A stretch of 64,000 bases of DNA from Cyanobacterium sp. Dongsha4 (GTDB taxonomy: Bacteria; Cyanobacteriota; Cyanobacteriia; Cyanobacteriales; Cyanobacteriaceae). The translations under genes and the position numbers were made by a program. Location: assembly GCF_036345015.1 (NCBI RefSeq), contig NZ_CP084098.1, positions 3,485,326 to 3,549,325 on the forward strand, given 5' to 3'. How positions within the stretch are numbered: the first letter of the stretch is position 1; each line of letters starts with the position of its first letter. Positions 1 to 64,000 of the stretch are shown in pieces. The notes beneath the pieces are model-generated. The model saw only the letters and a list, made by a program, of their open reading frames with translations, was not told where the DNA came from and made no database searches.

Positions 1-692
1 GCAACTCCCATAGGGCAAACTTCATTACATAAATAACAACGAGTACAACCCCAAACACCCTCCTCAATATTATTATATTTTTCAATTCTATTTTCTCTAT
101 TTTCATCACGGGAATCATCCATAAGACGATAACTTTTTGCTAAGGCATGAGGTCCCACAAAAAGGGAATTAACCTCTTTCGCATTACATTCAGAATAACA
201 AGCCCCACACATAATGCAATTGCCAGTTTCTTCTAATAATTTTCTTTCTTCTGGAGTTTGTAAAAACTCTTTTTCTGGAGTATTTCGAGAAGAAGTACAA
301 ACATAAGGTTCTATTTTTTCTAAGTCTTGCCAAAAATTGCTCATGTCCACAACTAAATCTTTCAAGACAGGTAAATTATTGAGAGGAGAAATAACAATTT
401 CAGGAATATTTTGTGATTTACTAAGGGGGTTTTTCTCAATTTCCCCACCAACATTTTCCTTACAAGCTAAAGCGGATCTTCCATTTATTTTTATGGCACA
501 ACTACCGCAAATAGTATTACGACAATTCTTACGAAAAGTTAAGCTACCATCTAACTCCCACTTAATTTTATCCAAACATTCTAAAATGGTATTGCCCTTA
601 TTTACTTCTATGGTGTAGCTTTGAAATTGAGGGGAAAAATCAGGCTTTTGACGCAAAATTTTGAAGGTAACTTTCATCTCAAGTAATGCCAT
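1..692 (-). CDS. sdhB: Succinate dehydrogenase/fumarate reductase iron-sulfur subunit, partial (3' end outside window)
   Basis: The reverse strand reads open from a start near 692 to the window edge, giving about 230 residues. Cysteines for a [2Fe-2S] centre appear as CRNTICGSC followed by a further Cys in SALAC. A second cluster set begins with CIMCGACYSEC and a third with CTRCYLCNEVCP, which is still open at the edge. This is the electron-carrying subunit of complex II, passing electrons from succinate to plastoquinone at the membrane. Two in-frame ATGs exist, at 690-692 and 675-677. The inner one gives MKVTFKILRQ, closer to the usual start of the family, so the true start may be 677. Roughly the last 100 residues of a typical cyanobacterial SdhB are missing only because the window begins here. 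Confidence 0.93.
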   Translation of the reverse strand, partial: MALLEMKVTFKILRQKPDFSPQFQSYTIEVNKGNTILECLDKIKWELDGSLTFRKNCRNTICGSCAIKINGRSALACKENVGGEIEKNPLSKSQNIPEIVISPLNNLPVLKDLVVDMSNFWQDLEKIEPYVCTSSRNTPEKEFLQTPEERKLLEETGNCIMCGACYSECNAKEVNSLFVGPHALAKSYRLMDDSRDENRENRIEKYNNIEEGVWGCTRCYLCNEVCPMGV

Positions 693-1001
693 TATTTGTA
701 AACTTATTTATATTGTGTTGTTTTCTTTTGTTAGTGACAAGGTTCTACTGCTTAATTTTTGTAAAACTGTTTTGTGAAGGTAATAATTTTATTTTTATGT
801 TTTTCTTTATCTATGAATTGTCATGGACAAAGAATAGTTATTCCTTTGACTAATGAGCTATTTTCATAAATCTATAACTTTATCAGGTAAATTATTAATA
901 ATTTTAGAAAAAAGTTGTTTTCAACGATGATTTAATGAAAATTTTTTGTTATGATAAAATATCGAGATAAATAAAAATAAGAAAACAGGAAGAAAACAAT
1001 T
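693..1001. other. Divergent intergenic region, sdhB / cyAbrB
   Basis: About 309 bases of AT-rich DNA separate two divergently transcribed genes, so promoters for both must lie here. I see no convincing tRNA, small ORF or repeat in it. A possible -10-like stretch (TATGATAAAAT) lies near 949-959, upstream of the regulator gene, but no matching -35 is clear. Confidence 0.4.
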
Positions 1002-1379
1002 ATGGGTGAATCAAATCCTACTCCTTTGGAGGGAAAAGAATTATTACAAAAAGTTAAAGAGTTATCGGATATTCCCCGTCGTCAAAGAGCAAAAGAATGT
1101 GGTTATTATACCATAGGAAAAAATGGTAAAGAAAGAGTAAATTTAACTGCTTTTTATGATGCTGTGTTAGCCGCAAAAGGTGTGCCTTTAGACCCAGAAA
1201 GAACTAAAGATGGTCGTGGTAGAGAAGCAACTTTCCGAGTTAGCGTTCATAAAAATGGTCAAATTGTTATCGGTTCAAGTTATACCGAGAAAATGGGTTT
1301 AAAACCGGGGGATGAATTTGAAATTAAGTTGGGTTACAAACATATCCACTTAAGACAGTTAGATGAAGATGAAGCCTAA
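1002..1379 (+). CDS. cyAbrB-family transcriptional regulator (cyAbrB1/CalA-like)
   Basis: A 125-aa protein of the cyanobacteria-specific AbrB family, in which the AbrB-like DNA-binding fold is C-terminal. Here the C-terminal half holds the hallmark FRVSVHKNGQIVIGSSYT and GLKPGDEFEIKLGYKHIHL segments. The N-terminal part (ELLQKVKELSDIPRR, CGYYT, RVNLTAFYDAVLAAKG) matches the cyAbrB1 type better than cyAbrB2. Family members bind DNA and influence carbon/nitrogen balance, hydrogenase and other stress genes; cyAbrB1 is essential in Synechocystis. The length is normal for the family. An AGGAAG sequence precedes the ATG by about 9 nt. The gene is monocistronic between a divergent sdhB and a downstream protease gene. 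Confidence 0.9.
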   Translation: MGESNPTPLEGKELLQKVKELSDIPRRQRAKECGYYTIGKNGKERVNLTAFYDAVLAAKGVPLDPERTKDGRGREATFRVSVHKNGQIVIGSSYTEKMGLKPGDEFEIKLGYKHIHLRQLDEDEA

Positions 1380-1478
1380 AAGTAAAAGTTATTTCTGTTA
1401 ATAATCAGTAAGTTATTGACACTTGAATTTAATCTAAAATTTATTCAATTAAATGATTAAATATTGCGAGTGGCTTTT

Positions 1479-2309
1479 ATGACTGATTATTGGTCTAGTT
1501 TTAATTCTTTGGGCAAAATAATTATTTTCCTGACAATTTGGGCGGTTATCTGGTTTCCCATCGCATTACCTTTAATTAAGCTAATCAAATGGACAAATAC
1601 CGCTCCAAACGAAAATACAAGCAAGAAACTAACTCTTATTTTCTCCCTTTATCTACTAATACCCTTTCTAATTCTAGGATTAACTAAGATAGAGGGTATT
1701 ACTCTGGAACAAATAGGGATAATTTTCCAAGTTAGATTATTTAAGTCTATCTTATTCGGATATGGTTTGAGTATTTTTACTTTGTTCTTAATTTATTTTT
1801 GGGAATGGGGTTTAAATTGGATTACATGGAAAAGTATTATAAATCAACCTCAAAGCCCCAGTTTATTGACAACATTGCCTTTACTGGGGTTTGTTAGTAT
1901 TTTTATTGCCAGTATCGAGGAATTAGTTTTTAGGGGTATATTTGTTAATTTCTTGAAGGAAGATTTTTCGTTGTGGTTAACAGCAATTATTTCTAGTTTG
2001 ATTTTTGCTTTATTACATTTAATTTGGGAACAAAAAAATACCATTCCTCAATTGCCCGGTTTGTTTATTTTGGGTTTGGTGTTGTTTTATGCTCGGATTG
2101 TGGATAATAGCTTATTGGGTTTAGCTATTGGTTTACATGGTGGTTGGGTTTTATGTTTAGCTGCGATCGATTCTTTTAATTTGATAGATTATAATAGTTC
2201 ACTACCTAGTTGGATTGTCGGAAATAAGAATCAGCCTTTGGGTAGTATTGCTGGTTTGTTACTTGTGTTATTTGCCTTGTTGTTAATATATTTGGTCAAT
2301 GTTATCTAA
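1479..2309 (+). CDS. CPBP family intramembrane glutamic endopeptidase
   Basis: A polytopic membrane protein of about 276 aa. The CPBP (Rce1/ABI) protease signature is present: EELVFRG in a transmembrane context, then FALLHLIW about 40 residues later, and a conserved HGGWV near the C-terminus. The Glu-Glu pair, the Arg and the His residues form the metal-independent active site in this family. Members cleave prenylated or other membrane substrates or act as immunity-like proteins; the substrate cannot be inferred here. A longer reading from TTG at 1464 is possible, but the ATG at 1479 starts naturally just before the first membrane segment. A tRNA gene follows on the same strand. Confidence 0.85.
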   Translation: MTDYWSSFNSLGKIIIFLTIWAVIWFPIALPLIKLIKWTNTAPNENTSKKLTLIFSLYLLIPFLILGLTKIEGITLEQIGIIFQVRLFKSILFGYGLSIFTLFLIYFWEWGLNWITWKSIINQPQSPSLLTTLPLLGFVSIFIASIEELVFRGIFVNFLKEDFSLWLTAIISSLIFALLHLIWEQKNTIPQLPGLFILGLVLFYARIVDNSLLGLAIGLHGGWVLCLAAIDSFNLIDYNSSLPSWIVGNKNQPLGSIAGLLLVLFALLLIYLVNVI

Positions 2310-2363
2310 ATTTCTCTGTATAATTTTTATAATTTTATAGTTAAACTAAGGATATGAACTAAG

Positions 2364-2528
2364 GGGGAAGTAGCTCAATGGTAGAGCGGCGTTTTACTTT
2401 CCGCAGTATGCACAGAAAGTTCCTTAATTCTGGCTTCTAACCAATTTGTACTTTCCGCAGTATGCAAAGCAAGTTCCTTATTTCGGCTCATAACCCGTAG
2501 GTTGCAGGTTCGATTCCTGCCTTCCCCA
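2364..2528 (+). tRNA. tRNA-Met(CAT), elongator type, interrupted by a 93-nt insert in the anticodon stem
   Basis: The outer parts form a perfect cloverleaf: acceptor GGGGAAG (2364-2370) with CTTCCCC (2521-2527) and discriminator A2528; D-arm GCTC/GAGC (2373-2387); T-arm GCAGG/CCTGC (2504-2520) with loop TTCGATT. The anticodon loop CTCATAA is at 2487-2493 with CAT at 2489-2491. The 3' stem strand CCCGT (2494-2498) pairs with GCG (2389-2391) joined to GG (2485-2486), so 93 nt (2392-2484) sit between positions 29 and 30. Removing them leaves a standard 72-nt tRNA. The insert contains a direct repeat of about 54 nt. It is too short for a group I or II intron and lies in the stem rather than the loop, so the gene is either processed in an unknown way or is a disrupted pseudogene. 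Confidence 0.8.
2396..2497 (+). repeat. Two tandem units (period about 54 nt) inside the tRNA-Met gene
   Basis: Unit A starts at 2396 and unit B at 2450. Both begin ACTTTCCGCAGTATGCA and contain AGTTCCTTA. Each ends in an anticodon-arm-like sequence: GGCTTCTAACC in A (2432-2442) and GGCTCATAACC in B (2485-2495). Unit B therefore contains the real tRNA anticodon arm, and unit A carries a diverged copy whose loop (CTTCTAA, 2434-2440) would present TCT. The simplest history is an insertion into the stem followed by tandem duplication of insert plus arm. A third diverged copy of the core lies just after the tRNA (2539-2561). Confidence 0.75.
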
Positions 2529-2538
2529 GCAAAAGGGG

Positions 2539-2587
2539 GCAAAGGAAATTCCTTAATATGGCGTAAGCCATTAGTCTTAAGAACTAA
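2539..2587 (+). repeat. Diverged third copy of the tRNA-insert repeat plus two small hairpins
   Basis: Positions 2539-2561 align without gaps to 2464-2486 of the tRNA insert with about 18 of 23 identical bases (GCAAAG, TTCCTTA and terminal GG shared). The core contains AAGGAA-A-TTCCTT, a near-perfect inverted repeat. It is followed by hairpins ATGGC-GTAA-GCCAT (2558-2571) and TTAGT...ACTAA (2571-2587). The hairpins could help 3' end formation of the tRNA transcript, but no T-run follows directly. Confidence 0.5.
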
Positions 2588-2628
2588 TATTATCTCTCGC
2601 CCTCTTTAAAATCAAAGGACATTGAAAA

Positions 2629-4506
2629 ATGAATAAAGCAACGTTAAGATTATTTAGTGCGATCGAAGTTGATAATAAACAAAAAAAAGACTTACCTGAA
2701 TCTTTATTGGTAAGAACAATTCAAAATGGTTATATTCTCGACTCTACCATTCAACCAACAGAAGAATTACTTAATACAATTGAAAGTATTGTCGGTATCT
2801 CAGGCATTAAAGCCAATTCTGCCTTTCATAAATCATGGCAAATCATTCAAGACTCTTCGATAGAATCCCTCGTTACGCAACAAATTATTCACTACATTAC
2901 AACCTATGGCTTTGAAAGTCTTGGTATTTATCGGGAAGATGCAGTATATATTCCCAAAGAAATCTTAGAATTGCCTAATATCACTGATGATATTCCCCTT
3001 GTCGTGATAAAAGCCATGACAGCAGAGGAAATACTAAACAGTATTGTTAAGTTAGCTGACGGTATCGCCTTAGCCCAAGAAACCCTCGATGATATTATGG
3101 AGATTGTCAAAGGACATAATTATGAGAAAAGTTTTGTCGAAAAAATAGGTAACAGAGAACTAAAAGCCCTACTATTGGATTTTTATGGTATTGTACCATC
3201 TGAACCTGTAGAATTTTTGCGTCATCTTATCAGTAAATTAACAGATGAATCTTTACTAATCAAAAATAAATATCTCATCGATAAAATTAAGCAATCTAAC
3301 GGCAAATTTTTAGATACTTTACTAAAAGACGCACCAGAGGATTTAGCCTCTATTTTCTTTCGCTTCAAGCCTTTATTCTTGGCAATGAAATCAATTTCTC
3401 ATAATAAAACCTATTTCAATCAGTTAAGAAAAAAAGCAAAAAAACAACATAAGCCCTTACCTGAAGATTATCTTAATAGCATTACCAGCCAAATAAAATA
3501 TGAAAAGTTAAATTTAGAAACCCTAGCCCAAAAACTGAAAAAAGCAACCATTTTTCGGAAAATCCGTCTTGCTTATGCCTTAAAATATCGCCTTGATATT
3601 AATGATTCTATTATTTATAGAGTGAGAAATGGGCGTGGTTGGGCTACAGAATTTGATTATGAATGGTGGTATGTAGTTAAAGATAAAACTCAACAAGCCT
3701 TAGAAATAGTAATCAACTCTATTGTGGAAGATGTTAAACGAAATGTTGAGGGTAAAACAATTTATATTCCCCGTAATATTCATTACGCTTTACCAGCAAC
3801 AGAGAAACAATTTACAGGATATTTTCCTACAGGCACTTATGTTGTCACTCAAGAGGATATGATTGTCGGTATCCATTGGACTAATACGAAAAAAAATAGA
3901 GTAGATTTAGATTTATCCGTCATTGGTGAGTCGGGTAAAATCGGTTGGGATGCGGATTATTACTCAGAAGAAAAAGAGGTTTTATTTTCAGGTGATATGA
4001 CAGATGCACGTGCACCTGATGGGGCTTCAGAGCTTTTTTATTTGAAACAAGCCTCTCAAGAGACAAGAATTTTAATGGTAAATTATTTTAATTTTGTTAA
4101 GGGGGATAAAGTTGAAGCTAAGATTTTAGTGGCACAGGAAAAACCAGATAATTTTAGGCTAAACTATATGGTAGATGTTAATAAAATTATTGCTTCTGCT
4201 AATATTACTATTACTAAGATACAAAATATTTTGGGCATTATAGTTAATATAAATAAAGAAAATAGAGTTTATTTCGCCAATATAAGTATTGGCAATTCTG
4301 TCACTTCTGGTAATTATCAACAGTCCCAACAAGCAAGAAATTATCTAGTTACAAAATTGGTTAATTCCCTAGAATTAAGAACAGTTTTAACTATGGCAGG
4401 AGCAAAAATTATTGATGAAATACCCGAAGACAAAGAGGAAGAATATATCAATCTTTCTCCAGAAGCATTGGATAAAACAACAATCATTAATTTAATTAGA
4501 GGTTGA
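2629..4506 (+). CDS. Unrecognised 625-aa protein with a TerD-like C-terminal region
   Basis: I do not recognise the full-length protein. Residues about 1-390 are charged, helix-rich and without obvious motifs. Residues about 396-540 resemble the TerD/TerE stress-protein fold: a GYFPTGTYV segment, then RVDLDLSVIG, KIGWDADYYS, EVLFSGDMTDARAPDGASE, and a strand ending in VNYFNF. In TerD proteins the DxD and downstream Asp residues bind calcium, and such domains occur in tellurite- and phage-stress proteins. There is no signal peptide or membrane segment, so it is probably cytoplasmic. It is a single gene directly after the interrupted tRNA-Met gene, with AAAGGA about 11 nt before its ATG. The function is open; the TerD relation rests on motif resemblance only. 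Confidence 0.75.
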   Translation: MNKATLRLFSAIEVDNKQKKDLPESLLVRTIQNGYILDSTIQPTEELLNTIESIVGISGIKANSAFHKSWQIIQDSSIESLVTQQIIHYITTYGFESLGIYREDAVYIPKEILELPNITDDIPLVVIKAMTAEEILNSIVKLADGIALAQETLDDIMEIVKGHNYEKSFVEKIGNRELKALLLDFYGIVPSEPVEFLRHLISKLTDESLLIKNKYLIDKIKQSNGKFLDTLLKDAPEDLASIFFRFKPLFLAMKSISHNKTYFNQLRKKAKKQHKPLPEDYLNSITSQIKYEKLNLETLAQKLKKATIFRKIRLAYALKYRLDINDSIIYRVRNGRGWATEFDYEWWYVVKDKTQQALEIVINSIVEDVKRNVEGKTIYIPRNIHYALPATEKQFTGYFPTGTYVVTQEDMIVGIHWTNTKKNRVDLDLSVIGESGKIGWDADYYSEEKEVLFSGDMTDARAPDGASELFYLKQASQETRILMVNYFNFVKGDKVEAKILVAQEKPDNFRLNYMVDVNKIIASANITITKIQNILGIIVNINKENRVYFANISIGNSVTSGNYQQSQQARNYLVTKLVNSLELRTVLTMAGAKIIDEIPEDKEEEYINLSPEALDKTTIINLIRG

Positions 4507-4806
4507 TGAGAAGGATAAAAAAGTATTGAAAAATAACAATTTTTGATAGGTTTAGCGGTTTGATTTTTTGAATATTAACTCTGCCGTCACTCATATTAAA
4601 AACAATAAAATCTATTTATTAAAGGTTTTTGTCAAAATTTATTAACTTTAACTCTGTTCTCGACCGAAGGGAGTGCATGAGAGCAGGGAACTCCCCGAAC
4701 TTCGAACTTAGGTAGGTATAAGGTATAATGGTTAACGGCAAAATTGTAAAAATCCCTTCATCTCTCATAAATTCAGTAAAGTAAAGACAACTAGCAAATA
4801 TCTCTC
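4507..4806. promoter_or_regulatory. Intergenic region with probable ylqF promoter
   Basis: These 300 bases hold no gene I can support. A consensus -10 hexamer TATAAT is at 4724-4729, with a weak -35-like TTCGAA 17 bases upstream (4701-4706), about 80 nt before the ylqF start. An imperfect inverted repeat, GGGAGT...ACTCCC, lies around 4668-4695 without a following T-run. Confidence 0.45.
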
Positions 4807-5649
4807 ATGGCAATCATTCAATGGTATCCCGGACACATCAGCAAGGCAGAAAGACAACTTAAGGAACAATTAAAAAGAGTTGATGTGGTTTTAGAAGTGC
4901 GAGATGCTAGAATTCCTCTTGCTTCCCATCATCCTCAGTTGAAGCAGTGGATAGGGGATAAACCTCGTCTTTTAATTTTAAATCGAGAAGATATGATTTC
5001 TGACTCTTTAAGAAAAGAGTGGCAAGAATGGTTTGGCAGTCAAGGAGAAATTCCTTTTTTTACTAATGCTAAAGATGGTAAAGGAGTAAAAGCTGTTAAA
5101 AAGGCTTCCCAATCGATGGAAAAGCAAGTTAATGAACGTCGTCGCAGTCGTGGAATGTTACCTCGTCCTGTTCGAGCGGTGGTAATTGGCTTTCCTAATG
5201 TGGGTAAATCTGCTTTGATTAATCGTTTATTACAGAGAAAAATTGTGGCTAGTGCCAGAAAAGCTGGAGTTACTAAGCAGTTACAATGGGTTCGTATTTC
5301 TGATCAGTTAGAATTGTTGGATGCACCGGGGGTTATTCCGTGGAAGTTGGAAAATCAAGAGGATGCTTTAAAATTGGCTATTTGTGAAGATATTGGAGAG
5401 GCGGCTTATGATAATCAGTTAGTGGCGGCTGATTTTGTTGATTTGTTAGTTAAATTGGGTTCAGATGAGGTGCTAAAATCTCGTTATGGTTTAGATCCTT
5501 TGGAGATGACGGGGGAAGAGTTTATTTATGAATTAGCGGTTAAGAAGTACAAAAATGATAAAGAAAGAGTGGCGAGGCAATTATTGCAAGATTTTCGTAA
5601 GGGTTATTTAGGTTCGGTGGCTTTGGAATATCCTCCTGTTATGGAATAA
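4807..5649 (+). CDS. ylqF: Ribosome biogenesis GTPase YlqF/RbgA
   Basis: A 280-aa circularly permuted GTPase. It opens with IQWYPGHISKAERQL, the standard YlqF N-terminus, followed by VLEVRDARIP. The G-motifs come in permuted order: G4 as NRED (the usual NKxD has Arg in place of Lys here), then G1 GFPNVGKSALINRL, then G3 DAPGVI. The family acts late in assembly of the 50S subunit, promoting incorporation of L16 and related proteins, with GTP hydrolysis driving release. The length is normal. nadD starts only 5 nt after its stop codon, so the two are probably co-transcribed. Confidence 0.95.
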   Translation: MAIIQWYPGHISKAERQLKEQLKRVDVVLEVRDARIPLASHHPQLKQWIGDKPRLLILNREDMISDSLRKEWQEWFGSQGEIPFFTNAKDGKGVKAVKKASQSMEKQVNERRRSRGMLPRPVRAVVIGFPNVGKSALINRLLQRKIVASARKAGVTKQLQWVRISDQLELLDAPGVIPWKLENQEDALKLAICEDIGEAAYDNQLVAADFVDLLVKLGSDEVLKSRYGLDPLEMTGEEFIYELAVKKYKNDKERVARQLLQDFRKGYLGSVALEYPPVME

Positions 5650-5654
5650 AGACC

Positions 5655-6239
5655 ATGGAAATAGCTATTTTTGGCACAAGTGCAGATCCTCCAACCATTT
5701 CTCATCAAAAAATTTTGGTTTATTTGGCTAGTCATTATGATTTAGTATCGGTTTATGCTTCTAATAATCCTTTTAAGAATCATGCTAGTAGTTTTTTCCA
5801 TCGTCAAGAAATGTTAGATTTGTTGGTTAGGGATTTGCAAAGAGATTATCCCCATCTTCATCATACTCCAGAGGTGAGCGATCGCCGCTCTATTCATACT
5901 TTGGAAAAGGCAAAACAGAAATGGGGAGAGGAGAATAATTTTACCATTGTGATTGGTAGTGATTTAGTCGATCAAATTTTTCAATGGTATCAAGCTGAAC
6001 AACTTTTGTCTCAGGTGAAAATTCTGGTTATTCCTAGGGAAGATTATCCCTTAACACAGGAAGATATAGAAAAAATTAATCGTAATAGTAACTCAGGTGC
6101 AGTCACTAAGTGGAATTTTGCGATCGCATCTTGTCATATTCCGCCCTATTCCTCAAGTGATTATCGAGAAAATCATCATGATTCAAGTGTAATTAAAAGT
6201 ATCCAAGAATATATCGAAAACAATTTTTTATATTGCTAG
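5655..6239 (+). CDS. nadD: Nicotinate-nucleotide adenylyltransferase
   Basis: A 194-aa nucleotidyltransferase of the NadD type, which adenylates nicotinate mononucleotide on the way to NAD. The N-terminal phosphate-binding motif reads FGTSADPPTISHQ, so the canonical (H/T)xGH is TISH here. The second signature, near the C-terminus, is YSSSDYRE in place of ISSTxxR. VIGSDLVDQIFQW is the conserved middle segment. Its place 5 nt after ylqF suggests an operon. nadC, a second NAD-pathway gene, lies about 24 kb away in this window. The deviating motifs are compatible with cyanobacterial NadD proteins but lower the certainty of the exact substrate slightly. Confidence 0.87.
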   Translation: MEIAIFGTSADPPTISHQKILVYLASHYDLVSVYASNNPFKNHASSFFHRQEMLDLLVRDLQRDYPHLHHTPEVSDRRSIHTLEKAKQKWGEENNFTIVIGSDLVDQIFQWYQAEQLLSQVKILVIPREDYPLTQEDIEKINRNSNSGAVTKWNFAIASCHIPPYSSSDYRENHHDSSVIKSIQEYIENNFLYC

Positions 6240-6310
6240 TAATACCAACGATGACTAACAAAACTCAACATTAAGTAGTTCAAAAATGTTTTATTTGTCT
6301 TGCTATGCCC

Positions 6311-8350
6311 TCAAAAATGAAAGGTAGCAGATAAAAAAGGTCCATTGAAACTTTCTTTGAAACCAAATTTATTATTTCCGCTTCCCCAAGAATAATCGAT
6401 TTCGTAAAAGCGATAACCTAATTGTAGAGAGGTATTGTAACCTACCCACCAATCCATACCCCCCAGAAGATTCCAACTCATATCTGTTTCCCCTGCTAAC
6501 CCAAATCCCGAAGCATCACCTCTTAACCATAAAGCGATGCGATCGCTCAATTGTAGTCCCATCTTAGCACCTAACATTGGTTCAAACCAAGTGCGAGTTT
6601 GGCCATAGTTGTTTTGAAAACTACCGTTAAAGTTGACTAAACTGCTAGTAGCCACCACATTAATAGTTTGCTCAATATTAATGCTAATGTTATTTAATCT
6701 AACTCCTGCTATGGGTTGAAACCACATAAGAGGATAATTTCTTCCCGATGGTTTATCTGGTAAACGGTTATTAGGAATATCACCGAAGTGATAACTTAAG
6801 GCAAAATCATAAATACCTTGTTGAAAATTGAGATTCGTTTGACTGGTAACATCAAGATTTTGAGGAATGCGATTTTCTAAAAAGTCCTCTGTTTTCTGAA
6901 TTTTTGCTAATTCTTCATCCACTAAGGTTTTAGCTGACTGGATTTCCCTTTCTAGTTGTTGTAATTCATCTGTATCTTTGATTTCTCTTTCCTGTTTAAC
7001 TCGTTGTAAACCTTCCTCTAAAATGTTGCGGGTTTCGATTAATTCTTGTTTAATTTCTGGAATAGTGGAAAGAATACCAATATCAGATATTTTTTCATTT
7101 AATGCTTGTAAATCTTGAATTTCTGGAAAATCTCGTACATTTAAAGCTAATAATTCCCTAAAACCTTCTACCCTTAACTTTAAGTCTTGTAAATCTTGTA
7201 AGTTGATGTCACCAATACGAGAATCAGAGAATCTAGCTAAATCATTTTTGATGAGGGCAATTTTGGCATCAATATCTTTAATTCTTTGCAAATCTTCTGC
7301 TGTAGCAATCCTTAACTTATCTATTCCAAGGTTTAAGCGTTGGATAACTTCTTCTTCTTGCCTCACTTTTTGAATAGTATTGCCCAGAGTATCAATGGTT
7401 TTAGTTAAATCGACTTTGATACGGGAGATAGTAGATAAACCATTAACCTCTGTAATAGTTTGGCTTAATTGTTTTAAATTCACAATTTCGGGAGAGTCTT
7501 GAGGATTCAAGGCTAATAACTCATTCAAACTGTCTGTTAATGATTTGACTTTTTCCAAATTTTCTATGTTAAACTCTCCTGTACGAGAATTGCTAAAATC
7601 TGTCAATTCAATCTTAATTTCGCTTATTTTAGCGTCTATAGCCTCAATTCTATCTAAATCTTGAGTAAGGGTATTTTTTAAATCGTCAATTTGTTGATCC
7701 AACTGTTGCACTATTTCTGATTCTTTTAATTGTGCATCTTGTTTTGCCGTTTCAATTTTGCGATCGAGATTATTGGCTAATTCAGTTACTCTAGTATTAG
7801 TAGCCTGACTCATTAAGTAATTGACGGCATTTAAAGCAGAAGGAGTGCGAGTTGTTTGTTTTTGTAAATTGGCAACATCCCCCAAATTAACATAATAACC
7901 GTCAAAAATTACGCCAAATCTTCCCTTCCATGCCTCAAAACGGGCACTAGCAGTAAAATTTAAGGCATCTAACATTTCTCCTAAGCTAAGGTGATAATCA
8001 ACGCTTCTACCCCTAGCAGTGGCTGTACCATAAGTATTAATAGGAACAGTTACATAGGGTTGAAATTGAAAACGCCATTTATTGAGGTCTGGTATTACAT
8101 TAGAGTTTTCTTCAATTTTCTCTTGATTTTCAGAGGCAAAATAAGAAGTATTTTCTTTAATTTTATCATCAAAAAAGATATTAACTCTTGAATTTTTATT
8201 ACTAACAAATAAATCATTATTTATGCTTAAATCTTCTGCACAATTACAGCTTGATTCATCATCAAAAATAGTATTTGCTGAAGCTAAAGAAGTAGAAAAG
8301 CTAGATAATAAAAAGATTATGTAAAATAATTGATGTTGGTATGATGACAT
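6311..8350 (-). CDS. Outer-membrane beta-barrel protein with a large duplicated coiled-coil insert
   Basis: A 679-aa exported protein. Residues 1-25 form a signal peptide ending near SLASA. Residues about 90-165 show alternating aromatic strands typical of an outer-membrane barrel (WRFQFQPYVTVPI, RFEAWKGRFGVIFDGYYV). Residues about 165-500 are a long charged coiled coil. Residues about 500-679 return to strands and end in a terminal Phe (GPFLSATFHF), as expected for BamA-dependent insertion. Inside the coiled coil, residues about 231-340 and 353-461 are a clear duplication (DLDRIEAIDAKISEIK versus DLQRIKDIDAKIALIK; offset 122). I cannot assign a function. It is transcribed alone, convergent with nadD. 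Confidence 0.85.
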   Translation of the reverse strand: MSSYQHQLFYIIFLLSSFSTSLASANTIFDDESSCNCAEDLSINNDLFVSNKNSRVNIFFDDKIKENTSYFASENQEKIEENSNVIPDLNKWRFQFQPYVTVPINTYGTATARGRSVDYHLSLGEMLDALNFTASARFEAWKGRFGVIFDGYYVNLGDVANLQKQTTRTPSALNAVNYLMSQATNTRVTELANNLDRKIETAKQDAQLKESEIVQQLDQQIDDLKNTLTQDLDRIEAIDAKISEIKIELTDFSNSRTGEFNIENLEKVKSLTDSLNELLALNPQDSPEIVNLKQLSQTITEVNGLSTISRIKVDLTKTIDTLGNTIQKVRQEEEVIQRLNLGIDKLRIATAEDLQRIKDIDAKIALIKNDLARFSDSRIGDINLQDLQDLKLRVEGFRELLALNVRDFPEIQDLQALNEKISDIGILSTIPEIKQELIETRNILEEGLQRVKQEREIKDTDELQQLEREIQSAKTLVDEELAKIQKTEDFLENRIPQNLDVTSQTNLNFQQGIYDFALSYHFGDIPNNRLPDKPSGRNYPLMWFQPIAGVRLNNISINIEQTINVVATSSLVNFNGSFQNNYGQTRTWFEPMLGAKMGLQLSDRIALWLRGDASGFGLAGETDMSWNLLGGMDWWVGYNTSLQLGYRFYEIDYSWGSGNNKFGFKESFNGPFLSATFHF

Positions 8351-8471
8351 TTTTTGATAGATATTTACTTTGTAATAAGAGTTTGCCCCTCCCCATAGTT
8401 TGCTTGTATGAAGAGGAACTTTTACAAGGATGAAAAACTAATTTATCCTTCTGTCTTTGGGTGAGGAAATA

Positions 8472-8595
8472 TTAAGGAACTTGTTTGATAGCAGGAGGAT
8501 TCCAAAAACCATTTAAAACTACAGGCTTAGGAGCATATAAACGCATCGTTACTCCTAACTTGCCTTGAGGTGGAGAAGGCAACCAGTTTGCTTCT
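8472..8595 (-). pseudogene. C-terminal fragment of the DUF1254-type gene, cut off by the group II intron
   Basis: The reverse strand encodes the last 40 residues of the broken gene, starting [20 protein letters not shown] and ending AIKQVP before a TAA at 8472-8474. This is the typical C-terminus of DUF1254/DUF1214 proteins (NWLPAP...LRLYWPK). Joining base 8595 directly to 11354 restores the reading frame exactly, KDK followed by EANW, which defines the intron ends. The fragment has no start codon of its own and is most likely not made. Confidence 0.88.
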
Positions 8596-9422
8596 GTGCG
8601 ACCCGATTAGTGCGAAATTAGTCTCCAGTCGCAGGAGAATCGTTTAAACAACGATGCCTAGAGCCTCTTCTAAGCCTATATAAACACTAGCTAGGTATAA
8701 AATGACCTGAAAGAATTTTCAAGCCCCTTGTAGGCGATTCTCGAAGGACACTCACCAAAAGAGTACCTTGACAAGTTCATAATTTGAATATGAGTAAAAT
8801 ACTCATATAACAAGGGAAATTAGGATAACTGTTAAGGAATTGTTACAATTCCTAAAGCGGATTACCGAACCTCACAGGTAAGGATAACCGTAAAGCAACT
8901 ATACCTAGTAACTCTATCTTCCTTGTAGGTGTAAATCCTACCCATCATACCGATGTGACAGCACTAGCCCAGAGTGATGTGAGGTGGTATCTTACACACT
9001 GAGTGCATGGGCAGAACAGGGGCAATGCTGATAGCCTAAATCGGCAACCCCTTAGCAGTAGCAACTATGATTACGCAAGGAACTTTCGTCTGAACCATCG
9101 ATAGCTGGAACTGGCTAAATAAGGCTGATAAGCCAGACCAAAAGGTAATTTCTAATGTACCAGCAGGATAGATTCCCTGAACTGGAAGGTATTACATAGG
9201 ACGGTGGAAAGAAAGAATCTAAGGTTGCAAAAGAAAGGAGATAGTAGAACGGGGAAACCCTCATAATCTCTCTTTAGAGGTCGAATACTAAAGAGTAGTA
9301 ACCAGCGTAAGGTTATGAGGAGTAAGATTGTTCAAAAAGCCAAAGCCATTATGTAATGCAATGGATATGCTGACGTGAACACTGTAACAAACAATGTATA
9401 GTCTTTAGTAGTAATAGAAATT

Positions 9423-11210
9423 ATGAACTCTCAGAAGTATAAAGAACATAACTGGAATCAAATCGAATGGAAAACAGTCGAAAAGCAGGTGTTTAAGTTA
9501 CAAAAAAGAATATACAAAGCGAGTGCTAGTGGCAATGTCAAGCTGGTTCACAGTTTACAAAGATTACTAACAAAATCCTACTACGGCAAATTACTGGCAA
9601 CCAGAAGGGTAACTCAAGATAATCAGGGCAAGAAAACAGCAGGAGTAGATGGAATAAAATCCTTGAATCCTAGTCAACGCAATGAATTGGTCAAAAACCT
9701 AAAACTCAAAGGGAAATGTAAACCTACTCGTAGGATAAACATACCAAAACCAAACGGGGAAACTAGACCACTAGGGATACCTTGTATGGAAGACAGAGCA
9801 AAACAAGCCTTAGTCAAATTGGCTTTAGAGCCAGAATGGGAAGCCAAATTCGAGCCTAACAGTTACGGATTTCGTCCAGCAAGGTCGGCTCATGATGCCA
9901 TTGAAGCCATCTTCAGTGCCATCAAACAAAAATCCAAATATGTATTGGATGCCGACATTGCTAAATGTTTTGACCAAATAAATCATGATAAATTACTTGA
10001 CAAACTCAACACCTATCCACAACTAAGACGTGAAATAAAGACTTGGTTAAAAAGTGGATACATGGACGGCAAAGAGCTATTCCCCACCAACGAAGGCACA
10101 CCACAGGGAGGTGTTATTTCCCCATTACTCGCAAATATAGCCCTACACGGTATGGAAATAGAACTCAAAAAACTTGCCTGTACATGGAAAGGTAAAAAGA
10201 AAGAAAATATGTATAATCTCAGCATAATTCGATATGCAGATGACTTCGTGATATTCCACAAAGACATCAAGAGAATCATGGAATGCAAGGAATTTATCGA
10301 AAAATGGTTGAAAGAATTAGGACTCGAATTAAAACCAAGTAAAACCCGTATCACTCACACATTCAATGAATATAATGGTAATACAGGATTCGACTTTTTG
10401 GGATTTAATATCCGCCAATACAAGGTCGGTAAAACACATACAGGAAAATGTAGTGGAGTAACACTTGGTTTCAAAACCATTATAAAACCATCCAAAGAAA
10501 AAATAAAATTGCACATCAAGAAAATAGGAGACATCATTAGAAGACACAAGGCATCACCACAGATAGCATTAATCAGGAAACTCAATCCTGTTATTACAGG
10601 ATGGGGGAACTACTATCGCTCAGTGTGTAGTAAGGAAACTTACTCAACCTGTGACCACCTAATGTTTGGACAACTAAAAAGATGGGCAATAAGAAGACAT
10701 CCCACTAAATCTCACTCATGGGTTAAAAACAGATATTGGCACACCGTAATTGAGGAAGGTGAAAACGGCTTATCAATTAGAAATTGGGTCTTCAAAACTA
10801 AGGATGGTTACGAACTAAGAAGGCACGATAAAACTGAAATAAAACGCCATACCAAAGTTAAGGGCGAAGCATCGCCCTATAACGGAGATTGGATATATTG
10901 GTCAAGCCGTAGAGGAGAATATCCTGATGTAACTAAAAGAATGGCAACATTACTCAAGGTACAGAAAGGAAAATGCAAACACTGTGGACTCAGCTTCAAA
11001 GATGGAGATTTGTTAGAAATCGACCACATTATCCCCAAGTCTCAAGGCGGAAAGGATATATACAAAAATCTACAAGTATTACATAGACACTGTCATGATG
11101 AAAAAACTAATAACGACTACAAAAAGTTTCCCAACATGGGGAATAAAAAGAATACCAAGAGAACTCAAAGTACCTACAAAGATAGCCAAACAAGCGAAAG
11201 CCGTCAGTAG
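9423..11210 (+). CDS. ltrA: Group II intron reverse transcriptase/maturase with HNH endonuclease
   Basis: A 595-aa intron-encoded protein. The reverse transcriptase domain spans about residues 60-340, with RRINIPKPNGETRPLGIP, GFRPARSAHDAI, QGGVISPLLANI and the catalytic YADD in IIRYADDFVIF. The maturase (X) domain follows. The C-terminal HNH endonuclease has CKHCGLSF, LEIDHIIPKSQGGKD and LHRHCHDEK, with four Cys/His metal ligands. It helps fold and splice the intron and copies it into DNA at new targets. It sits inside intron domain IV; domain V begins about 65 nt after its stop. No frameshift or premature stop is present. Confidence 0.96.
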   Translation: MNSQKYKEHNWNQIEWKTVEKQVFKLQKRIYKASASGNVKLVHSLQRLLTKSYYGKLLATRRVTQDNQGKKTAGVDGIKSLNPSQRNELVKNLKLKGKCKPTRRINIPKPNGETRPLGIPCMEDRAKQALVKLALEPEWEAKFEPNSYGFRPARSAHDAIEAIFSAIKQKSKYVLDADIAKCFDQINHDKLLDKLNTYPQLRREIKTWLKSGYMDGKELFPTNEGTPQGGVISPLLANIALHGMEIELKKLACTWKGKKKENMYNLSIIRYADDFVIFHKDIKRIMECKEFIEKWLKELGLELKPSKTRITHTFNEYNGNTGFDFLGFNIRQYKVGKTHTGKCSGVTLGFKTIIKPSKEKIKLHIKKIGDIIRRHKASPQIALIRKLNPVITGWGNYYRSVCSKETYSTCDHLMFGQLKRWAIRRHPTKSHSWVKNRYWHTVIEEGENGLSIRNWVFKTKDGYELRRHDKTEIKRHTKVKGEASPYNGDWIYWSSRRGEYPDVTKRMATLLKVQKGKCKHCGLSFKDGDLLEIDHIIPKSQGGKDIYKNLQVLHRHCHDEKTNNDYKKFPNMGNKKNTKRTQSTYKDSQTSESRQ

Positions 11211-11277
11211 TTATCAAGCAACTTTGAAGAACATGGGTTATTAGACTCGTACCTATGTCAAAGGGTTTGTTAGAGAG

Positions 11278-11345
11278 AAGCCGTGTGAGTGCGAAAGTCT
11301 CATGCACGGTTTTGAAGACGAGTATGAGAGGTGACTCTCATGCTT
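11278..11345 (+). ncRNA. Group II intron domains V and VI
   Basis: Domain V is a long hairpin with lower stem AAGCCGTG/CACGGTTTT, containing the AGC triad at 11279-11281 and a GAAA tetraloop region near 11292-11296. Domain VI follows as a seven-base-pair hairpin closed by GTGA (11324-11341). These are the catalytic core and branch-site helix of the ribozyme. Confidence 0.85.
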
Positions 11346-11353
11346 AGTTTAAT

Positions 11354-12669
11354 TTATCTTTACCAGGAGACTTCGATTGAATATAAATATCTAACGAACC
11401 ATCAGCATTATATTGTAAGTTCGATCGATCTCCTAAAGCAAAACGGTTTAAAGGATTAGGTACTTGAAAACCCTCCTCATCATACATGGTGACAGACCAA
11501 AAAGCGTCCACTGGGGGGAGCTCGTTTTTATCAAAATGTAAGATATAGTTATTTTGCCCTTCTAAGGGTTTTCCATTGCTGTCGGCGACATTGAGAGGAT
11601 AAATAGCATCTTCAGGTTGATTTGCCCCTAAACCCACCATTGCCACGATCGCTCTTTTAAGATAATAATTACCATAGACTCCCATAGTATTCGTATTCAT
11701 TTGCCAACCGTTGATAATGGGGGCGAGAGTTGGGGTTTTCTTCTGCATAATTTTTAAGCCATCCACTACCGCTCTTTGTAACCCTTTTTGTACGGCAGGA
11801 GGGGCATTATTGAAGTCAAAATCTTCCCCCACCTTAATGCCAATACGCTCTAAACGAGCCAAAATTGACCAATCTGTGATGTGAGGAGGATGTAATTTCA
11901 TCAACTGCGTACCATAGCTAAAATATTTTTCCGCCGACATGGTATTGACTTGGGCGAGAGGATCGGTTTTCATATCCACAGTAGGATCAATAATAGCTTT
12001 GACAGGTGTGACAGTTTTACCCCATTGAGAAAGAGGAGTTAACTTAAACTCATCCTGTAGCTTATTAACCGCAGGATAATCTTCCACTCCGTTAGTTTGA
12101 ATACGTCCGACAATCCAAAAATAGGGAGTAGGAGACTCGATTTTTTCAATTCCTTGAGGTAATTCTCCTCGCCATCCTTGGGTTACTACTGCATAGTTTT
12201 GAGCCTCTGTGCCACTGGTACGTTTCCCCGGTACAGCAAATACATTTGTCCACATATCTAACATGGGTAAAAGATAATAACGCCCTTGAGTGTCGGGAGT
12301 AGAAACAATTATCGGTTCTTTGGTAATATCAACCCATGCGACGGTATAAAGAGTGTCAAAATTAGGACGCACTACTACCCGTAAATCGGCGGGAGGAAAC
12401 TCTCGTAAACTGGTAAATTCATTCATAGGACCAAATCCGGGTTTTTCCCCTGATGGATAGTTGGTAAAGACTTTACGAGAAACATCCATTGTAATTAGAG
12501 AATAAAAGTATTGATAAGCCTCAATACCGATTTCATAGGCTTCTTGTTCACTGATATTATTCATAGATTGTGCTATTATCTTATTGTTTGTAGGAAGTGC
12601 GATCGCACTATAGCAAGGCTGTAGAATGAGTAAAAACAGCAATAAGTAAAGTTTTATTTTCATGATCAT
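11354..12669 (-). pseudogene. DUF1254/DUF1214 family exported protein, main part, truncated by the group II intron
   Basis: The first about 438 residues of a DUF1254/DUF1214 protein, a family of periplasmic proteins of poorly known function sometimes linked to cell-envelope or fatty-acid metabolism. A signal peptide (MKIKLYLLLFLLILQPC..., a possible lipoprotein-type Cys) is followed by conserved segments such as PNFDTLYTVAWVDI, YYLLPMLDMWTNVFA and FWSVTMYDEEGF. The intron cuts the sequence 40 residues before the natural end; reading continues three codons into the intron (LN, stop). The lost tail belongs to the conserved C-terminal core, so the product is probably inactive. Two ATGs are possible at the start (12669 or 12663). 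A small exported protein gene lies 34 nt upstream, on the same strand. Confidence 0.88.
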
Positions 12670-12703
12670 TTGTAGGGTGAATAAAGCCGACTATTTGAAG
12701 TGT

Positions 12704-13330
12704 TTAGTAAACTACTACTGGACGAGGTGCAACATATACTGGTGGTACATAAGTTGGTACAACGGGAGCAACTACAGCAGGATGATAGTAGTAACTACTA
12801 CTCGCCGCCGCCCCTGCGGCCACCCCTGCACTATACATAGCCCATCGCCCTAAAATATCGATAAAAAGAGATGCTTCTTGGAATTGGGCGGGTAATTCTC
12901 CTTGTAAGACTTTTACTTGATAGGAAAGATTATTATTTTCTAACTGAGGATTTGTTAGTTCCACTACTACGCTGTTAACTCCTTTTTCTCCAAAAATAGA
13001 TAGGGTGGCGTTGGGGGGATTTTCCGCAAAATTATCTGAACCTTTATCCCAGTGACTAATAAATTCACTATTCTGTACATGACCTGTAACACGTTCGGGG
13101 CGATCGCTGAAAAATAAAGTTGAACCGACATTATTAAGAGTCAGTCGTTTACCATCATAATTACCAGTGAGGGCGTTTTGTACAAATAGTAACTGCACTG
13201 TTTGAGATGTTTCATTCTTTTCTGTGGCGGGTTTAGCGGAGAGGGAAGGATGAATAATTAGATGACAGACAGAAATAGTAAAAGTTAGTAAACCGAGAGA
13301 AAATAAAGATGAAAGAAAGGTTTGTTTCAT
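12704..13330 (-). CDS. Small exported protein of unknown function
   Basis: A 208-aa protein with an N-terminal signal peptide (LFSLGLLTFTISVCHLII, mature start near SLSAKPA). The middle contains beta-rich, ligand-binding-like text (LTLNNVGSTLFFSDRPERV, VVVELTNPQLENNNLSYQ), and a small-residue segment SAGVAAGAAASSSYYYH precedes a Pro/Val/Tyr-rich tail. I do not recognise the family with certainty. It is encoded just upstream of the DUF1254-type gene on the same strand (34-nt gap), so the two were probably one operon before the intron insertion. The Tyr/Pro-rich tail is typical of surface or envelope proteins. Confidence 0.75.
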   Translation of the reverse strand: MKQTFLSSLFSLGLLTFTISVCHLIIHPSLSAKPATEKNETSQTVQLLFVQNALTGNYDGKRLTLNNVGSTLFFSDRPERVTGHVQNSEFISHWDKGSDNFAENPPNATLSIFGEKGVNSVVVELTNPQLENNNLSYQVKVLQGELPAQFQEASLFIDILGRWAMYSAGVAAGAAASSSYYYHPAVVAPVVPTYVPPVYVAPRPVVVY

Positions 13331-13602
13331 ATTGATAATTTAAAATGTTGCATTATATTAAAGTCTTTGTATGTTGCTTATTTGTTTGTAAATCTCGAAT
13401 TGAAAAAGGATTTTTTAATGATATAAATTCACGTCTAGTCATTTCTTGCCATTTCATGCCACGTAGTTTTTTCTCGTCTCAGTATTTTCTCTTACGCACT
13501 TAAACTATATATGTAGTTCTAGGGGAAAAGGATTGCTTATTGTCCGTTAAAGTCAGTAAAATTAAACACTGTATTGATATAGAAGAAAAATTTAAAAGTA
13601 AA

Positions 13603-14865
13603 GTGAAAGTTTTAGTTGTTGGGAATGGCGGGAGAGAACACGCTTTAGCATGGAAATTGTTACAATCTGACTCCGTTGAAAAAGTTTTCTGTACTCCGGG
13701 CAATGGTGGTACTGCCGTATTAGAAAGATGTGAAAATGTGGCGATCGCAGTTGATGATTTTGACAGTATCTTAAATTTAGTGCAAGAAAAAGGGATTGAG
13801 TTAGTGGTAGTAGGTCCAGAATTACCTTTATCTTTAGGTATTGCGGATTATTTACAACCCCATGGAGTGAAAGTATTTGGACCAAAACAAGATGGTGCTA
13901 TTATCGAGGCAAGTAAATCCTGGGCAAAAGATTTAATGGTGGCTGGGGGAATACCCACTGCTAAGTCTGCAACCTTTACTTCTGCGTTTCCTGCTAAAGA
14001 ATATATTAAGGAAGAAGGCGCACCCATTGTGGTAAAAGCCGACGGATTAGCCGCTGGAAAAGGGGTAATTGTGGCAATGACGGAAAAAGAAGCCTTAGAT
14101 GCGATCGATGAACTTTTTGCTCAGGATTTTGCTAAGGTAGTGGTGGAAGAATTTTTAACAGGACAAGAAGTGTCCATTTTAGCTCTCACCGATGGTAACA
14201 CGATCCGCCCTCTTATCTCTGCTCAAGACCATAAACAAATCGGAGAGGGAGACACGGGGGCAAATACTGGCGGAATGGGAGCTTATGCACCGACTCCCCT
14301 TTTAGATGATAACCTCAGTCAACGTATTACCAAAGAGGTTTTAGAACCCACATTAAAACAATTGCAAGAGAAAAATATTGACTATGTGGGGGTATTATAT
14401 GCAGGATTAATGATTACTCCAGAGGGAGAGCCTAAAGTTTTGGAGTTTAATTGTCGTTTTGGCGATCCTGAAACTCAAGCGGTTTTATCAATGCTGAAAA
14501 CCCCTTTGGTTGATATTTTACTCGCTTGTACTGAAAAACGACTGGCAGAATTACCACCTTTTGAATGGTATGAAGGTAGTGCCGTTTGTGTGGTTATGGC
14601 GGCAGGAGGATACCCCAGTAGTTATAACAAAGGAGATGTCATTTCTGGTATTCCCACCGCCCAAGAAGAAGGGGTAATGGTTTTCCATGCTGGAACGAAA
14701 TTAAATAATGGACAAATCCTTACTGATGGCGGTAGAGTTTTGGGAGTTACTGGTAGAGGTTCTGATTTCAAAGATGCGATCGCATCTACTTATCGAGGAG
14801 TAGCCAAAATTCATTTCGATAATATGTATTATCGTCGAGATATTGGTCACAGAATCAGCAATTAA
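13603..14865 (+). CDS. purD: Phosphoribosylamine-glycine ligase
   Basis: GARS, the second step of purine synthesis, joins glycine to phosphoribosylamine using ATP. The protein starts VKVLVVGNGGREHALAWKL when read from the GTG at 13603, which matches the family start exactly. An upstream TTG at 13540 would add 21 residues not expected in PurD. The ATP-grasp domain has PIVVKADGLAAGKGVIVA and EFLTGQEVSILAL, and the C-terminus has the usual VCVVMAAGGYPSSY. About 420 aa is a normal length. It is transcribed alone. The following spacer (14871-14986) is packed with heptanucleotide repeats. Confidence 0.95.
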   Translation: MKVLVVGNGGREHALAWKLLQSDSVEKVFCTPGNGGTAVLERCENVAIAVDDFDSILNLVQEKGIELVVVGPELPLSLGIADYLQPHGVKVFGPKQDGAIIEASKSWAKDLMVAGGIPTAKSATFTSAFPAKEYIKEEGAPIVVKADGLAAGKGVIVAMTEKEALDAIDELFAQDFAKVVVEEFLTGQEVSILALTDGNTIRPLISAQDHKQIGEGDTGANTGGMGAYAPTPLLDDNLSQRITKEVLEPTLKQLQEKNIDYVGVLYAGLMITPEGEPKVLEFNCRFGDPETQAVLSMLKTPLVDILLACTEKRLAELPPFEWYEGSAVCVVMAAGGYPSSYNKGDVISGIPTAQEEGVMVFHAGTKLNNGQILTDGGRVLGVTGRGSDFKDAIASTYRGVAKIHFDNMYYRRDIGHRISN

Positions 14866-14870
14866 AGACG

Positions 14871-14986
14871 TTTCAGGTTTCAGGTGTCAGGTTGCAGGTT
14901 TCAGGTGTTTTTATTATTTATTATCAAATATAAACTATTCATTATTGCCTATTGCCTTTTGCCTTTTGCCTATTCCCTATTGCCTT
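14871..14986. repeat. Two heptanucleotide repeat tracts (STRR)
   Basis: Five copies of a TTTCAGG-like heptamer run from 14871 to 14905, and six copies of a TTGCCTA/TTGCCTT-like heptamer run from 14945 to 14986. They fill the purD-queF spacer. Such short tandemly repeated repetitive sequences are common in cyanobacterial intergenic DNA and arise by slippage or unknown copying. Confidence 0.85.
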
Positions 14987-15021
14987 ATCTTAATTACTAA
15001 TTACTAACTCCTCATTACTAA

Positions 15022-15411
15022 TTACTTTTTATGACTAACTTCAACTACGGTATGCACATTACCACGAGGATTGAAATCTCCCTTAATCGTAATAGATAAA
15101 GGATCAGCCGCCGCTACAAAATCATCTAAAATTTGATTAATTGATTCTTCATGGGAAATATAGCGATCGCGGTAACTGTTAATATAGAGTTTAATCGCTT
15201 TTAATTCTACAACCTTCTCATCAGGGCAGTAATTGATATAAATAGTGGCAAAATCTGGATAACCAGAAAAAGGACACTTACAAGTGAATTCAGGTAGCGT
15301 AACACTAATATTATAAACTCTACCCGGGCGAGGATTAGGGAACGTAATTAGTTTACCCTCTTCGATCGCCCTTTCACCATATTTCACGTCTGTTGCTTGA
15401 TTTTCCGTCAT
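15022..15411 (-). CDS. queF: NADPH-dependent 7-cyano-7-deazaguanine reductase (preQ1 synthase)
   Basis: A 129-aa single-domain QueF, which reduces the nitrile preQ0 to preQ1 for queuosine in tRNA. The catalytic Cys is in EFTCKCPFSGYPDFA, with the Asp of PDF as proton donor. The substrate/NADPH segments VELKAIKLYINSYRD and SHEESINQI are present. The family start is MTENQATDVKYG, so the ATG at 15409-15411 is chosen; a longer reading to 15489 would run through a GTGGGGA repeat tract and is not real coding. It lies between purD (convergent) and tig (same strand, about 100 nt apart). Confidence 0.94.
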   Translation of the reverse strand: MTENQATDVKYGERAIEEGKLITFPNPRPGRVYNISVTLPEFTCKCPFSGYPDFATIYINYCPDEKVVELKAIKLYINSYRDRYISHEESINQILDDFVAAADPLSITIKGDFNPRGNVHTVVEVSHKK

Positions 15412-15440
15412 AGAATTGGGTTGGATGTTAAGATTTTGGA

Positions 15441-15475
15441 GTGAGAAGTGGGGAGTGGGGAGTAGGGAGTGGGGA
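15441..15475. repeat. Heptanucleotide repeat tract (GTGGGGA-like, five units)
   Basis: Five tandem heptamers (GTGAGAA, GTGGGGA twice, GTAGGGA, GTGGGGA) lie between queF and tig, directly upstream of queF on its strand. The G-rich strand stands out in the AT-rich surroundings. Confidence 0.8.
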
Positions 15476-15511
15476 GAAAACTTCTCCACCTGAAACCTGA
15501 CACCTTTTTTA

Positions 15512-16873
15512 TTAATTGTCTTGAGAATCTTCTTCAGTTTCTTCTTTATTTAAAGTACCTTGAGGCACTAATTCAATAGTATTTTTCTCTGTTAACCAAT
15601 CAAGGGTTTTTTCCGCTACTAAATCGGATTTAACGTATTTAAGGAGTCTTTCCTCATCAACGTCTTTATCTTTTAGACTTTCCTTGATTTCATTAAATTT
15701 GTTATTGATTTCTTCCTCACTAACAGAGATATTCTCTTGCTCAGAAATTTTTTCAATAATCATAGTAGAGTGAAGATTTTTATTCGCTTCAGGTTTAGCG
15801 GTTTCTCTCATTCTGCCTACCATCTCTCTGGTGAAGAATTGATTAATATCCATGCCATAGCTTTGAATTTGATTAGCTGTTTGCATGAGAATATTTTGTA
15901 CTTCTTCCTCAATTAGAGTTTCAGGTAAATCAATGGTGGTATGTTTTAATAATTCTTCAACAATTGCCCCTTGAATATTTTGCTTAGTTTCGTTACTAGC
16001 TTTTTCCTGATACTGCTTTTCTAAGGATTCTCTCAACTCTGTCATGGTTTGAAATTCACTTACCTCTTGGGCAAAGTCGTCATCCAACTCAGGTAATTCT
16101 TTCTCTTTGATTTCCTTTAGAGTAATAGTGAAGATAACATTTTCTCCAGCTAATTCTTTTTGAGGATAATCTTCGGGGAAAGTTAGAGGTAATTTTTTAG
16201 TTTCATCCAAATTCATCCCCACAATACCTTCAACGAAGCCAGGTATAAATCTTCCTTCTTTTAATTCTGTTTGATATTCACTTGCTTCTGTATTAGGGAT
16301 AACCTCTCCTTCTTCCCCTTCATTTTCTCCCGGTTTACGTCCAACAAAATCAATTACCACTAAGTCATCCATTTGTGCAGAGCGATTTTCTACGGGAATT
16401 AAAGTAGCTTGTTTTTCTTGACGCTCTTTAATTAAATTATCCACATCTTCGGGATTATAAACTACTTCTTCGGCTTTGATAGTTAATCCTTGATATTGCC
16501 CCAAATTAACTTCAGGAGGCACATCAACGGCGGCTTGATAGGTGAAGACTTCTCCCACTTGGAATGATTCAACTAATTGCTCAAAATCAGAACGCAATTT
16601 ATAATTACCAATCGCATTGATAGACTCTTGTTCAATAGCTTTCTTGAAAGTATCTTGTATTAACTCATCTAAAACAGCCGCTTTGATTCTATTTGCCCCT
16701 AATCTCTGTAGTAAAATCGGGCGAGGTACTTTTCCTTTGCGGAATCCGGGTATATTAGCAGTTTTTGCTATTTCTTTAATTACTTTTTCATAAGTGTTTT
16801 TAGCTGTCTCTGCAGGAATCTCGATTTCTAAACCGATTTGACTGGCAGGAAGTTTTTCCTGGGTGATTTTCAT
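15512..16873 (-). CDS. tig: Trigger factor, ribosome-associated chaperone and prolyl isomerase
   Basis: A 453-aa protein with the three trigger factor parts. The N-terminal ribosome-binding domain carries the GFRKGKVPRPIL signature around residues 42-53, which docks on L23. The FKBP-type isomerase domain is near residues 165-250 (DLVVIDFVGRKPGE, FIPGFVEGIVGMN, LTFPEDYP). A helical C-terminal substrate-binding domain follows. It receives nascent chains leaving the ribosome. The acidic tail (KEETEEDSQDN) is typical. The gene is monocistronic or precedes queF, which starts about 100 nt downstream. Confidence 0.97.
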   Translation of the reverse strand: MKITQEKLPASQIGLEIEIPAETAKNTYEKVIKEIAKTANIPGFRKGKVPRPILLQRLGANRIKAAVLDELIQDTFKKAIEQESINAIGNYKLRSDFEQLVESFQVGEVFTYQAAVDVPPEVNLGQYQGLTIKAEEVVYNPEDVDNLIKERQEKQATLIPVENRSAQMDDLVVIDFVGRKPGENEGEEGEVIPNTEASEYQTELKEGRFIPGFVEGIVGMNLDETKKLPLTFPEDYPQKELAGENVIFTITLKEIKEKELPELDDDFAQEVSEFQTMTELRESLEKQYQEKASNETKQNIQGAIVEELLKHTTIDLPETLIEEEVQNILMQTANQIQSYGMDINQFFTREMVGRMRETAKPEANKNLHSTMIIEKISEQENISVSEEEINNKFNEIKESLKDKDVDEERLLKYVKSDLVAEKTLDWLTEKNTIELVPQGTLNKEETEEDSQDN

Positions 16874-17068
16874 AAAAATTACTATTCTTTCCTTTTAATG
16901 AATCGCTTTCACAATAATAATTATATTTAACTCAGCAGTTTTTATTTGCTGAACTTTGCTAGTATATCATGAGTTTCTCTTTTTTTCATCCCCTCAAGAC
17001 TTCTTTTTTCTTATTTACTCAAATCTTGTCTCTGGCCTGAGAAAGCAAAAAATCCAGTATTCCAGCAT

Positions 17069-17263
17069 TCAAATATAAGTTTTTACCAGCAAAAAACCTA
17101 ACAAGGAGAAAATAGAGGTTAAAATGCAGAAAGATAAAACTCCTCCTGACACAAATCCTAAAAAACCTAAACCTCTCAGCACATATAAAACAATACTTAA
17201 AGGCAAGGAAATTTTAAATATTAGCAATAATAAGTCTTGTATTTTACCTAGCTTTCTAAACAT
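17069..17263 (-). CDS. Small two-helix membrane protein, unknown
   Basis: A 64-aa hydrophobic protein starting MFRKLGKIQDLLLLIF. It shows two membrane segments (about residues 12-32 and 40-61) with a Gly-rich turn GFLGFVSGG between them. I do not recognise the family. It lies in the tig-chlB divergent spacer with no close neighbour. An upstream GTG at 17275 would add four residues; the ATG at 17263 is preferred. No good ribosome-binding site is visible, so confidence is moderate. Confidence 0.45.
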   Translation of the reverse strand: MFRKLGKIQDLLLLIFKISLPLSIVLYVLRGLGFLGFVSGGVLSFCILTSIFSLLGFLLVKTYI

Positions 17264-17532
17264 AATTATTAACACAGTTATTCAATAAATATTATTTGTT
17301 AAAATTTTATAAAACTTCACTATTGAGTAAAATCTAGTCAATTTACCTTATTTTTTGTCAATATATCTTAACTATTACCCCATTTGAATCTAATAACATA
17401 AATTCCTAACTCGTAACTTAGATTAGTTATTAATTTTATTTATTTTTTATAAATATTTGTAACTTAATATCTCTAATTTTAGAAGAAAGAAGGAAACTAG
17501 AAAAAGAGATCAACAAGTGGAGAAATTACCCT

Positions 17533-19065
17533 ATGAAATTAGCTTACTGGATGTACGCAGGACCAGCACACATCGGTACTCTAAGAATCGCTAGTTCCTT
17601 TAAAAATGTCCATGCTATTATGCACGCCCCCCTCGGTGACGATTATTTTAACGTAATGCGATCGATGTTGGAAAGGGAAAGGGATTTTACTCCTGTTACA
17701 GCTAGTGTAGTTGATCGGAATGTATTGGCAAGGGGTTCGCAAGAAAAGGTTGTTGATAATATTGTTCGTAAAGATAAGGAAGAAAAACCAGATTTAATTG
17801 TCTTGACTCCTACCTGTACTTCAAGTATTTTACAGGAAGATTTAGAAAATTTTGTGCAACGGGCCCAGTTAAATTCTAATGGTGATGTCTTGTTGGCGGA
17901 TGTTAACCATTATCGAGTTAATGAATTACAAGCAGGCGATCGCACTTTAGAGCAAATTATACAATTTTATTTGCAAAAAGCCCAGAAGAAAGGAGATGTA
18001 GTCACAGAAAAAACTCCTCACCCTTCAGTAAATATTATCGGCATTTCCACTTTAGGATTCCACAACAATCATGATTGTACGGAATTACAGAAATTAATGA
18101 AAGATTTGGGTATTGAAGTTAATTTAATTTTACCTGAGAGTGCATCGGTACATGACTTGAAAAAGATTCCTTCTGCTTGGTTTAACCTCGTGCCTTATCG
18201 GGAATTAGGGTTAATGAGCGCCCGTTATTTGGAAGAGGAATGGGGAATGCCCTATGTGGATATAACCCCCATGGGAGTGGTAGAAACTGCCCGTTGTGTG
18301 CGTAAAATTCAGCAAATTCTCAACGGTTTAGGGGCAAATGTGGATTATGAGGAATTTATTGAACATCAAACCCTCTATGTCTCTCAGGCGGCATGGTTTT
18401 CTCGCTCTATCGACTGTCAAAACTTAACGGGGAAAAAAGCTGTTGTTTTTGGGGATAATACCCACGCTGTGGCAATGACCAAAATTTTAGCTCGGGAAAT
18501 GGGCATTCATGTGGTTTTAGCTGGTACTTATTGCAAGTATGATGGAGATTGGTTCACTCAACAGGTAAGCGAATATTGCGATCGAGTCTTAATTAGTGAT
18601 GATAATGGAGAAATAGCCGATGCGATCGCCAAAATTGAACCGGCGGCGATTTTTGGAACACAAATGGAGCGTCACGTAGGCAAACGTTTAAATATTCCTT
18701 GCGGCGTCATTTCTGCCCCTATCCATATTCAAAACTTTCCCATTGGCTATAAACCTTTTATGGGTTATGAAGGTACAAACCAGATCGCTGATTTAGTGTA
18801 TAATTCCTTTACTTTAGGTATGGAAGATCATTTACTAGAAATATTTGGTGGTCATGATACTAAAGAAGTAATCACTAAAGGAATCTCCGCCGACTCTGAT
18901 TTAAACTGGGATACGGAAGCTCAAAAAGAGTTAAATAAAGTACCAGGGTTTGTACGAGGCAAAGTTAAACGTAATACAGAAAAGTTTGCCAGAGACAGAG
19001 GTTTTGAGAAAATTACCCTAGAAGTTTTATATGCGGCGAAGGAAGCGGTATCAAGTGTTGGTTAA
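17533..19065 (+). CDS. chlB: Light-independent protochlorophyllide reductase subunit B
   Basis: A 510-aa subunit of the dark-operative protochlorophyllide reductase (DPOR), which with ChlN forms the NifDK-like catalytic component fed by ChlL. It begins [18 protein letters not shown], the invariant ChlB start. [17 protein letters not shown] contains the cluster-ligand Cys region, and [18 protein letters not shown] is the nitrogenase-like middle domain. The C-terminal [20 protein letters not shown] is the small PCP-red domain that helps bind substrate. It allows chlorophyll synthesis without light. chlL and chlN are not in this window. The length is normal. Confidence 0.98.
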
Positions 19066-19117
19066 GAATTCGTACGTAATTGGTAATGAATGGGCAAAAG
19101 GCAAACCCCCCTTTATC

Positions 19118-19201
19118 CCCCCTCTCGAGGAGGGAAGGCAAAGATGAATAGTTGATAATTAATAACTTCTAACTCCTGTACGGGCGAATGGCCATTCGCC
19201 C
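19118..19201. repeat. Intergenic hairpin plus 20-bp perfect palindrome
   Basis: Positions 19182-19201 form the perfect palindrome GGGCGAATGGCCATTCGCCC. A second inverted repeat, CCCTCTCGAGGAGGG, lies around 19121-19135. Both sit between the convergent chlB and permease genes and could act as a bidirectional terminator, although the palindrome looks like a dispersed cyanobacterial repeat. Confidence 0.65.
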
Positions 19202-19235
19202 CTAACTAACCCCTAATCCCCTAATCCCTTAATTC

Positions 19236-20012
19236 CTAATCGATAACTAATTGCTGACGGGCATTGAAAAAATGTCGATATACTCCCTCAGTAATGATTA
19301 AAATGGTAATTAAATTAGCAAGGGCAATCATAAATAAAATCAAAATCTGATAGGATGCCGCCGATAAAGGGCTATTTCCTGCTAAAACTTGCCCAGTAAA
19401 CATCCCCGGAAGACTTACCATCCCCACTACCATCATCGAATTTATAATCGGGATTAAACCCACTTTTATGGCATCTAAACGATAAGATGCGATCGCATTT
19501 CTACCCGTTGCACCTAAACACAAATGAGTTTCAATTTCTAAGCGGTTATTTTTGATCATATTGGCTAATCTTTCCCCTGCCAAAGACGCACCATTGAGGG
19601 TATTTCCCAAAATCATACCCACTAGGGGAATTAAATATTGAGGGTTATACCATCTTTCTGGTTGAATGATAAATACAATGCTATAGGCAACAACAAAAGA
19701 ACTACTAAAGAATAAGCCTAACCATACTGTTTGCAGTAAACGGGGGATTTTTTTACTAATACGATTTCGGGCAACTATTGCCGCAATGGTAATCATGATT
19801 AAAATTATCGTAACTACCGCCACAGGATTATCAATGACAAAAATAAATTCCAGAATGTAACCTAAAAACATCAATTGTAGTAGAGATCGCCCCGCCGCTA
19901 ATAAAAATTGACCTTCAAAGCCGAGTTTTTGCCAAATGGATAGACTAATAGCGATGAGAATAAGTCCCCAAGCCCATAGTAAATCAATAAAATCTAGCTC
20001 AATAATTTCCAT
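19236..20012 (-). CDS. fetB: FetB-type (UPF0014) ABC transporter permease
   Basis: A 258-aa polytopic membrane protein of the UPF0014/YbbM family. Seven or so hydrophobic segments are visible. The conserved centre reads LIPLVGMILGNTLNGASLAGERL, followed by LCLGATGRNAI and the SMMVVGMVSLPGMFTGQVLAG signature. In E. coli the homologue FetB pairs with the ATPase FetA for iron export. No ATPase gene is adjacent here, so the partner must be encoded elsewhere. It is convergent with chlB and divergent from menD. The iron-export role is inferred from the family. Confidence 0.85.
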   Translation of the reverse strand: MEIIELDFIDLLWAWGLILIAISLSIWQKLGFEGQFLLAAGRSLLQLMFLGYILEFIFVIDNPVAVVTIILIMITIAAIVARNRISKKIPRLLQTVWLGLFFSSSFVVAYSIVFIIQPERWYNPQYLIPLVGMILGNTLNGASLAGERLANMIKNNRLEIETHLCLGATGRNAIASYRLDAIKVGLIPIINSMMVVGMVSLPGMFTGQVLAGNSPLSAASYQILILFMIALANLITILIITEGVYRHFFNARQQLVID

Positions 20013-20165
20013 GAATAGTTAATATTTAATTATCAAAAATTAATCGATTATTTTAGTTGATATATAGTCCATAATTATTATATAATAGCTTCTGTTTTGT
20101 GAAAAATATCATAAAAATTATTAGAGATAATAAAATCTTTATAATCATTAATTATTACTTATTAA

Positions 20166-21911
20166 ATGTCTTTAGATTTTCGGAACAAAAATATCCTTTG
20201 GAGTAGCTTAATTGTTGAAACTTTTACTAAATTAGGGTTAGAATATGCCATCATTTCTCCCGGTTCAAGGTCAACCCCTCTAACAGTTGCTTTTGCTGAA
20301 AATAAATTAATTACAAGTATTCCTATTTTAGATGAAAGATCAGCTTCTTTTTTTGCTTTAGGTCTAGCTAAACAAACAAATAAACCAGTAGTTTTAATTT
20401 GCACTTCTGGTACGGCAGGGGCAAACTTTTATCCTGCAATTATTGAAGCTAAGTATAGTCATATACCCTTAATTATTCTCACGGCTGATCGACCTTTTCA
20501 ACTAAGAAATTGTCATGCAGGACAAACTATTAATCAAGTTAATTTATATGGCCATTATCCTAATTGGCAAACAGAATTATCTTTACCTTCTACAGAATTA
20601 GAAGACTTATTTTATTTGAGACAAAATATTATCTATGGATGGGAAAAAGCACAGTTTCCTAGTAGGGGAGTAGTTCATTTTAATATACCATTTACTGAGC
20701 CATTAGTTCCCATTGAGCAATTGAATTTTAATCAAGAAAAACAAGATTTCATACAAAAACAATTATTTTCTAATTTTCATCTATCTATCTCTTCATTTAC
20801 TTGTGTGAATCAGGACTTTATTAACTATTTAAAACATTGGCAAACTTTGACCAAAGGTATCATCATTGCAGGAGTTGACTCTCCTTCTCAACCTGAATTA
20901 TACTGTGATGCGATCGCATCTTTAGCCCATATATTAGGGTTTCCTGTATTAGCAGAGGCTTTATCTCCCGTGAGAAATTATAGTTATTGTAATAGTCATT
21001 TAATAACTACTTATGACATGATTTTAAGAGATAAGGAATATAGAGAAAAACTTATTCCAGAAATCGTTATTTTAATAGGAGAATATCCCACCAGTAAAGA
21101 GTTAAGAAAATGGTTACATCAACATAAAATTACTACTTATATTATTACAGAATTTGATGATAATTTTGATGCTTTACATAGCAATTCTCAACATTTAAGA
21201 CTAAGCTCTCAAAACTTGTTTAACCTTTTAAAAACTTACTCAAATAATCAACCCTATGATTTAAAATATCTGCATCAGTGGTTAGAAATAGACAATAAAA
21301 CATCCCTTAAACTCAATCAAGAAATAGCGAATAACCATAGATTATTTGAGGGGAAAGTTGCTTGGTTACTATCTCAATATTTACCTGAAAAAACTGCAAT
21401 CTTTATCGCCAATAGTATGTCTGTTAGATATGCTGAATTTTTCTGGCAAAAAAATAATCAAAAATATGATATTTATTTTAGCAGAGGTGCAAATGGTATT
21501 GACGGCACTTTATCCACTGCTTTAGGTGTAGCCTATAAACAAAAGATAACCATTCTTTTAACAGGAGATTTAGCCCTTTTACATGATACCAATGGTTTTT
21601 TAATTAATAATCATTTTCAAGGTTGTTTAATTATTATTTTAATTAATAACAACGGTGGTGGAATTTTTGAAATGCTACCTATTAGTAACTATGAAAATGT
21701 ATTTGAAAATTACTTTGCTACTCCCCAAAATATAAATTTTCAACAACTGGCTAAAACTTATAATATTCAACATCAATTAATTCAAGATTGGCAAAATTTA
21801 GAGAAAAATTTAAGTAATTTACCTTCCCAAAATATTCATATATGGGAAATACAAACTAATCGAAAAGAGGATATAAGTTATTTAAAACAACTAAATTCAA
21901 TTATAAGCTAA
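20166..21911 (+). CDS. menD: 2-succinyl-5-enolpyruvyl-6-hydroxy-3-cyclohexene-1-carboxylate synthase
   Basis: A 581-aa thiamine diphosphate enzyme of the menaquinone/phylloquinone pathway; in cyanobacteria the end product is phylloquinone for photosystem I. It begins with the family pattern LGLEYAIISPGSRSTPLTVA. The ThDP/Mg site is GDLALLHDTNGFL followed by INNNGGGIFEMLP, both near the C-terminus. SRGANGIDGTLSTALGVA is the conserved pyrophosphate-binding stretch. The length is normal. It is transcribed alone, 150 nt from the divergent permease gene. Confidence 0.96.
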   Translation: MSLDFRNKNILWSSLIVETFTKLGLEYAIISPGSRSTPLTVAFAENKLITSIPILDERSASFFALGLAKQTNKPVVLICTSGTAGANFYPAIIEAKYSHIPLIILTADRPFQLRNCHAGQTINQVNLYGHYPNWQTELSLPSTELEDLFYLRQNIIYGWEKAQFPSRGVVHFNIPFTEPLVPIEQLNFNQEKQDFIQKQLFSNFHLSISSFTCVNQDFINYLKHWQTLTKGIIIAGVDSPSQPELYCDAIASLAHILGFPVLAEALSPVRNYSYCNSHLITTYDMILRDKEYREKLIPEIVILIGEYPTSKELRKWLHQHKITTYIITEFDDNFDALHSNSQHLRLSSQNLFNLLKTYSNNQPYDLKYLHQWLEIDNKTSLKLNQEIANNHRLFEGKVAWLLSQYLPEKTAIFIANSMSVRYAEFFWQKNNQKYDIYFSRGANGIDGTLSTALGVAYKQKITILLTGDLALLHDTNGFLINNHFQGCLIIILINNNGGGIFEMLPISNYENVFENYFATPQNINFQQLAKTYNIQHQLIQDWQNLEKNLSNLPSQNIHIWEIQTNRKEDISYLKQLNSIIS

Positions 21912-22239
21912 GACCCATTTAACTTACCCTATTTATTAAGTTTTAAAAACGACTAAAACCCTTAACTTTTCCCTCTTTTCTCTTCCTTATTCCCTGACTT
22001 CTTCAAGAAGTCTAATCAAAAATTGGCGTTGCTTAATCATGGTATGAAATGTACTGAAATTATGCCAAAAATTGTATTATCACTATCGCCTATTCCCTAT
22101 TGCCCACCTAAATGGAAAATCATATCTAAAATTAGCAACGCCCAGAAATTAGTCAATATATGTTAACTATAACCCCAAATTCTGAACTCTGAACTCTGAA
22201 CTCAGATATATTAGAAAAAAAGGCAAAAAGGGGGGAAAC
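21912..22239. repeat. menD-ligase spacer with a CTGAACT heptamer tract
   Basis: About 328 bases without a gene. The one clear structure is three tandem CTGAACT heptamers at 22182-22202, close to the start of the next gene. AAAAAGGGGGGAAAC just before 22240 holds a strong purine ribosome-binding site. Confidence 0.7.
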
Positions 22240-23763
22240 ATGGCAATTACTCCGTCAGAAAAAGAAAGATTTAAAGAATTGCAAGATAAACTACGTCATT
22301 GTTGGCAAGATAGAGATATTTTAGATGAAGATGATACAGATATATTAGTAATTCCTTCTTTTAGTATTGATCAAAGAGTTGGTAGAAAAGTAGCGGGGTT
22401 TTTGCATTATGAAGAAAGGCTCTTATTCTCCCTGATTCGTTTAAGAAATCCCCATACTCGCCTCATTTACATTACAGCCCAACCTTTATCTCCCATTATT
22501 GTTGACTATTATTTACAACTTCTCCCGGGTATCCCTTTTTCCCATGCTAGAGAAAGACTATTATTATTAACAACCTATGACAGTTCTCTTAAACCTCTAA
22601 CACAAAAAATACTAGAAAGACCACGTTTGGTAACAAAAATTAAAAATTCTTTACGTCCCAACAAGAGTTATATGGTTTGTTTTAACTCTACTCCTTTGGA
22701 AGAAGAATTGTCCATCAAATTAGATATTCCTTTACTAGCTTCTAGCCCAGAATTAAGCTATTGGGGTTCAAAAAGTGGCAGTAGAGAAATCTTTAGTCAA
22801 TGTAATTTACTTCACCCAGAAGGAAGTCAGTTAGTGTTTACCGTTGATGATTTAATTAGAGAAACAGCACAATTATTGATTAAAAAATCCCATTTAAAAA
22901 AAGTAGTAATTAAACTTAATGAGGGTTTTTCTGGAGAGGGTAATGCCGTTTTAGATATTAGTGGTATATCTCCTCTTTTTTCTCTCGATATATCTTTAGT
23001 AAAAGCAGAAAATTTAATCGCTCAAATTATTCACGAGGCTAAGGTGCAAGGGGAAGGAGAAACATGGCAGTCATACTGCGATCGCATCCTAGAGTTAGGA
23101 GTAATTGTAGAGGAATTTATTGAAGGAGAAGAAAAATTTTCTCCTAGTGTACAGGGCTACATTACACCTAATGGAAAAGTAGAAATATTATCCACCCATG
23201 ACCAAATTTTAGGGGGAGATGAGCAACAAATTTATTTAGGATGTTCTTTTCCTGCCCATAGTAGCTATCGCTTACAACTGCAAGAATTAGGAATAAAAGT
23301 AGGAGAAGAATTAGCAAAAAAAGGAGCAATGGAAAGATTTGGAGTTGATTTTTTAGCAGTTCAAGAAAATAATAAATGGCAACTATATGCTATAGAAATA
23401 AATTTAAGAAAAGGTGGTACAACTCACCCTTTTATGACCTTAAAATTCTTAACAAATGGCACTTATAATTATCAAGATGGATTGTTTTATAGTCCCGAAG
23501 AAAAAGTAAAATATTACCTAGCATCAGACAATTTACAAAAACCTAATTATCATGGTTTATTACCCAATGATTTAATGGATATTGTCACAAAACACCGACT
23601 ACATTTTGACAGTAGCACTAAAACAGGTACGATTTTTCATCTTATGGGTGCATTATCAGAATTTGGCAAATTAGGATTAACAAGCATCGGCAATTCCCGT
23701 CAAGAAGCTATTAACATTTATAAAAATATTGAGACAGTTTTAGATCTTGAAACTGCCATGTAA
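22240..23763 (+). CDS. PGM1-like ATP-grasp peptide ligase family protein
   Basis: A 507-aa protein resembling the cyanobacterial proteins named peptide ligase PGM1-related. The N-terminal half (VIPSFSIDQRVGRKVAGF, YEERLLFSLIRLRNP, LIYITAQPLSP) is a pre-ATP-grasp domain. The C-terminal half shows the ATP-grasp pattern: KVVIKLNEGFSGEGNAVLD for nucleotide binding, GVIVEEFIEGEEKFSPSVQ, and AIEINLRKGGTTHPFMTL for metal ligation. PGM1 of Streptomyces forms amide bonds in pheganomycin; the cyanobacterial substrate is unknown. No biosynthetic partner is adjacent. The protein is cytoplasmic, without a signal peptide. Confidence 0.82.
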   Translation: MAITPSEKERFKELQDKLRHCWQDRDILDEDDTDILVIPSFSIDQRVGRKVAGFLHYEERLLFSLIRLRNPHTRLIYITAQPLSPIIVDYYLQLLPGIPFSHARERLLLLTTYDSSLKPLTQKILERPRLVTKIKNSLRPNKSYMVCFNSTPLEEELSIKLDIPLLASSPELSYWGSKSGSREIFSQCNLLHPEGSQLVFTVDDLIRETAQLLIKKSHLKKVVIKLNEGFSGEGNAVLDISGISPLFSLDISLVKAENLIAQIIHEAKVQGEGETWQSYCDRILELGVIVEEFIEGEEKFSPSVQGYITPNGKVEILSTHDQILGGDEQQIYLGCSFPAHSSYRLQLQELGIKVGEELAKKGAMERFGVDFLAVQENNKWQLYAIEINLRKGGTTHPFMTLKFLTNGTYNYQDGLFYSPEEKVKYYLASDNLQKPNYHGLLPNDLMDIVTKHRLHFDSSTKTGTIFHLMGALSEFGKLGLTSIGNSRQEAINIYKNIETVLDLETAM

Positions 23764-23838
23764 CTTTATTTATTCTCAATAAGCTAAAACCCATCTATAC
23801 TCTGGAAAGGCATAAGTTGAGTTAGGAGAAGTTAGGTA

Positions 23839-24802
23839 ACCTGAGTTTTGGTTAAGCAGATTGAGGTAAAATCCATTCTAAGGAAAGGTGGGGCTTTTTT
23901 GGTTGATGACAATATGCGATTAACCCACATAATATATTGACACAGAAATTTATTGGTGAACGATGACGAGAATGTTCTATTTGTGATATGTTTTTGAGCT
24001 GATCATTGATTGTTTCGACAATCGCTCGTTTCCGAGATAAAAGTTTGTCATGAAGTCTCATTAATTTGTTCTTCATATTGCGTCTGGGTTTAGCAAAAAA
24101 CTCAATACCAAAATCTTTCAGTAGCTTTGTGGCTAATTTTTGTGAGACATAACCTCTATCACCAAAAACTTTTCCCCAAAGCTCTTTTAAAAGATCGACT
24201 ACAGGTTTACGGTCATCGACATTACCTGGGGTTAAACTCATATTCACAATTTCCCCCAGTTCATTGACTACCAGATGGAGTTTAAAACCAAAAAACCAAT
24301 CCACAGAGGTTTTGCCTCTTTGAGCTAAATTTTTAAATACTTTATGTTGGCGAATACGGCGATTATGACAAACTTGGATCTTAGTAGAATCAATAAAACT
24401 AATTCCGGTACAGTTACCAAAACAGTGCTTGAGGTAAACACACAAGGGAATAATCGTTGATGGAATCCATTGGACAAAACGTTGATAACTGGGAAGTTTG
24501 GGAAAAGCAGAAGTCCAATATTGTTGAACGTGATTAAGATAAAAATGTTTGAAATTACGGTAATGATTTTGGTGAAAAGCAATGAGAATAGTCATAATTT
24601 CACTTAAACAGAGACTTTTAGTACGAACACGTTGGACAGCACCATGAGAGATAAGTTTTTGTTGCCATTGAGGCTCAAATTGTTGGCAGAAATCATCGAC
24701 ATGACAAAATAAATAATCTAAATTAAACATAGGGCAGTAGTTAGTTGATGGTTTGTTATATTCAGCTTACTATCTGCCTGTTTTCTTATCCAAAACTGAG
24801 GT
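23839..24802. mobile_element. Complete IS982-family insertion sequence
   Basis: The 964-bp element has imperfect terminal inverted repeats: left ACCTGAGTTTTGGTTAAG (23839-23856) and right, read inward, ACCTCAGTTTTGGATAAG (24802-24785). It is flanked by the direct repeat TAGGTA (23833-23838 and 24803-24808), a target duplication. The single transposase gene fills it and is intact. It separates a PGM1-like ligase gene from dndD. A mini-element with the same ends occurs at 46430-46652. Confidence 0.9.
23852..24730 (-). CDS. IS982-family transposase
   Basis: A 292-aa DDE transposase without stops or frameshifts. Characteristic segments are LSEIMTILIAFHQNHYRNFK near the N-terminus, FIDSTKIQVCHNRRIRQHKV (first catalytic Asp), FGFKLHLVVNELGEI, GDRGYVSQKL (second Asp) and the C-terminal RAIVETINDQLKN (catalytic Glu) leading into a helix rich in His/Arg. 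The length is standard for the family. It is carried by the element at 23839-24802. Confidence 0.94.
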   Translation of the reverse strand: MFNLDYLFCHVDDFCQQFEPQWQQKLISHGAVQRVRTKSLCLSEIMTILIAFHQNHYRNFKHFYLNHVQQYWTSAFPKLPSYQRFVQWIPSTIIPLCVYLKHCFGNCTGISFIDSTKIQVCHNRRIRQHKVFKNLAQRGKTSVDWFFGFKLHLVVNELGEIVNMSLTPGNVDDRKPVVDLLKELWGKVFGDRGYVSQKLATKLLKDFGIEFFAKPRRNMKNKLMRLHDKLLSRKRAIVETINDQLKNISQIEHSRHRSPINFCVNILCGLIAYCHQPKKPHLSLEWILPQSA

Positions 24803-24855
24803 TAGGTAACGGGGTTTCTGTAGTATTAAAGAATAAATTAGCTAGTATAATTACC

Positions 24856-26835
24856 TTACCAAAAATATCCCTCTTTAATTCGTGTCTGATTTTTCTTATT
24901 ATCATGTTCTAATAAATATTCTTTTGCAATAACCTGTTTTTCTCTCAAAAAATTGACCTCTTTTTCTCCTATTTCTGTGTCTGTTGATAGTAATATAACT
25001 TGATGAGAAGCTGTAGGAAAATAACGCTCGATAAGGTTATAACGATGAGATGAATCTAATCTTCCTAATGGGGTATCGATGGCAATGGGTAGATTTTTTT
25101 CGGAAACTCTTGCTAATCCCCATAGTAATGAAATCGCTAATATTTGCTTTTCTCCTGCTGATAGTCTATTTTTCTCGATTAAGTTTCCTTGTTCGTTATA
25201 TAATGATAGTGCAAAAGTATCAGATGCGATCGCAACTTTGCTGATAAAGTTAGATTTATGGAGTAAATAACGAAAACAATTAGTAACTTCTGATTCAAGT
25301 TTATTTAATTTTCTTAGGGTTAATTTTTCTTGAAAAAGAGTGAGAGTTTGTTTGACTTTTGGTAACACATCTAAGATATGTTTAATTTGTTGATTTTTCA
25401 GCTTATCTTCTCCATAACTACCTAGTTTTTTTCTAGCTTCTATGATTTTTTGTGTGATATTATCAATGTCTTTTTTCAAGGTTTCACATTTACTTTTAAG
25501 AGAAATTAAGGTAGTTTCCTGTTTTTGACATTCTTTTTCTAGTTGTTTATATTGGGCAGGAGAATCCATTTGAGCTAAAAGTTGCTCTGTTAAAATTAAT
25601 TCTTCTTCTTCTTGATTTAATTCTTTAATTATTTTTTGTGCTTCTTCTTGTTGAAGGGGTAATATTTGGTGAAATTTATGCTCAAAATTAGTTAAAGTAT
25701 TGTCTTCTATGGGTAAATAAATTGTTTGAGAATTAAGTTGTTGACTGATAGTAAATTGTTCTTTATCTAAGTAATCTTTTATTTGTTGATAGATTTCATT
25801 ATTAATATTTATTTTCTCTAAAAAATCTAATAGTTTATAATCTTTTTCCTGCCATAAAGTATGAGCAATGTACAAACTTTTCAATCGAGATTGTTCTTTT
25901 AATTGTATATCTAAATCATCCAACAATTTTTGTATTAAACCTAATGGTAATAGTTTAGCTGATAAACTTTTAAGATGCGATCGCAATGTTTCAATTTTAT
26001 TTTCTAAAAGAGCCTTTTTCCCTTTTAATTGTTCTTTTTCAGTGGCTACTTTTATACCTATATCTCGTAAATTTTGTGAGACTTGCTGATAATTTTTCTG
26101 TAGTTTTCTTAATTGGGATTCTTCTTTTTTTAAATCTTGCAGTAAATCTCTTTTTTCCGCTTCTAATTTTGATAAATTATTTTCAAAATCTACCAATTCA
26201 GAACTACTAGAATACTTATCAATATCTTTTTGTTTACGATTGACTAAAACATCCAAATCAAGGGCTAGTTTATCAGCTAATTCTAATCCTAACAAAGATT
26301 TAATCGCATCTTTCACAGATGCAGTCGGCAATTCTTGTTCGGCTAACTCTTTAACTTGCTCCCCATCAAACAAAAATAAACTAGAAATACCCAAAGGTAA
26401 AAATTTTTCAATATAATCATCCCAATTTTCTGTTAAATTTAGCTCAGGATAATTATCCTCTAAAATACTTAAATTATCACTTCCATCACGACCATTTTTT
26501 TCCCAAAAACGAATTATTTTTAATTCTTTCCATTGGTTATTAACTATATGCTCAAACGTTAATTCTACGGTTGTTTTTTCTCCTAATTTAATATTTTTAT
26601 TAATACACTGATTTAAAAAATCTCTATAACTTAAGTTTTCACGACTACTACATTCTGCTCTTCTACCATAAAGAGCCAATCTCATACTATCCATAAGAGT
26701 AGTTTTGCCGCCACCATTCATCCCTCCAAAAAGAATAATTGGAGCATCATCATTATTTTCTGGAGCTAAATTAATAATATTTCTTCCTTGATAAGGTCCA
26801 AAATTTTCTAAAATTAATTCTTTAAATATGAGCAT
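24856..26835 (-). CDS. dndD: DNA sulfur modification protein DndD, orphan
   Basis: A 659-aa SMC/Rad50-like ATPase matching DndD. The N-terminus has ENFGPYQGRNIINLAP, and Walker A is GGMNGGGKTTLMDS at residues 37-50. The family motif FLFDGEQVKELAE follows near residue 160. A coiled coil occupies about residues 200-500, without a CxxC zinc hook. The C-terminus carries the ABC signature LSAGEKQILAISLLWGLA and Walker B IAIDTPLGRLD. DndD belongs to phosphorothioation systems (dndBCDE), acting on DNA ends or nicks. No dndB, dndC or dndE lies within reach: upstream is gene-free spacer and downstream is an IS982 element only 53 nt away. Either it works with partners elsewhere, or it is an RM-like solitary ATPase. 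Confidence 0.88.
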   Translation of the reverse strand: MLIFKELILENFGPYQGRNIINLAPENNDDAPIILFGGMNGGGKTTLMDSMRLALYGRRAECSSRENLSYRDFLNQCINKNIKLGEKTTVELTFEHIVNNQWKELKIIRFWEKNGRDGSDNLSILEDNYPELNLTENWDDYIEKFLPLGISSLFLFDGEQVKELAEQELPTASVKDAIKSLLGLELADKLALDLDVLVNRKQKDIDKYSSSSELVDFENNLSKLEAEKRDLLQDLKKEESQLRKLQKNYQQVSQNLRDIGIKVATEKEQLKGKKALLENKIETLRSHLKSLSAKLLPLGLIQKLLDDLDIQLKEQSRLKSLYIAHTLWQEKDYKLLDFLEKININNEIYQQIKDYLDKEQFTISQQLNSQTIYLPIEDNTLTNFEHKFHQILPLQQEEAQKIIKELNQEEEELILTEQLLAQMDSPAQYKQLEKECQKQETTLISLKSKCETLKKDIDNITQKIIEARKKLGSYGEDKLKNQQIKHILDVLPKVKQTLTLFQEKLTLRKLNKLESEVTNCFRYLLHKSNFISKVAIASDTFALSLYNEQGNLIEKNRLSAGEKQILAISLLWGLARVSEKNLPIAIDTPLGRLDSSHRYNLIERYFPTASHQVILLSTDTEIGEKEVNFLREKQVIAKEYLLEHDNKKNQTRIKEGYFW

Positions 26836-27794
26836 TTAATAAGAGAGTAAATAATTGCTTTTATTAATAGATAATAAATATAATTATAGCGATTATAGTT
26901 CAATTATGATATGGAAAAAATAGATAATTCTTTTGGTTTGATCATGATTAATTATTTCTTAAAAAAGTTTGAGCTGTATTAGCGGAGAAAAACAGCATTG
27001 ATAGAGCAGGGCTGTTTCATTCTAAAATTTTCTGGTTAAGGCAGGGAATACCTGAGTTCGGAGTTCGTGGTTCGGAGTTAAAAGTAATAATTATTGACAA
27101 AAAAGCTGAATAAATTGATTTTAAATGAGTTTTTCCTAAATTTAATAATTTTTTATTCCAAAATTGGCTCGATGATAACTCGAGAGCGCTTTATTTTTCG
27201 ATACTTTTTTCATCGAACTCAGTTAGGGAATAGGCACTCTTGCAATAGTTTTTAATGGTTTATGGTTATAAATTGATAATCTCAACATTTTTAACTACTT
27301 CTTAATCCTCAAAGCTCTAAAACGCTATATTCTTTTACTGGCAATAGTTTTAGCGTTTTTGTATTTCCACTTTGAAACAGCCCTGCATTGATAGGGGTAA
27401 AGAGGAAAAGAAGTTTTAGAAATGCTCAAAATATGAGGTTGTTACGTTTATACTATACGAGAAATTTTGAGATAAAAACTAGATGAGTTTAGTTAGGGAA
27501 AGCATTAAAAATCTATGGGTGAGTTAATTTCCTCTTGGAGAAAATAATATCTGAAAAAATTTTTAGTTTTGATCTTGACTAATGTGGGGATTTATTGGTT
27601 ATAATAATACTAACACCTAACACCTAATACCTAATACCTGTAGAGGCGTTCATCTGAACGTCTCTATTCGTTTTTGAAGGTTTTTCCCAATTAGAGTAAG
27701 ATAATAAATATTCTCATTTACCATATCTAATCAGTTAGATAAGTATAAATTTGTTTTTATAAAGAAGAGATATTAAACTTAGGAAATAATAACA
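26836..27794. other. Long gene-free region upstream of dndD, with a MITE and a hairpin
   Basis: About 960 bases without a supportable gene. Positions 26997-27394 hold a MITE-like element with its target duplication. Position 27641-27666 is an inverted repeat, TAGAGGCGTT-CATCTG-AACGTCTCTA with one wobble pair, of the dispersed cyanobacterial type. 27612-27640 shows a heptamer-like tract (ACACCTA/ATACCTA). The thioredoxin promoter should lie in 27670-27790, with no clear consensus boxes. I looked for dndC/dndB remnants and saw none. Confidence 0.6.
27005..27386. mobile_element. MITE-like element, copy 1 (382 bp)
   Basis: The ends form a perfect 14-bp inverted repeat: GCAGGGCTGTTTCA (27006-27019) and TGAAACAGCCCTGC (27373-27386). 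An 8-bp direct repeat, ATTGATAG, flanks it (26997-27004 and 27387-27394). There is no transposase ORF. The interior contains a GGAGTTC heptamer tract (about 27055-27080) and a long near-identical stretch shared with copy 2 at 37630-37926. The autonomous parent is not in this window; the 8-bp duplication and ends could suit ISAs1- or ISL3-like families, but that is a guess. Confidence 0.85.
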
Positions 27795-28118
27795 ATGAGT
27801 AAAGTAATTGAAATTGAAGATTCCCAGTTCAAGAGTGCAGTTATAGAAGAAAATCAGCCTGTTTTGGCTTATTTTTGGGCTCAATGGTGTGGTCCTTGTC
27901 GTTTAGTTTCTCCTTCTATTAGTTGGATAGCAGAAACTTACAGCGATCGCCTCAAGGTGGTAAAATTGGAAGTAGATGCTAGTCCTGAAAGTGTATCTCA
28001 ATGCAAAGTGGAGGGTGTTCCTGCGTTAAGATTATTTAAACAGGGTGAAGTGGTTAAAAGTCATGAAGGTGCTATTGGTAAAGATAAACTCAAAGAGTTT
28101 GTGGAAGCGGTAGTTTAA
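27795..28118 (+). CDS. Thioredoxin family protein, x-type-like
   Basis: A 107-aa single-domain thioredoxin with the active site WCGPC in FWAQWCGPCRLVSPS and the conserved cis-proline region VEGVPALRLFKQGEVV. It lacks a signal peptide, so it is a cytoplasmic disulfide reductant. The sequence around QCKVEGVPALRLF resembles the x-type (slr1139-like) cyanobacterial thioredoxins more than the m-type, from memory. An aminotransferase gene follows 65 nt downstream on the same strand. AGGAAA precedes the ATG. Confidence 0.9.
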   Translation: MSKVIEIEDSQFKSAVIEENQPVLAYFWAQWCGPCRLVSPSISWIAETYSDRLKVVKLEVDASPESVSQCKVEGVPALRLFKQGEVVKSHEGAIGKDKLKEFVEAVV

Positions 28119-28183
28119 TTCTATGGGGAATTAGGAATGAAGAATCAGGAGTTATTAGTTTTCAATAATTTTTCTCTACAAAT

Positions 28184-29362
28184 ATGCAGTTATCAGATAG
28201 ACTAAAACCCCTAGAAAAAAATGTTTTTGCTGATATGGATAGGGCGAAAACAGAGGCGATAAATTTAGGAAAAAATATTATTGATTTGTCTTTAGGCTCG
28301 TCTGATTTGGGTACTTCTGAGCATATAATTAAAACCATAGAGGAATCTTTACATAATTCTGATAATCATGGTTATTTATTGCATGGTGGTACAGCTAATT
28401 TTCGGCAGATAGCCGCCAATTGGTATGAAAAAAGATTCGGAGTTGCTGTAGATTGGGAAACAGAAGTTTTGCCCTTAATTGGTTGTCAGGAAGGTACTGC
28501 CCATCTACCTTTAGCTATTATAAACCAAGGTGACTATGCTCTTTTATTAGATCCGGGTTATCCTTCCCATGCAGGGGGTATTTATATGGCGGGGGGGAAT
28601 ATTTATCCTATGCCTTTATTAGCTGAAAATAGTTTTTTACCTCAGTTTAATGAAATTCCTGCGGCGATACTTTCTAAAGCAAAAATGATGGTTTTGAGTT
28701 ATCCCCATAACCCTACAACTGCGATCGCATCTTTAGATTTTTTTGACTCTGCATTTCATTTTTGTCAGGCAAATAATTTAGTTTTAGTCCATGATTTTCC
28801 CTATATGGATATAGTTTTCGATGAAAATAAAGCACCATCTATTTTACAAGCTGATAGAAAAAAAGAAATATCGATAGAATTTTTTACCTTTTCTAAATCT
28901 TATAATATGGGGGGTTTTAGAATAGGTTTTGCTATCGGTAATTCTCAATTAATTAAAGCATTAAAACAAATTAAATCGGTAGTTGATTTTAATCAGTATA
29001 AAGGTATATTAGAAGGGGCAATAACTGCTTTAACTTCTTCTCAAGAATGTGTTGCTGAGACGGTAAAAATTTACCGAGAAAGAAGAGATTTTTTGGTGAA
29101 AGAATTAAATAATATTGGTTGGCATACTCCTACCCCTTCGGCTACTCTTTATCTCTGGGCAAAATTACCAGAAAAATGGCGGAAAGATTCGATCGCATTT
29201 TGTGTAAACTTAGTAAAGGAAACAGGGGTGGCTTTATCTCCCGGTGCTGGTTTTGGTAGTTGTGGAGAAGGATATGTGAGATTTGCTTTAGTAAAACCTC
29301 CTGAAGTTTTAAAAGAAGCCGTTGACAAAATAGCCTCTTTTCTTGATAGCAATTCTATTTGA
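28184..29362 (+). CDS. Class I/II aminotransferase, LL-diaminopimelate aminotransferase-like
   Basis: A 392-aa PLP-dependent fold-type I aminotransferase. The PLP lysine is in FFTFSKSYNMGGFRIGFA. The Asp that contacts the pyridine nitrogen is in LVLVHDFPYMD, and YPHNPTTA holds the conserved Asn. The N-terminal GYLLHGGTANFRQIAA matches aminotransferases annotated as LL-DAP or succinyl-DAP aminotransferase, but the DAP-specific residues cannot be confirmed by eye, so the amino acid substrate is open. It follows the thioredoxin gene by 65 nt and may be co-transcribed with it. Confidence 0.85.
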   Translation: MQLSDRLKPLEKNVFADMDRAKTEAINLGKNIIDLSLGSSDLGTSEHIIKTIEESLHNSDNHGYLLHGGTANFRQIAANWYEKRFGVAVDWETEVLPLIGCQEGTAHLPLAIINQGDYALLLDPGYPSHAGGIYMAGGNIYPMPLLAENSFLPQFNEIPAAILSKAKMMVLSYPHNPTTAIASLDFFDSAFHFCQANNLVLVHDFPYMDIVFDENKAPSILQADRKKEISIEFFTFSKSYNMGGFRIGFAIGNSQLIKALKQIKSVVDFNQYKGILEGAITALTSSQECVAETVKIYRERRDFLVKELNNIGWHTPTPSATLYLWAKLPEKWRKDSIAFCVNLVKETGVALSPGAGFGSCGEGYVRFALVKPPEVLKEAVDKIASFLDSNSI

Positions 29363-29452
29363 ATCATGACACTCTGGTTAGTGGAAGTCTGGAGTTAGGA
29401 GTAAGTATTTTCAACAACCTGATAATTTCCGAGATTTTTTTATCTATCAATA

Positions 29453-29719
29453 TTAAAAAACCATTAAGAAGATTTGGCTAAAAATATTAAACTCCTGTAA
29501 CATAGCAATCTCATCTGATGATAGGAGAGATTTTAAAGATTGAAGTGATGAAATACTAATATTGCGTATTCCCAATAACTCAAAACCAATGACCTTATTA
29601 TATTTATTATAATCAACAATTATACCTTTTTCTATTTCTTCAGAATCTAAAACATCATCTTCATGTAACTGTACATATATAGCATCAACTTCAGGGTCAT
29701 ATTCACTAATTCTAATCAT
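29453..29719 (-). CDS. DUF2283 domain protein, probable partner of the DUF4258 protein
   Basis: An 88-aa protein beginning MIRISEYDPEVDAIYVQL, with GIIVDYNKYNKVIGFELLGI, the full DUF2283 pattern of a small beta-rich fold. It overlaps the end of the upstream DUF4258 gene by 8 nt, so the two are translationally coupled. In such pairs DUF2283 is suggested to be the antitoxin. The C-terminal extension (LQEFNIFSQIFLMVF) is hydrophobic and unusual. A GTG-type longer start at 29737 exists but adds only six residues. Confidence 0.8.
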   Translation of the reverse strand: MIRISEYDPEVDAIYVQLHEDDVLDSEEIEKGIIVDYNKYNKVIGFELLGIRNISISSLQSLKSLLSSDEIAMLQEFNIFSQIFLMVF

Positions 29720-29978
29720 GTTTGTAATTCCTATCAAAATAAACTGTAATAATTAATGGTGGATTTTTTCTGTGATTATAAACAACTTTCAAAGCCCTAT
29801 TACTATATTCTTTAATACGTTTCCAGCAACAAGTTTCACAAATTGTAATGTCGAGGTTATCATAAACTTCTATATAGTCTGGATTCTTAATTACCTGTTC
29901 AATCCATTCTAACTTTATTTGTTTTCTACCATAACTTTTTAATTGCTGTTTAGCGTGATTAGAGAAAAGATATTGCAA
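29712..29978 (-). CDS. DUF4258 domain protein, possible toxin of a toxin-antitoxin-like pair
   Basis: An 88-aa protein starting MQYLFSNHAKQQLKSYG. The DUF4258 pattern is clear: SNHAxxxLxxR/GxxxxxIEQVIKNPD and the C-terminal LKVVYNHRKNPPLIITVYFDR. The family resembles RelE/BrnT-type small proteins, and many members sit next to DUF2283 genes. The overlapping DUF2283 gene downstream supports a two-gene module. Activity as a toxin has not been shown for this sequence; it is an inference from family and arrangement. Confidence 0.82.
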   Translation of the reverse strand: MQYLFSNHAKQQLKSYGRKQIKLEWIEQVIKNPDYIEVYDNLDITICETCCWKRIKEYSNRALKVVYNHRKNPPLIITVYFDRNYKHD

Positions 29979-30086
29979 AAGAAAATACCCCTTAAATGGG
30001 AAAGCATTAACAGTATATTAGTTTTCGATTGAGTAGGTGACGGGAATACTTTAGTATTAAAAATGTTTAATTCTTAATTGTTAAAA

Positions 30087-30929
30087 ATGATTCCTAATCC
30101 ATTAATTTTAGATACCTTAATTAAAGACTGGCTGTTAGAAGATATTGGTAGAGGCGATCGCACTACAGAAAGTATATTTGGAGATAACAAAATTGGCAAA
30201 GCCCATTGGATTATTAAAGAAACAGGGGTAATAGCAGGTTTACCTATGGCCGAAAAGGTATTTAAAATGTTAGATCCTATGTCAAAATGTGAAAGATTAG
30301 TTTTAGAGGGAGAAAAGCAGGAAAAAGGGACAAAAATCTTGACTATAGAAGGGAAAATTTCAGCATTACTAACAGGAGAAAGAGTGGCTTTAAATTTAGT
30401 CATGCGGTTAAGCGGTATTGCGACAGAAGCCCGAAAGTATGTGGAGGCAATCCAAGACTATCCCACCAAATTAGTTGATACTCGTAAAACCATCCCCGGA
30501 TTAAGGATTTTGGAAAAATATGCTTCTGCAGTTGGTGGGGCAACCAATCACCGTATTGGCTTAGATGATGGAATTATGATCAAAGACAATCATATTCAAG
30601 GAGCAGGGGGAATAAAAGAAGCAGTGGATAAAGTAAGAAAAAATATGCCTTATCCTTTAAGTATTGAGGTAGAAACCAGTGATTTAACTCAAGTAGAAGA
30701 TGCGATCGCATCTGGGGTTGAAATTATAATGTTAGATAACATGGCCATAGAAACCATGAAAGAAGCGGTTAAACTAATAAGAAAAAGTAACCCCTTAACT
30801 AAGATAGAAGCATCGGGTAACGTTACTTTAGATAATATTCAAGCAATTGCTGCCACGGGAGTTGACTACATTTCCACCAGCGCACCTATCACTCGCTCAT
30901 CATGGTTGGATATTAGTATGAGAATGTGA
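30087..30929 (+). CDS. nadC: Nicotinate-nucleotide pyrophosphorylase (quinolinate phosphoribosyltransferase)
   Basis: A 280-aa enzyme that converts quinolinate and PRPP to nicotinate mononucleotide. Recognisable parts are LLEDIGRGDRTTESIF near the N-terminus, ALNLVMRLSGIATEARKYV, VDTRKTIPGLRILEKYA (PRPP/quinolinate site), and the C-terminal barrel strands IEVETSDL and IMLDNM. The ATG at 30087 gives MIPNPLILDTL; a TTG at 30078 would add three residues. Its product is the substrate of NadD, also in this window at 5655. It is transcribed alone. Confidence 0.95.
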   Translation: MIPNPLILDTLIKDWLLEDIGRGDRTTESIFGDNKIGKAHWIIKETGVIAGLPMAEKVFKMLDPMSKCERLVLEGEKQEKGTKILTIEGKISALLTGERVALNLVMRLSGIATEARKYVEAIQDYPTKLVDTRKTIPGLRILEKYASAVGGATNHRIGLDDGIMIKDNHIQGAGGIKEAVDKVRKNMPYPLSIEVETSDLTQVEDAIASGVEIIMLDNMAIETMKEAVKLIRKSNPLTKIEASGNVTLDNIQAIAATGVDYISTSAPITRSSWLDISMRM

Positions 30930-31030
30930 GTAAAAGGCTAGGGGCAATGATTTGAGTTAGGAGTTAGGAGTTAAGATAAAAAAGAAATTTCCCCCCAATA
31001 ACCTAAGCCCCTACTTCTCCAATACCCTAA

Positions 31031-31924
31031 TCATGACTCGTGGGCATGGTAAGAACTACGCACTAAAGGCGCACTACGCACATGACTGAAGCCTAAAGAA
31101 GAAGCTATTTTCCCTAATTCTTCAAATTCATCGGGAGTCCAATACTTTTGTACGGGTAAATGGGCTAAAGATGGTCTGAGATACTGCCCCAAGGTGATGC
31201 GATCGCACTTTATTTTTCTTAAATCTTCCAAAGTAGCAATAATTTCCGCTAAGGTTTCTCCTAATCCTAACATTAACCCTGATTTAGTAGGAATATTAGG
31301 ATTTATCTCTTTAACAATCTCCAATACTCGTAGAGAGCGATGGTATTTCCCTCCCTTACGCACAGGATTTTGTAATCTTGCCACCGTTTCCAGATTATGA
31401 TTATAACAAGCAGGATTTGCTTTTACAATGGTTTTAACGCTCTCCCACTGCTGTTGTAAAGCATTTTTTCCCGTACCAAAATCGGGAGTTAGCACCTCTA
31501 TTAAAGTATCAGGATTCATTTTTCTAATCGCTTCCATTACCCTTACAAACCAAAACGCACCCCCATCAGCCAAGTCATCCCTTGCCACGGAGGTTAAAAC
31601 TACGTATTTTAATCCCAATAAATTAACGGCCTCTGCCACCTTTTGCGGCTCATTTTCATCTAATATCATGGGTGCTTTACCCTTTTCTACCTGACAAAAA
31701 CCACAGTTACGAGTACATACATCCCCCATCAGCAAAAATGTTGCTGTACCCTGACTATAACACTCTCCCCGATTAGGGCAACGTCCTTCTTCGCAAATTG
31801 TATGAATTTTTCTTTGTTTGACAATTTTTTGAACCCTTGAAATCTCTGATGCTTTACCAATGGGAGCACGTAACCAAGAAGGCAAATTAATTAAATCGGA
31901 GGTAGGAGAGCTTGTTACGGTCAT
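31031..31924 (-). CDS. lipA: Lipoyl synthase
   Basis: A 297-aa radical SAM enzyme that inserts two sulfurs into octanoyl chains on lipoyl domains. Both cluster motifs are present: the auxiliary [12 protein letters not shown] (CX4CX5C) and the radical [11 protein letters not shown] (CX3CX2C). The C-terminal RSSYHA supplies the conserved RSSY serine ligand. The start [11 protein letters not shown] is likely correct, as [13 protein letters not shown] follows at the usual distance. Cyanobacteria often carry two lipA genes; this one stands alone, divergent from a response regulator. Confidence 0.96.
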
Positions 31925-32010
31925 ACTTAAAGATAAGAAAAATTAGATAAAATAATCATATTTGATCATAGTTTAATATACTTAATAAGATTAGGGTCTT
32001 TAATTTAGAC

Positions 32011-32016
32011 AAGGAG
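32011..32016 (+). promoter_or_regulatory. Ribosome-binding site that fixes the response-regulator start
   Basis: AAGGAG lies 7 nt before GTG at 32024 but only 1 nt before an in-frame TTG at 32018. The spacing selects GTG as the start. Confidence 0.75.
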
Positions 32017-32023
32017 TTTGATT

Positions 32024-32578
32024 GTGTCAAGTCACAAAGTATTAGTAATCGATGACAGTATGGTCATTAGAAGAACCGTCAAGGGTATGTTGCCCGATGA
32101 TAAATTTGAGGTAGTTGAAGCCAAAGACGGCGCCCAAGGACTAGAATTAATTCATACTTGTAACCCTAACTTGATCATGTTAGATTTCTTTTTACCGAAA
32201 AAGAGTGGTTATGAAGTATTCCAAGAAATACAAAAAGATCCCCGTCTCAAAGCCATTCCCCTACTGTTAATGTCTGGGCGGAAAGATGAAGTAACTGATA
32301 AAATACCTGAACCCTTTGAATTCTTTTCATTTTTAGAAAAACCTTTTGATCAAAAACAGCTAATTCAGGGTATTCGGGAATCTATGGAGAAATCCAAGAA
32401 ACTTGCCCATTTACAACCTGTAGCTAGTACCACTGCTCAGACTACTATGGATAGTGGTGTTGATAGTGAGCAATTACAGAAACTACAGGCTCAAGTTCAA
32501 CATTTAGAGTCAGAAGTTGCACAAATGAAAAAACAAATTAATCAGTTAGTTTCTTTCATCAAGAAAAAATTACAGTAA
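32024..32578 (+). CDS. Response regulator, receiver domain plus C-terminal coiled coil
   Basis: A 184-aa protein. The receiver domain fills about residues 4-118 with VIDDS (acidic pocket), phospho-acceptor Asp in IMLDFFLPKKSGYE, LMSGR and the conserved Lys in FLEKPFD. A linker with SVDSEQ-type residues leads into a coiled coil (LQKLQAQVQHLESEVAQMKK) at the C-terminus, instead of a DNA-binding domain. Such PilG/PatA-like or CheY-like regulators act by protein contact, for example in motility or cell-surface control. No sensor kinase is adjacent. A small membrane protein gene follows 3 nt after its stop. Confidence 0.88.
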   Translation: MSSHKVLVIDDSMVIRRTVKGMLPDDKFEVVEAKDGAQGLELIHTCNPNLIMLDFFLPKKSGYEVFQEIQKDPRLKAIPLLLMSGRKDEVTDKIPEPFEFFSFLEKPFDQKQLIQGIRESMEKSKKLAHLQPVASTTAQTTMDSGVDSEQLQKLQAQVQHLESEVAQMKKQINQLVSFIKKKLQ

Positions 32579-32581
32579 ATA

Positions 32582-32788
32582 ATGTTGACAAACCAGTTTT
32601 TTTTCCTTAGTAAAGTTATTTTTTTATCCACTATCATTTCCTTTATAATTAAATACGGTTTAGATAATTGGATTTTAGAAATTAATGAAACTTTTTTAGC
32701 TATTTTTATTATTTCTTTTCCTGTTATAACCCTTGCAGTTATTTTATTCGTAAAACATCAGCGAGAACTTAGTAAATGGGAAAATTAG
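32582..32788 (+). CDS. Small two-helix membrane protein, unknown
   Basis: A 68-aa hydrophobic protein starting MLTNQFFFLSKVIFLSTII. Two membrane segments are likely (residues about 8-24 and 38-58), followed by a charged tail HQRELSKWEN. It starts 3 nt after the response-regulator stop codon, so it is probably co-transcribed and translationally coupled with it. I do not recognise the family; its position suggests, but does not prove, a role related to the regulator. Confidence 0.55.
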   Translation: MLTNQFFFLSKVIFLSTIISFIIKYGLDNWILEINETFLAIFIISFPVITLAVILFVKHQRELSKWEN

Positions 32789-33058
32789 ATATTCTATTGA
32801 TAGTCCACACAAGACATCTTTGAATAGCTATAACAATCCTAAGTTGCTTCACTTTTATATGAAGATATAAAGTTATCATGGCTCTCCTACTCCTCGCCGT
32901 GTAAACTATTGCTTAAAGTAGGCTGATGGGCAACAGGCAACAGTATCTAATAAACTTCCTCCTAATACCCCAACATCCTAACCTTCCAATACCCTGATAC
33001 CTACTTAAAATTTATTATTTTAGACAGTGAAAATAAACTAATATTAGCTTAATGAATT

Positions 33059-34087
33059 ATGGATTTTGCCAAGTGGATCAGTTTTTGTAGTGTTATCATT
33101 CTTATCTATATCATTTGGCAAGTTAGAAAAATTTTGCTGTTGGTTTTTACGGCGGTTGTTTTAGCTATCACTCTTAACTTATTGGTAGAAAAACTATGTA
33201 AATTAGGTTTAAAAAGAGGTTATGGAGTCATTGTTGCTACCGTTACTTTTTTAGTTGCGATCGCACTTTTTTTTGTAATCATAGTACCATCTTTGGTTTT
33301 TCAGTTTCAGGAATTATTAACTCTTTTACCGCAAGGTATTGACAAAATCATATTTCAAATTGAAAATATCAAAAATAATTTATCACCTGAAATAAGTGAT
33401 TCTTTTCCTGATTTAGAAGATATATTACCCCAAGTTCAGCCCATTATTAGTGATTTACTAACTAGAGGATTTAATTTTGTTTCTGGATTTTTAGGAGCTT
33501 TATTAAGTGGTGTTTTACTAATAGCATTAACCCTAATGTTTTTGGTTGAACCTACCCCTTATAAACAAGGATTTGTGCGTCTATTTCCTGCTTTTTATCG
33601 TCGGCGTATTGGTGGTATTCTTAACCGCACAGAAAAAGATTTAGAAGAATGGTTAACAGATACTTTTATCAAAATAATTGCCGTTAGTATTTTAACTTTT
33701 ATTGTTCTTTTTATTCTCGGTATTCCCTTAATCGCTGTTCAAGCATTATTAGCAGGTATTTTGTCTTTTACCCCTTACATTGGACCTATTTTTAGTGTTA
33801 TATTTCCAGTTGCGATCGCATTTATTTATTCTCCTTGGAAACCTTGGGCAATTTTAATAATTTATATCTTAATTTTTTGTGGTGTTGATAGAATTATTAT
33901 CCCAAAATTAAGACCTCATCGAGTGAATTTAATACCAGCAAATATCATTATTGCTGAAGTTATTTTTGCCAGTTTTTTAGGATTATTAGGCTTATTTTTG
34001 GTTGTGCCATTAACTATTATCAGTCAAATATTATTAGAAGAAATTTTAATCAAAGATATTTTTGATCATTGGCAACGAAAAAATTAA
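33059..34087 (+). CDS. AI-2E family transporter (PerM-like)
   Basis: A 342-aa polytopic membrane protein of the AI-2E/PerM/TxA superfamily. Eight or so hydrophobic segments are seen, with the usual long periplasmic loop (about residues 80-150) and the conserved C-terminal region ILSFTPYIGPIFSVIFPVAIAF and LGLLGLFLVVPL. Family members have been tied to AI-2 export, Na+/H+ antiport and other transport; the substrate here is unknown. The ATG at 33059 is preceded by a weak ribosome-binding site. No operon partner is apparent. Confidence 0.88.
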   Translation: MDFAKWISFCSVIILIYIIWQVRKILLLVFTAVVLAITLNLLVEKLCKLGLKRGYGVIVATVTFLVAIALFFVIIVPSLVFQFQELLTLLPQGIDKIIFQIENIKNNLSPEISDSFPDLEDILPQVQPIISDLLTRGFNFVSGFLGALLSGVLLIALTLMFLVEPTPYKQGFVRLFPAFYRRRIGGILNRTEKDLEEWLTDTFIKIIAVSILTFIVLFILGIPLIAVQALLAGILSFTPYIGPIFSVIFPVAIAFIYSPWKPWAILIIYILIFCGVDRIIIPKLRPHRVNLIPANIIIAEVIFASFLGLLGLFLVVPLTIISQILLEEILIKDIFDHWQRKN

Positions 34088-34195
34088 TAAAACCTCCGTT
34101 CGAGATAAGAATGGTCGATTTGTAGAGGTTTTAAGTGGCAGATGTTAAGGTTTTAGGGAGAAATAGGGAATTAGGGGAAATTTTTTGTTTATCTT

Positions 34196-34228
34196 AACTC
34201 CGAACTCCGAACCCCGAACTCCGAACTC
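34196..34228. repeat. AACTCCG heptamer tract
   Basis: Four full heptamers and one partial one (AACTCCG, AACTCCG, AACCCCG, AACTCCG, AACTC) end just before the stop codon of the mechanosensitive channel gene. On the other strand this is the GGAGTTC motif also found inside the MITE copies. Confidence 0.85.
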
Positions 34229-34236
34229 AAATAAAG

Positions 34237-36237
34237 TTAGTGACTCCAAGGGTTTTTTCCGTTGGGAGATAGGTTAGGGGTATTATTTATTTCTTCATGA
34301 CGATGGATAATTTCTGTTTGAGGAACACCTGTTCTAATTCCCGCTAAATCAAAAGCCTCTTTGATGCGCCAACGATATTCTCTACCAACATCCCATTGTT
34401 GTATTGGTCTTGTTTTGATTAAAAGACGAATCATAATTCCCTCATGGTTGATTTTATCGATACCTAAAATTTCGGCGGAAGATAACATTTTTTCGTGCCA
34501 GTAAGAATCTCGATACATTTGATCGGCGACATTTTGTAAAATATTGATGGTTTTTTTAATATCCGCATCCCAATTAATTTCTACAGTGAAGTTAACTCTT
34601 GACCAATCTTTTGTCATGTTGATGACAGTAAAAATTTTGCCGTTGGGAATTACTTTTAAGTTACCATCTAAGTCTCTTAAAGAAGTGGTATAAAGATTCA
34701 TACTTTCGACGAAACCTCCCAGTCCATTGATTTCTACCACGTCACCCACTGCATAGCGGTCTGTAATTAGTATTAAAATACCATTGAGCATATCTTCTAA
34801 AAGATTACGAGAAAGAAAGGCAAATACTACCGCTACAGCCCCTGCACCTGCAAGGACGCTAGGACTAAGACCTACAACGGATAAGGACACAAAAACGGCG
34901 ATCGAACCGAAAATAAAAGTTGTTGCTCCTCTGAGGGCGGGAGAATAGGTATTGACTCTCAAGTTAGCACGATTAGATTCTGGTTCAAGTTCTTGTTTTT
35001 CCCTCGCCCAACGATTTAAGGCATAGTCAATCCAAAAATCGACAAATTTATCGGTTAAAATCATTAAAATCCAAATCACTGGTAGTAATATCGCTTGGAT
35101 TAAAAATAAATTGAACAGAAAACGAGTTTCTCGATAAGTAAATGCGATCGAGCTTATGGTGAATAGAATAATGGTAAATTGACTAAGAAATAAAAGACTA
35201 GAAATCAATTCACTGATATTAATTTGTTGACGAATAATTTTTTGTCTTTTGAGAACAACACTCGGTATTAATTTTGCCGATAGAGAAATGCCCTCGAAAA
35301 ACATTTTTTTTCCGTTGTCAAAAATATTCTGAAAATGATTATTTTGTGCTTGACTATCTATCTTCTGTGACTCAGAAGAGTATTTTCTTTCTAAGGGTTT
35401 GGCTTCGGGATCAACTAAAAGACTATTTTGGATTTCTTTTAATTTATTGCGGAGACTACGACGCCATTTATAAGCTAGTTTTCCGAAAAATTTAATAATC
35501 AGAATGCAAATAAGTGCGATCGCAATAGTTGCTATGGAAATCTGTATCCTCAAAAAAGGTTGTTGGCGATCCATTTCCAATCCCCATAAAGCCTCACTTA
35601 ATGAATTAATGACTATTTTTCGCCACCCATCCGCTAAATCATCAATGGTTTGATTGTTCGCCCTCGCATCAACTCTAGTGACAGTAATTAAGGTTTGTTG
35701 AGTAATATTTAACTCTGGTTTTGCCGCAATGAATATAACCTTTTGATTATTTTCAACTCCAATATCAACCACTGGGGTGAGAGGATGAAGGGGTTTTCTT
35801 TTTGTGGAAATCCAAAACTGTAATTTTTTTTGAGGTAATTTGCCTATTTCTCCAGAATCAGCCATAGACTCAAATATCTGAAAAAAGATATTTTGAATAG
35901 ACCTCGCCCTTTGTTCTACTTCAAAAGCAACTTCTTGAATTGGTCTCTCAATACTTCGAGGAGAAGCCACTATAACCATATCTTTACGAAGAGCTGACAA
36001 TAACCTTGTATTAACTCGAAGATTCCTATTGCCATAGAAAAAAACATCACTACATAATGACCTACCACAAGCTCTAGCCCGATTTAAGTCCCATGCTGGA
36101 GTTTCTGGTAACACTGTATTTGTTGTATTAAAGCTAGGTATAAAAGGTAATTGGCTAAGGGCTTGAGGGCTAAAACCCACACAAAAAATAAACGAGAGGA
36201 TGATGATAAGAGAATATTTATAAATTTTTTTGATCAT
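34237..36237 (-). CDS. Mechanosensitive ion channel family protein (MscS type) with large N-terminal domain
   Basis: A 666-aa protein. A signal peptide (YSLIIILSFIFCVGFSPQALS) precedes a periplasmic region of about 200 residues with RARACGRSLCSDVF-type Cys residues. Several membrane helices follow (about residues 230-470). The MscS core starts near residue 455 with SPSVLAGAGAVAVVFAFLSRNLLEDML, the Gly/Ala-rich pore helix, then DRYAVGDVVEINGLGGFVESM and the C-terminal mixed domain VNFTVEINWDAD. Members release solutes on osmotic downshock. The extended N-terminus is as in cyanobacterial MscS-like proteins. It is convergent with the AI-2E gene. Confidence 0.9.
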   Translation of the reverse strand: MIKKIYKYSLIIILSFIFCVGFSPQALSQLPFIPSFNTTNTVLPETPAWDLNRARACGRSLCSDVFFYGNRNLRVNTRLLSALRKDMVIVASPRSIERPIQEVAFEVEQRARSIQNIFFQIFESMADSGEIGKLPQKKLQFWISTKRKPLHPLTPVVDIGVENNQKVIFIAAKPELNITQQTLITVTRVDARANNQTIDDLADGWRKIVINSLSEALWGLEMDRQQPFLRIQISIATIAIALICILIIKFFGKLAYKWRRSLRNKLKEIQNSLLVDPEAKPLERKYSSESQKIDSQAQNNHFQNIFDNGKKMFFEGISLSAKLIPSVVLKRQKIIRQQINISELISSLLFLSQFTIILFTISSIAFTYRETRFLFNLFLIQAILLPVIWILMILTDKFVDFWIDYALNRWAREKQELEPESNRANLRVNTYSPALRGATTFIFGSIAVFVSLSVVGLSPSVLAGAGAVAVVFAFLSRNLLEDMLNGILILITDRYAVGDVVEINGLGGFVESMNLYTTSLRDLDGNLKVIPNGKIFTVINMTKDWSRVNFTVEINWDADIKKTINILQNVADQMYRDSYWHEKMLSSAEILGIDKINHEGIMIRLLIKTRPIQQWDVGREYRWRIKEAFDLAGIRTGVPQTEIIHRHEEINNTPNLSPNGKNPWSH

Positions 36238-36309
36238 TTTCTTCTTGACATAAAGTTAATCACACCCCATTAATATAACAGTCTATTTTGGATTAATGAC
36301 TTATTGCCT

Positions 36310-37566
36310 TTAGCCCACCACAAAGACAGTTATCCCACTGAAGGTAAGAGTAAGAAGAATAATCACAGCACACCAACGAGCCAACTCTTTGCCACCGATG
36401 AATCGAGTTAAGGCAATTTTAACCAGAGTATTCATAAATACAGCAATAAAAATACTTATTTTTGCCACAGATAAAGACATATTTTGATTGACGGCACGAG
36501 CAAGAGAGATACTTACTGCGTCCACATCCGCTAATCCTGATAAAGCAGAAACTAAATAAACTCCTGTTTCTCCAAACCATTGTTCTCCTGCTTTGATTAA
36601 CAAAGATAAAACAATTAAAATGAGAGCATATTGAACGGCTAAACCTAGTTCTACTGGATTTGATAAAGTTATGGGTACTTCCTGATTTTTTTCCTTGATT
36701 CCTCGCCAAATAAAGATTAGAGCAATTAAAATCGGTGTCAAGCCTAAAATAATTAAAGGTATCGCCAATTGTTTTGCCAATGAGGAATTAATTACCGCTA
36801 TCTGTAGCAATAAACGAGGCGCCATAGTACCCGTAGCGAGTGCGATCGCAGTTGCCAGAATTTTAGTTTGTCCCTGCCCCTGTTTTGCCATGCGAGATAA
36901 AGCGATGGTGGTGGCGGTGGAAGAAGCAAAACCGCCCAAAAACCCGATTAATAAAACTCCTGATTTATCTTTCCAAAGACGAATAATAAAATAACCTACA
37001 TAAGAAATACTAACGATTAACAGCACTAGAAGCCCAATGGCTCTCGGATTAATAGCATTCCAAGGACCTAAATCCTGATTGGGGAGTAAAGGTAAGGTAA
37101 CTAAAGCTAAAAGAAGAACTTTAAGAGTAGCAATTAATTCTTCTTGCTTAAGCCAAATCAACATTTGCCGAATTTCTGATTTCAGTTTTAGTAACCAACT
37201 GACAATTACCGCCACTGCAATAGATTCTAAGCTCAAATCTTTAACTACTAAAGCTCCTAACAGAAAAGTGATTAATAAAGCAAACTCGGTGGTTGTACCG
37301 TAATCTTGAGATTTTTGAGCCGTTAACACATAAGAGGTACTAACGAGAATGGCAAATCCTAAAAAAATTACTCCTAAAATACCCCACCCCCATTCTTCTG
37401 CGAGTAACGCAGTTATGCCCCCCAACAAACCCACTAAACCAAAGTTTCTCAGTCCATCACTACCTAATTCTTCAGGGCTTTCTCGGTTACTCCATCCCCT
37501 TTCTATACCAATAATTAAGCCTAAAGTTAAGGCAATTGTTAGACGACTAATAATTACTAAATCCAT
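36310..37566 (-). CDS. MgtC/SapB and DUF4010 family membrane protein
   Basis: A 418-aa polytopic protein. The N-terminal third is MgtC-like, with TIALTLGLIIGIERGW and LRNFGLVGLLGGI. The rest is a DUF4010 region: LVLLIVSISYVGYFIIRL, LLIGFLGGFASSTATTIALSR and SALSGLADVDAVSISLAR near the C-terminus. About 12 hydrophobic segments are likely. The family is linked to magnesium or membrane-potential stress, without a defined transport activity. It follows the MscS-type gene on the same strand (73-nt gap to its start), so the pair may respond to envelope stress together. Confidence 0.85.
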   Translation of the reverse strand: MDLVIISRLTIALTLGLIIGIERGWSNRESPEELGSDGLRNFGLVGLLGGITALLAEEWGWGILGVIFLGFAILVSTSYVLTAQKSQDYGTTTEFALLITFLLGALVVKDLSLESIAVAVIVSWLLKLKSEIRQMLIWLKQEELIATLKVLLLALVTLPLLPNQDLGPWNAINPRAIGLLVLLIVSISYVGYFIIRLWKDKSGVLLIGFLGGFASSTATTIALSRMAKQGQGQTKILATAIALATGTMAPRLLLQIAVINSSLAKQLAIPLIILGLTPILIALIFIWRGIKEKNQEVPITLSNPVELGLAVQYALILIVLSLLIKAGEQWFGETGVYLVSALSGLADVDAVSISLARAVNQNMSLSVAKISIFIAVFMNTLVKIALTRFIGGKELARWCAVIILLTLTFSGITVFVVG

Positions 37567-38035
37567 TCGCTGGGAGTTTTATGATAAGAGTCAATGGGCA
37601 AGGGGCAAAGGGCAAACCCTCCTTTATCAGCAAGGCTGATTCATTCTAAAATTTTCTGGTTAAGGCAGGGAATACCTGAGTTCGGAGTTCGGAGTTCGGA
37701 GTTCGGAGTTAAAAGTAATAATTATTGACAAAAAAGCTGAATAAATTGATTTTAAATGAGTTTTTCCTAAATTTAATAAATTTTTATTCCAAAATTGGCT
37801 CGATGATAACTCGAGGGCGCTTTATTTTTCGATACTTTTTTCATCGAACTCAGTTAGGGAATAGGCACTCTTGCAATGGGCAATAGTTTGAGCGTTTTTG
37901 TATTTCTACTTTGAATCACTCCTGCCCTTTATCAGCCATAAATAGGGAGGAGGGCAAAAGGCAAAGATGAATAGTGAATAATTAATAACTTCTGACTCGG
38001 TGATTTATCTTTATTACTTATTAATTCTCAAAACG
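37567..38035. other. Gene-free spacer holding MITE copy 2
   Basis: About 470 bases between two genes on the same strand. Almost two thirds is the MITE-like element at 37630-37926 with its flanking repeat. The remainder carries short GGGCAAAAGGCAAA-type repeats (37600-37620 and 37950-37965) and no ORF or RNA that I can support. Confidence 0.6.
37630..37926. mobile_element. MITE-like element, copy 2 (about 297 bp)
   Basis: The ends are imperfect inverted repeats: GCAAGGCTGATTCA on the left and TGAATCACTCCTGC on the right. CTTTATCA flanks both sides (37622-37629 and 37927-37934), an 8-bp target duplication. From 37645 to about 37880 it is nearly identical to copy 1, including the GAACTCAGTTAGGG segment, but it lacks about 95 nt present in copy 1 near the right end. 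Its heptamer tract (GGAGTTC, 37682-37710) is longer than in copy 1. No protein is encoded. Confidence 0.82.
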
Positions 38036-38557
38036 TTACAAATTGGATTTTAATTGAAAAATGAAACTAACTTTATCCTCTTTGCCCAAGGCGATGCGAT
38101 CGCCATTTTTTAAGCGGTGACGGTTGCCTGTGGGTAAGGGAGCATGGTTAATATAAGTACCATTAGCACTGCCAATATCTTCTATGTAAAAATCATCCCC
38201 TTCTTGAAAAATTTTGGCATGGGTGCGGGAGACAATTTGAGAATGAGGAAAGCCAGAAAGGTCAATATCTGGGGGAGTATGGTCATTCGGTTTACCTAAA
38301 TGAACAACTGGTAAATGAATCGGTAATTCTAATTCTACTTCTGTTTGTACATGAGTTAGAGTAGCACTGAGAGTTTGTACTTGAGTTTTATCAGGGGTAA
38401 TATTGGTGAAGGGAAGAGATTGAGAGGTGAGTATATTTTCAGTGGAGTCAAAGACATGATCTAAATTGCCCACCACATTGGTTACAACATCGGTAAAAAT
38501 TCCTGATTCAACTTCTAACTGTTTTTCTTCTTGATGATTATTGTTATTTTCTACCAT
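38036..38557 (-). CDS. FHA domain-containing protein
   Basis: A 173-aa protein. The N-terminal about 80 residues are low-complexity and acidic. The C-terminal FHA domain (about residues 85-170) has the phosphothreonine-binding pattern: LGKPNDHTPPDIDL, SQIVSRTHAKIF and EDIGSANGTYIN, with the conserved Arg, Ser/His and Asn. FHA domains read Ser/Thr-kinase signals, so this is a phospho-signalling adaptor in the cytoplasm. The partner kinase is not nearby. pgl lies 33 nt upstream on the same strand, so both may share an operon. Confidence 0.88.
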   Translation of the reverse strand: MVENNNNHQEEKQLEVESGIFTDVVTNVVGNLDHVFDSTENILTSQSLPFTNITPDKTQVQTLSATLTHVQTEVELELPIHLPVVHLGKPNDHTPPDIDLSGFPHSQIVSRTHAKIFQEGDDFYIEDIGSANGTYINHAPLPTGNRHRLKNGDRIALGKEDKVSFIFQLKSNL

Positions 38558-38590
38558 CGTTTTTTAGTTAATTCTAAAACAAAGTAATTC

Positions 38591-39304
38591 TTAATTCCTA
38601 ATTGAATTTGCATCTTCGTCAATAAACCAGATTAACTCCCCTTGGGGTTGTATTTTCTTACTGGGATATTGGTTACTATCTGACTCTTGAGCGAAAACGG
38701 CTTTTAAGGCTTCTTGTTTATTTTTTCCCGATACTAAGAAAATAACGCATTGAGCGTGATTAATCAAGGGAACTGTAAAAGTTAGTCTTTGGTTATCTTC
38801 CTTATTTCCTACGGTAATGAGGCGATCGCACTCTTTTAATGCGTTAGTATGAGGAAATAGTGAGGCAGTGTGTCCATCATCTCCCATTCCCAATAAAATA
38901 ATATCGAAGCTAGGAAAACTGTTTGCCACGCCGAAAAAATCTTTTAATTCCTGTTCATATTTAGACGCATCTGCTGTGGGATTATTCCCCAAAGTTGGCA
39001 TGGGGTAAATGTTTTGTGCTGGTATATCCACTAGGTTTAACCATGCTTCTCGCGCCATTTTTTCGTTACTGTCTAGGTGGGTGGGTGGCACATATCTTTC
39101 ATCCCCCCAAAAGACGTGAATTTTATCCCACGGTAAATCACTTTGAGCAATATTTTGATAAATTGGTTTAGGTGTACTACCTCCTGCAAGTGCGATCGAA
39201 CAAATGTTTCTGTTTGCAATTGTCTCTTTAATTTTATTGATAATGAAATCAGAAGCAGAAGTAACTAGGGCATTTTTATCGGCTACAATTTTAATCTGGG
39301 TCAT
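38591..39304 (-). CDS. pgl: 6-phosphogluconolactonase
   Basis: A 237-aa SIS-like protein of the oxidative pentose phosphate pathway. The family motifs are IALAGGSTPKPIYQN near residue 37, the catalytic region FWGDERYVPPTHLDSN, and LLGMGDDGHTASLFPH. It hydrolyses the lactone made by glucose-6-phosphate dehydrogenase, giving NADPH flux in darkness. The length is normal. The next gene downstream on the same strand is the FHA protein, 33 nt away. Confidence 0.95.
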   Translation of the reverse strand: MTQIKIVADKNALVTSASDFIINKIKETIANRNICSIALAGGSTPKPIYQNIAQSDLPWDKIHVFWGDERYVPPTHLDSNEKMAREAWLNLVDIPAQNIYPMPTLGNNPTADASKYEQELKDFFGVANSFPSFDIILLGMGDDGHTASLFPHTNALKECDRLITVGNKEDNQRLTFTVPLINHAQCVIFLVSGKNKQEALKAVFAQESDSNQYPSKKIQPQGELIWFIDEDANSIRN

Positions 39305-39643
39305 AAAATAAAAAATGTTTGATTTTGAAGTTTACAGAATAAAAGCCAGAATAGAGCTATAAATTATTCTTCCCTTATTTTAAACACTAATTAATAAAGG
39401 GAGAATTATTCATTAAATCTAAGTTCGATGTAAAATTTTTGATGATGTCAAGGTTATTTTAGTTAGCAATTAGGAATTAAAGATATTGATGAATCAGTAT
39501 TTGAGAAATTTAACCCGAAACCTGCTACCTGATACCTAAAACCTGCCAAAATCAGAGATTTTTATACCGAGGGCAGTTAATTAATTATTAATTGACTAAA
39601 AATAATTATTTTTTGTTGTTTGTAAAAAATAGACGCATTATCA
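39305..39643. other. Divergent spacer between pgl and a DinG-like gene
   Basis: About 339 bases of AT-rich DNA. 39500-39545 contains a heptamer-like tract (ACCTGCT, ACCTGAT, ACCTAAA, ACCTGCC). Promoters for both flanking genes must be here, but I see no convincing consensus boxes and no small gene. Confidence 0.5.
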
Positions 39644-41146
39644 ATGTTAGAAGCAAAAGTCCACAGTCAACTAAGAGATTTTTCCCGCTTTCATCGTGAA
39701 CAAGAATGGATACATCAATTAACAATGGGGAGAATGATAGCCCGTGGATTAAGGCTCAAAAGTTCTACTATTATTCAAACTGGTGTCAATCATAAATATT
39801 ATTATTTAAGTTATTTAATTCCTGCTCTATTATCTCCTTATGCTGTTGTTATAGTTATTGAAGAAAGTTCCCTTTTAAAATTTATCTTTGAAGAATGTAT
39901 CTTTATTCAAAAATATATTGATTATCATAAAAAAATTCTTAATGACTATCCTAAAAATAAGGAATTAGAATTAGAAAAACCAACATTATATATTGTTGAT
40001 ACCCAAACTTGGTTAGAAAAAATTGTAAAAGATAAAGCTATAGATAATCTAACCACAATTATTGTTAAGGGGGAAAATTTAATAGAAATTATTTATCAAT
40101 ATTTAACATTAACAATTAGCTATTCTCAACTACTTTCTATGATTGAAAACCTAGATTTTTCCCTTCAAGATTTACTCAGAGAAAAACTAGCTAATTTACT
40201 ACAACTTATTTATTCTCATCCTCCCAATCCCTACGATAGTTATTTATTGGAAAAGCAAGAAAAAAACCTCATTAAAGATATTTTGACTTATGGTAAAACT
40301 GATAATAAATTATTGACTGATTTTTTAAGCTCTTTATTCTCACAAGAAAAATATATTCACTACTTTATAATTAATCGCTCTCAAGGATCTTTTTCATTGA
40401 AAGCTACACCTTTAGAATTAAAATCAATTATGGAGGAGAAATGGCTAGAGCAAAACTTAATTATTATTGCTGATTATTTAGAACCAGAAAAAATCCCCCT
40501 TGATTATGGCAACTATTTAGGACTTAAATTAAAAGACTTTACTTGCCTAAAATTTTCTCCTAATCCTCAAGGAAAAATCCTTAAAATTTACTTTCCTGAT
40601 AATTTTCCTTTCCCCAATAATCCTAATTTTGCTACAAAAGTTAATCAAGAAATTTTAGCTTTAATTAGTGGTATTAAAATAAATCATTGTCCTATTATCG
40701 TTATAATTGACGATGTACCTTTACAAGGACAAATTACTGCTAGTTTAGCGGCTAATTTTGGTTCAAGAGTCAAGTTAAAAACTACTGATTTAACCTTAAA
40801 TAGTATTTTAGTTTGTGATACTGATTTTTTATTAACTTATCAAGATGCCTTACTTTCTCCTCAATTAGTAATTATGGCAACTTTACCTTTACCTTCTTTA
40901 GAAAACCCCATTATCTCTGCTAAGGTTAGCTATTTTAAAAGTCAAAAAAAAGATTGGTTTCGTCTATATTTATTACCTATTGCTATTAAAAATTTACAAA
41001 GAATTACGATTTCTCTTCGACAAAATCAGGGAGTATTGGCTTTGTTAGATAATCGGGTTAACTACCGTATTTATGGTGGTCAAATTTTACAGGCTTTAGA
41101 ACCTTATGGTAAAATTAATTATCTTGATTTAGATTGGATTAATTAA
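39644..41146 (+). CDS. DinG-like helicase C-terminal domain protein, degenerate
   Basis: A 500-aa protein. Near residues 355-420 the text (IVIIDDVPLQGQITASLAANFGSRV) looks like helicase core. Near the C-terminus KNLQRITISLRQNQGVLALLDNRVNYRIYGGQILQALEP is the characteristic end of DinG/XPD-type helicases. A proper Walker A (GxxxxGKT) cannot be found; the expected site near residue 45 reads IIQTGVNHKYYYLSYL. There is no FeS Cys cluster in order either. It may have lost ATPase activity and serve as a DNA-binding or repair adaptor. It precedes cobL by 77 nt on the same strand. Certainty of the family is moderate. Confidence 0.7.
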   Translation: MLEAKVHSQLRDFSRFHREQEWIHQLTMGRMIARGLRLKSSTIIQTGVNHKYYYLSYLIPALLSPYAVVIVIEESSLLKFIFEECIFIQKYIDYHKKILNDYPKNKELELEKPTLYIVDTQTWLEKIVKDKAIDNLTTIIVKGENLIEIIYQYLTLTISYSQLLSMIENLDFSLQDLLREKLANLLQLIYSHPPNPYDSYLLEKQEKNLIKDILTYGKTDNKLLTDFLSSLFSQEKYIHYFIINRSQGSFSLKATPLELKSIMEEKWLEQNLIIIADYLEPEKIPLDYGNYLGLKLKDFTCLKFSPNPQGKILKIYFPDNFPFPNNPNFATKVNQEILALISGIKINHCPIIVIIDDVPLQGQITASLAANFGSRVKLKTTDLTLNSILVCDTDFLLTYQDALLSPQLVIMATLPLPSLENPIISAKVSYFKSQKKDWFRLYLLPIAIKNLQRITISLRQNQGVLALLDNRVNYRIYGGQILQALEPYGKINYLDLDWIN

Positions 41147-41223
41147 GTATTAATAATATAGATAAATATTGGTTATAATAATAATTTCATTCATAGTTTT
41201 TCATAGGAAATTAATTAAAAGTT

Positions 41224-42468
41224 GTGACAATAAAAGTTGTTGGTATCGGTTTAGAAGGGAAAAAAAGTTTAAATGATCAGGTTTTAGAAATTGTTGATAG
41301 TGCCAATGTATTAATCGGAGGCGATCGCCACTTAAGTTATTTTCCAGAGTATCAAGGAGAAAAAATAAAAATAGGAGAATTAAATCAAGTAATTTGTGAA
41401 ATTAAACAGAAAAAAAAAGAGGGAAAAAATATTGTTATTTTAGCAACTGGAGATCCATTATTTTTCGGAATTGGACGAATTTTATTAGTAAACTTTGCCC
41501 CGGAAGAATTGGAATTTTATCCTCATTTAAGTTGTGTGCAACTGGCTTTTAATAAATTGAAAACATCTTGGCAAGATTGTCAAGTAATTAGTTTACATGG
41601 CAGAGATATTGAACTTTTAATTAAAGAATTAAAAAAAGGTTCAGAAAAAATAGCATTGTTAACTGACAATAATAATAATCCTTTAGTGATTTGGCAATTA
41701 TATCAACAGATAAAAATAGGACAAGATTATGATATTTGGTTATGTGAAAATTTAGGAGATAAAAGTCAAGAGAAATTAACAAAAATTAATCATGAAAAAG
41801 ATATTAATTTAGATAATATTTCACCTTTAAACATTGTTATTTTTTTAAAGCAAAAAACTGAAGATAAAGCAATAAATATCAATCAATTACCCATCATAGG
41901 TATTCCTGATAACTATTTTAAAACCTTTCCAGATAGACCCTCTTTAATTACCAAAAAGGAGATAAGATTATTAATATTAGGAAAGTTAGCCTTGCAAGAA
42001 AAACAAGTTATTTGGGATGTAGGAGCAGGGACTGGTAGTGTTAGTATTGAAATGGCTAGAATTGCTAAAAATAGTCAGATTTATGCTATAGAAAAAAAAG
42101 CGATCGCAATTTCTTTAATTAGAGAAAATTGCCAAAAATTTATGGTTAATAATATTAATATTATTCATAATTATGCAGAAAAAGTAATGGCTACATTGCT
42201 CCCTCCAGATCGTGTTTTTATCGGTGGAAGTAGTGGTAACTTAAAATTATTATTAAATATAATACAAGATAAAATTAATCCTGAAGGAAAAATAGTAATT
42301 GCCTTAGCCACAATAGAAAATTTAGGTATCGCAGTAGAATGGTTTAGAGAAAATAAATGGGACTATGAAATTATAAATTCTCAAATAAATAAATCTTTAT
42401 CTGTTGGTAAAATGACTCGTTTTAGTCCTTTAAATCCTGTAAATATTATCACAGCAATTAAAAATTAA
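41224..42468 (+). CDS. cobL: Precorrin-6Y C5,15-methyltransferase (CbiE-CbiT fusion)
   Basis: A 414-aa bifunctional cobalamin enzyme. The N-terminal CbiE domain, of the tetrapyrrole methyltransferase fold, has VVGIGLEGKKSL and GDPLFFGIGR. The C-terminal CbiT domain starts near residue 235 (PDRPSLITKKEIRLLILGK) and carries the SAM-binding motif WDVGAGTGSVSIEMA. It methylates C5 and C15 and decarboxylates the acetate side chain on ring C. The start is GTG at 41224 (VTIKVVGIG). No other cobalamin genes are adjacent and no cobalamin riboswitch is seen upstream. Confidence 0.95.
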   Translation: MTIKVVGIGLEGKKSLNDQVLEIVDSANVLIGGDRHLSYFPEYQGEKIKIGELNQVICEIKQKKKEGKNIVILATGDPLFFGIGRILLVNFAPEELEFYPHLSCVQLAFNKLKTSWQDCQVISLHGRDIELLIKELKKGSEKIALLTDNNNNPLVIWQLYQQIKIGQDYDIWLCENLGDKSQEKLTKINHEKDINLDNISPLNIVIFLKQKTEDKAININQLPIIGIPDNYFKTFPDRPSLITKKEIRLLILGKLALQEKQVIWDVGAGTGSVSIEMARIAKNSQIYAIEKKAIAISLIRENCQKFMVNNINIIHNYAEKVMATLLPPDRVFIGGSSGNLKLLLNIIQDKINPEGKIVIALATIENLGIAVEWFRENKWDYEIINSQINKSLSVGKMTRFSPLNPVNIITAIKN

Positions 42469-42600
42469 AAATTATCTTTATTCCTATTACCTTGTATCAA
42501 TTAATTGAAATAATATCATCTTATTTTTATTAATCAAATTTTGGGTAAATGCAAGATTTAAGATAAACTATTCACAAGAAAGTATTGATTATAAATTAAA

Positions 42601-43146
42601 ATGTTTGGAATACCAGAGTTACCGCAGATTTTAGGCTCAAAACTATTTTTTCAAGGTAAAAAATTTCAATTTGAAGTAAATAAATTAAGATTACCTAACG
42701 GTGCTGAAGGAGAGTGGGAATGTATCCGTCACCCCGGAGGGGCTTTAGCTGTACCAATCACCAATGATGGTAAGTTGGTATTAGTTAGACAATATCGATT
42801 TGCGGTTAAAACTCGCTTATTAGAATTTCCTGCAGGTACGATAGAATCAGAAGAAGCACCAGAAACAACAATAAAAAGAGAGATAGAAGAAGAAACAGGT
42901 TATCGAGCCAAAAAATGGCGTAGTTTAGGCAAATTTCCCCTTGCTCCGGGTTATTCCGACGAGTTTATTTTTGCATTTCTAGCACAGGATTTGGAAAAGT
43001 TAGCCCAACCACCAAAGCAAGATGAAGATGAAGATATAGAAGTAGTTTTAATGACTCCTGCTGAATTTGAACATTTAGCCATGACAACTAATCAAATTGA
43101 TGCCAAGACTATTTGTAGTTATTTTCTGGCACTCCCTTTTATATAA
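42601..43146 (+). CDS. NUDIX hydrolase, ADP-ribose pyrophosphatase type
   Basis: A 181-aa protein with the Nudix box G-x5-E-x7-REUxEExGU read as GTIESEEAPETTIKREIEEE followed by TGY. The N-terminal and downstream context (RHPGGALAVPI, LVLVRQYRFAVKTRLLEFP, APGYSDEFIFAFLA) matches ADP-ribose/ADP-sugar hydrolases of the NudF type. It cleaves nucleoside diphosphate sugars and so may control ADP-ribose or ADP-glucose levels. The substrate is inferred from the family only. It is transcribed alone. Confidence 0.9.
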   Translation: MFGIPELPQILGSKLFFQGKKFQFEVNKLRLPNGAEGEWECIRHPGGALAVPITNDGKLVLVRQYRFAVKTRLLEFPAGTIESEEAPETTIKREIEEETGYRAKKWRSLGKFPLAPGYSDEFIFAFLAQDLEKLAQPPKQDEDEDIEVVLMTPAEFEHLAMTTNQIDAKTICSYFLALPFI

Positions 43147-43407
43147 CTCAAACATTGGCAGATATAGCGTTTATTAAAAAAATATGAGGTACAGTTTTTT
43201 ATCCCATTTATCATTGCCCCCAACCCCATTCCCTGATAGCAATAGTTTTTGTACCTCACCATAACGATTATCTTTATCTTTTGAAATATAAAAATTTGTA
43301 AAAATATTGTTAAGAAAAGTAACAAAATAAACAGAAAGATTGACAAACTTGACGCTTTAATATCCATATGTTAGCTTTATAACAACGAAATTAACGGAGG
43401 AGTGAAA

Positions 43408-43575
43408 ATGGATATATCAGCAAGTCTCACCCTAGAACAACAATTCAAATTAGAAGTATTGAAAGATCAAGTTAAAGCCCTGAGTAAGGAACAGGCACAG
43501 GATTACTTAATTGAAGTATTTAGACAAATGATGGTAAAAGATAACATGATCAAAAAAATCATGAAAAACGCATAA
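43408..43575 (+). CDS. nblA: Phycobilisome degradation protein NblA
   Basis: A 55-aa ORF, MDISASLTLEQQFKLEVL at its start, continuing with KDQVKALSKEQAQDYLIEVF and ending in MIKKIMKNA. This is the NblA helix-turn-helix pattern: the LTLEQQFKL start, the middle acidic/aliphatic helix and the C-terminal KxxxK segment. NblA binds phycobiliproteins and brings them to the Clp protease during nutrient starvation. A strong ribosome-binding site, GGAGG (43396-43400), stands 7 nt before the ATG. It is flanked by a NUDIX gene and a small exported protein gene, not by a second nblA. Its presence indicates that the organism has phycobilisomes. Confidence 0.92.
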   Translation: MDISASLTLEQQFKLEVLKDQVKALSKEQAQDYLIEVFRQMMVKDNMIKKIMKNA

Positions 43576-43676
43576 TTATCAGGTTTCAGGTGTGAGGTGT
43601 TAACTAAATTGGGTGTGTCGCTCCATTCATAAGACTATGGTAAAATTGCTCCTAGCGTTACTATTTTCTTACAAAA

Positions 43677-44159
43677 ATGACTAATACCAATCAAATAATT
43701 AAACTTCTTTCTCTTTCAACGGTTTTCTCTTTATTTTTTTCCCCTTTTGCGGGAGCAGAAATGATTATTAAACTCACAAACGGAAAGGAATACAGACTAC
43801 CCGTTAATCGAAATGATGTGCAAAGTATTACCTATGGTGATTCGACGGAAGTAAATAATAATAGTTGGCAAGGAATGTGGAATACCAGCGAAGGGGTTAT
43901 GACTTTAACACAAAATGGTTCTCAAGTTAAAGGAAGCTATAGCCAAGATAGTGGAGTAATATTAGGAGAAGTTACTGGAAATACTTTAAATGGTTATTGG
44001 ATAGAAAATAACTCTGCACAAAAGTGTACTAGAAGCATTAATAACTCTTTTTACTGGGGGCGAATTAATTTTACTCTTAATTCTAACCGCAATAGCTTTC
44101 AAGGTTTATGGGGTTATTGTGATTCCCAACTCAATGGTAGTTGGACAGGAAATCGTTAA
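43677..44159 (+). CDS. Small exported protein of unknown function
   Basis: A 160-aa protein with a signal peptide (LLSLSTVFSLFFSPFAGA, cleavage before EMIIKL). The mature part has a LTNGKEYRLPVNRNDVQSI segment, then repeated beta-sheet elements GMWNTSEGVMTLTQNGSQV and FQGLWGYCDSQLNGSWTG, with two Cys that may form a disulfide. The pattern of short 'G.W..' strands suggests a small beta-barrel or lipocalin-like fold. No family was recognised. It follows nblA by 101 nt on the same strand and precedes dnaX. Confidence 0.7.
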   Translation: MTNTNQIIKLLSLSTVFSLFFSPFAGAEMIIKLTNGKEYRLPVNRNDVQSITYGDSTEVNNNSWQGMWNTSEGVMTLTQNGSQVKGSYSQDSGVILGEVTGNTLNGYWIENNSAQKCTRSINNSFYWGRINFTLNSNRNSFQGLWGYCDSQLNGSWTGNR

Positions 44160-44484
44160 GTTTTGAATTTTGACTTAAAATATGAGAGTAATTCGAGAAT
44201 CACTCATTAAGTGTTTTAGTGATTTCTAGTTTGTGGTGTTTGATTCTTCTGATCATATTTACATGGGTTTCAAACTCTGCCCTTTTCCCAATCATTCCCT
44301 ATGAAAATTTACCCAGAAATCGGGTTAACTAAAGAAACGGTTTACAATGGTTTTGATTGTCAATATCTCTATTGTCAACTTTTAATTGTCAATCTAGCAT
44401 AAAAAAACAAGATTGTTAACTTTTAGTGAACATAATTTTCATCGTCAATATATTAAACTAGATAAGTATCCGAAGACGCAACTC

Positions 44485-46338
44485 ATGAACTACGAGCCTT
44501 TACATCATAAATATAGACCTCAAACTTTTTCCCAATTGACAGGACAAGAAGCGATCGCGCAAACTTTAATTAATGCGATCAAAAATGAGAAAATAGTACC
44601 AGCTTATTTATTTTGTGGTCCTCGTGGTACAGGTAAGACTTCTAGTGCCAGAATTTTAGCGAAATCTCTAAATTGTATTGAAAGCGATCGCCCTACAGCA
44701 GAACCTTGTGGTAAATGTGAAGTCTGCAAAAGCATTAGTAATGGCTCGGCTTTAGATGTGGTAGAAATTGATGCGGCGAGTAACACTGGGGTTGATAATA
44801 TTCGAGAAATCATCGAAAAAGCTCAATATGCTCCCGTTAAATGTCGTTATAAGGTTTATGTGATCGATGAGTGTCATATGCTTAGTACGGCCGCTTTTAA
44901 TGCCCTTTTAAAGACATTGGAAGAACCTTCTCCGAGGGTCATTTTCGTCCTTGCAACTACCGATCCTCAAAGAGTATTACCAACGATTATTTCCCGTTGC
45001 CAAAGGTTTGATTATCGCCGTATTCCTTTGACAGAAATGGTTAAACATTTACAAGATATTGCCATAAAAGAGAATATTGATATTACTCCCGAAGGTTTAT
45101 CTTTAGTGGCACAATTAGCCAATGGGGGAATGCGTGACGCTCAAACTTTACTAGATCAACTTAGTCTGTTATCTGGTACTATTACCCCTGAAAGGGTGTG
45201 GGATTTAGTGGGTGCAGTCTCAGAACAAGATTTATTAGCTTTAATAGGTGCGATCGCATCTGATAATCCAGAAGAAGTAATCATTCAATGTCGTAAATTG
45301 CTCGATCGAGGTAGAGAACCATTAATCGTCTTACAAAACTTAGCCAACTTTTATCTTACTCTACTAATTGCGAAAACATCTCCCCAGAAAAAAGAATTAG
45401 TCGCCATAACCGATGACACATGGCAAAAATTAATTCAAGAAGCCCATCAATGGGATTTAAAAGTAATTCTGCAAGGACAAAAAAAACTAAAAGATAGTGA
45501 AGTGCAAATAAGAAACACTACTCAGCCTCGTCTCTGGCTAGAAATTACACTATTGAGTTTATTGCCTTCAGCAAATGCAGTTACTACCGTAATGGTAAAT
45601 AATCCTAATCAAACAGCCACCACACCTTTAACTCAAGAAAAAAAAGAAAGCACAACCCCAAAAACACAAACATTACAGGCAATTACTACCCCTCCAGAAG
45701 ATAACTCCGCACCTCAAACTCATCAACCCTCAACACCCGTCAATTTTGACTCATACATAGATGTAAAAGAAAAAGTAATTGAAGCGGTTATACCTACCGC
45801 AACTAAGTCATTTTTGCGTCAAAGTTGTCATATTCGTCAAATAGAAGGTCAAACCGTTACCCTAGAAGTGGCAAGTAGATTTTTATTGGATATAGGAAAA
45901 AGACAACAGCAAGACATAGAAGCGGGGTTTACTCATGTTTACCAAAAACCGATGAATGTTGTTTTCATCGAAAATCCAGCCCTGAAAAATCAAAAATTAG
46001 ACAATAATGATAATTCTCCGCCCCAAACTACTTCACCCTCCACTAAACCCTTAGAAAATCAATCTCCCACGGAAATAAAATCTTCTATTCCTCAAACGCC
46101 AGTTAATAAACCCGTTGAGACAGCTAAAACTCAAACACCATCACAACCAGTAATGCCCTCGTCAGTAGAAATTAACCACGAAGAATTTAATACACAATTA
46201 GCCAGAAATGCCGCAGAAAACGTCGTCAAAAGTTTTAAGGGAGAAATTGTTTTCACAGAAGCAAAATTAGCCCTTCCAAAAATAGTTAATCGCCCTTCCA
46301 TCGAAATTTCTGAGGATGATGACGATATACCCTTCTAA
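44485..46338 (+). CDS. dnaX: DNA polymerase III subunit gamma/tau
   Basis: A 617-aa clamp-loader subunit. It starts MNYEPLHHKYRPQTFSQL, the conserved opening; an upstream TTG at 44413 would add 24 residues of no family match. Walker A is GPRGTGKTSSARIL. The zinc module has CIESDRPTAEPCGKCEVC, and the Walker B region reads KVYVIDECHMLSTAAFNAL with SRC sensor residues in ISRCQRFDYR. The C-terminal third is Pro/Thr/Gln-rich and low complexity. Some cyanobacteria carry an intein in dnaX; none is present here, as the Walker and DECH motifs are contiguous. It loads the beta clamp at replication forks. Confidence 0.96.
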   Translation: MNYEPLHHKYRPQTFSQLTGQEAIAQTLINAIKNEKIVPAYLFCGPRGTGKTSSARILAKSLNCIESDRPTAEPCGKCEVCKSISNGSALDVVEIDAASNTGVDNIREIIEKAQYAPVKCRYKVYVIDECHMLSTAAFNALLKTLEEPSPRVIFVLATTDPQRVLPTIISRCQRFDYRRIPLTEMVKHLQDIAIKENIDITPEGLSLVAQLANGGMRDAQTLLDQLSLLSGTITPERVWDLVGAVSEQDLLALIGAIASDNPEEVIIQCRKLLDRGREPLIVLQNLANFYLTLLIAKTSPQKKELVAITDDTWQKLIQEAHQWDLKVILQGQKKLKDSEVQIRNTTQPRLWLEITLLSLLPSANAVTTVMVNNPNQTATTPLTQEKKESTTPKTQTLQAITTPPEDNSAPQTHQPSTPVNFDSYIDVKEKVIEAVIPTATKSFLRQSCHIRQIEGQTVTLEVASRFLLDIGKRQQQDIEAGFTHVYQKPMNVVFIENPALKNQKLDNNDNSPPQTTSPSTKPLENQSPTEIKSSIPQTPVNKPVETAKTQTPSQPVMPSSVEINHEEFNTQLARNAAENVVKSFKGEIVFTEAKLALPKIVNRPSIEISEDDDDIPF

Positions 46339-46719
46339 TAAATAGGTGTTGCTGATTTTCGATATGGTTTCTCCTGAATGATAGGTTTGAAGGAATAGGC
46401 AAGGGGCAAAGATAAATAGTTTATAATTAACCTCAGTTTGGTTTAAGAATATCCGATAAGGTTAGATGTCACCTGAGTTCGGAGTTCGGAGTTCGGAGTT
46501 CGGAGTTAAAAGTAATAATTATTGACAAAAAAGCTGAATAAATTGATTTTACGTTAGTTCAGGTTAAGGCAATTTTATCGTTATTTCTAAGAAGCTATAA
46601 GGTTTTCTGACTGCGAGTTGGTTTCAGCTTTCAGCTTATCCAAAACTCAGGTTATGATTAATAACTTCTAACTCCTAACTTGTTTCTCCCTAATACCCCA
46701 ACACCCTTCTCTGATATTA
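46339..46719. other. Spacer after dnaX with an IS982-ended mini-element
   Basis: About 380 bases containing the 223-bp element described at 46430-46652. The rest is AT-rich DNA with GGGCAAAG-like short repeats and no gene that I can support. Confidence 0.6.
46430..46652. mobile_element. IS982-ended mini-element (MITE) carrying a fragment of the other MITE family
   Basis: The ends are ACCTCAGTTTGGTTTAAG (46430-46447) and, inward from the right, ACCTGAGTTTTGGATAAG (46652-46635). These match the IS982 copy at 23839-24802. The flanks TATAATTA (46422-46429) and TATGATTA (46653-46660) differ in one base and may be an old 8-bp duplication. The interior is not transposase: about 46473-46545 is a copy of the MITE segment (GGAGTTC heptamers, then AAAAGTAATAATTATTGAC). 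So one element carries another's fragment. Confidence 0.75.
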
Positions 46720-46917
46720 TTAGACTGAACTGAGATTCTTTTCTATCCAAGTATAACCTTCTTTTTCCGCACTTTCAGCCGTTAGAAAATCAGCCATTTC
46801 TTTCACTATTTTCCCCTCTTGGGTAACAACTCTAAAAGACCATTTATCTTGAGTATTGTATCCCACAATTAACAAATTTTTGCCCACATGAATTACACCA
46901 TAAATTTTTTCATACAT
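46720..46917 (-). CDS. Small conserved-looking protein, unknown
   Basis: A 65-aa soluble protein, MYEKIYGVIHVGKNLLIVGY at its start, with a C-terminal helix rich in Glu and Lys (LTAESAEKEGYTWIEKN). It has a beta-beta-alpha-like pattern. I do not recognise the family. It is divergent from the next gene and close to the mini-element. The composition and clean start support a real gene, with moderate certainty. Confidence 0.5.
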   Translation of the reverse strand: MYEKIYGVIHVGKNLLIVGYNTQDKWSFRVVTQEGKIVKEMADFLTAESAEKEGYTWIEKNLSSV

Positions 46918-47006
46918 AAATTTGAAATTTTAAAATGTAATAAATAATTAACTTTTCCACTACTGAAAATTTTGCTAACATATTGGTATGTTTTACCGAC
47001 TATATT

Positions 47007-48098
47007 ATGTCTAAACTAGGAATAAAGTTAAAAATAGCCTTATTTGGTCTTTTGACTCTAGCAGGAGGTGCAGGATTAGTCTGGATTGCGAATTTACCTT
47101 ATCCGATGATTCGTCGCCCTATCGCTAAAGTTGCACCAATCATACTTCTACCTAGTTATATTAACATGGATCATAATTATCGAGAAGCAATAGCAAGTGT
47201 AGAACAAGCTGATCAATTAGTTAATAAAGCTACTAGCCGTGCAGATATAGAGTTAGGGCAAGAAAAAGTTAATTTAGCACAAGCTAATCTTGATCAATTA
47301 CCTGTATGGTTTTTGGGCTATGAGCCTAAGTTTTATTGTAGCTTATTCGGCTGTGCATGGAAATTCACATTTGATGAGTTTGAAACAGCTAGAAAACAAA
47401 TTGGACGCATGGATGCAGTTATTTTTCAGGAAGTAAACGCCCTAAATCAATTAAATATTGCCGAAAGTGCGATCGCATCTGCCAAGGAAAATTATCAAAA
47501 GACAGAAAACAAAAATCAAGCATTGCAAGATTGGCAAAATGCTCTTGATAAGTTAATGGAATTACCCGATAACACTTTAGCTAAAAAAATGACGGCCAAC
47601 AAATTACCTGCCTATGAAAGAGATTTCCAACAAGTTTCAGGGATAGTGAAAGGGAGCGATCGCACTCTAACCAGAATCGCCGTAGCCAAAGAGTTTGCCA
47701 CTTCCGCCATGGAATTGTGTAAAAATCCTCCTCATTTAACCATTACTTGGCAAGAATGTAGCAATTTATGGCAACAATCCCTTGATCATTTAAAATCTAT
47801 TCCTTTAGAAGATACAGGCTATTTAGAAGCTCAAAAACTATTAGCTAACTATACAACTAATTTAGCAAAAATAAAAATCCAAGAGAAAAAAGAAACAGAA
47901 TCTTTAGAATACTTAAATCAAGCAGAAAAAGGAGTAGAAACACTACTAAAAAGTAACAATAATCAGCCTAATTATATCGTTAGTCAACTACAAGCTATCA
48001 TCAATGATTTGGATAAAGTTCAACCTGAAACAACTGCTTATCAAAAGTCCCAAGAATTACAAAAATTTGCGAAAGAAAAATTAAAACAATTTCAATAA
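47007..48098 (+). CDS. Membrane-anchored helical protein of unknown function
   Basis: A 363-aa protein. One transmembrane helix (residues about 7-25: IALFGLLTLAGGAGLVWIA) anchors a long helical domain. Tetratricopeptide-like or coiled-coil segments follow (YREAIASVEQADQLVNKA, QALQDWQNALDKLMELP, CSNLWQQSLDHLKSIP). Cys residues occur in FYCSLFGCAWKF. The ATG at 47007 (MSKLGIKLKIAL) is chosen; a TTG at 46983 adds eight residues without homology. I do not recognise the family. It may sit in the thylakoid or cytoplasmic membrane with its helices in the periplasm or cytoplasm; orientation is unclear. Confidence 0.75.
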   Translation: MSKLGIKLKIALFGLLTLAGGAGLVWIANLPYPMIRRPIAKVAPIILLPSYINMDHNYREAIASVEQADQLVNKATSRADIELGQEKVNLAQANLDQLPVWFLGYEPKFYCSLFGCAWKFTFDEFETARKQIGRMDAVIFQEVNALNQLNIAESAIASAKENYQKTENKNQALQDWQNALDKLMELPDNTLAKKMTANKLPAYERDFQQVSGIVKGSDRTLTRIAVAKEFATSAMELCKNPPHLTITWQECSNLWQQSLDHLKSIPLEDTGYLEAQKLLANYTTNLAKIKIQEKKETESLEYLNQAEKGVETLLKSNNNQPNYIVSQLQAIINDLDKVQPETTAYQKSQELQKFAKEKLKQFQ

Positions 48099-48181
48099 CT
48101 GATGTTACTGACGAAATACTGTAAACTAAAAATTTAGCATCAATTAAACCAATAAATTTATATATCAAAATTATTCCCAAC

Positions 48182-48505
48182 ATGGAAAGCATCATAAACA
48201 ATCTTCTTAGTAAAGAAAACTTATTTGCTATATCCTTATTTCCCTATCTAGGCTTTTTATGGTTTCTCACTAAATCAGGAAAAGTACCCAAATTAGCTTT
48301 AATTGGTTTTTATCTTCTTCTCCTTTTTGTTGCTATTACTATTCCTGCTGGGCTGTATGCCGAAAATCATTATCATACCACCCTCGCTAATGTTGATTGG
48401 TTACACGGAGGGGCAGAATTTTTCTTAACTTTATCAAATATTTTCGTGGTTTTAGGATTCCGCAAAATGGTAATTACCGCAGAAAATCAAAATAATACTC
48501 AGTAA
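48182..48505 (+). CDS. DUF3593-type small membrane protein
   Basis: A 107-aa protein with three hydrophobic segments (residues about 16-30, 37-58, 75-94). The pattern SLFPYLGFLWFLTKSGKVPKLALIGFY and NVDWLHGGAEFFLTLSN resembles the DUF3593 family shared by cyanobacteria and plant plastids. No function is known. It is 83 nt downstream of the helical membrane protein gene on the same strand and may be expressed with it. The family assignment comes from memory of its motif. Confidence 0.68.
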   Translation: MESIINNLLSKENLFAISLFPYLGFLWFLTKSGKVPKLALIGFYLLLLFVAITIPAGLYAENHYHTTLANVDWLHGGAEFFLTLSNIFVVLGFRKMVITAENQNNTQ

Positions 48506-48783
48506 AATGGCGTTGGTGATTTGAGCTATGATTTTTTGTTGTAAGTCGAAGGCAGAAGGCAAAAGTAAACTATATTTAGACTCTAGCTTTATATTTTTAC
48601 ATAGTTTTTTCTGTGTTTCATATCTTTATTCAGCAATGTCAGTAAATTAGTAGCTCTCTTATTTTCTATTAAGTTATCATAACTACCGTAAAATATCTGA
48701 AAAATCCTGCTTATGAAGCTAAGAATAACTTATTGATTTACACTTTTTACTAACTCTTAAAAAAGACTATTAATATTATTTTA

Positions 48784-49611
48784 TCATTGCCATATTCTGG
48801 ATTTAAAAGTACCATCTAAACCCCTTTTGTCTCTTAAAAATTGCCAAATAAAAGTAAAGTATTCTTTAGCGGCACTGACAGAATCACCCATATAACGAAA
48901 TAATAAACCCTGTTGTAAAGCAGTTATTCCTATTCCTATATTTTCGTCATATTTTTCCTTTATCAAATGGCGTAAACTAGAAATATATTGATGACTGTTT
49001 TCTGATGCTATATAAACTAAATTGCCTACCACTGGATTTCCTCCTAAACCATTAGAAGCATAAAATAAAGGACTATTTCCCATAAAATACTGTCTATCAA
49101 TCCAAATTGGTTTATTTTTTCGCCAAATCTCTAAATAATTTAACCAATTACCCTCACTAAAAATTTCTCCCCTTGCACTTCTACCGAAACGAATTATTTC
49201 CCATCCTAACCAACAAGCATTATCATCTAAATCAACTCTCATTTTTTGCTTAAAATTAGCACTATTAAAAACAATAATCTCTTGTGGTAAATATTCTAAA
49301 TAAGCATCTTTTTCTAGCTTAATTTTTACTTCTTGAATAGCTTTTTTTCCTTGAGAACCATATATTTTTGTTGCCGCAGGAGTGGTTATTAAGACCTTAG
49401 AATTATGGGCTAAATGGATATTTTGTGAGAGAATATCATCTCCAGCTATTCCTCCCGCAGTATGTAAAATAACACTGTGACAAATGGATTTTCCTTCGGG
49501 ATAAAAAGAATTTTGAAACTTAAAAGGTGCTTGACTAAATACTGATTTTAGGCTTGTTTCCTGTTGCTTATATTCATAAGCTAGATTGATTATTCCTTGC
49601 CAGTGTTTCAT
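48784..49611 (-). CDS. ureD: Urease accessory protein UreD
   Basis: A 275-aa UreD/UreH protein. The typical segments are SVILHTAGGIAGDDILSQ, ITTPAATKIYGSQG, LPQEIIVFNSANFKQKM and FGRSARGEIFSEGNW. UreD is the scaffold on which UreF and UreG deliver nickel to urease. In cyanobacteria the urease genes are often scattered, and no other urease gene is in this window. It is transcribed alone. The length is normal. Confidence 0.95.
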   Translation of the reverse strand: MKHWQGIINLAYEYKQQETSLKSVFSQAPFKFQNSFYPEGKSICHSVILHTAGGIAGDDILSQNIHLAHNSKVLITTPAATKIYGSQGKKAIQEVKIKLEKDAYLEYLPQEIIVFNSANFKQKMRVDLDDNACWLGWEIIRFGRSARGEIFSEGNWLNYLEIWRKNKPIWIDRQYFMGNSPLFYASNGLGGNPVVGNLVYIASENSHQYISSLRHLIKEKYDENIGIGITALQQGLLFRYMGDSVSAAKEYFTFIWQFLRDKRGLDGTFKSRIWQ

Positions 49612-49819
49612 TAATTAATATTTATTTGCTAAAGATTATTGATGGTTTTTTGTATTCATAAAAGTATTGTTTATTCTACTCCAATTATTTTATGTTTCTG
49701 GCTATTTCACCTTAATTAAAACTAATTATGGAAAAATGTGTTAGATCAAATAAAAACCATTCTCCCTCTCGCTTTTTCTGACAAGACAGTTTGCACAACC
49801 AAAATAGAGTTGCGATACA

Positions 49820-50284
49820 TTACCATTGTGAAAAAGGATTTTTTGCTAAATAAGAGTTATAGTAACGTAAATCGTGGGTTACTTCCTCTCCTATCCACTC
49901 TGGGAAAATGATATTTTGATTTTCTTGTGTCAATTCCACTTCTGCCATCGTCAAACCTTTGTTATCCCCTAAAAATTCATCTACTTCCCAAATTAAATTC
50001 TCTATAGGTATTTTATAACGTATTTTTTCAATAAAGGGGCGATCGCACAAAATTTGTAATATCTCCTCCGCCTCTTCCGCAGGAATAGAATATTCAAATT
50101 CTGACCTCGTCTGACCTTTTGTTTTACCCTTAAGAGTAAGATAACCCTGCTTACCAACAATCCGAACCCTCACGGTATTACCATTGACAGTATAAATATA
50201 TCCTTGTCGATAAACCAAACCACTATCAGGAGGAAACCACTTATTCAAGTTAACTAAAAATTTTCTCTCAATTTCAAGACCCAT
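49820..50284 (-). CDS. CYTH domain protein (triphosphate tunnel metalloenzyme)
   Basis: A 154-aa protein starting MGLEIERKFLVNL, the ExExK signature of the CYTH superfamily. Further basic/acidic strand pairs (VRVRIVGKQGYLTLKGK, EFEYSIPAEEAEEIL, LIWEVDEFLGDNKGL, MAEVELTQEN) line the tunnel. Members hydrolyse inorganic triphosphate or other triphosphates. Cyanobacterial homologues are often tripolyphosphatases. It is followed by a divergent tRNA-Cys gene. Confidence 0.9.
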   Translation of the reverse strand: MGLEIERKFLVNLNKWFPPDSGLVYRQGYIYTVNGNTVRVRIVGKQGYLTLKGKTKGQTRSEFEYSIPAEEAEEILQILCDRPFIEKIRYKIPIENLIWEVDEFLGDNKGLTMAEVELTQENQNIIFPEWIGEEVTHDLRYYNSYLAKNPFSQW

Positions 50285-50337
50285 TTTCTTGCCAAGAAAA
50301 ATAAATTAATGTTATACTAACAAAGTATCAAAATTAT

Positions 50338-50409
<72 letters not shown>

Positions 50410-50543
50410 CTTAAATGTCATTATTCTTATTATACGCACTCAGACTATCGTCTCTAAACTCTTGCTTTATTAATAGTTGTGTAGAAATGATAAGTAATCT
50501 AAGTTTGTTGGGTTATATTGAAAAATAAACTTGGACTTATTGT

Positions 50544-50550
50544 AAAGGAG
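50544..50550 (+). promoter_or_regulatory. Ribosome-binding site that fixes the pilT start
   Basis: AAAGGAG lies 9 nt before ATG at 50560. A TTG at 50518 in the same frame has no such site, so the ATG is the likely start. Confidence 0.75.
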
Positions 50551-50559
50551 AAGGCGATT

Positions 50560-51672
50560 ATGGAGATAATGATTGAAGATTTGATGGAGCAGTTAGTAGA
50601 ATTGGGGGGGTCAGATATGCACATTCAGGCAGGTGCCCCTGTCTATTTTCGTATTAGCGGTAAACTAACCCCCATCGGAGATGAACCCCTTAATGCTCAA
50701 GAGTGCCAAAAATTAATTTTTAGTATGCTCAATAATACTCAACGTAAAACCTTAGAGCAAGAATGGGAGTTAGACTGTTCTTATGGGGTAAAAGGCTTGG
50801 CTCGATTTCGTGTGAATGTTTATAAGGAGAGGGGTTGTTATGCCGCTTGTTTAAGGGCTTTATCTTCCAAAATTCCCAACTTTGATCAATTAGGTTTACC
50901 AGATATTGTCAAGGAGATGTCCGAACGCCCTAGAGGTATGATTTTAGTAACGGGGCAGACAGGTTCTGGAAAAACCACCACTTTGGCGGCAATGTTGGAC
51001 TTAATTAACCGCACTCGTGCAGAGCATATCTTAACAGTAGAAGATCCGATCGAGTATGTTTTTCCTAATATTAACAGTCTATTTCACCAACGTCAAAAAG
51101 GAGAAGATACCAAGAGTTTTGCCAATGCCTTAAAAGCGGCATTGAGGGAAGACCCAGATATTATCCTGGTGGGTGAAATGCGTGACTTAGAAACCATTTC
51201 CTTGGCGATTACTGCGGCGGAAACTGGACACCTTGTCTTTGGTACTTTACATACTAGCTCTGCGGCAGGAACGATTGACCGTATTATTGATGTATTTCCT
51301 TCTGCGGAACAAGCTCAAATTAGAGCAATGTTATCTAACTCTTTATTGGCAGTATTCGCTCAAACTTTGGCTAAAAAGAAAAATCCCAAACCGGGAGAAT
51401 TTGGCAGGGCAATGGCTCAAGAAATAATGATTGTGACACCTGCGATCGCAAACTTAATTAGAGAAGCAAAAGCCCCACAAATTTATTCTGCGATTCAAAC
51501 AGGGGGTAAATTAGGAATGCAAACGATGGAACAGGCTTTAGCAAATTTAGTAAAAACAGGTACAATTGCAGTGGAAGAAGCCCTTGCGAAAAGCAGTAAA
51601 CCAGATGAATTAAAACGCTTATTAGGTTCTTCTATGGATAGCGGGATGGTTACTCCTGGTAAACGTCGTTAA
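50560..51672 (+). CDS. pilT: Type IV pilus retraction ATPase PilT
   Basis: A 370-aa secretion-type ATPase. Walker A is TGQTGSGKTTTLAAMLDLI, and the Asp box EDPIEYVFPN and the Walker B region ALREDPDIILVGEMRD follow. HTSSAAGTIDRIIDVFP is the His box. The N-terminal PAS-like part contains GGSDMHIQAGAPVYFR. PilT disassembles pili to drive twitching or phototactic motility at the inner membrane. pilC follows 31 nt downstream, giving the usual pilT-pilC order; pilB is not in this window. Confidence 0.97.
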   Translation: MEIMIEDLMEQLVELGGSDMHIQAGAPVYFRISGKLTPIGDEPLNAQECQKLIFSMLNNTQRKTLEQEWELDCSYGVKGLARFRVNVYKERGCYAACLRALSSKIPNFDQLGLPDIVKEMSERPRGMILVTGQTGSGKTTTLAAMLDLINRTRAEHILTVEDPIEYVFPNINSLFHQRQKGEDTKSFANALKAALREDPDIILVGEMRDLETISLAITAAETGHLVFGTLHTSSAAGTIDRIIDVFPSAEQAQIRAMLSNSLLAVFAQTLAKKKNPKPGEFGRAMAQEIMIVTPAIANLIREAKAPQIYSAIQTGGKLGMQTMEQALANLVKTGTIAVEEALAKSSKPDELKRLLGSSMDSGMVTPGKRR

Positions 51673-51703
51673 TATTTGTTTGAATGAGAGGAAGGATTAA
51701 ATC

Positions 51704-52918
51704 ATGGCTACTTTTATAGTTCAAGTTAAAGATAAAACGGGGAATGTTTTAGAAGAAAGGGTTGTTGCTAATTCTCAAGATGAAGCCCGTCGTATTCTTC
51801 GCAAACGTTATGCGGCAGTGGGAAAAATTCGCAAAGCAGGAATGGACTTTGACTTAGCCTCCATTGAAGCGGCATTAAGTAAAGTTTCTGTCAAAGATAA
51901 AGCTATTTTTTCTCGTCAATTTGCCGTGTTGGTTAATGCGGGGGTTGCCATTGTTCGCTCTTTATCTGTATTGGCAGAGCAATCGGGAAATCCAAAGTTT
52001 AAGAAGGCTTTAACTACCATTGGGGATGATGTTCAGCAGGGTGTTAACTTGTCCGAAGCAATGGCCAAGCATCCCGACTGTTTTGATAAGCTGTATGTGA
52101 GTATGGTGGAGGCAGGAGAAACAGGGGGGGTTTTAGACGAAGTAATGAATCGTCTTGCTAAACTTCTGGAAGATGTCGCTCGTTTACAAAACCAGATTAA
52201 ATCGGCAATGGCTTATCCTGTTACTGTTGGTATTTTTGCGGTAATAGCTTTCTTGGGTATGACCATTTTCTTAATTCCCGTATTTGCTGGTATTTTTGAA
52301 CAATTAGGTGCTGAATTACCAGCTTTAACACAATTCATGCTCACCCTAAGTGCTTTTTTACGTAGTTGGAAAGTTATTATTCTGGTAGGTGCTATTATCG
52401 GCTCTGTTGTTGCCTTTCGTCAATATTACAAAACTCCCGCCGGACGTTTACAAATAGATACTCTTGCTCTTAAAGCTCCTATTTTTGGGGACTTAAATGA
52501 AAAAAGTGCTGTTGCCCGTTTTTGTCGTATCTTTGGTACTTTAACCCGTTCTGGTGTGCCTATCTTACAATGTTTAGAAATTTCCCAAGACACTATTCCT
52601 AACAAAGTGATTTCTAATGCCATTGGAGCTGCAAAAGATTCTATTTTAGAAGGGGGTATGTTAAGTGTTGCGATCGCAGAAAGAAAGGTTTTTCCCTCTA
52701 TGGCAATTCAAATGATGATGATTGGGGAAGAAACTGGTGAATTAGATGCGATGATGATGAAAGTTGCGGATTTTTACGAGGATGAAGTGGAACAAGCCGT
52801 TAAGGCATTAACCAGCGTCATCGAGCCTTTAATGATGGTTTTAATTGCAGGTATGGTAGGTACTATTCTTTTATCGATGTATTTACCAATGTTCTCTATT
52901 TTCGATCAACTAGGATAA
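51704..52918 (+). CDS. pilC: Type IV pilus inner-membrane platform protein PilC
   Basis: A 404-aa GspF-family protein. Two T2SSF domains are evident: FSRQFAVLVNAGVAIVRSL and FCRIFGTLTRSGVPILQCL begin each. YVSMVEAGETGGVLDEVM and MMMIGEETGELDAMMMK are the conserved mid-domain signatures. Three membrane helices lie near residues 170-190, 220-235 and 375-395. It anchors the pilus assembly machinery and couples PilB/PilT to pilin movement. It follows pilT by 31 nt. Confidence 0.96.
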   Translation: MATFIVQVKDKTGNVLEERVVANSQDEARRILRKRYAAVGKIRKAGMDFDLASIEAALSKVSVKDKAIFSRQFAVLVNAGVAIVRSLSVLAEQSGNPKFKKALTTIGDDVQQGVNLSEAMAKHPDCFDKLYVSMVEAGETGGVLDEVMNRLAKLLEDVARLQNQIKSAMAYPVTVGIFAVIAFLGMTIFLIPVFAGIFEQLGAELPALTQFMLTLSAFLRSWKVIILVGAIIGSVVAFRQYYKTPAGRLQIDTLALKAPIFGDLNEKSAVARFCRIFGTLTRSGVPILQCLEISQDTIPNKVISNAIGAAKDSILEGGMLSVAIAERKVFPSMAIQMMMIGEETGELDAMMMKVADFYEDEVEQAVKALTSVIEPLMMVLIAGMVGTILLSMYLPMFSIFDQLG

Positions 52919-52922
52919 CAAC

Positions 52923-52963
52923 AATTAAGAGCTAGTAATTAGGAATTAGTAATTAGTAATTGT
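52923..52963. repeat. TAATTAG heptamer tract after pilC
   Basis: A run of AATTAGTAATTAG-like units (52935-52960) directly follows the pilC stop codon. It is another STRR, of different sequence from those in the MITE copies. Confidence 0.7.
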
Positions 52964-52997
52964 TAAAACTACCTACACACTCATTATCTTATTATGA

Positions 52998-53003
52998 TAT
53001 AAT
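52998..53003 (+). promoter_or_regulatory. Probable -10 box of the rplU-rpmA operon
   Basis: TATAAT, a perfect consensus hexamer, stands 106 nt before the rplU ATG. Transcription would start near 53010, leaving a leader of about 100 nt. No clear -35 box is visible. Confidence 0.6.
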
Positions 53004-53010
53004 GGTAGTC

Positions 53011-53108
53011 TGTGTCTTGCAACCTGTTCGGATCAGGTAAGGGCATTCATAAAGCAGAACTAAATAACATCTCTGCTACCTGTACGGCAGTATATAAAGG
53101 AAATTAAT
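53011..53108 (+). ncRNA. Structured leader of rplU, possible L21 autoregulation site
   Basis: Three hairpins can be drawn: ACCTG-TTCGGAT-CAGGT (53021-53037), GCAGA...TCTGC (53056-53078) and TACCTG-TACGG-CAGTA (53080-53095). Structured L21 leaders that bind ribosomal protein are known in other bacteria; the same role here is an inference. Confidence 0.4.
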
Positions 53109-53492
53109 ATGACTTACGCAGTAATTGAAATCTGTGGAAAACAACTCAAAGTTGAACCAGGCAGATTTTACGATATAGACAGAATCAACCAACAATCAGA
53201 AACGGGAGTATCTATCGATAAGGTACTTTTAGTTAGTCATGACAATGATATTCATGTAGGCCAACCCTACGTAGAAAGTGCCACAGTAAGCGGTACAATT
53301 ATTGACCATCGTCGGGGCAAAAAAGTTTTGGTTTACAAAATGAAGCCCAAAAAGAAAACTCGCAAAAAAAGAGGTCATAGACAAGAGTTAACTCGCTTGA
53401 TGATCGATTCTATTAGTATCGGTGGTAATGTAATTGCGGAGAAAACCTCTGAATCTAAATCTGTAGAAGCAGAAGTTGCGATCGAGGCTTAA
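53109..53492 (+). CDS. rplU: 50S ribosomal protein L21
   Basis: A 127-aa L21 protein. MTYAVIEICGKQLKVEPG is the family start, VLLVSHDNDIHVGQPYVES follows, and the basic GKKVLVYKMKPKKKTRKKRG segment contacts 23S rRNA. A C-terminal extension of about 20 residues (EKTSESKSVEAEVAIEA) is typical of cyanobacteria. It precedes rpmA by 65 nt in a two-gene operon. Confidence 0.97.
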   Translation: MTYAVIEICGKQLKVEPGRFYDIDRINQQSETGVSIDKVLLVSHDNDIHVGQPYVESATVSGTIIDHRRGKKVLVYKMKPKKKTRKKRGHRQELTRLMIDSISIGGNVIAEKTSESKSVEAEVAIEA

Positions 53493-53557
53493 AATAAAGC
53501 ACAATAAAACAATATTTAATCTTATTTAACCTTAAATTTTGCTCAGGAGTATTTAAA

Positions 53558-53812
53558 ATGGCTCATAAGAAAGGTACTGGTAGTACTAGAAACGGAAGAG
53601 ATTCTAATTCCAAACGCCTAGGTGTAAAACGTTATAGCGGAGAAACAGTAACCGCAGGAAGCATCTTAGTGCGTCAACGTGGTACTAAAGTTTATCCCGG
53701 TAATAATGTTGGTATCGGTAAAGATGATACTCTTTTTGCCTTAATTGAAGGGGTTGTTAAATTTGAAAATAAAACCACCAGTCGTAAGAAAGTAAGCGTA
53801 TATCCTGCTTAG
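53558..53812 (+). CDS. rpmA: 50S ribosomal protein L27
   Basis: An 84-aa L27 protein: [20 protein letters not shown] at its start, then [20 protein letters not shown] and [18 protein letters not shown]. The N-terminal arm reaches the peptidyl transferase centre. This version starts directly at MAHKKG, without the cleaved leader found in Firmicutes. A strong terminator follows at 53866. Confidence 0.98.
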
Positions 53813-53865
53813 ATTTATGATTGGGTGTGAACTAACTAAAACTTAGTTTCCACTAAGAATAAGTA

Positions 53866-53891
53866 AAGGGGCTTAAGCCCCTTATTTTTTT
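53866..53891 (+). terminator. Rho-independent terminator of rplU-rpmA
   Basis: AAGGGGCTTAAGCCCCTT is an 18-bp perfect palindrome followed by ATTTTTTT. It lies 54 nt after the rpmA stop codon. Confidence 0.9.
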
Positions 53892-53969
53892 ATATCTCTA
53901 ACTGGTTTGTTTTATCTGCCACCAACCAGAAAACTTATTCCTAAGAATACGACAAATGAGAACAAAAAA

Positions 53970-54698
53970 TTAATCTCTGCCGTTTATGGCAATTAATAAA
54001 CGTAGAATAAAGATAAATAAGTTGATATAAGTGAGATACATAGAAAGGGCGGCGGATAAGTATTGTTCATCCCGATAAGCACGAGGGAGAATATAAAAAT
54101 CAACTACAGATGCCCCTGCAAAAAGTAAAACTCCTAAACCAGAAATACCCACTTCTAACCAACTAGGAGTAAAAACACCAAAAAATCCCAATACAACTTG
54201 CAACAGAATTACAACGAATAATCCCATAATGCCAAGCTGTACAGTTTTTGTCAGGGCTAATCCATCCTCCTCGCCTAAGTTAGAACCAACATTTCGGGCA
54301 ATCACAAAAGTTACACCACATCCCAAAGCGGCAATACCGACTCCTTGAAGTCCTACTCCTGCTGTGCCTAAAGCAACAAAAACAATACCACTGAGGGTAT
54401 ATCCTGAAAGAAGACTATAGACAGCTAAGAGAGGTAAAGCAGTGCCATTATCTGCCCTTTCTGCGATACCCCTAACCACGAAAAATAAAGCCAACTCCGC
54501 AATTATCGCCACGAAAAAGGTAGGCATAAAAATGCTGGGGTTAGAAGAAATTACCCCTAAACCGCCATAAACACCTACTGCGGTTAAAACTAAACCTCCA
54601 CCTAGATAAGGTAAGGCTTTATTGATAACATTAGGTCCTACAAGGGCTTGACCTTGAGCCTTTTTGATTGCATTTCTAAAGTTACTGGTTGTTGCCAT
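53970..54698 (-). CDS. Bax inhibitor-1 family protein
   Basis: A 242-aa protein with seven predicted membrane segments. The C-terminal signature is VGISGLGVLLFAGASVVDFY, followed by YLSAALSMYLTYINLFIFIL with the typical NLF. BI-1/YccA proteins are calcium- or pH-sensitive channels or modulators of membrane proteases. Function in cyanobacteria is unknown. It is convergent with rpmA, and a phzF-like gene lies 30 nt upstream on the same strand. Confidence 0.92.
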   Translation of the reverse strand: MATTSNFRNAIKKAQGQALVGPNVINKALPYLGGGLVLTAVGVYGGLGVISSNPSIFMPTFFVAIIAELALFFVVRGIAERADNGTALPLLAVYSLLSGYTLSGIVFVALGTAGVGLQGVGIAALGCGVTFVIARNVGSNLGEEDGLALTKTVQLGIMGLFVVILLQVVLGFFGVFTPSWLEVGISGLGVLLFAGASVVDFYILPRAYRDEQYLSAALSMYLTYINLFIFILRLLIAINGRD

Positions 54699-54728
54699 AA
54701 ATTCTCTCTATTTAATAATTTGTTGATT

Positions 54729-55637
54729 TTATATTTTTTCTTTCAAATGGAGATAACCTTCTGTGATAATTACACACTCTCCTTTTACCTTTATATCTTT
54801 TATTATGCCCTTTTGTTTAGTAGCGATCGCCGTAATTTTACTATTTCTTCCAATTTCGATACCTTGTTCAATTAACCACTGCCAACTACCATCATTTTCC
54901 TGTTGGTATTGAGTTAAATAAGCCGCAAAAGCTGTTGCCGCAGAACCTGTGGCAGGGTCTTCTATTATATTCAAAGCAGGGGCAAACATCCTCACTTGCC
55001 AATGATTGTTACTGACAGGGTAGCAAGGATAAACGTGAGGGAAAAGAGTATTTTTTAAGGTTTTTTCCCAATAATATAAATTTATTTTTGCTTCCGATAA
55101 TGCTTTTTGAGTATTTAAGGGAATAATCATAAAAGGTAAACCGCAGGAAACAGCTTGAGGACTAAAATAAGAATGTAAATCTATCTCAGATAATGATAAA
55201 ACCTCTGCTAAGGCTTTTTTTGAAGGAATATCATGGAAAAATTCGGGAGGATTGGGAGCAGTTAATTCTGATGATGTCACGATACCATTGTTGGTATAAA
55301 TATTAACGGGTACAAGACCAACTTTCTCCTCAAGAATAATTTGTGTTGTGGAGGATTTGAGAGTAACCATACCCAAATGAGCTAATAGAAAAGCTGTGCC
55401 AATGGTTGGATGTCCAGCAAAAGGTATTTCCCCACCGGGGGTAAAGATTCTTACTTGATAGTCTGCTTGAGAATTAGAGGCAGGAAAGACAAAAACTGTT
55501 TCTGAAAAATTAAACTCAACGGCTATTTTTTCCATTATGTCGGAAGATAAACCCTCGCTATGGGGGAAAACCGCCAATTGATTACCTGTAAAAGATTGAT
55601 TGGTAAAAACGTCTAAGGTATAAAACTGATATTTCAT
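54729..55637 (-). CDS. PhzF family phenazine biosynthesis-like isomerase
   Basis: A 302-aa protein of the diaminopimelate epimerase-like fold. The start FYTLDVFTNQSFTGNQLAVF and the catalytic Glu region AVEFNFSETVFVFP are typical, with GGEIPFAGHPTIGTAFLL and EDPATGSAATAFAAYL carrying the two conserved Gly/Thr loops. Its substrate is unknown; the name is by homology only and there is no phenazine cluster here. It lies 30 nt from the Bax-inhibitor-1 gene on the same strand. Confidence 0.92.
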   Translation of the reverse strand: MKYQFYTLDVFTNQSFTGNQLAVFPHSEGLSSDIMEKIAVEFNFSETVFVFPASNSQADYQVRIFTPGGEIPFAGHPTIGTAFLLAHLGMVTLKSSTTQIILEEKVGLVPVNIYTNNGIVTSSELTAPNPPEFFHDIPSKKALAEVLSLSEIDLHSYFSPQAVSCGLPFMIIPLNTQKALSEAKINLYYWEKTLKNTLFPHVYPCYPVSNNHWQVRMFAPALNIIEDPATGSAATAFAAYLTQYQQENDGSWQWLIEQGIEIGRNSKITAIATKQKGIIKDIKVKGECVIITEGYLHLKEKI

Positions 55638-55848
55638 TCAGAAATTTATGGTAATTAATAACAGGTCTGATTTTTAAATTTTTTATGGCTAAAGCCATTA
55701 CTACAAACTATAGAACTCTGAAAGTCGGTGGGGCAATACTTATTATCTCAATTAGGATTTATTGATACTCATTCAACAACTTATTTATTTAGCATAGCTA
55801 TATGATTGAATGAAAAGAAGTAAATTCATTCGAGGAGGATATATTTCC

Positions 55849-56424
55849 ATGGTGACATTAATCACGAATAAAACTACCAATCAAACTATAAGTTTAGAGG
55901 AATTTCTACAACTTCCAGAAACAAAACCTGCCCAAGAATATTTTGATAATAAAATTACACAAAAACCCATGCCCCAAGCAAAACATAGCCGTATTCAAGG
56001 TAAATTAACTAAAGTTATTAACGATGTAGTAGAAGAATCCAAAATAGCTTTAGCTTTTCCTGAATTACGATGTACTTTTGATGATAAATCCATCGTGCCA
56101 GACATTGTGGTGTTAACTTATGATCATATCCCAAGAGACGAAAATGGCGAGCTTACTAACACGATTTCTATTCCTCCTGATTGGATGATCGAAATTATTT
56201 CTCCTGATCAAAGTCAAACACTTATCATAAAAAAAATTCTATGTTGTCTCGAATCTGGTTGTCAACTAGCATGGATAATTGATCCTGAAGAAAAAATTAT
56301 CTTTGTCTATTCTCTACAAAAAGTGTCTTATTTTGAATTAGATAGTGATGCTTTACCTATGCCTGATTTCATGACTGATTTTAGTTTAACTTTAGGAGAT
56401 ATTTTTGGTTGGTTAAAGTTTTAA
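55849..56424 (+). CDS. Uma2 family endonuclease-like protein
   Basis: A 191-aa DUF820/Uma2 protein of the PD-(D/E)XK-like group abundant in cyanobacteria. ISLEEFLQLPETKPAQEYFD leads the fold. The nuclease-like motif is PDIVVLTYDHI, with SIPPDWMIEIISPDQSQ and CQLAWIIDPEEKIIFVY following. An AGGAGG site (55834-55839) 9 nt before the ATG at 55849 sets the start, so the upstream ATG at 55810 is not used. The biological role is unknown. A second, broken member is at 59487. Confidence 0.9.
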   Translation: MVTLITNKTTNQTISLEEFLQLPETKPAQEYFDNKITQKPMPQAKHSRIQGKLTKVINDVVEESKIALAFPELRCTFDDKSIVPDIVVLTYDHIPRDENGELTNTISIPPDWMIEIISPDQSQTLIIKKILCCLESGCQLAWIIDPEEKIIFVYSLQKVSYFELDSDALPMPDFMTDFSLTLGDIFGWLKF

Positions 56425-56602
56425 GTGTACTTTAGAAGATAATAAATTGATTTAAGTGAGAATCGGCAACAGTTTTTTTAACATCAAAATATAATCTTTA
56501 CCATTATAATTGTTGATGATAAACGGGATGACCATGATACAGCTACGCTATTATAAACCCCGATGAAAAAGTAGGGTGAGTAAGTAACACCCACCCCATC
56601 AA

Positions 56603-59224
56603 TTAAGATTTAATGAATAAGTCATCAGGCAAACGCTTTAAACTCAATCTTTCGTCTTCTACATCCACAAAAATGGTATCTCCGTCTTTAAATTCTCCCC
56701 TTAAAATAGACTTGGCGATCGCAGTTTCTAAGTATTTTTGTACTGCACGTTTTAAAGGTCTTGCACCATATACTGGATCATAGCCAATTTCTGCAAGGAA
56801 ATCTAAGGCAGAATCAGACATTTTGAGGGATAATTTTTGCTCCTCTAAACGGCTTTCTAAACGGGCAACTTGGAGTTTAACGATATGCCGTAACTGGGAT
56901 TTTTCCAGACTATGGAAGATGATAATTTCATCGATACGGTTAAGGAATTCTGGGCGGAAACTACCGCGCATCGCCTCCATTACCCGACTACGCATCTCCT
57001 CATATTTACTATCATCCCCCGCCACATCAAGGATAAATTGCGATCCAATATTAGAAGTCATGATAATAATGGTATTAGAAAAGTCCACAGTGCGTCCCTG
57101 AGAATCCGTCAGTCTGCCATCATCGAGAATTTGCAACATGACATTAAACACATCGGGATGGGCTTTTTCAATTTCATCAAATAATACCACCGAGTAAGGG
57201 CGACGGCGTATCGCTTCGGTTAATTGCCCACCTTCTTCATAGCCAACATATCCCGGAGGCGCACCCATTAAACGGGAAACGGTGTGTTTCTCCATATACT
57301 CAGACATATCGATGCGTACGATCGCCTCCTCTGTGTCAAAGAGAATACCAGCTAAAGCCTTAGCTAATTCCGTTTTACCGACACCTGTAGGACCTAAAAA
57401 GATAAAACTAGCGGTAGGGCGATTAGGATCGCTTAAACCAGCACGAGAACGTTGTATAGCTTCAGAAACGGCAATAACTGCCTCATTTTGCCCAATTACT
57501 CGCTCATGAAGTTGATCTTCAAGGTGCAATAATTTTTCTTTTTCCGATTCTACTAATTTACTGATGGGAATACCAGTCCATTTCGAGATGATTTCCGCAA
57601 TGTCAGATTCTTCCACCTCTTCTCGTAAAAGGGATTTACCCGTAGTTTGTTTTTCCGCTAAAGCCGTTTCTTTGTCTTTAATTTGCTGTTGTAAATCGTT
57701 TAATTTACCGTAACGCAACTCGGCGGCTTTATTGTAATCATAATCCCTTTCCGCCTGTTGAATTTCTACGTTAATCCGTTCCATAGATTCCCGTAAATTG
57801 CGGATTTCGTCGATAATATCCTTTTCTGACTGCCATTGAGCGTTAAAAGCTGACTGTTGCTCTTTCAAATTCCCTAATTCTTGCTCTAGCTTCGCTAATC
57901 TCTCTTTTGACGCTGGATCATCTTCTTTTTTCAATGATAATCTTTCCATCTCTAATTGGAGAATTTTGCGATCGACTTCGTCCAATTCTTCGGGTTTAGA
58001 GGTGATTTCCATTTTCAACTTCGCCGCCGATTCATCCACTAAATCAATGGCTTTGTCTGGCAAAAAGCGATCCGTAATATAACGATTTGACAACATTGCC
58101 GCCGCTACGAGAGCATTGTCAGCAATTTTTACCCCGTGATGAACTTCATAACGTTCCTTCAATCCCCTTAAAATAGAGATAGTATCAATGACATTAGGTT
58201 CGCCTACATACACCGATTGAAAACGTCTTTCTAACGCTGCATCTTTTTCGATATACTTGCGGTATTCATCGAGGGTTGTCGCCCCAATACAACGCAATTC
58301 TCCCCTTGCTAACATGGGTTTTAAGAGGTTTCCTGCATCCATTGCCCCTTGAGTAGCCCCTGCACCGACAACGGTATGTATCTCATCGATGAAAAGGATG
58401 ATATTACCTTCGGATTCGGTAACTTCTTTCAATACGGCTTTGAGTCTTTCTTCAAATTCCCCCCGATATTTCGCCCCTGCTATCAATGCACCCATGTCTA
58501 AGGCAATAAGAGTGCGATCGAGCAGTGATTCGGGTACATCTCGGTTTATAATACGTTGGGCTAATCCCTCTACAATAGCAGTTTTTCCTACCCCCGGCTC
58601 ACCGATTAAAACGGGGTTGTTTTTCGTGCGACGAGACAGGATTTGAATAGTACGGCGGACTTCATCATCTCTACCGATAACAGGATCTAACTTTCCTTGT
58701 CTTGCCAATTCCGTCAAATCTCGACCATATTTAGTCAAAGATTCGTATTTTCCTTCAGGATTTTGATCAGTCACTTTCTGGCTTCCTCTAATTTCTTTAA
58801 TGATTGTTTTTAGTTTATTTTCATCGAGATTAAACTCTTTTAATAAATTTTTACCGAAACGGTCATCTTGGGCATAACCTAAGATAATATGTTCAATGGA
58901 AATGAAATCATCTTCAAATTCTTTGCGGTATTTTTCTGCCCTATCCAAGAGAGTATCAAGGCTTTTTCCTAAATATACCGAGTCAGAAACGTTTTTAACC
59001 TTTGGTTGACGATTGATAAATTCATCGGTGCGATCGCGCAAACGAGTTAAACTAACATCGGCTTTATTAAAGATACTTGTAGCCAATCCCTGTTGTTCTA
59101 AAAGAGATTTTAACAGATGTTCCGACTCAATTTGTTGATGTTGATTTTGCTTTGCTATATCGGGAGTTTTGACTATTGCCTCCCATGCTTTTTCTGTAAA
59201 TTGTTGTGGATTTGTTGGTTGCAC
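56603..59224 (-). CDS. clpB: ATP-dependent disaggregase ClpB
   Basis: An 873-aa Hsp100 chaperone. The N-terminal repeat domain (residues about 5-145) is followed by NBD1 with [15 protein letters not shown] and Walker [12 protein letters not shown] middle coiled coil (about residues 400-530) distinguishes ClpB from ClpA/ClpC. NBD2 has [15 protein letters not shown] and [15 protein letters not shown]. It rescues aggregated proteins with DnaK in heat stress. The length is standard and no frameshift is seen. No CIRCE element was noted upstream. Confidence 0.98.
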
Positions 59225-59486
59225 TTTCTTCTATTTACTAATAACAATAATGACAAAATAATTTAATTTAATAACAGATAAATTTAAGATAATTACTTAA
59301 TTTAACGATTCAAATATAATTATAAAAGACTGGGAAAATAAAGTTAGTTGGGAATACTCTACTAATTTGGTAGGGATTAAATCACCTATTGAGTAAGGAT
59401 TTTTGAGGAAATAGACATCACAAGAAATAAAGCATAAGCAGAAAATTAATTTATAATGACGTAATAGCTATCAATAAGAAAAAATC

Positions 59487-60071
59487 ATGATTGCTCAACT
59501 AGAAAAAAATTATTACTCGGTAGAAGAATATTTTGAATTATAAGAAACTGCCGAATATAAAAGCGAATATCATGATGGAGAGATTATCCCCATGACAGGA
59601 GATACAACTAATCAAAACAAAATAGCTCTTAATTTTTGTTACAATTTCAAGTTTATTACTAAGGGCAAAAATTACGAAATTTATATTAATGATGTGCGTC
59701 TTTCTATTCCTCTCCAGAGACGTTATACTTACCCTGATATTATGATTATTAAAGATCAACCAATCTATGAAGGGAATAAACAAACAACCATCACAAATCC
59801 CCTCATAATTATTGAAGTTTTATCAAATTCAACGAAAAATTATGATAAAGGAGAGAAATTTAAAAGCTATCGTTCTATTAAATCTTTTCAAGAATATATA
59901 TTAATAGATCAATATAGTTTTTCTGTGGAACAATTTATCAAAGAATCTGAAGGAGAGTGGAAATTTAAGGAGTATTTAGGAGAAAATCAGGTATTGAAAT
60001 TAGGTAAAATTGATTTTGAACTATCTTTTTCTGATATTTACGAAGAGGTTAATTTTGTTGAAAGTATTTAA
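59487..60071 (+). pseudogene. Uma2 family protein broken by an in-frame stop codon
   Basis: From the ATG at 59487 the sequence reads MIAQLEKNYYSVEEYFEL, then TAA at 59541-59543, then continues in the same frame ETAEYKSEYHDGEIIPMTGD. In Uma2 proteins this region is normally EFLELEETAEYKSEY, so one Glu or Gln codon has become a stop. The remaining 176 residues keep DVRLSIPLQRRYTYPDIMII and LIIIEVLSNSTKNYDKGEK. A restart at ATG 59592 would give a 159-aa protein without the N-terminal element. It may be a recent null allele or a sequencing error. Confidence 0.85.
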
Positions 60072-60089
60072 AATTATCGATAGAAACTG

Positions 60090-60458
60090 ATGAAAATTAT
60101 CTATCAACTTTTGTTAAAACTTTCCCAATTTCAAGTAAGAGTAGTTGGAAATCATCATGGTAGTTTATTTATGGCATTGATGGAGATTTATCTCCCCATA
60201 AATCTTACTTTAATATCTTCTAAAGATAAGATAGAAATTCCTGCTATTATTACATTTTTAATGTTAGTTTCAGCAATCTTTTTTATTCTTTTTTCTATTG
60301 TAGTTTCTAGCCCACAGTTTTGGATTGCTTTATTACAAAATCCAAGCCAGGATTGGTTTAAAATTATGCTGATACAGTTATGGTTTGTGTGCTTATTATT
60401 TATTTGGATTACTGCTTTAAAATACACAATCCAAAGATTTTTCTTAAATTCTAATTAG
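60090..60458 (+). CDS. Small membrane protein, unknown
   Basis: A 122-aa protein with two clear membrane segments (residues about 51-71 and 92-109: IPAIITFLMLVSAIFFILF and LIQLWFVCLLFIWITAL). The N-terminus is basic (MKIIYQLLLKLSQFQVRVV). I recognise no family. It begins 18 nt after the broken Uma2 gene on the same strand and is convergent with pth. Its independent expression is uncertain. Confidence 0.5.
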   Translation: MKIIYQLLLKLSQFQVRVVGNHHGSLFMALMEIYLPINLTLISSKDKIEIPAIITFLMLVSAIFFILFSIVVSSPQFWIALLQNPSQDWFKIMLIQLWFVCLLFIWITALKYTIQRFFLNSN

Positions 60459-60472
60459 TATTTTGCTTTTAG

Positions 60473-61075
60473 TTAAATAATTGATTTTTTATTATAAAGA
60501 CTCATGGTTTTTTCAACACCATCTGTTAAACTAGATGCGATCGCATCATATACTAACAACATTAAACTATTCATTTCCCTTCTTTCTTCGGCGGAAAACT
60601 TTCCCAAAACATGACCAATAGTAGCATCTTTATGACCAGATTTCCCAATACCAATGCGAAAACGAGGAAAATCCTGACCTCCTACATGAGAAATAATCGA
60701 TTTCATTCCATTATGCCCTCCTGCAGAGCCAGATAGACGCAATCTAATTCTACCAAACTCCAAATCCATATCATCATAAACCACTAAAATAGATTCTCTA
60801 GTCAACTTATACCAGTCTAAAACTGCCCTCACCGACTGCCCCGACTTATTCATATAAGTTAAAGGTTTAACTAACTTAATTTTCTGCCGATTAGGAGTAA
60901 CAACTTCACAAAATAAAGCATTAAATTTCGTATTTTTTTGTAAACTTCCGCCCCACTTATCCGCTAAAAAATCTACTACTTCAAAGCCGATATTATGCCT
61001 AGTTTGTTCGTATTTTTTTTCAGGATTTCCTAAACCAATAATAACTTCAGGAATAACCAAATTTTTTTCATTCAT
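60473..61075 (-). CDS. pth: Peptidyl-tRNA hydrolase
   Basis: A 200-aa enzyme that frees tRNA from stalled peptides. VIIGLGNPEKKYEQTRHNIG contains the catalytic His and the GLGNP motif. TYMNKSGQSV carries a substrate Asn, and YDDMDLEFGRIRLRLSGSAG with GGHNGMKSII completes the site. The length is normal. It is the last gene of a same-strand group that includes an unknown protein, tsf and rpsB. Confidence 0.97.
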   Translation of the reverse strand: MNEKNLVIPEVIIGLGNPEKKYEQTRHNIGFEVVDFLADKWGGSLQKNTKFNALFCEVVTPNRQKIKLVKPLTYMNKSGQSVRAVLDWYKLTRESILVVYDDMDLEFGRIRLRLSGSAGGHNGMKSIISHVGGQDFPRFRIGIGKSGHKDATIGHVLGKFSAEERREMNSLMLLVYDAIASSLTDGVEKTMSLYNKKSII

Positions 61076-61177
61076 GGTTTAAAATTGTGAACTATAATTT
61101 ATGAATTATATGGATAATTTTTGTAAGCTAATCTACTTATTTTTTATCTTAAATTATTAATTATTTTATTTACCTAT

Positions 61178-62086
61178 TTAATCATCAATCCAACTCGATC
61201 TCCAAGCAGATTCTGCTAAGGCAATTTGATACTGTTGGTATTTATTTTGATATTCATCATCAAGGTTATTTAAACTTTGAAAAATTCTGCTAATTTTTTG
61301 CCGATTCTGATTTAATAAAGGATCATTAAATTCAATTTCATTAATTCTTAAACATAATGCTACAACAGGAGTAATATTCATATCCTCTGATTTATCATCT
61401 TTTTCAATCAAAAGACTTAATAGATTTGGTGCTCCACTAATTAAAGATGTATTTTCTTCCGCTTGTAAGGCAACCTCTAAAATTTTAGAAGGAATGTTTT
61501 TAGGTAAAATTTCCATTTCCTGTAAATACCTATTTACCTGATGAGATAATGTTATCAAACATTCTTCGATCGCATCATCTATTTCTACCTGTAACTGAAT
61601 AATATTTTCAGGACAAATTTCTAATAAATTATCATCTTTTGAGAGATTATCATTTTGATGATTTTCTTCTAAAATATTATCTTTCTCAATATTTTCTGTT
61701 TTGTCTGCCTTTGAATCAGTTAATAAACTAGCATCATTTTGATAAGGAATAGATGCCAATATACCACTTTTTAAATTATGAAAAAAAATATTATCTATTA
61801 TTTCTGTCTCAGAAATTTTCTCATGTAAATCTTGAGGGAAAAATGAATGTAAATCTTTAATTTGTTTCTGTAAATTAACTTTATCCTGATAACTTAAAGC
61901 CAAAAAAGCAGAGGGATATTTTTGAGTGCAAACTTGATAAGTAGCCAAAATTAACTGACGTTTAACAACCGCAATCAACTGGGGAAAATAATTTTGATAT
62001 AAACTTTGTAATTCTGTCGCTAAATCCTTGATTCTAACATTTAAAATGCCCAAATCATTTCTTAATTGTTTAATTGATCTAGTCAT
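61178..62086 (-). CDS. Unknown protein between tsf and pth
   Basis: A 302-aa soluble protein, rich in Leu, Gln, Asn and acidic residues. The N-terminal about 100 residues are helical (LYQNYFPQLIAVVKRQLILA). A low-complexity acidic stretch (about residues 125-160, with ENHQNDNLSKDDN) follows, then another helical domain ending ESAWRSSWIDD. I recognise no motif. It lies between two translation genes on the same strand, which hints at co-expression with them. Confidence 0.7.
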   Translation of the reverse strand: MTRSIKQLRNDLGILNVRIKDLATELQSLYQNYFPQLIAVVKRQLILATYQVCTQKYPSAFLALSYQDKVNLQKQIKDLHSFFPQDLHEKISETEIIDNIFFHNLKSGILASIPYQNDASLLTDSKADKTENIEKDNILEENHQNDNLSKDDNLLEICPENIIQLQVEIDDAIEECLITLSHQVNRYLQEMEILPKNIPSKILEVALQAEENTSLISGAPNLLSLLIEKDDKSEDMNITPVVALCLRINEIEFNDPLLNQNRQKISRIFQSLNNLDDEYQNKYQQYQIALAESAWRSSWIDD

Positions 62087-62230
62087 TATTTTATTTACAA
62101 TCTATTTCAATTAGGAGTTACGAATTAAGAGAAAGCAATTAACAATTAGTAATTAGCAATTGAAGAATTAGTTTTCCCCTAACACCCTAATCCCCCAATT
62201 CCCTAACATCCTAAAACTCTAACTTCCATT

Positions 62231-62265
62231 CATTACTCATTACTTATTACTCATTAATCATTACT
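62231..62265. repeat. CATTACT heptamer tract overlapping the tsf stop codon
   Basis: Five units (CATTACT, CATTACT, TATTACT, CATTAAT, CATTACT) extend into the TAA of tsf (62261-62263). The repeat therefore supplies the stop codon of an essential gene. Confidence 0.8.
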
Positions 62266-62920
62266 TCATACCAGCTTGGGCGGCAACTTCCTCAGCAAAA
62301 TTAGTTTCTTCTTTCTCAATGCCCTCACCTAAGATAAAGCGTTGAAAACGACGCACTTGGATGTTTTCACCAATTTTTGCAATTTGTTGGGTGATTAACT
62401 CCTCTACGGTAATACCTTGATCTCTGATATAAGGTTGAGAAAGCAAACACATTTCACCTAAACGCTTGTTAATTCTACCGTCAACAATTTTTTCACGGAT
62501 ATTTTCAGGCTTACTTGCTAAGTCTTCCCTACCCATTTCAATTTCTTTTTCCTTAGTAACGACATCTTGAGGAATGTCACTAATTTTAATGTATTCAACA
62601 TTAGGACAAGCCGCAATTTGCATCGCAATGTTTTTAGCTAAGGCTTGGAAATCTTCACGACGGGCAACGAAGTCGGTTTCACAGTTAACTTCTACCAAAA
62701 CGCCTATTCTACCACCAGTGTGAATGTAGCTTTCTACAATACCTTCGGCGGCAACTCTACCAGATTTTTTCTCCGCAGAAGTAATACCTTTTTGGCGTAA
62801 CCATTCCATGGCTTTAGCCATATCACCATCATTTTCTGCAAGGGCTTTTTTACAATCCATCATCCCTGCATTAGTCTTATCTCTTAATTCTTTTACCAGT
62901 TTTGCGCTTATTTCTGCCAT
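62261..62920 (-). CDS. tsf: Translation elongation factor Ts
   Basis: A 219-aa nucleotide exchange factor for EF-Tu. [20 protein letters not shown] and the [16 protein letters not shown] segment are the N-terminal and core motifs. It has the short form typical of cyanobacteria, where the second half of the coiled coil is reduced. It follows rpsB in the usual rpsB-tsf operon with a 194-nt spacer. The stop codon lies in a heptamer repeat tract. Confidence 0.97.
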
Positions 62921-63114
62921 AGTACTTTTTTGTATAAAAATTTAATAACTGACCATCAATAATAATGACATGATTTGCCCCAGATGAAAATTAGGAAAAT
63001 CATTACTAGATGACTGGGTGGGCATTGCCCACCATTATTGGAGAAGATTGATAACTTTTCAGAAAAAAATAGTTGAGGATAATTTAGAAGTGTACTCAGA
63101 CTATTATATTATAA

Positions 63115-63933
63115 CTACTCTTCTTCGCCTTCAGAGTCGCTATCGTCTTCATAATCTTCATCGTCGTAATCTTCGTCATCATCGTAATCGTATTCAGCTT
63201 CCGCAGACACAGATTCCATAAACTCATCTAATTTACCTTCTGCGGCGGCTTTGCCGTAACGCCCTTCATAAATCGCATCAGCTAATTTCCCGATAATTAA
63301 TTTGATGGAGCGAATAGCATCATCGTTAGCAGGAATAGGATAATCTACCAATTCGGGATTACAGTTTGTATCCAACATGGAGATAACGCTTAAACCTAAT
63401 TTTTCGCACTCTTTAACGGCATTATGCTCTCTGCGAATGTCGATAATTACTACAATATCCGGCACTCGACGCATATCTTTAATACCGCCAAGGTATCTTT
63501 GTAACTTAGTTAATTCACGACGAAGAACAGAGGCTTCTTTTTTAGGGCGTAAATTAATTGCACCGCTTTCTTCTAATTCTTCTAATTCTTTTAAACGTCC
63601 AACACGGGATTTAATAGTTTCCCAGTTAGTTAGCATACCACCTAACCAACGCTGATTGATATAAAAAGCTCCACAACGGGCGGCTTCTTGAGCGATGATT
63701 CCTGCGGCTTGACGTTTTGTACCTACGAACAAAACTTTTTTACCGTTTTCAGCGGCTTTTTTGAGATAAGCGTAAGCCTCTTCTAATAATTGTGCGGTTT
63801 GCACTAAATCAATAATATGTACCCCATTTCTAGCAGTGTAGATGTAGGGTGACATTTTTGGATTCCAACGGCGGGTTTGATGCCCAAAGTGGACACCTGA
63901 GTCTAAAAGCTCTTTTAAGCTGACTACAGACAT
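63115..63933 (-). CDS. rpsB: 30S ribosomal protein S2
   Basis: A 272-aa S2 protein: [49 protein letters not shown] and [16 protein letters not shown] are the family pattern. The C-terminal tail of about 40 residues is nearly all Asp, Glu and Tyr ([19 protein letters not shown]), longer and more acidic than in many bacteria. It is the first gene of the rpsB-tsf group; its upstream region runs to the window edge. Confidence 0.97.
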
Positions 63934-64000
63934 TATTTTCTCCTTTTTTCGGGTTAATCCTCCATCTAAGGTTGTTTAATTTCTTTAGCTAGAAACACCC

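What the first reader, a model, noticed from the sequence alone, without database searches (positions are those of the whole stretch)
2364..2528. Elongator tRNA-Met(CAT) gene split by a 93-nt insert between anticodon-stem positions 29 and 30
Seen in the sequence: every arm of a standard tRNA pairs perfectly only if 2392-2484 is left out, joining GCG to GG and restoring a five-pair anticodon stem. The insert has no group I or group II features and is far shorter than known bacterial tRNA introns, which sit in the anticodon loop. Inference: if this is the only elongator tRNA-Met gene, the organism must remove the insert by an undescribed route, or tolerate an enlarged arm; if another intact gene exists, this is a recently broken copy. 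Position 29/30 is a known intron site in archaeal tRNAs but not in bacteria.
Basis: partly seen in the sequence, partly recalled or inferred. Interest (0 to 1): 0.78.

Follow-up and report, generated by a model that had tools for sequence, protein, structure and literature searches.

The report
Phage-linked RNA motif inside tRNA genes
A tRNA-like gene in a cyanobacterium is interrupted by two copies of a previously unnamed RNA motif that, in dozens of mostly large phages, lies next to one uncharacterised protein gene and interrupts other tRNA genes at the same spots, which points to an undescribed RNA-protein system that may process or imitate tRNAs.

Summary
In detail: 2364-2528 is a tRNA (Rfam 50.9 bits) whose anticodon stem is split 29|30 by 93 nt. 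It is not a recently broken tRNA-Met. The complete genome has all three ordinary CAU tRNAs, and the interrupted copy, insert included, is conserved in three genomes of a sister genus with the 625-aa gene directly downstream (2629-4506); flanking genes differ.

The insert is two copies of an RNA motif: helix, AHA/C internal loop, 6-bp helix ending U-A, then UCCU. A third copy lies between tRNA and start codon. Scanning 2.9 million viral contigs with the motif found 40 loci; 30 encode a homologue of the 625-aa protein beside the motif, and 4 more have it elsewhere on the contig. Both helices covary strongly. About 30 distinct phage tRNAs carry the motif, mostly at 29|30 or 33|34; at 29|30 removal restores a canonical anticodon arm in 11 of 12. 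Other copies enclose permuted or partial tRNAs.

No Rfam, Pfam, PHROGs or PADLOC family covers it; the protein is not a TROVE/Ro60 homologue by profile comparison. I read it as an undescribed phage-derived RNP system. Whether the insert is spliced out (about 40%) or kept in a tRNA mimic is open.

The parts
2364..2391 (+). 5' part of the tRNA: acceptor strand GGGGAAG, D arm, position 26 and anticodon-stem positions 27-29 (GCG)
   Evidence: RF00005 match; alignment of four genomes
2392..2484 (+). 93-nt insert at 29|30, conserved in a sister genus; holds two copies of the motif
2396..2424 (+). motif copy 1, hairpin form: ACUUUC-C-GCA[GUA]UGC-ACA-GAAAGU-UCCU
   Evidence: motif scan; folds alone at -5.8 kcal/mol, z -2.4
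2450..2478 (+). motif copy 2, hairpin form: ACUUUC-C-GCA[GUA]UGC-AAA-GCAAGU-UCCU; can alternatively pair with copy 1 (fully complementary in L046)
   Evidence: weak fold on its own
2485..2528 (+). 3' part of the tRNA: GG (30-31), loop CUCAUAA, CCCGU, variable loop, T arm, acceptor strand, discriminator A
   Evidence: RF00005 match
2535..2604 (+). motif copy 3, open form: GGGGGC-AAA-GGAAAU-UCCU [38-nt payload with two hairpins] AUCUCU-C-GCCCUC, ending about 25 nt before the start codon
   Evidence: fold of 2533-2612 z -3.0; P2 fully paired in the three relatives
2629..4506 (+). 625-aa protein gene: N-terminal mostly helical part and C-terminal TerD-like part; partner of the motif
   Evidence: AlphaFold2 pLDDT 88, pTM 0.86; BFVD matches to phage proteins, one named tellurium resistant like
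2319..4542 (+). whole cassette: the block shared by four genomes whose flanks differ; absent at both flanks in the same-genus genome G001

Best explanation
The locus is a compact cassette of a phage-derived RNA-protein system. The 625-aa protein recognises a short RNA motif (P1 helix, AHA/C internal loop, 6-bp P2 helix ending U-A, UCCU). A motif copy directly in front of its start codon probably lets it limit its own translation. In trans, the protein acts on tRNA-like RNAs carrying the motif in the anticodon arm, as the tRNA upstream of it does. SHOWN: the motif, its covariation, its association with the gene in cis and on the same contigs, its recurrence at 29|30 and 33|34 of tRNAs with a canonical anticodon arm after removal, conservation of the cassette. 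INFERRED: binding, autoregulation, and the fate of the insert. For the fate I slightly favour excision, with the protein cutting or presenting the RNA and a ligase such as the host RtcB sealing it (about 40%), over a stable unspliced tRNA mimic (about 40%).
For: A motif scan of 2.9 million viral contigs gives 40 loci; 30 encode the protein beside the motif and four more (L071, L078, L090, L097) elsewhere on the contig. 27 of 33 gene copies have a unit ending within 40 nt of the start codon, next to the Shine-Dalgarno region. Covariation: 71 of 94 strand-1 sites near the gene have a complementary strand 2 within 120 nt versus 0.55 in shuffles; outer P1 pairs, not used for selection, pair in 130 of 142 versus 74.6 after swapping; covariation score 0.767 versus 0.258 shuffled. 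About 30 distinct phage tRNAs hold the motif; 11 of the 12 assigned to 29|30 regain 5/5 stem pairs, U33 and A37. Large contigs with motif-bearing tRNAs also encode the protein far away (19 of 34 records, including 411-, 424- and 416-kb ones), which suggests action in trans. S-CRM01 and L085 carry permuted tRNAs inside a unit. RtcB is present in the genome.
Against: No binding or RNA data. No nuclease or ligase domain was recognised in the protein and no solved fold matches. Most motif units are not in tRNAs. Intact tRNAs with the same anticodon lie near the interrupted ones (e.g. Glu-UUC in L071), so the interrupted ones need not decode. Some rebuilt anticodons are odd (AUC, AUU with A34) or lack U33. 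Linker lengths vary (3' side 3-9 nt), and no insert-free orthologue of the Glu/Gly group was found. Junctions were partly chosen to give the best arm.
Confidence: 0.6

Rival explanations
1. tRNA-mimic RNP without splicing (works like Ro60 and YrlA Y RNA): the protein holds the motif stems and the tRNA-like part recruits tRNA enzymes or decoys an anticodon-recognising factor; the insert is never removed.
For: Payloads include permuted tRNAs with a capped acceptor, T-armless D plus anticodon arms and T arms, the kind of tRNA mimicry described for YrlA (PMC8394870); near-identical bodies with anticodons UUC, CUC, UCC, AUC are odd for charged tRNAs; intact isoacceptors present.
Against: Does not by itself explain why 30-31/39-40 pairing, U33 and A37 are kept across the insert in 11 of 12 cases; no TROVE homology.
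Confidence: 0.4
2. Only a cis-regulatory leader: tRNA fold and motif copies form a 5'-UTR switch for the 625-aa gene, and the tRNA similarity is a relic.
For: Unit ends within 40 nt of the start codon in 27 of 33 loci; the whole leader is conserved with the gene.
Against: Motif-bearing tRNAs lie far from the gene in jumbo phages that encode it.
Confidence: 0.13
3. Recently broken, decaying tRNA-Met copy.
For: Three intact CAU tRNAs exist.
Against: Same insert, stems and motif conserved in another genus and recurrent in phages.
Confidence: 0.02
4. Group I or II intron remnant, or assembly error.
For: Bacterial tRNA introns known so far are group I (PMC4090602).
Against: No Rfam intron match here; four independent genomes; a different defined structure.
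Confidence: 0.01

Closest known systems
Ro60/Rsr with YrlA Y RNAs
   Same: A dedicated protein encoded next to structured ncRNAs; a conserved bulged stem with variable payload that can mimic tRNA; TROVE proteins are also reported in some jumbo phages (PMC7824862)
   Different: Protein shows no TROVE profile match (hhalign probability 0.5%; no Pfam hit); motif sequence and tandem units differ; motif also sits inside otherwise complete tRNAs; no Rfam Y RNA match
Archaeal and algal bulge-helix-bulge tRNA introns, split and permuted tRNAs
   Same: Small helix-and-internal-loop motif; inserts at 29/30 and other sites; permuted tRNAs; RtcB-type ligase available
   Different: Phage and bacterial hosts; motif is a 3-nt/1-nt internal loop plus UCCU, not 3-nt bulges around a 4-bp helix; linked protein is not recognisable as a splicing endonuclease; excision unproven
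Group I introns in cyanobacterial tRNAs
   Same: Insertion in the anticodon arm of a cyanobacterial tRNA
   Different: 93 nt, no catalytic core, stem position 29/30
Type III toxin-antitoxin RNA repeats (from memory)
   Same: Tandem structured RNA repeats directly before a protein gene
   Different: Protein about 625 aa; units carry different payloads and occur in distant tRNAs
TerD-like proteins and MXAN_6230/SCO0854 RING family (NF041916)
   Same: C-terminal stretch matches NF041916 in 15 of 30 members; BFVD hits include proteins named tellurium-resistance-like
   Different: Only a short stretch matches, far below cut-off (30 versus 600 bits)

Membership tests
Functional tRNA gene | Cloverleaf with 7-bp acceptor, D, T and 5-bp anticodon arms after removing the insert | tested here: met
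Functional tRNA gene | Contiguous or demonstrably spliced anticodon arm; charged product | not testable with these tools
   No RNA data
Group I / group II tRNA intron | Conserved catalytic core | tested here: not met
   No Rfam intron match at 2300-2640 even at E 10
Bulge-helix-bulge tRNA intron | 3-nt bulge, 4-bp helix, 3-nt bulge at the exon junctions | tested here: not met
   Motif is a 3-nt/1-nt internal loop between two helices, with linkers of several nt to the presumed junction
Bulge-helix-bulge tRNA intron | Excision by a splicing endonuclease and ligation | not testable with these tools
   RtcB present; endonuclease not searched for separately
Ro60 / Y RNA | TROVE-domain protein | tested here: not met
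   hhalign probability 0.5%; no Pfam TROVE hit in 30 members; PF05731 not found in the genome
Ro60 / Y RNA | ncRNA with paired ends forming the binding stem, variable payload | tested here: inconclusive
   Similar layout, other motif; binding untested
Known Rfam family | Match at or above gathering score | tested here: not met
   Only tRNA and, in L064, tmRNA matched in the motif-bearing loci scanned

The most novel reading that the evidence does not exclude
Jumbo phages and some bacteria carry protein-dependent introns in tRNA anticodon arms (29|30, 33|34), defined by a new RNA motif and removed with the help of a new protein family that also autoregulates through the motif; permuted tRNAs in units mature by circularisation. 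It would be the first non-self-splicing tRNA intron system in bacteria and phages.
Probability: 0.35. Interest if true: 0.95.

Novelty: categorically new. Interest (0 to 1): 0.85.

Why it matters
Bacterial tRNA introns are described as self-splicing group I introns (PMC4090602). A recurrent RNA motif that interrupts tRNAs at fixed places and tracks with one protein family across many phages is either a new tRNA-splicing route or a new class of tRNA-mimicking RNPs. Both bear on why large phages carry so many tRNAs and how they deal with host tRNA-targeting defences, and both are directly testable in a cultured phage (S-CRM01) and a cyanobacterium. Standard annotation misses or mislabels these tRNAs.

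Tried and rejected
(1) Broken tRNA: rejected, conserved in four genomes. (2) Group I/II intron: no Rfam support. (3) Riboswitch, tmRNA or other Rfam RNA: no match above threshold. (4) TROVE/Ro60 homology, suspected from local look-alikes: not supported (foldseek 82, 111). (5) A strict rule that the 3' junction lies 6 nt after UCCU: true for many, but 3-9 nt in others. (6) That interrupted tRNAs supply anticodons otherwise missing in the phage: not supported, intact isoacceptors present. (7) Insert-free orthologues of the Glu/Gly tRNAs: none found; the one hit is a generic Met-type arm. (8) Payloads all being anticodon hairpins: no, many short payloads are not. (9) More motif units elsewhere in the host genome: none with the pattern used. 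(10) Neighbouring phage genes: no consistent partner. (11) Plasmids: no homologue. (12) An early notebook entry says at least 33 of the 40 loci encode the protein beside the motif; the correct count is 30, plus 4 elsewhere on the contig.

Full report
CHECK. Rfam's tRNA model matches 2364-2528 at 50.9 bits with the anticodon arm interrupted. Without 2392-2484 the RNA folds as a complete cloverleaf. The genome (4.32 Mb, 100% complete) holds 43 further tRNA matches, among them an elongator tRNA-Met (L026), an initiator (L027) and an Ile2-type CAU tRNA (L042), so this gene is not needed as the sole tRNA-Met.

CONSERVATION. Among 60 relatives the full locus occurs in three genomes of one sister genus at 84-87% identity. 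The block runs from about 45 nt before the tRNA, through the insert and a second structured RNA, into a 625-aa gene, and the flanking genes differ. In a same-genus genome the two flanks are about 93-95% identical but lie apart, and the cassette is absent from both places. Acceptor and anticodon stems stay paired by G-U/G-C exchange. This is a mobile or patchily kept cassette, not a decaying tRNA.

MOTIF. The insert contains a 39-nt sequence twice. Comparison with leaders of distant homologues (a Desulfobacteraceae MAG contig, cyanophages S-CRM01 and S-CBWM1, gut phage Phass-1) showed one shared element: 5'-NNGGC-AHA-6 nt-UCCU ... 6 nt-C-GCCNN-3', in which both helices change sequence but keep pairing. 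It occurs in open form, with a payload between the strands, and in hairpin form, as twice in this insert. Scanning IMG/VR with it alone returned 40 loci. The protein family is encoded beside the motif in 30 and elsewhere on the contig in four more; the other six are contigs of 6-291 kb that may be fragments. Near the gene, 71 of 94 strand-1 sites have a matching strand 2 versus 0.55 expected; outer P1 pairs not used in selection pair in 130 of 142 versus 74.6; covariation score 0.767 versus 0.258. The selection required P2 and inner P1 pairing, so the unselected outer pairs and the shuffles are the fair measure.

PLACE. In 27 of 33 gene copies the last unit ends within 40 nt of the start codon, as expected of an autoregulatory site.

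tRNAs. Phage tRNAs of 110-117 nt carry the hairpin form in the anticodon arm. About 30 distinct ones were compared. Twelve fit 29|30, the position in the window, and 11 of these regain five pairs, U33 and A37, with pairs formed between nucleotides on opposite sides of the insert and anticodons UUC, CUC, UCC, UAU, UUU, AUC and AUU. About eleven fit 33|34 (e.g. UUG, UCG, UAG, CCG, GGG); the rest are ambiguous. Other units enclose permuted tRNAs (S-CRM01 L063:2617; L085:2421), T-armless D plus anticodon arms (L079:275, L083, L090) or a complete tRNA (L071:3605). Jumbo-phage contigs with such tRNAs encode the protein at a distance, arguing for action in trans.

PROTEIN. No Pfam, PHROGs or PADLOC family fits; NCBIfam NF041916 matches a short C-terminal stretch in 15 of 30 members. 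AlphaFold2 gives a confident model, helical N-terminal and beta-rich C-terminal. Foldseek finds no solved match but several phage proteins, one named tellurium-resistance-like, at E 1e-14 to 1e-19. Conserved residues concentrate in the N-terminal half, including a QxxHYxTTYG stretch. TROVE homology was tested and not met.

MECHANISM. Shown: the motif, covariation, association in cis and across contigs, recurrence in tRNA anticodon arms. Inferred: the protein binds the motif; binding near the start codon regulates translation; the tRNA insert is either excised, with a ligase such as RtcB (present), or kept in a tRNA mimic. Preserved pairing and loop identity across the insert favour excision; intact isoacceptors, A34 anticodons, varying linkers and tRNA fragments as payloads favour mimicry. 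I put both near 40%.

NOVELTY. Literature searches in the open-access library found neither motif nor protein; most subscription journals and preprints were not searchable, so a prior description cannot be ruled out.

Noticed in passing
window 11276-11353: Rfam group II catalytic intron match (47.6 bits) elsewhere in the window, unrelated to the finding.
   Followed up: no
window 2295-4702 and 46350-46550: The cassette sits at a rearrangement breakpoint relative to same-genus genome G001: its two flanks lie apart there, one next to sequence matching window 46.5 kb.
   Followed up: partly
window 4546-4703: Sequence just after the 625-aa gene belongs to a dispersed repeat with many copies in G001.
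   Followed up: no
L064:6006-6450: Phage Phass-1 has six motif units in tandem directly before its tmRNA (6479-6917), about 1.3 kb after the protein gene rather than in front of it.
   Followed up: no
L062:4741-4743 and L091:12582-13421: Homologous genes are interrupted: an in-frame stop in the Desulfobacteraceae contig and an approximately 840-nt gap in L091.
   Followed up: no
L079:275-342, L083:12283(-), L090:859, L097:2138, L071:4745: T-armless tRNA-like payloads (D arm plus anticodon arm with anticodons GGU, GCU, GUU) enclosed by the motif.
   Followed up: partly
G000:C1:3556646-3557737: RtcB ligase gene about 7 kb beyond the window's end; linkage to the cassette not tested.
   Followed up: no
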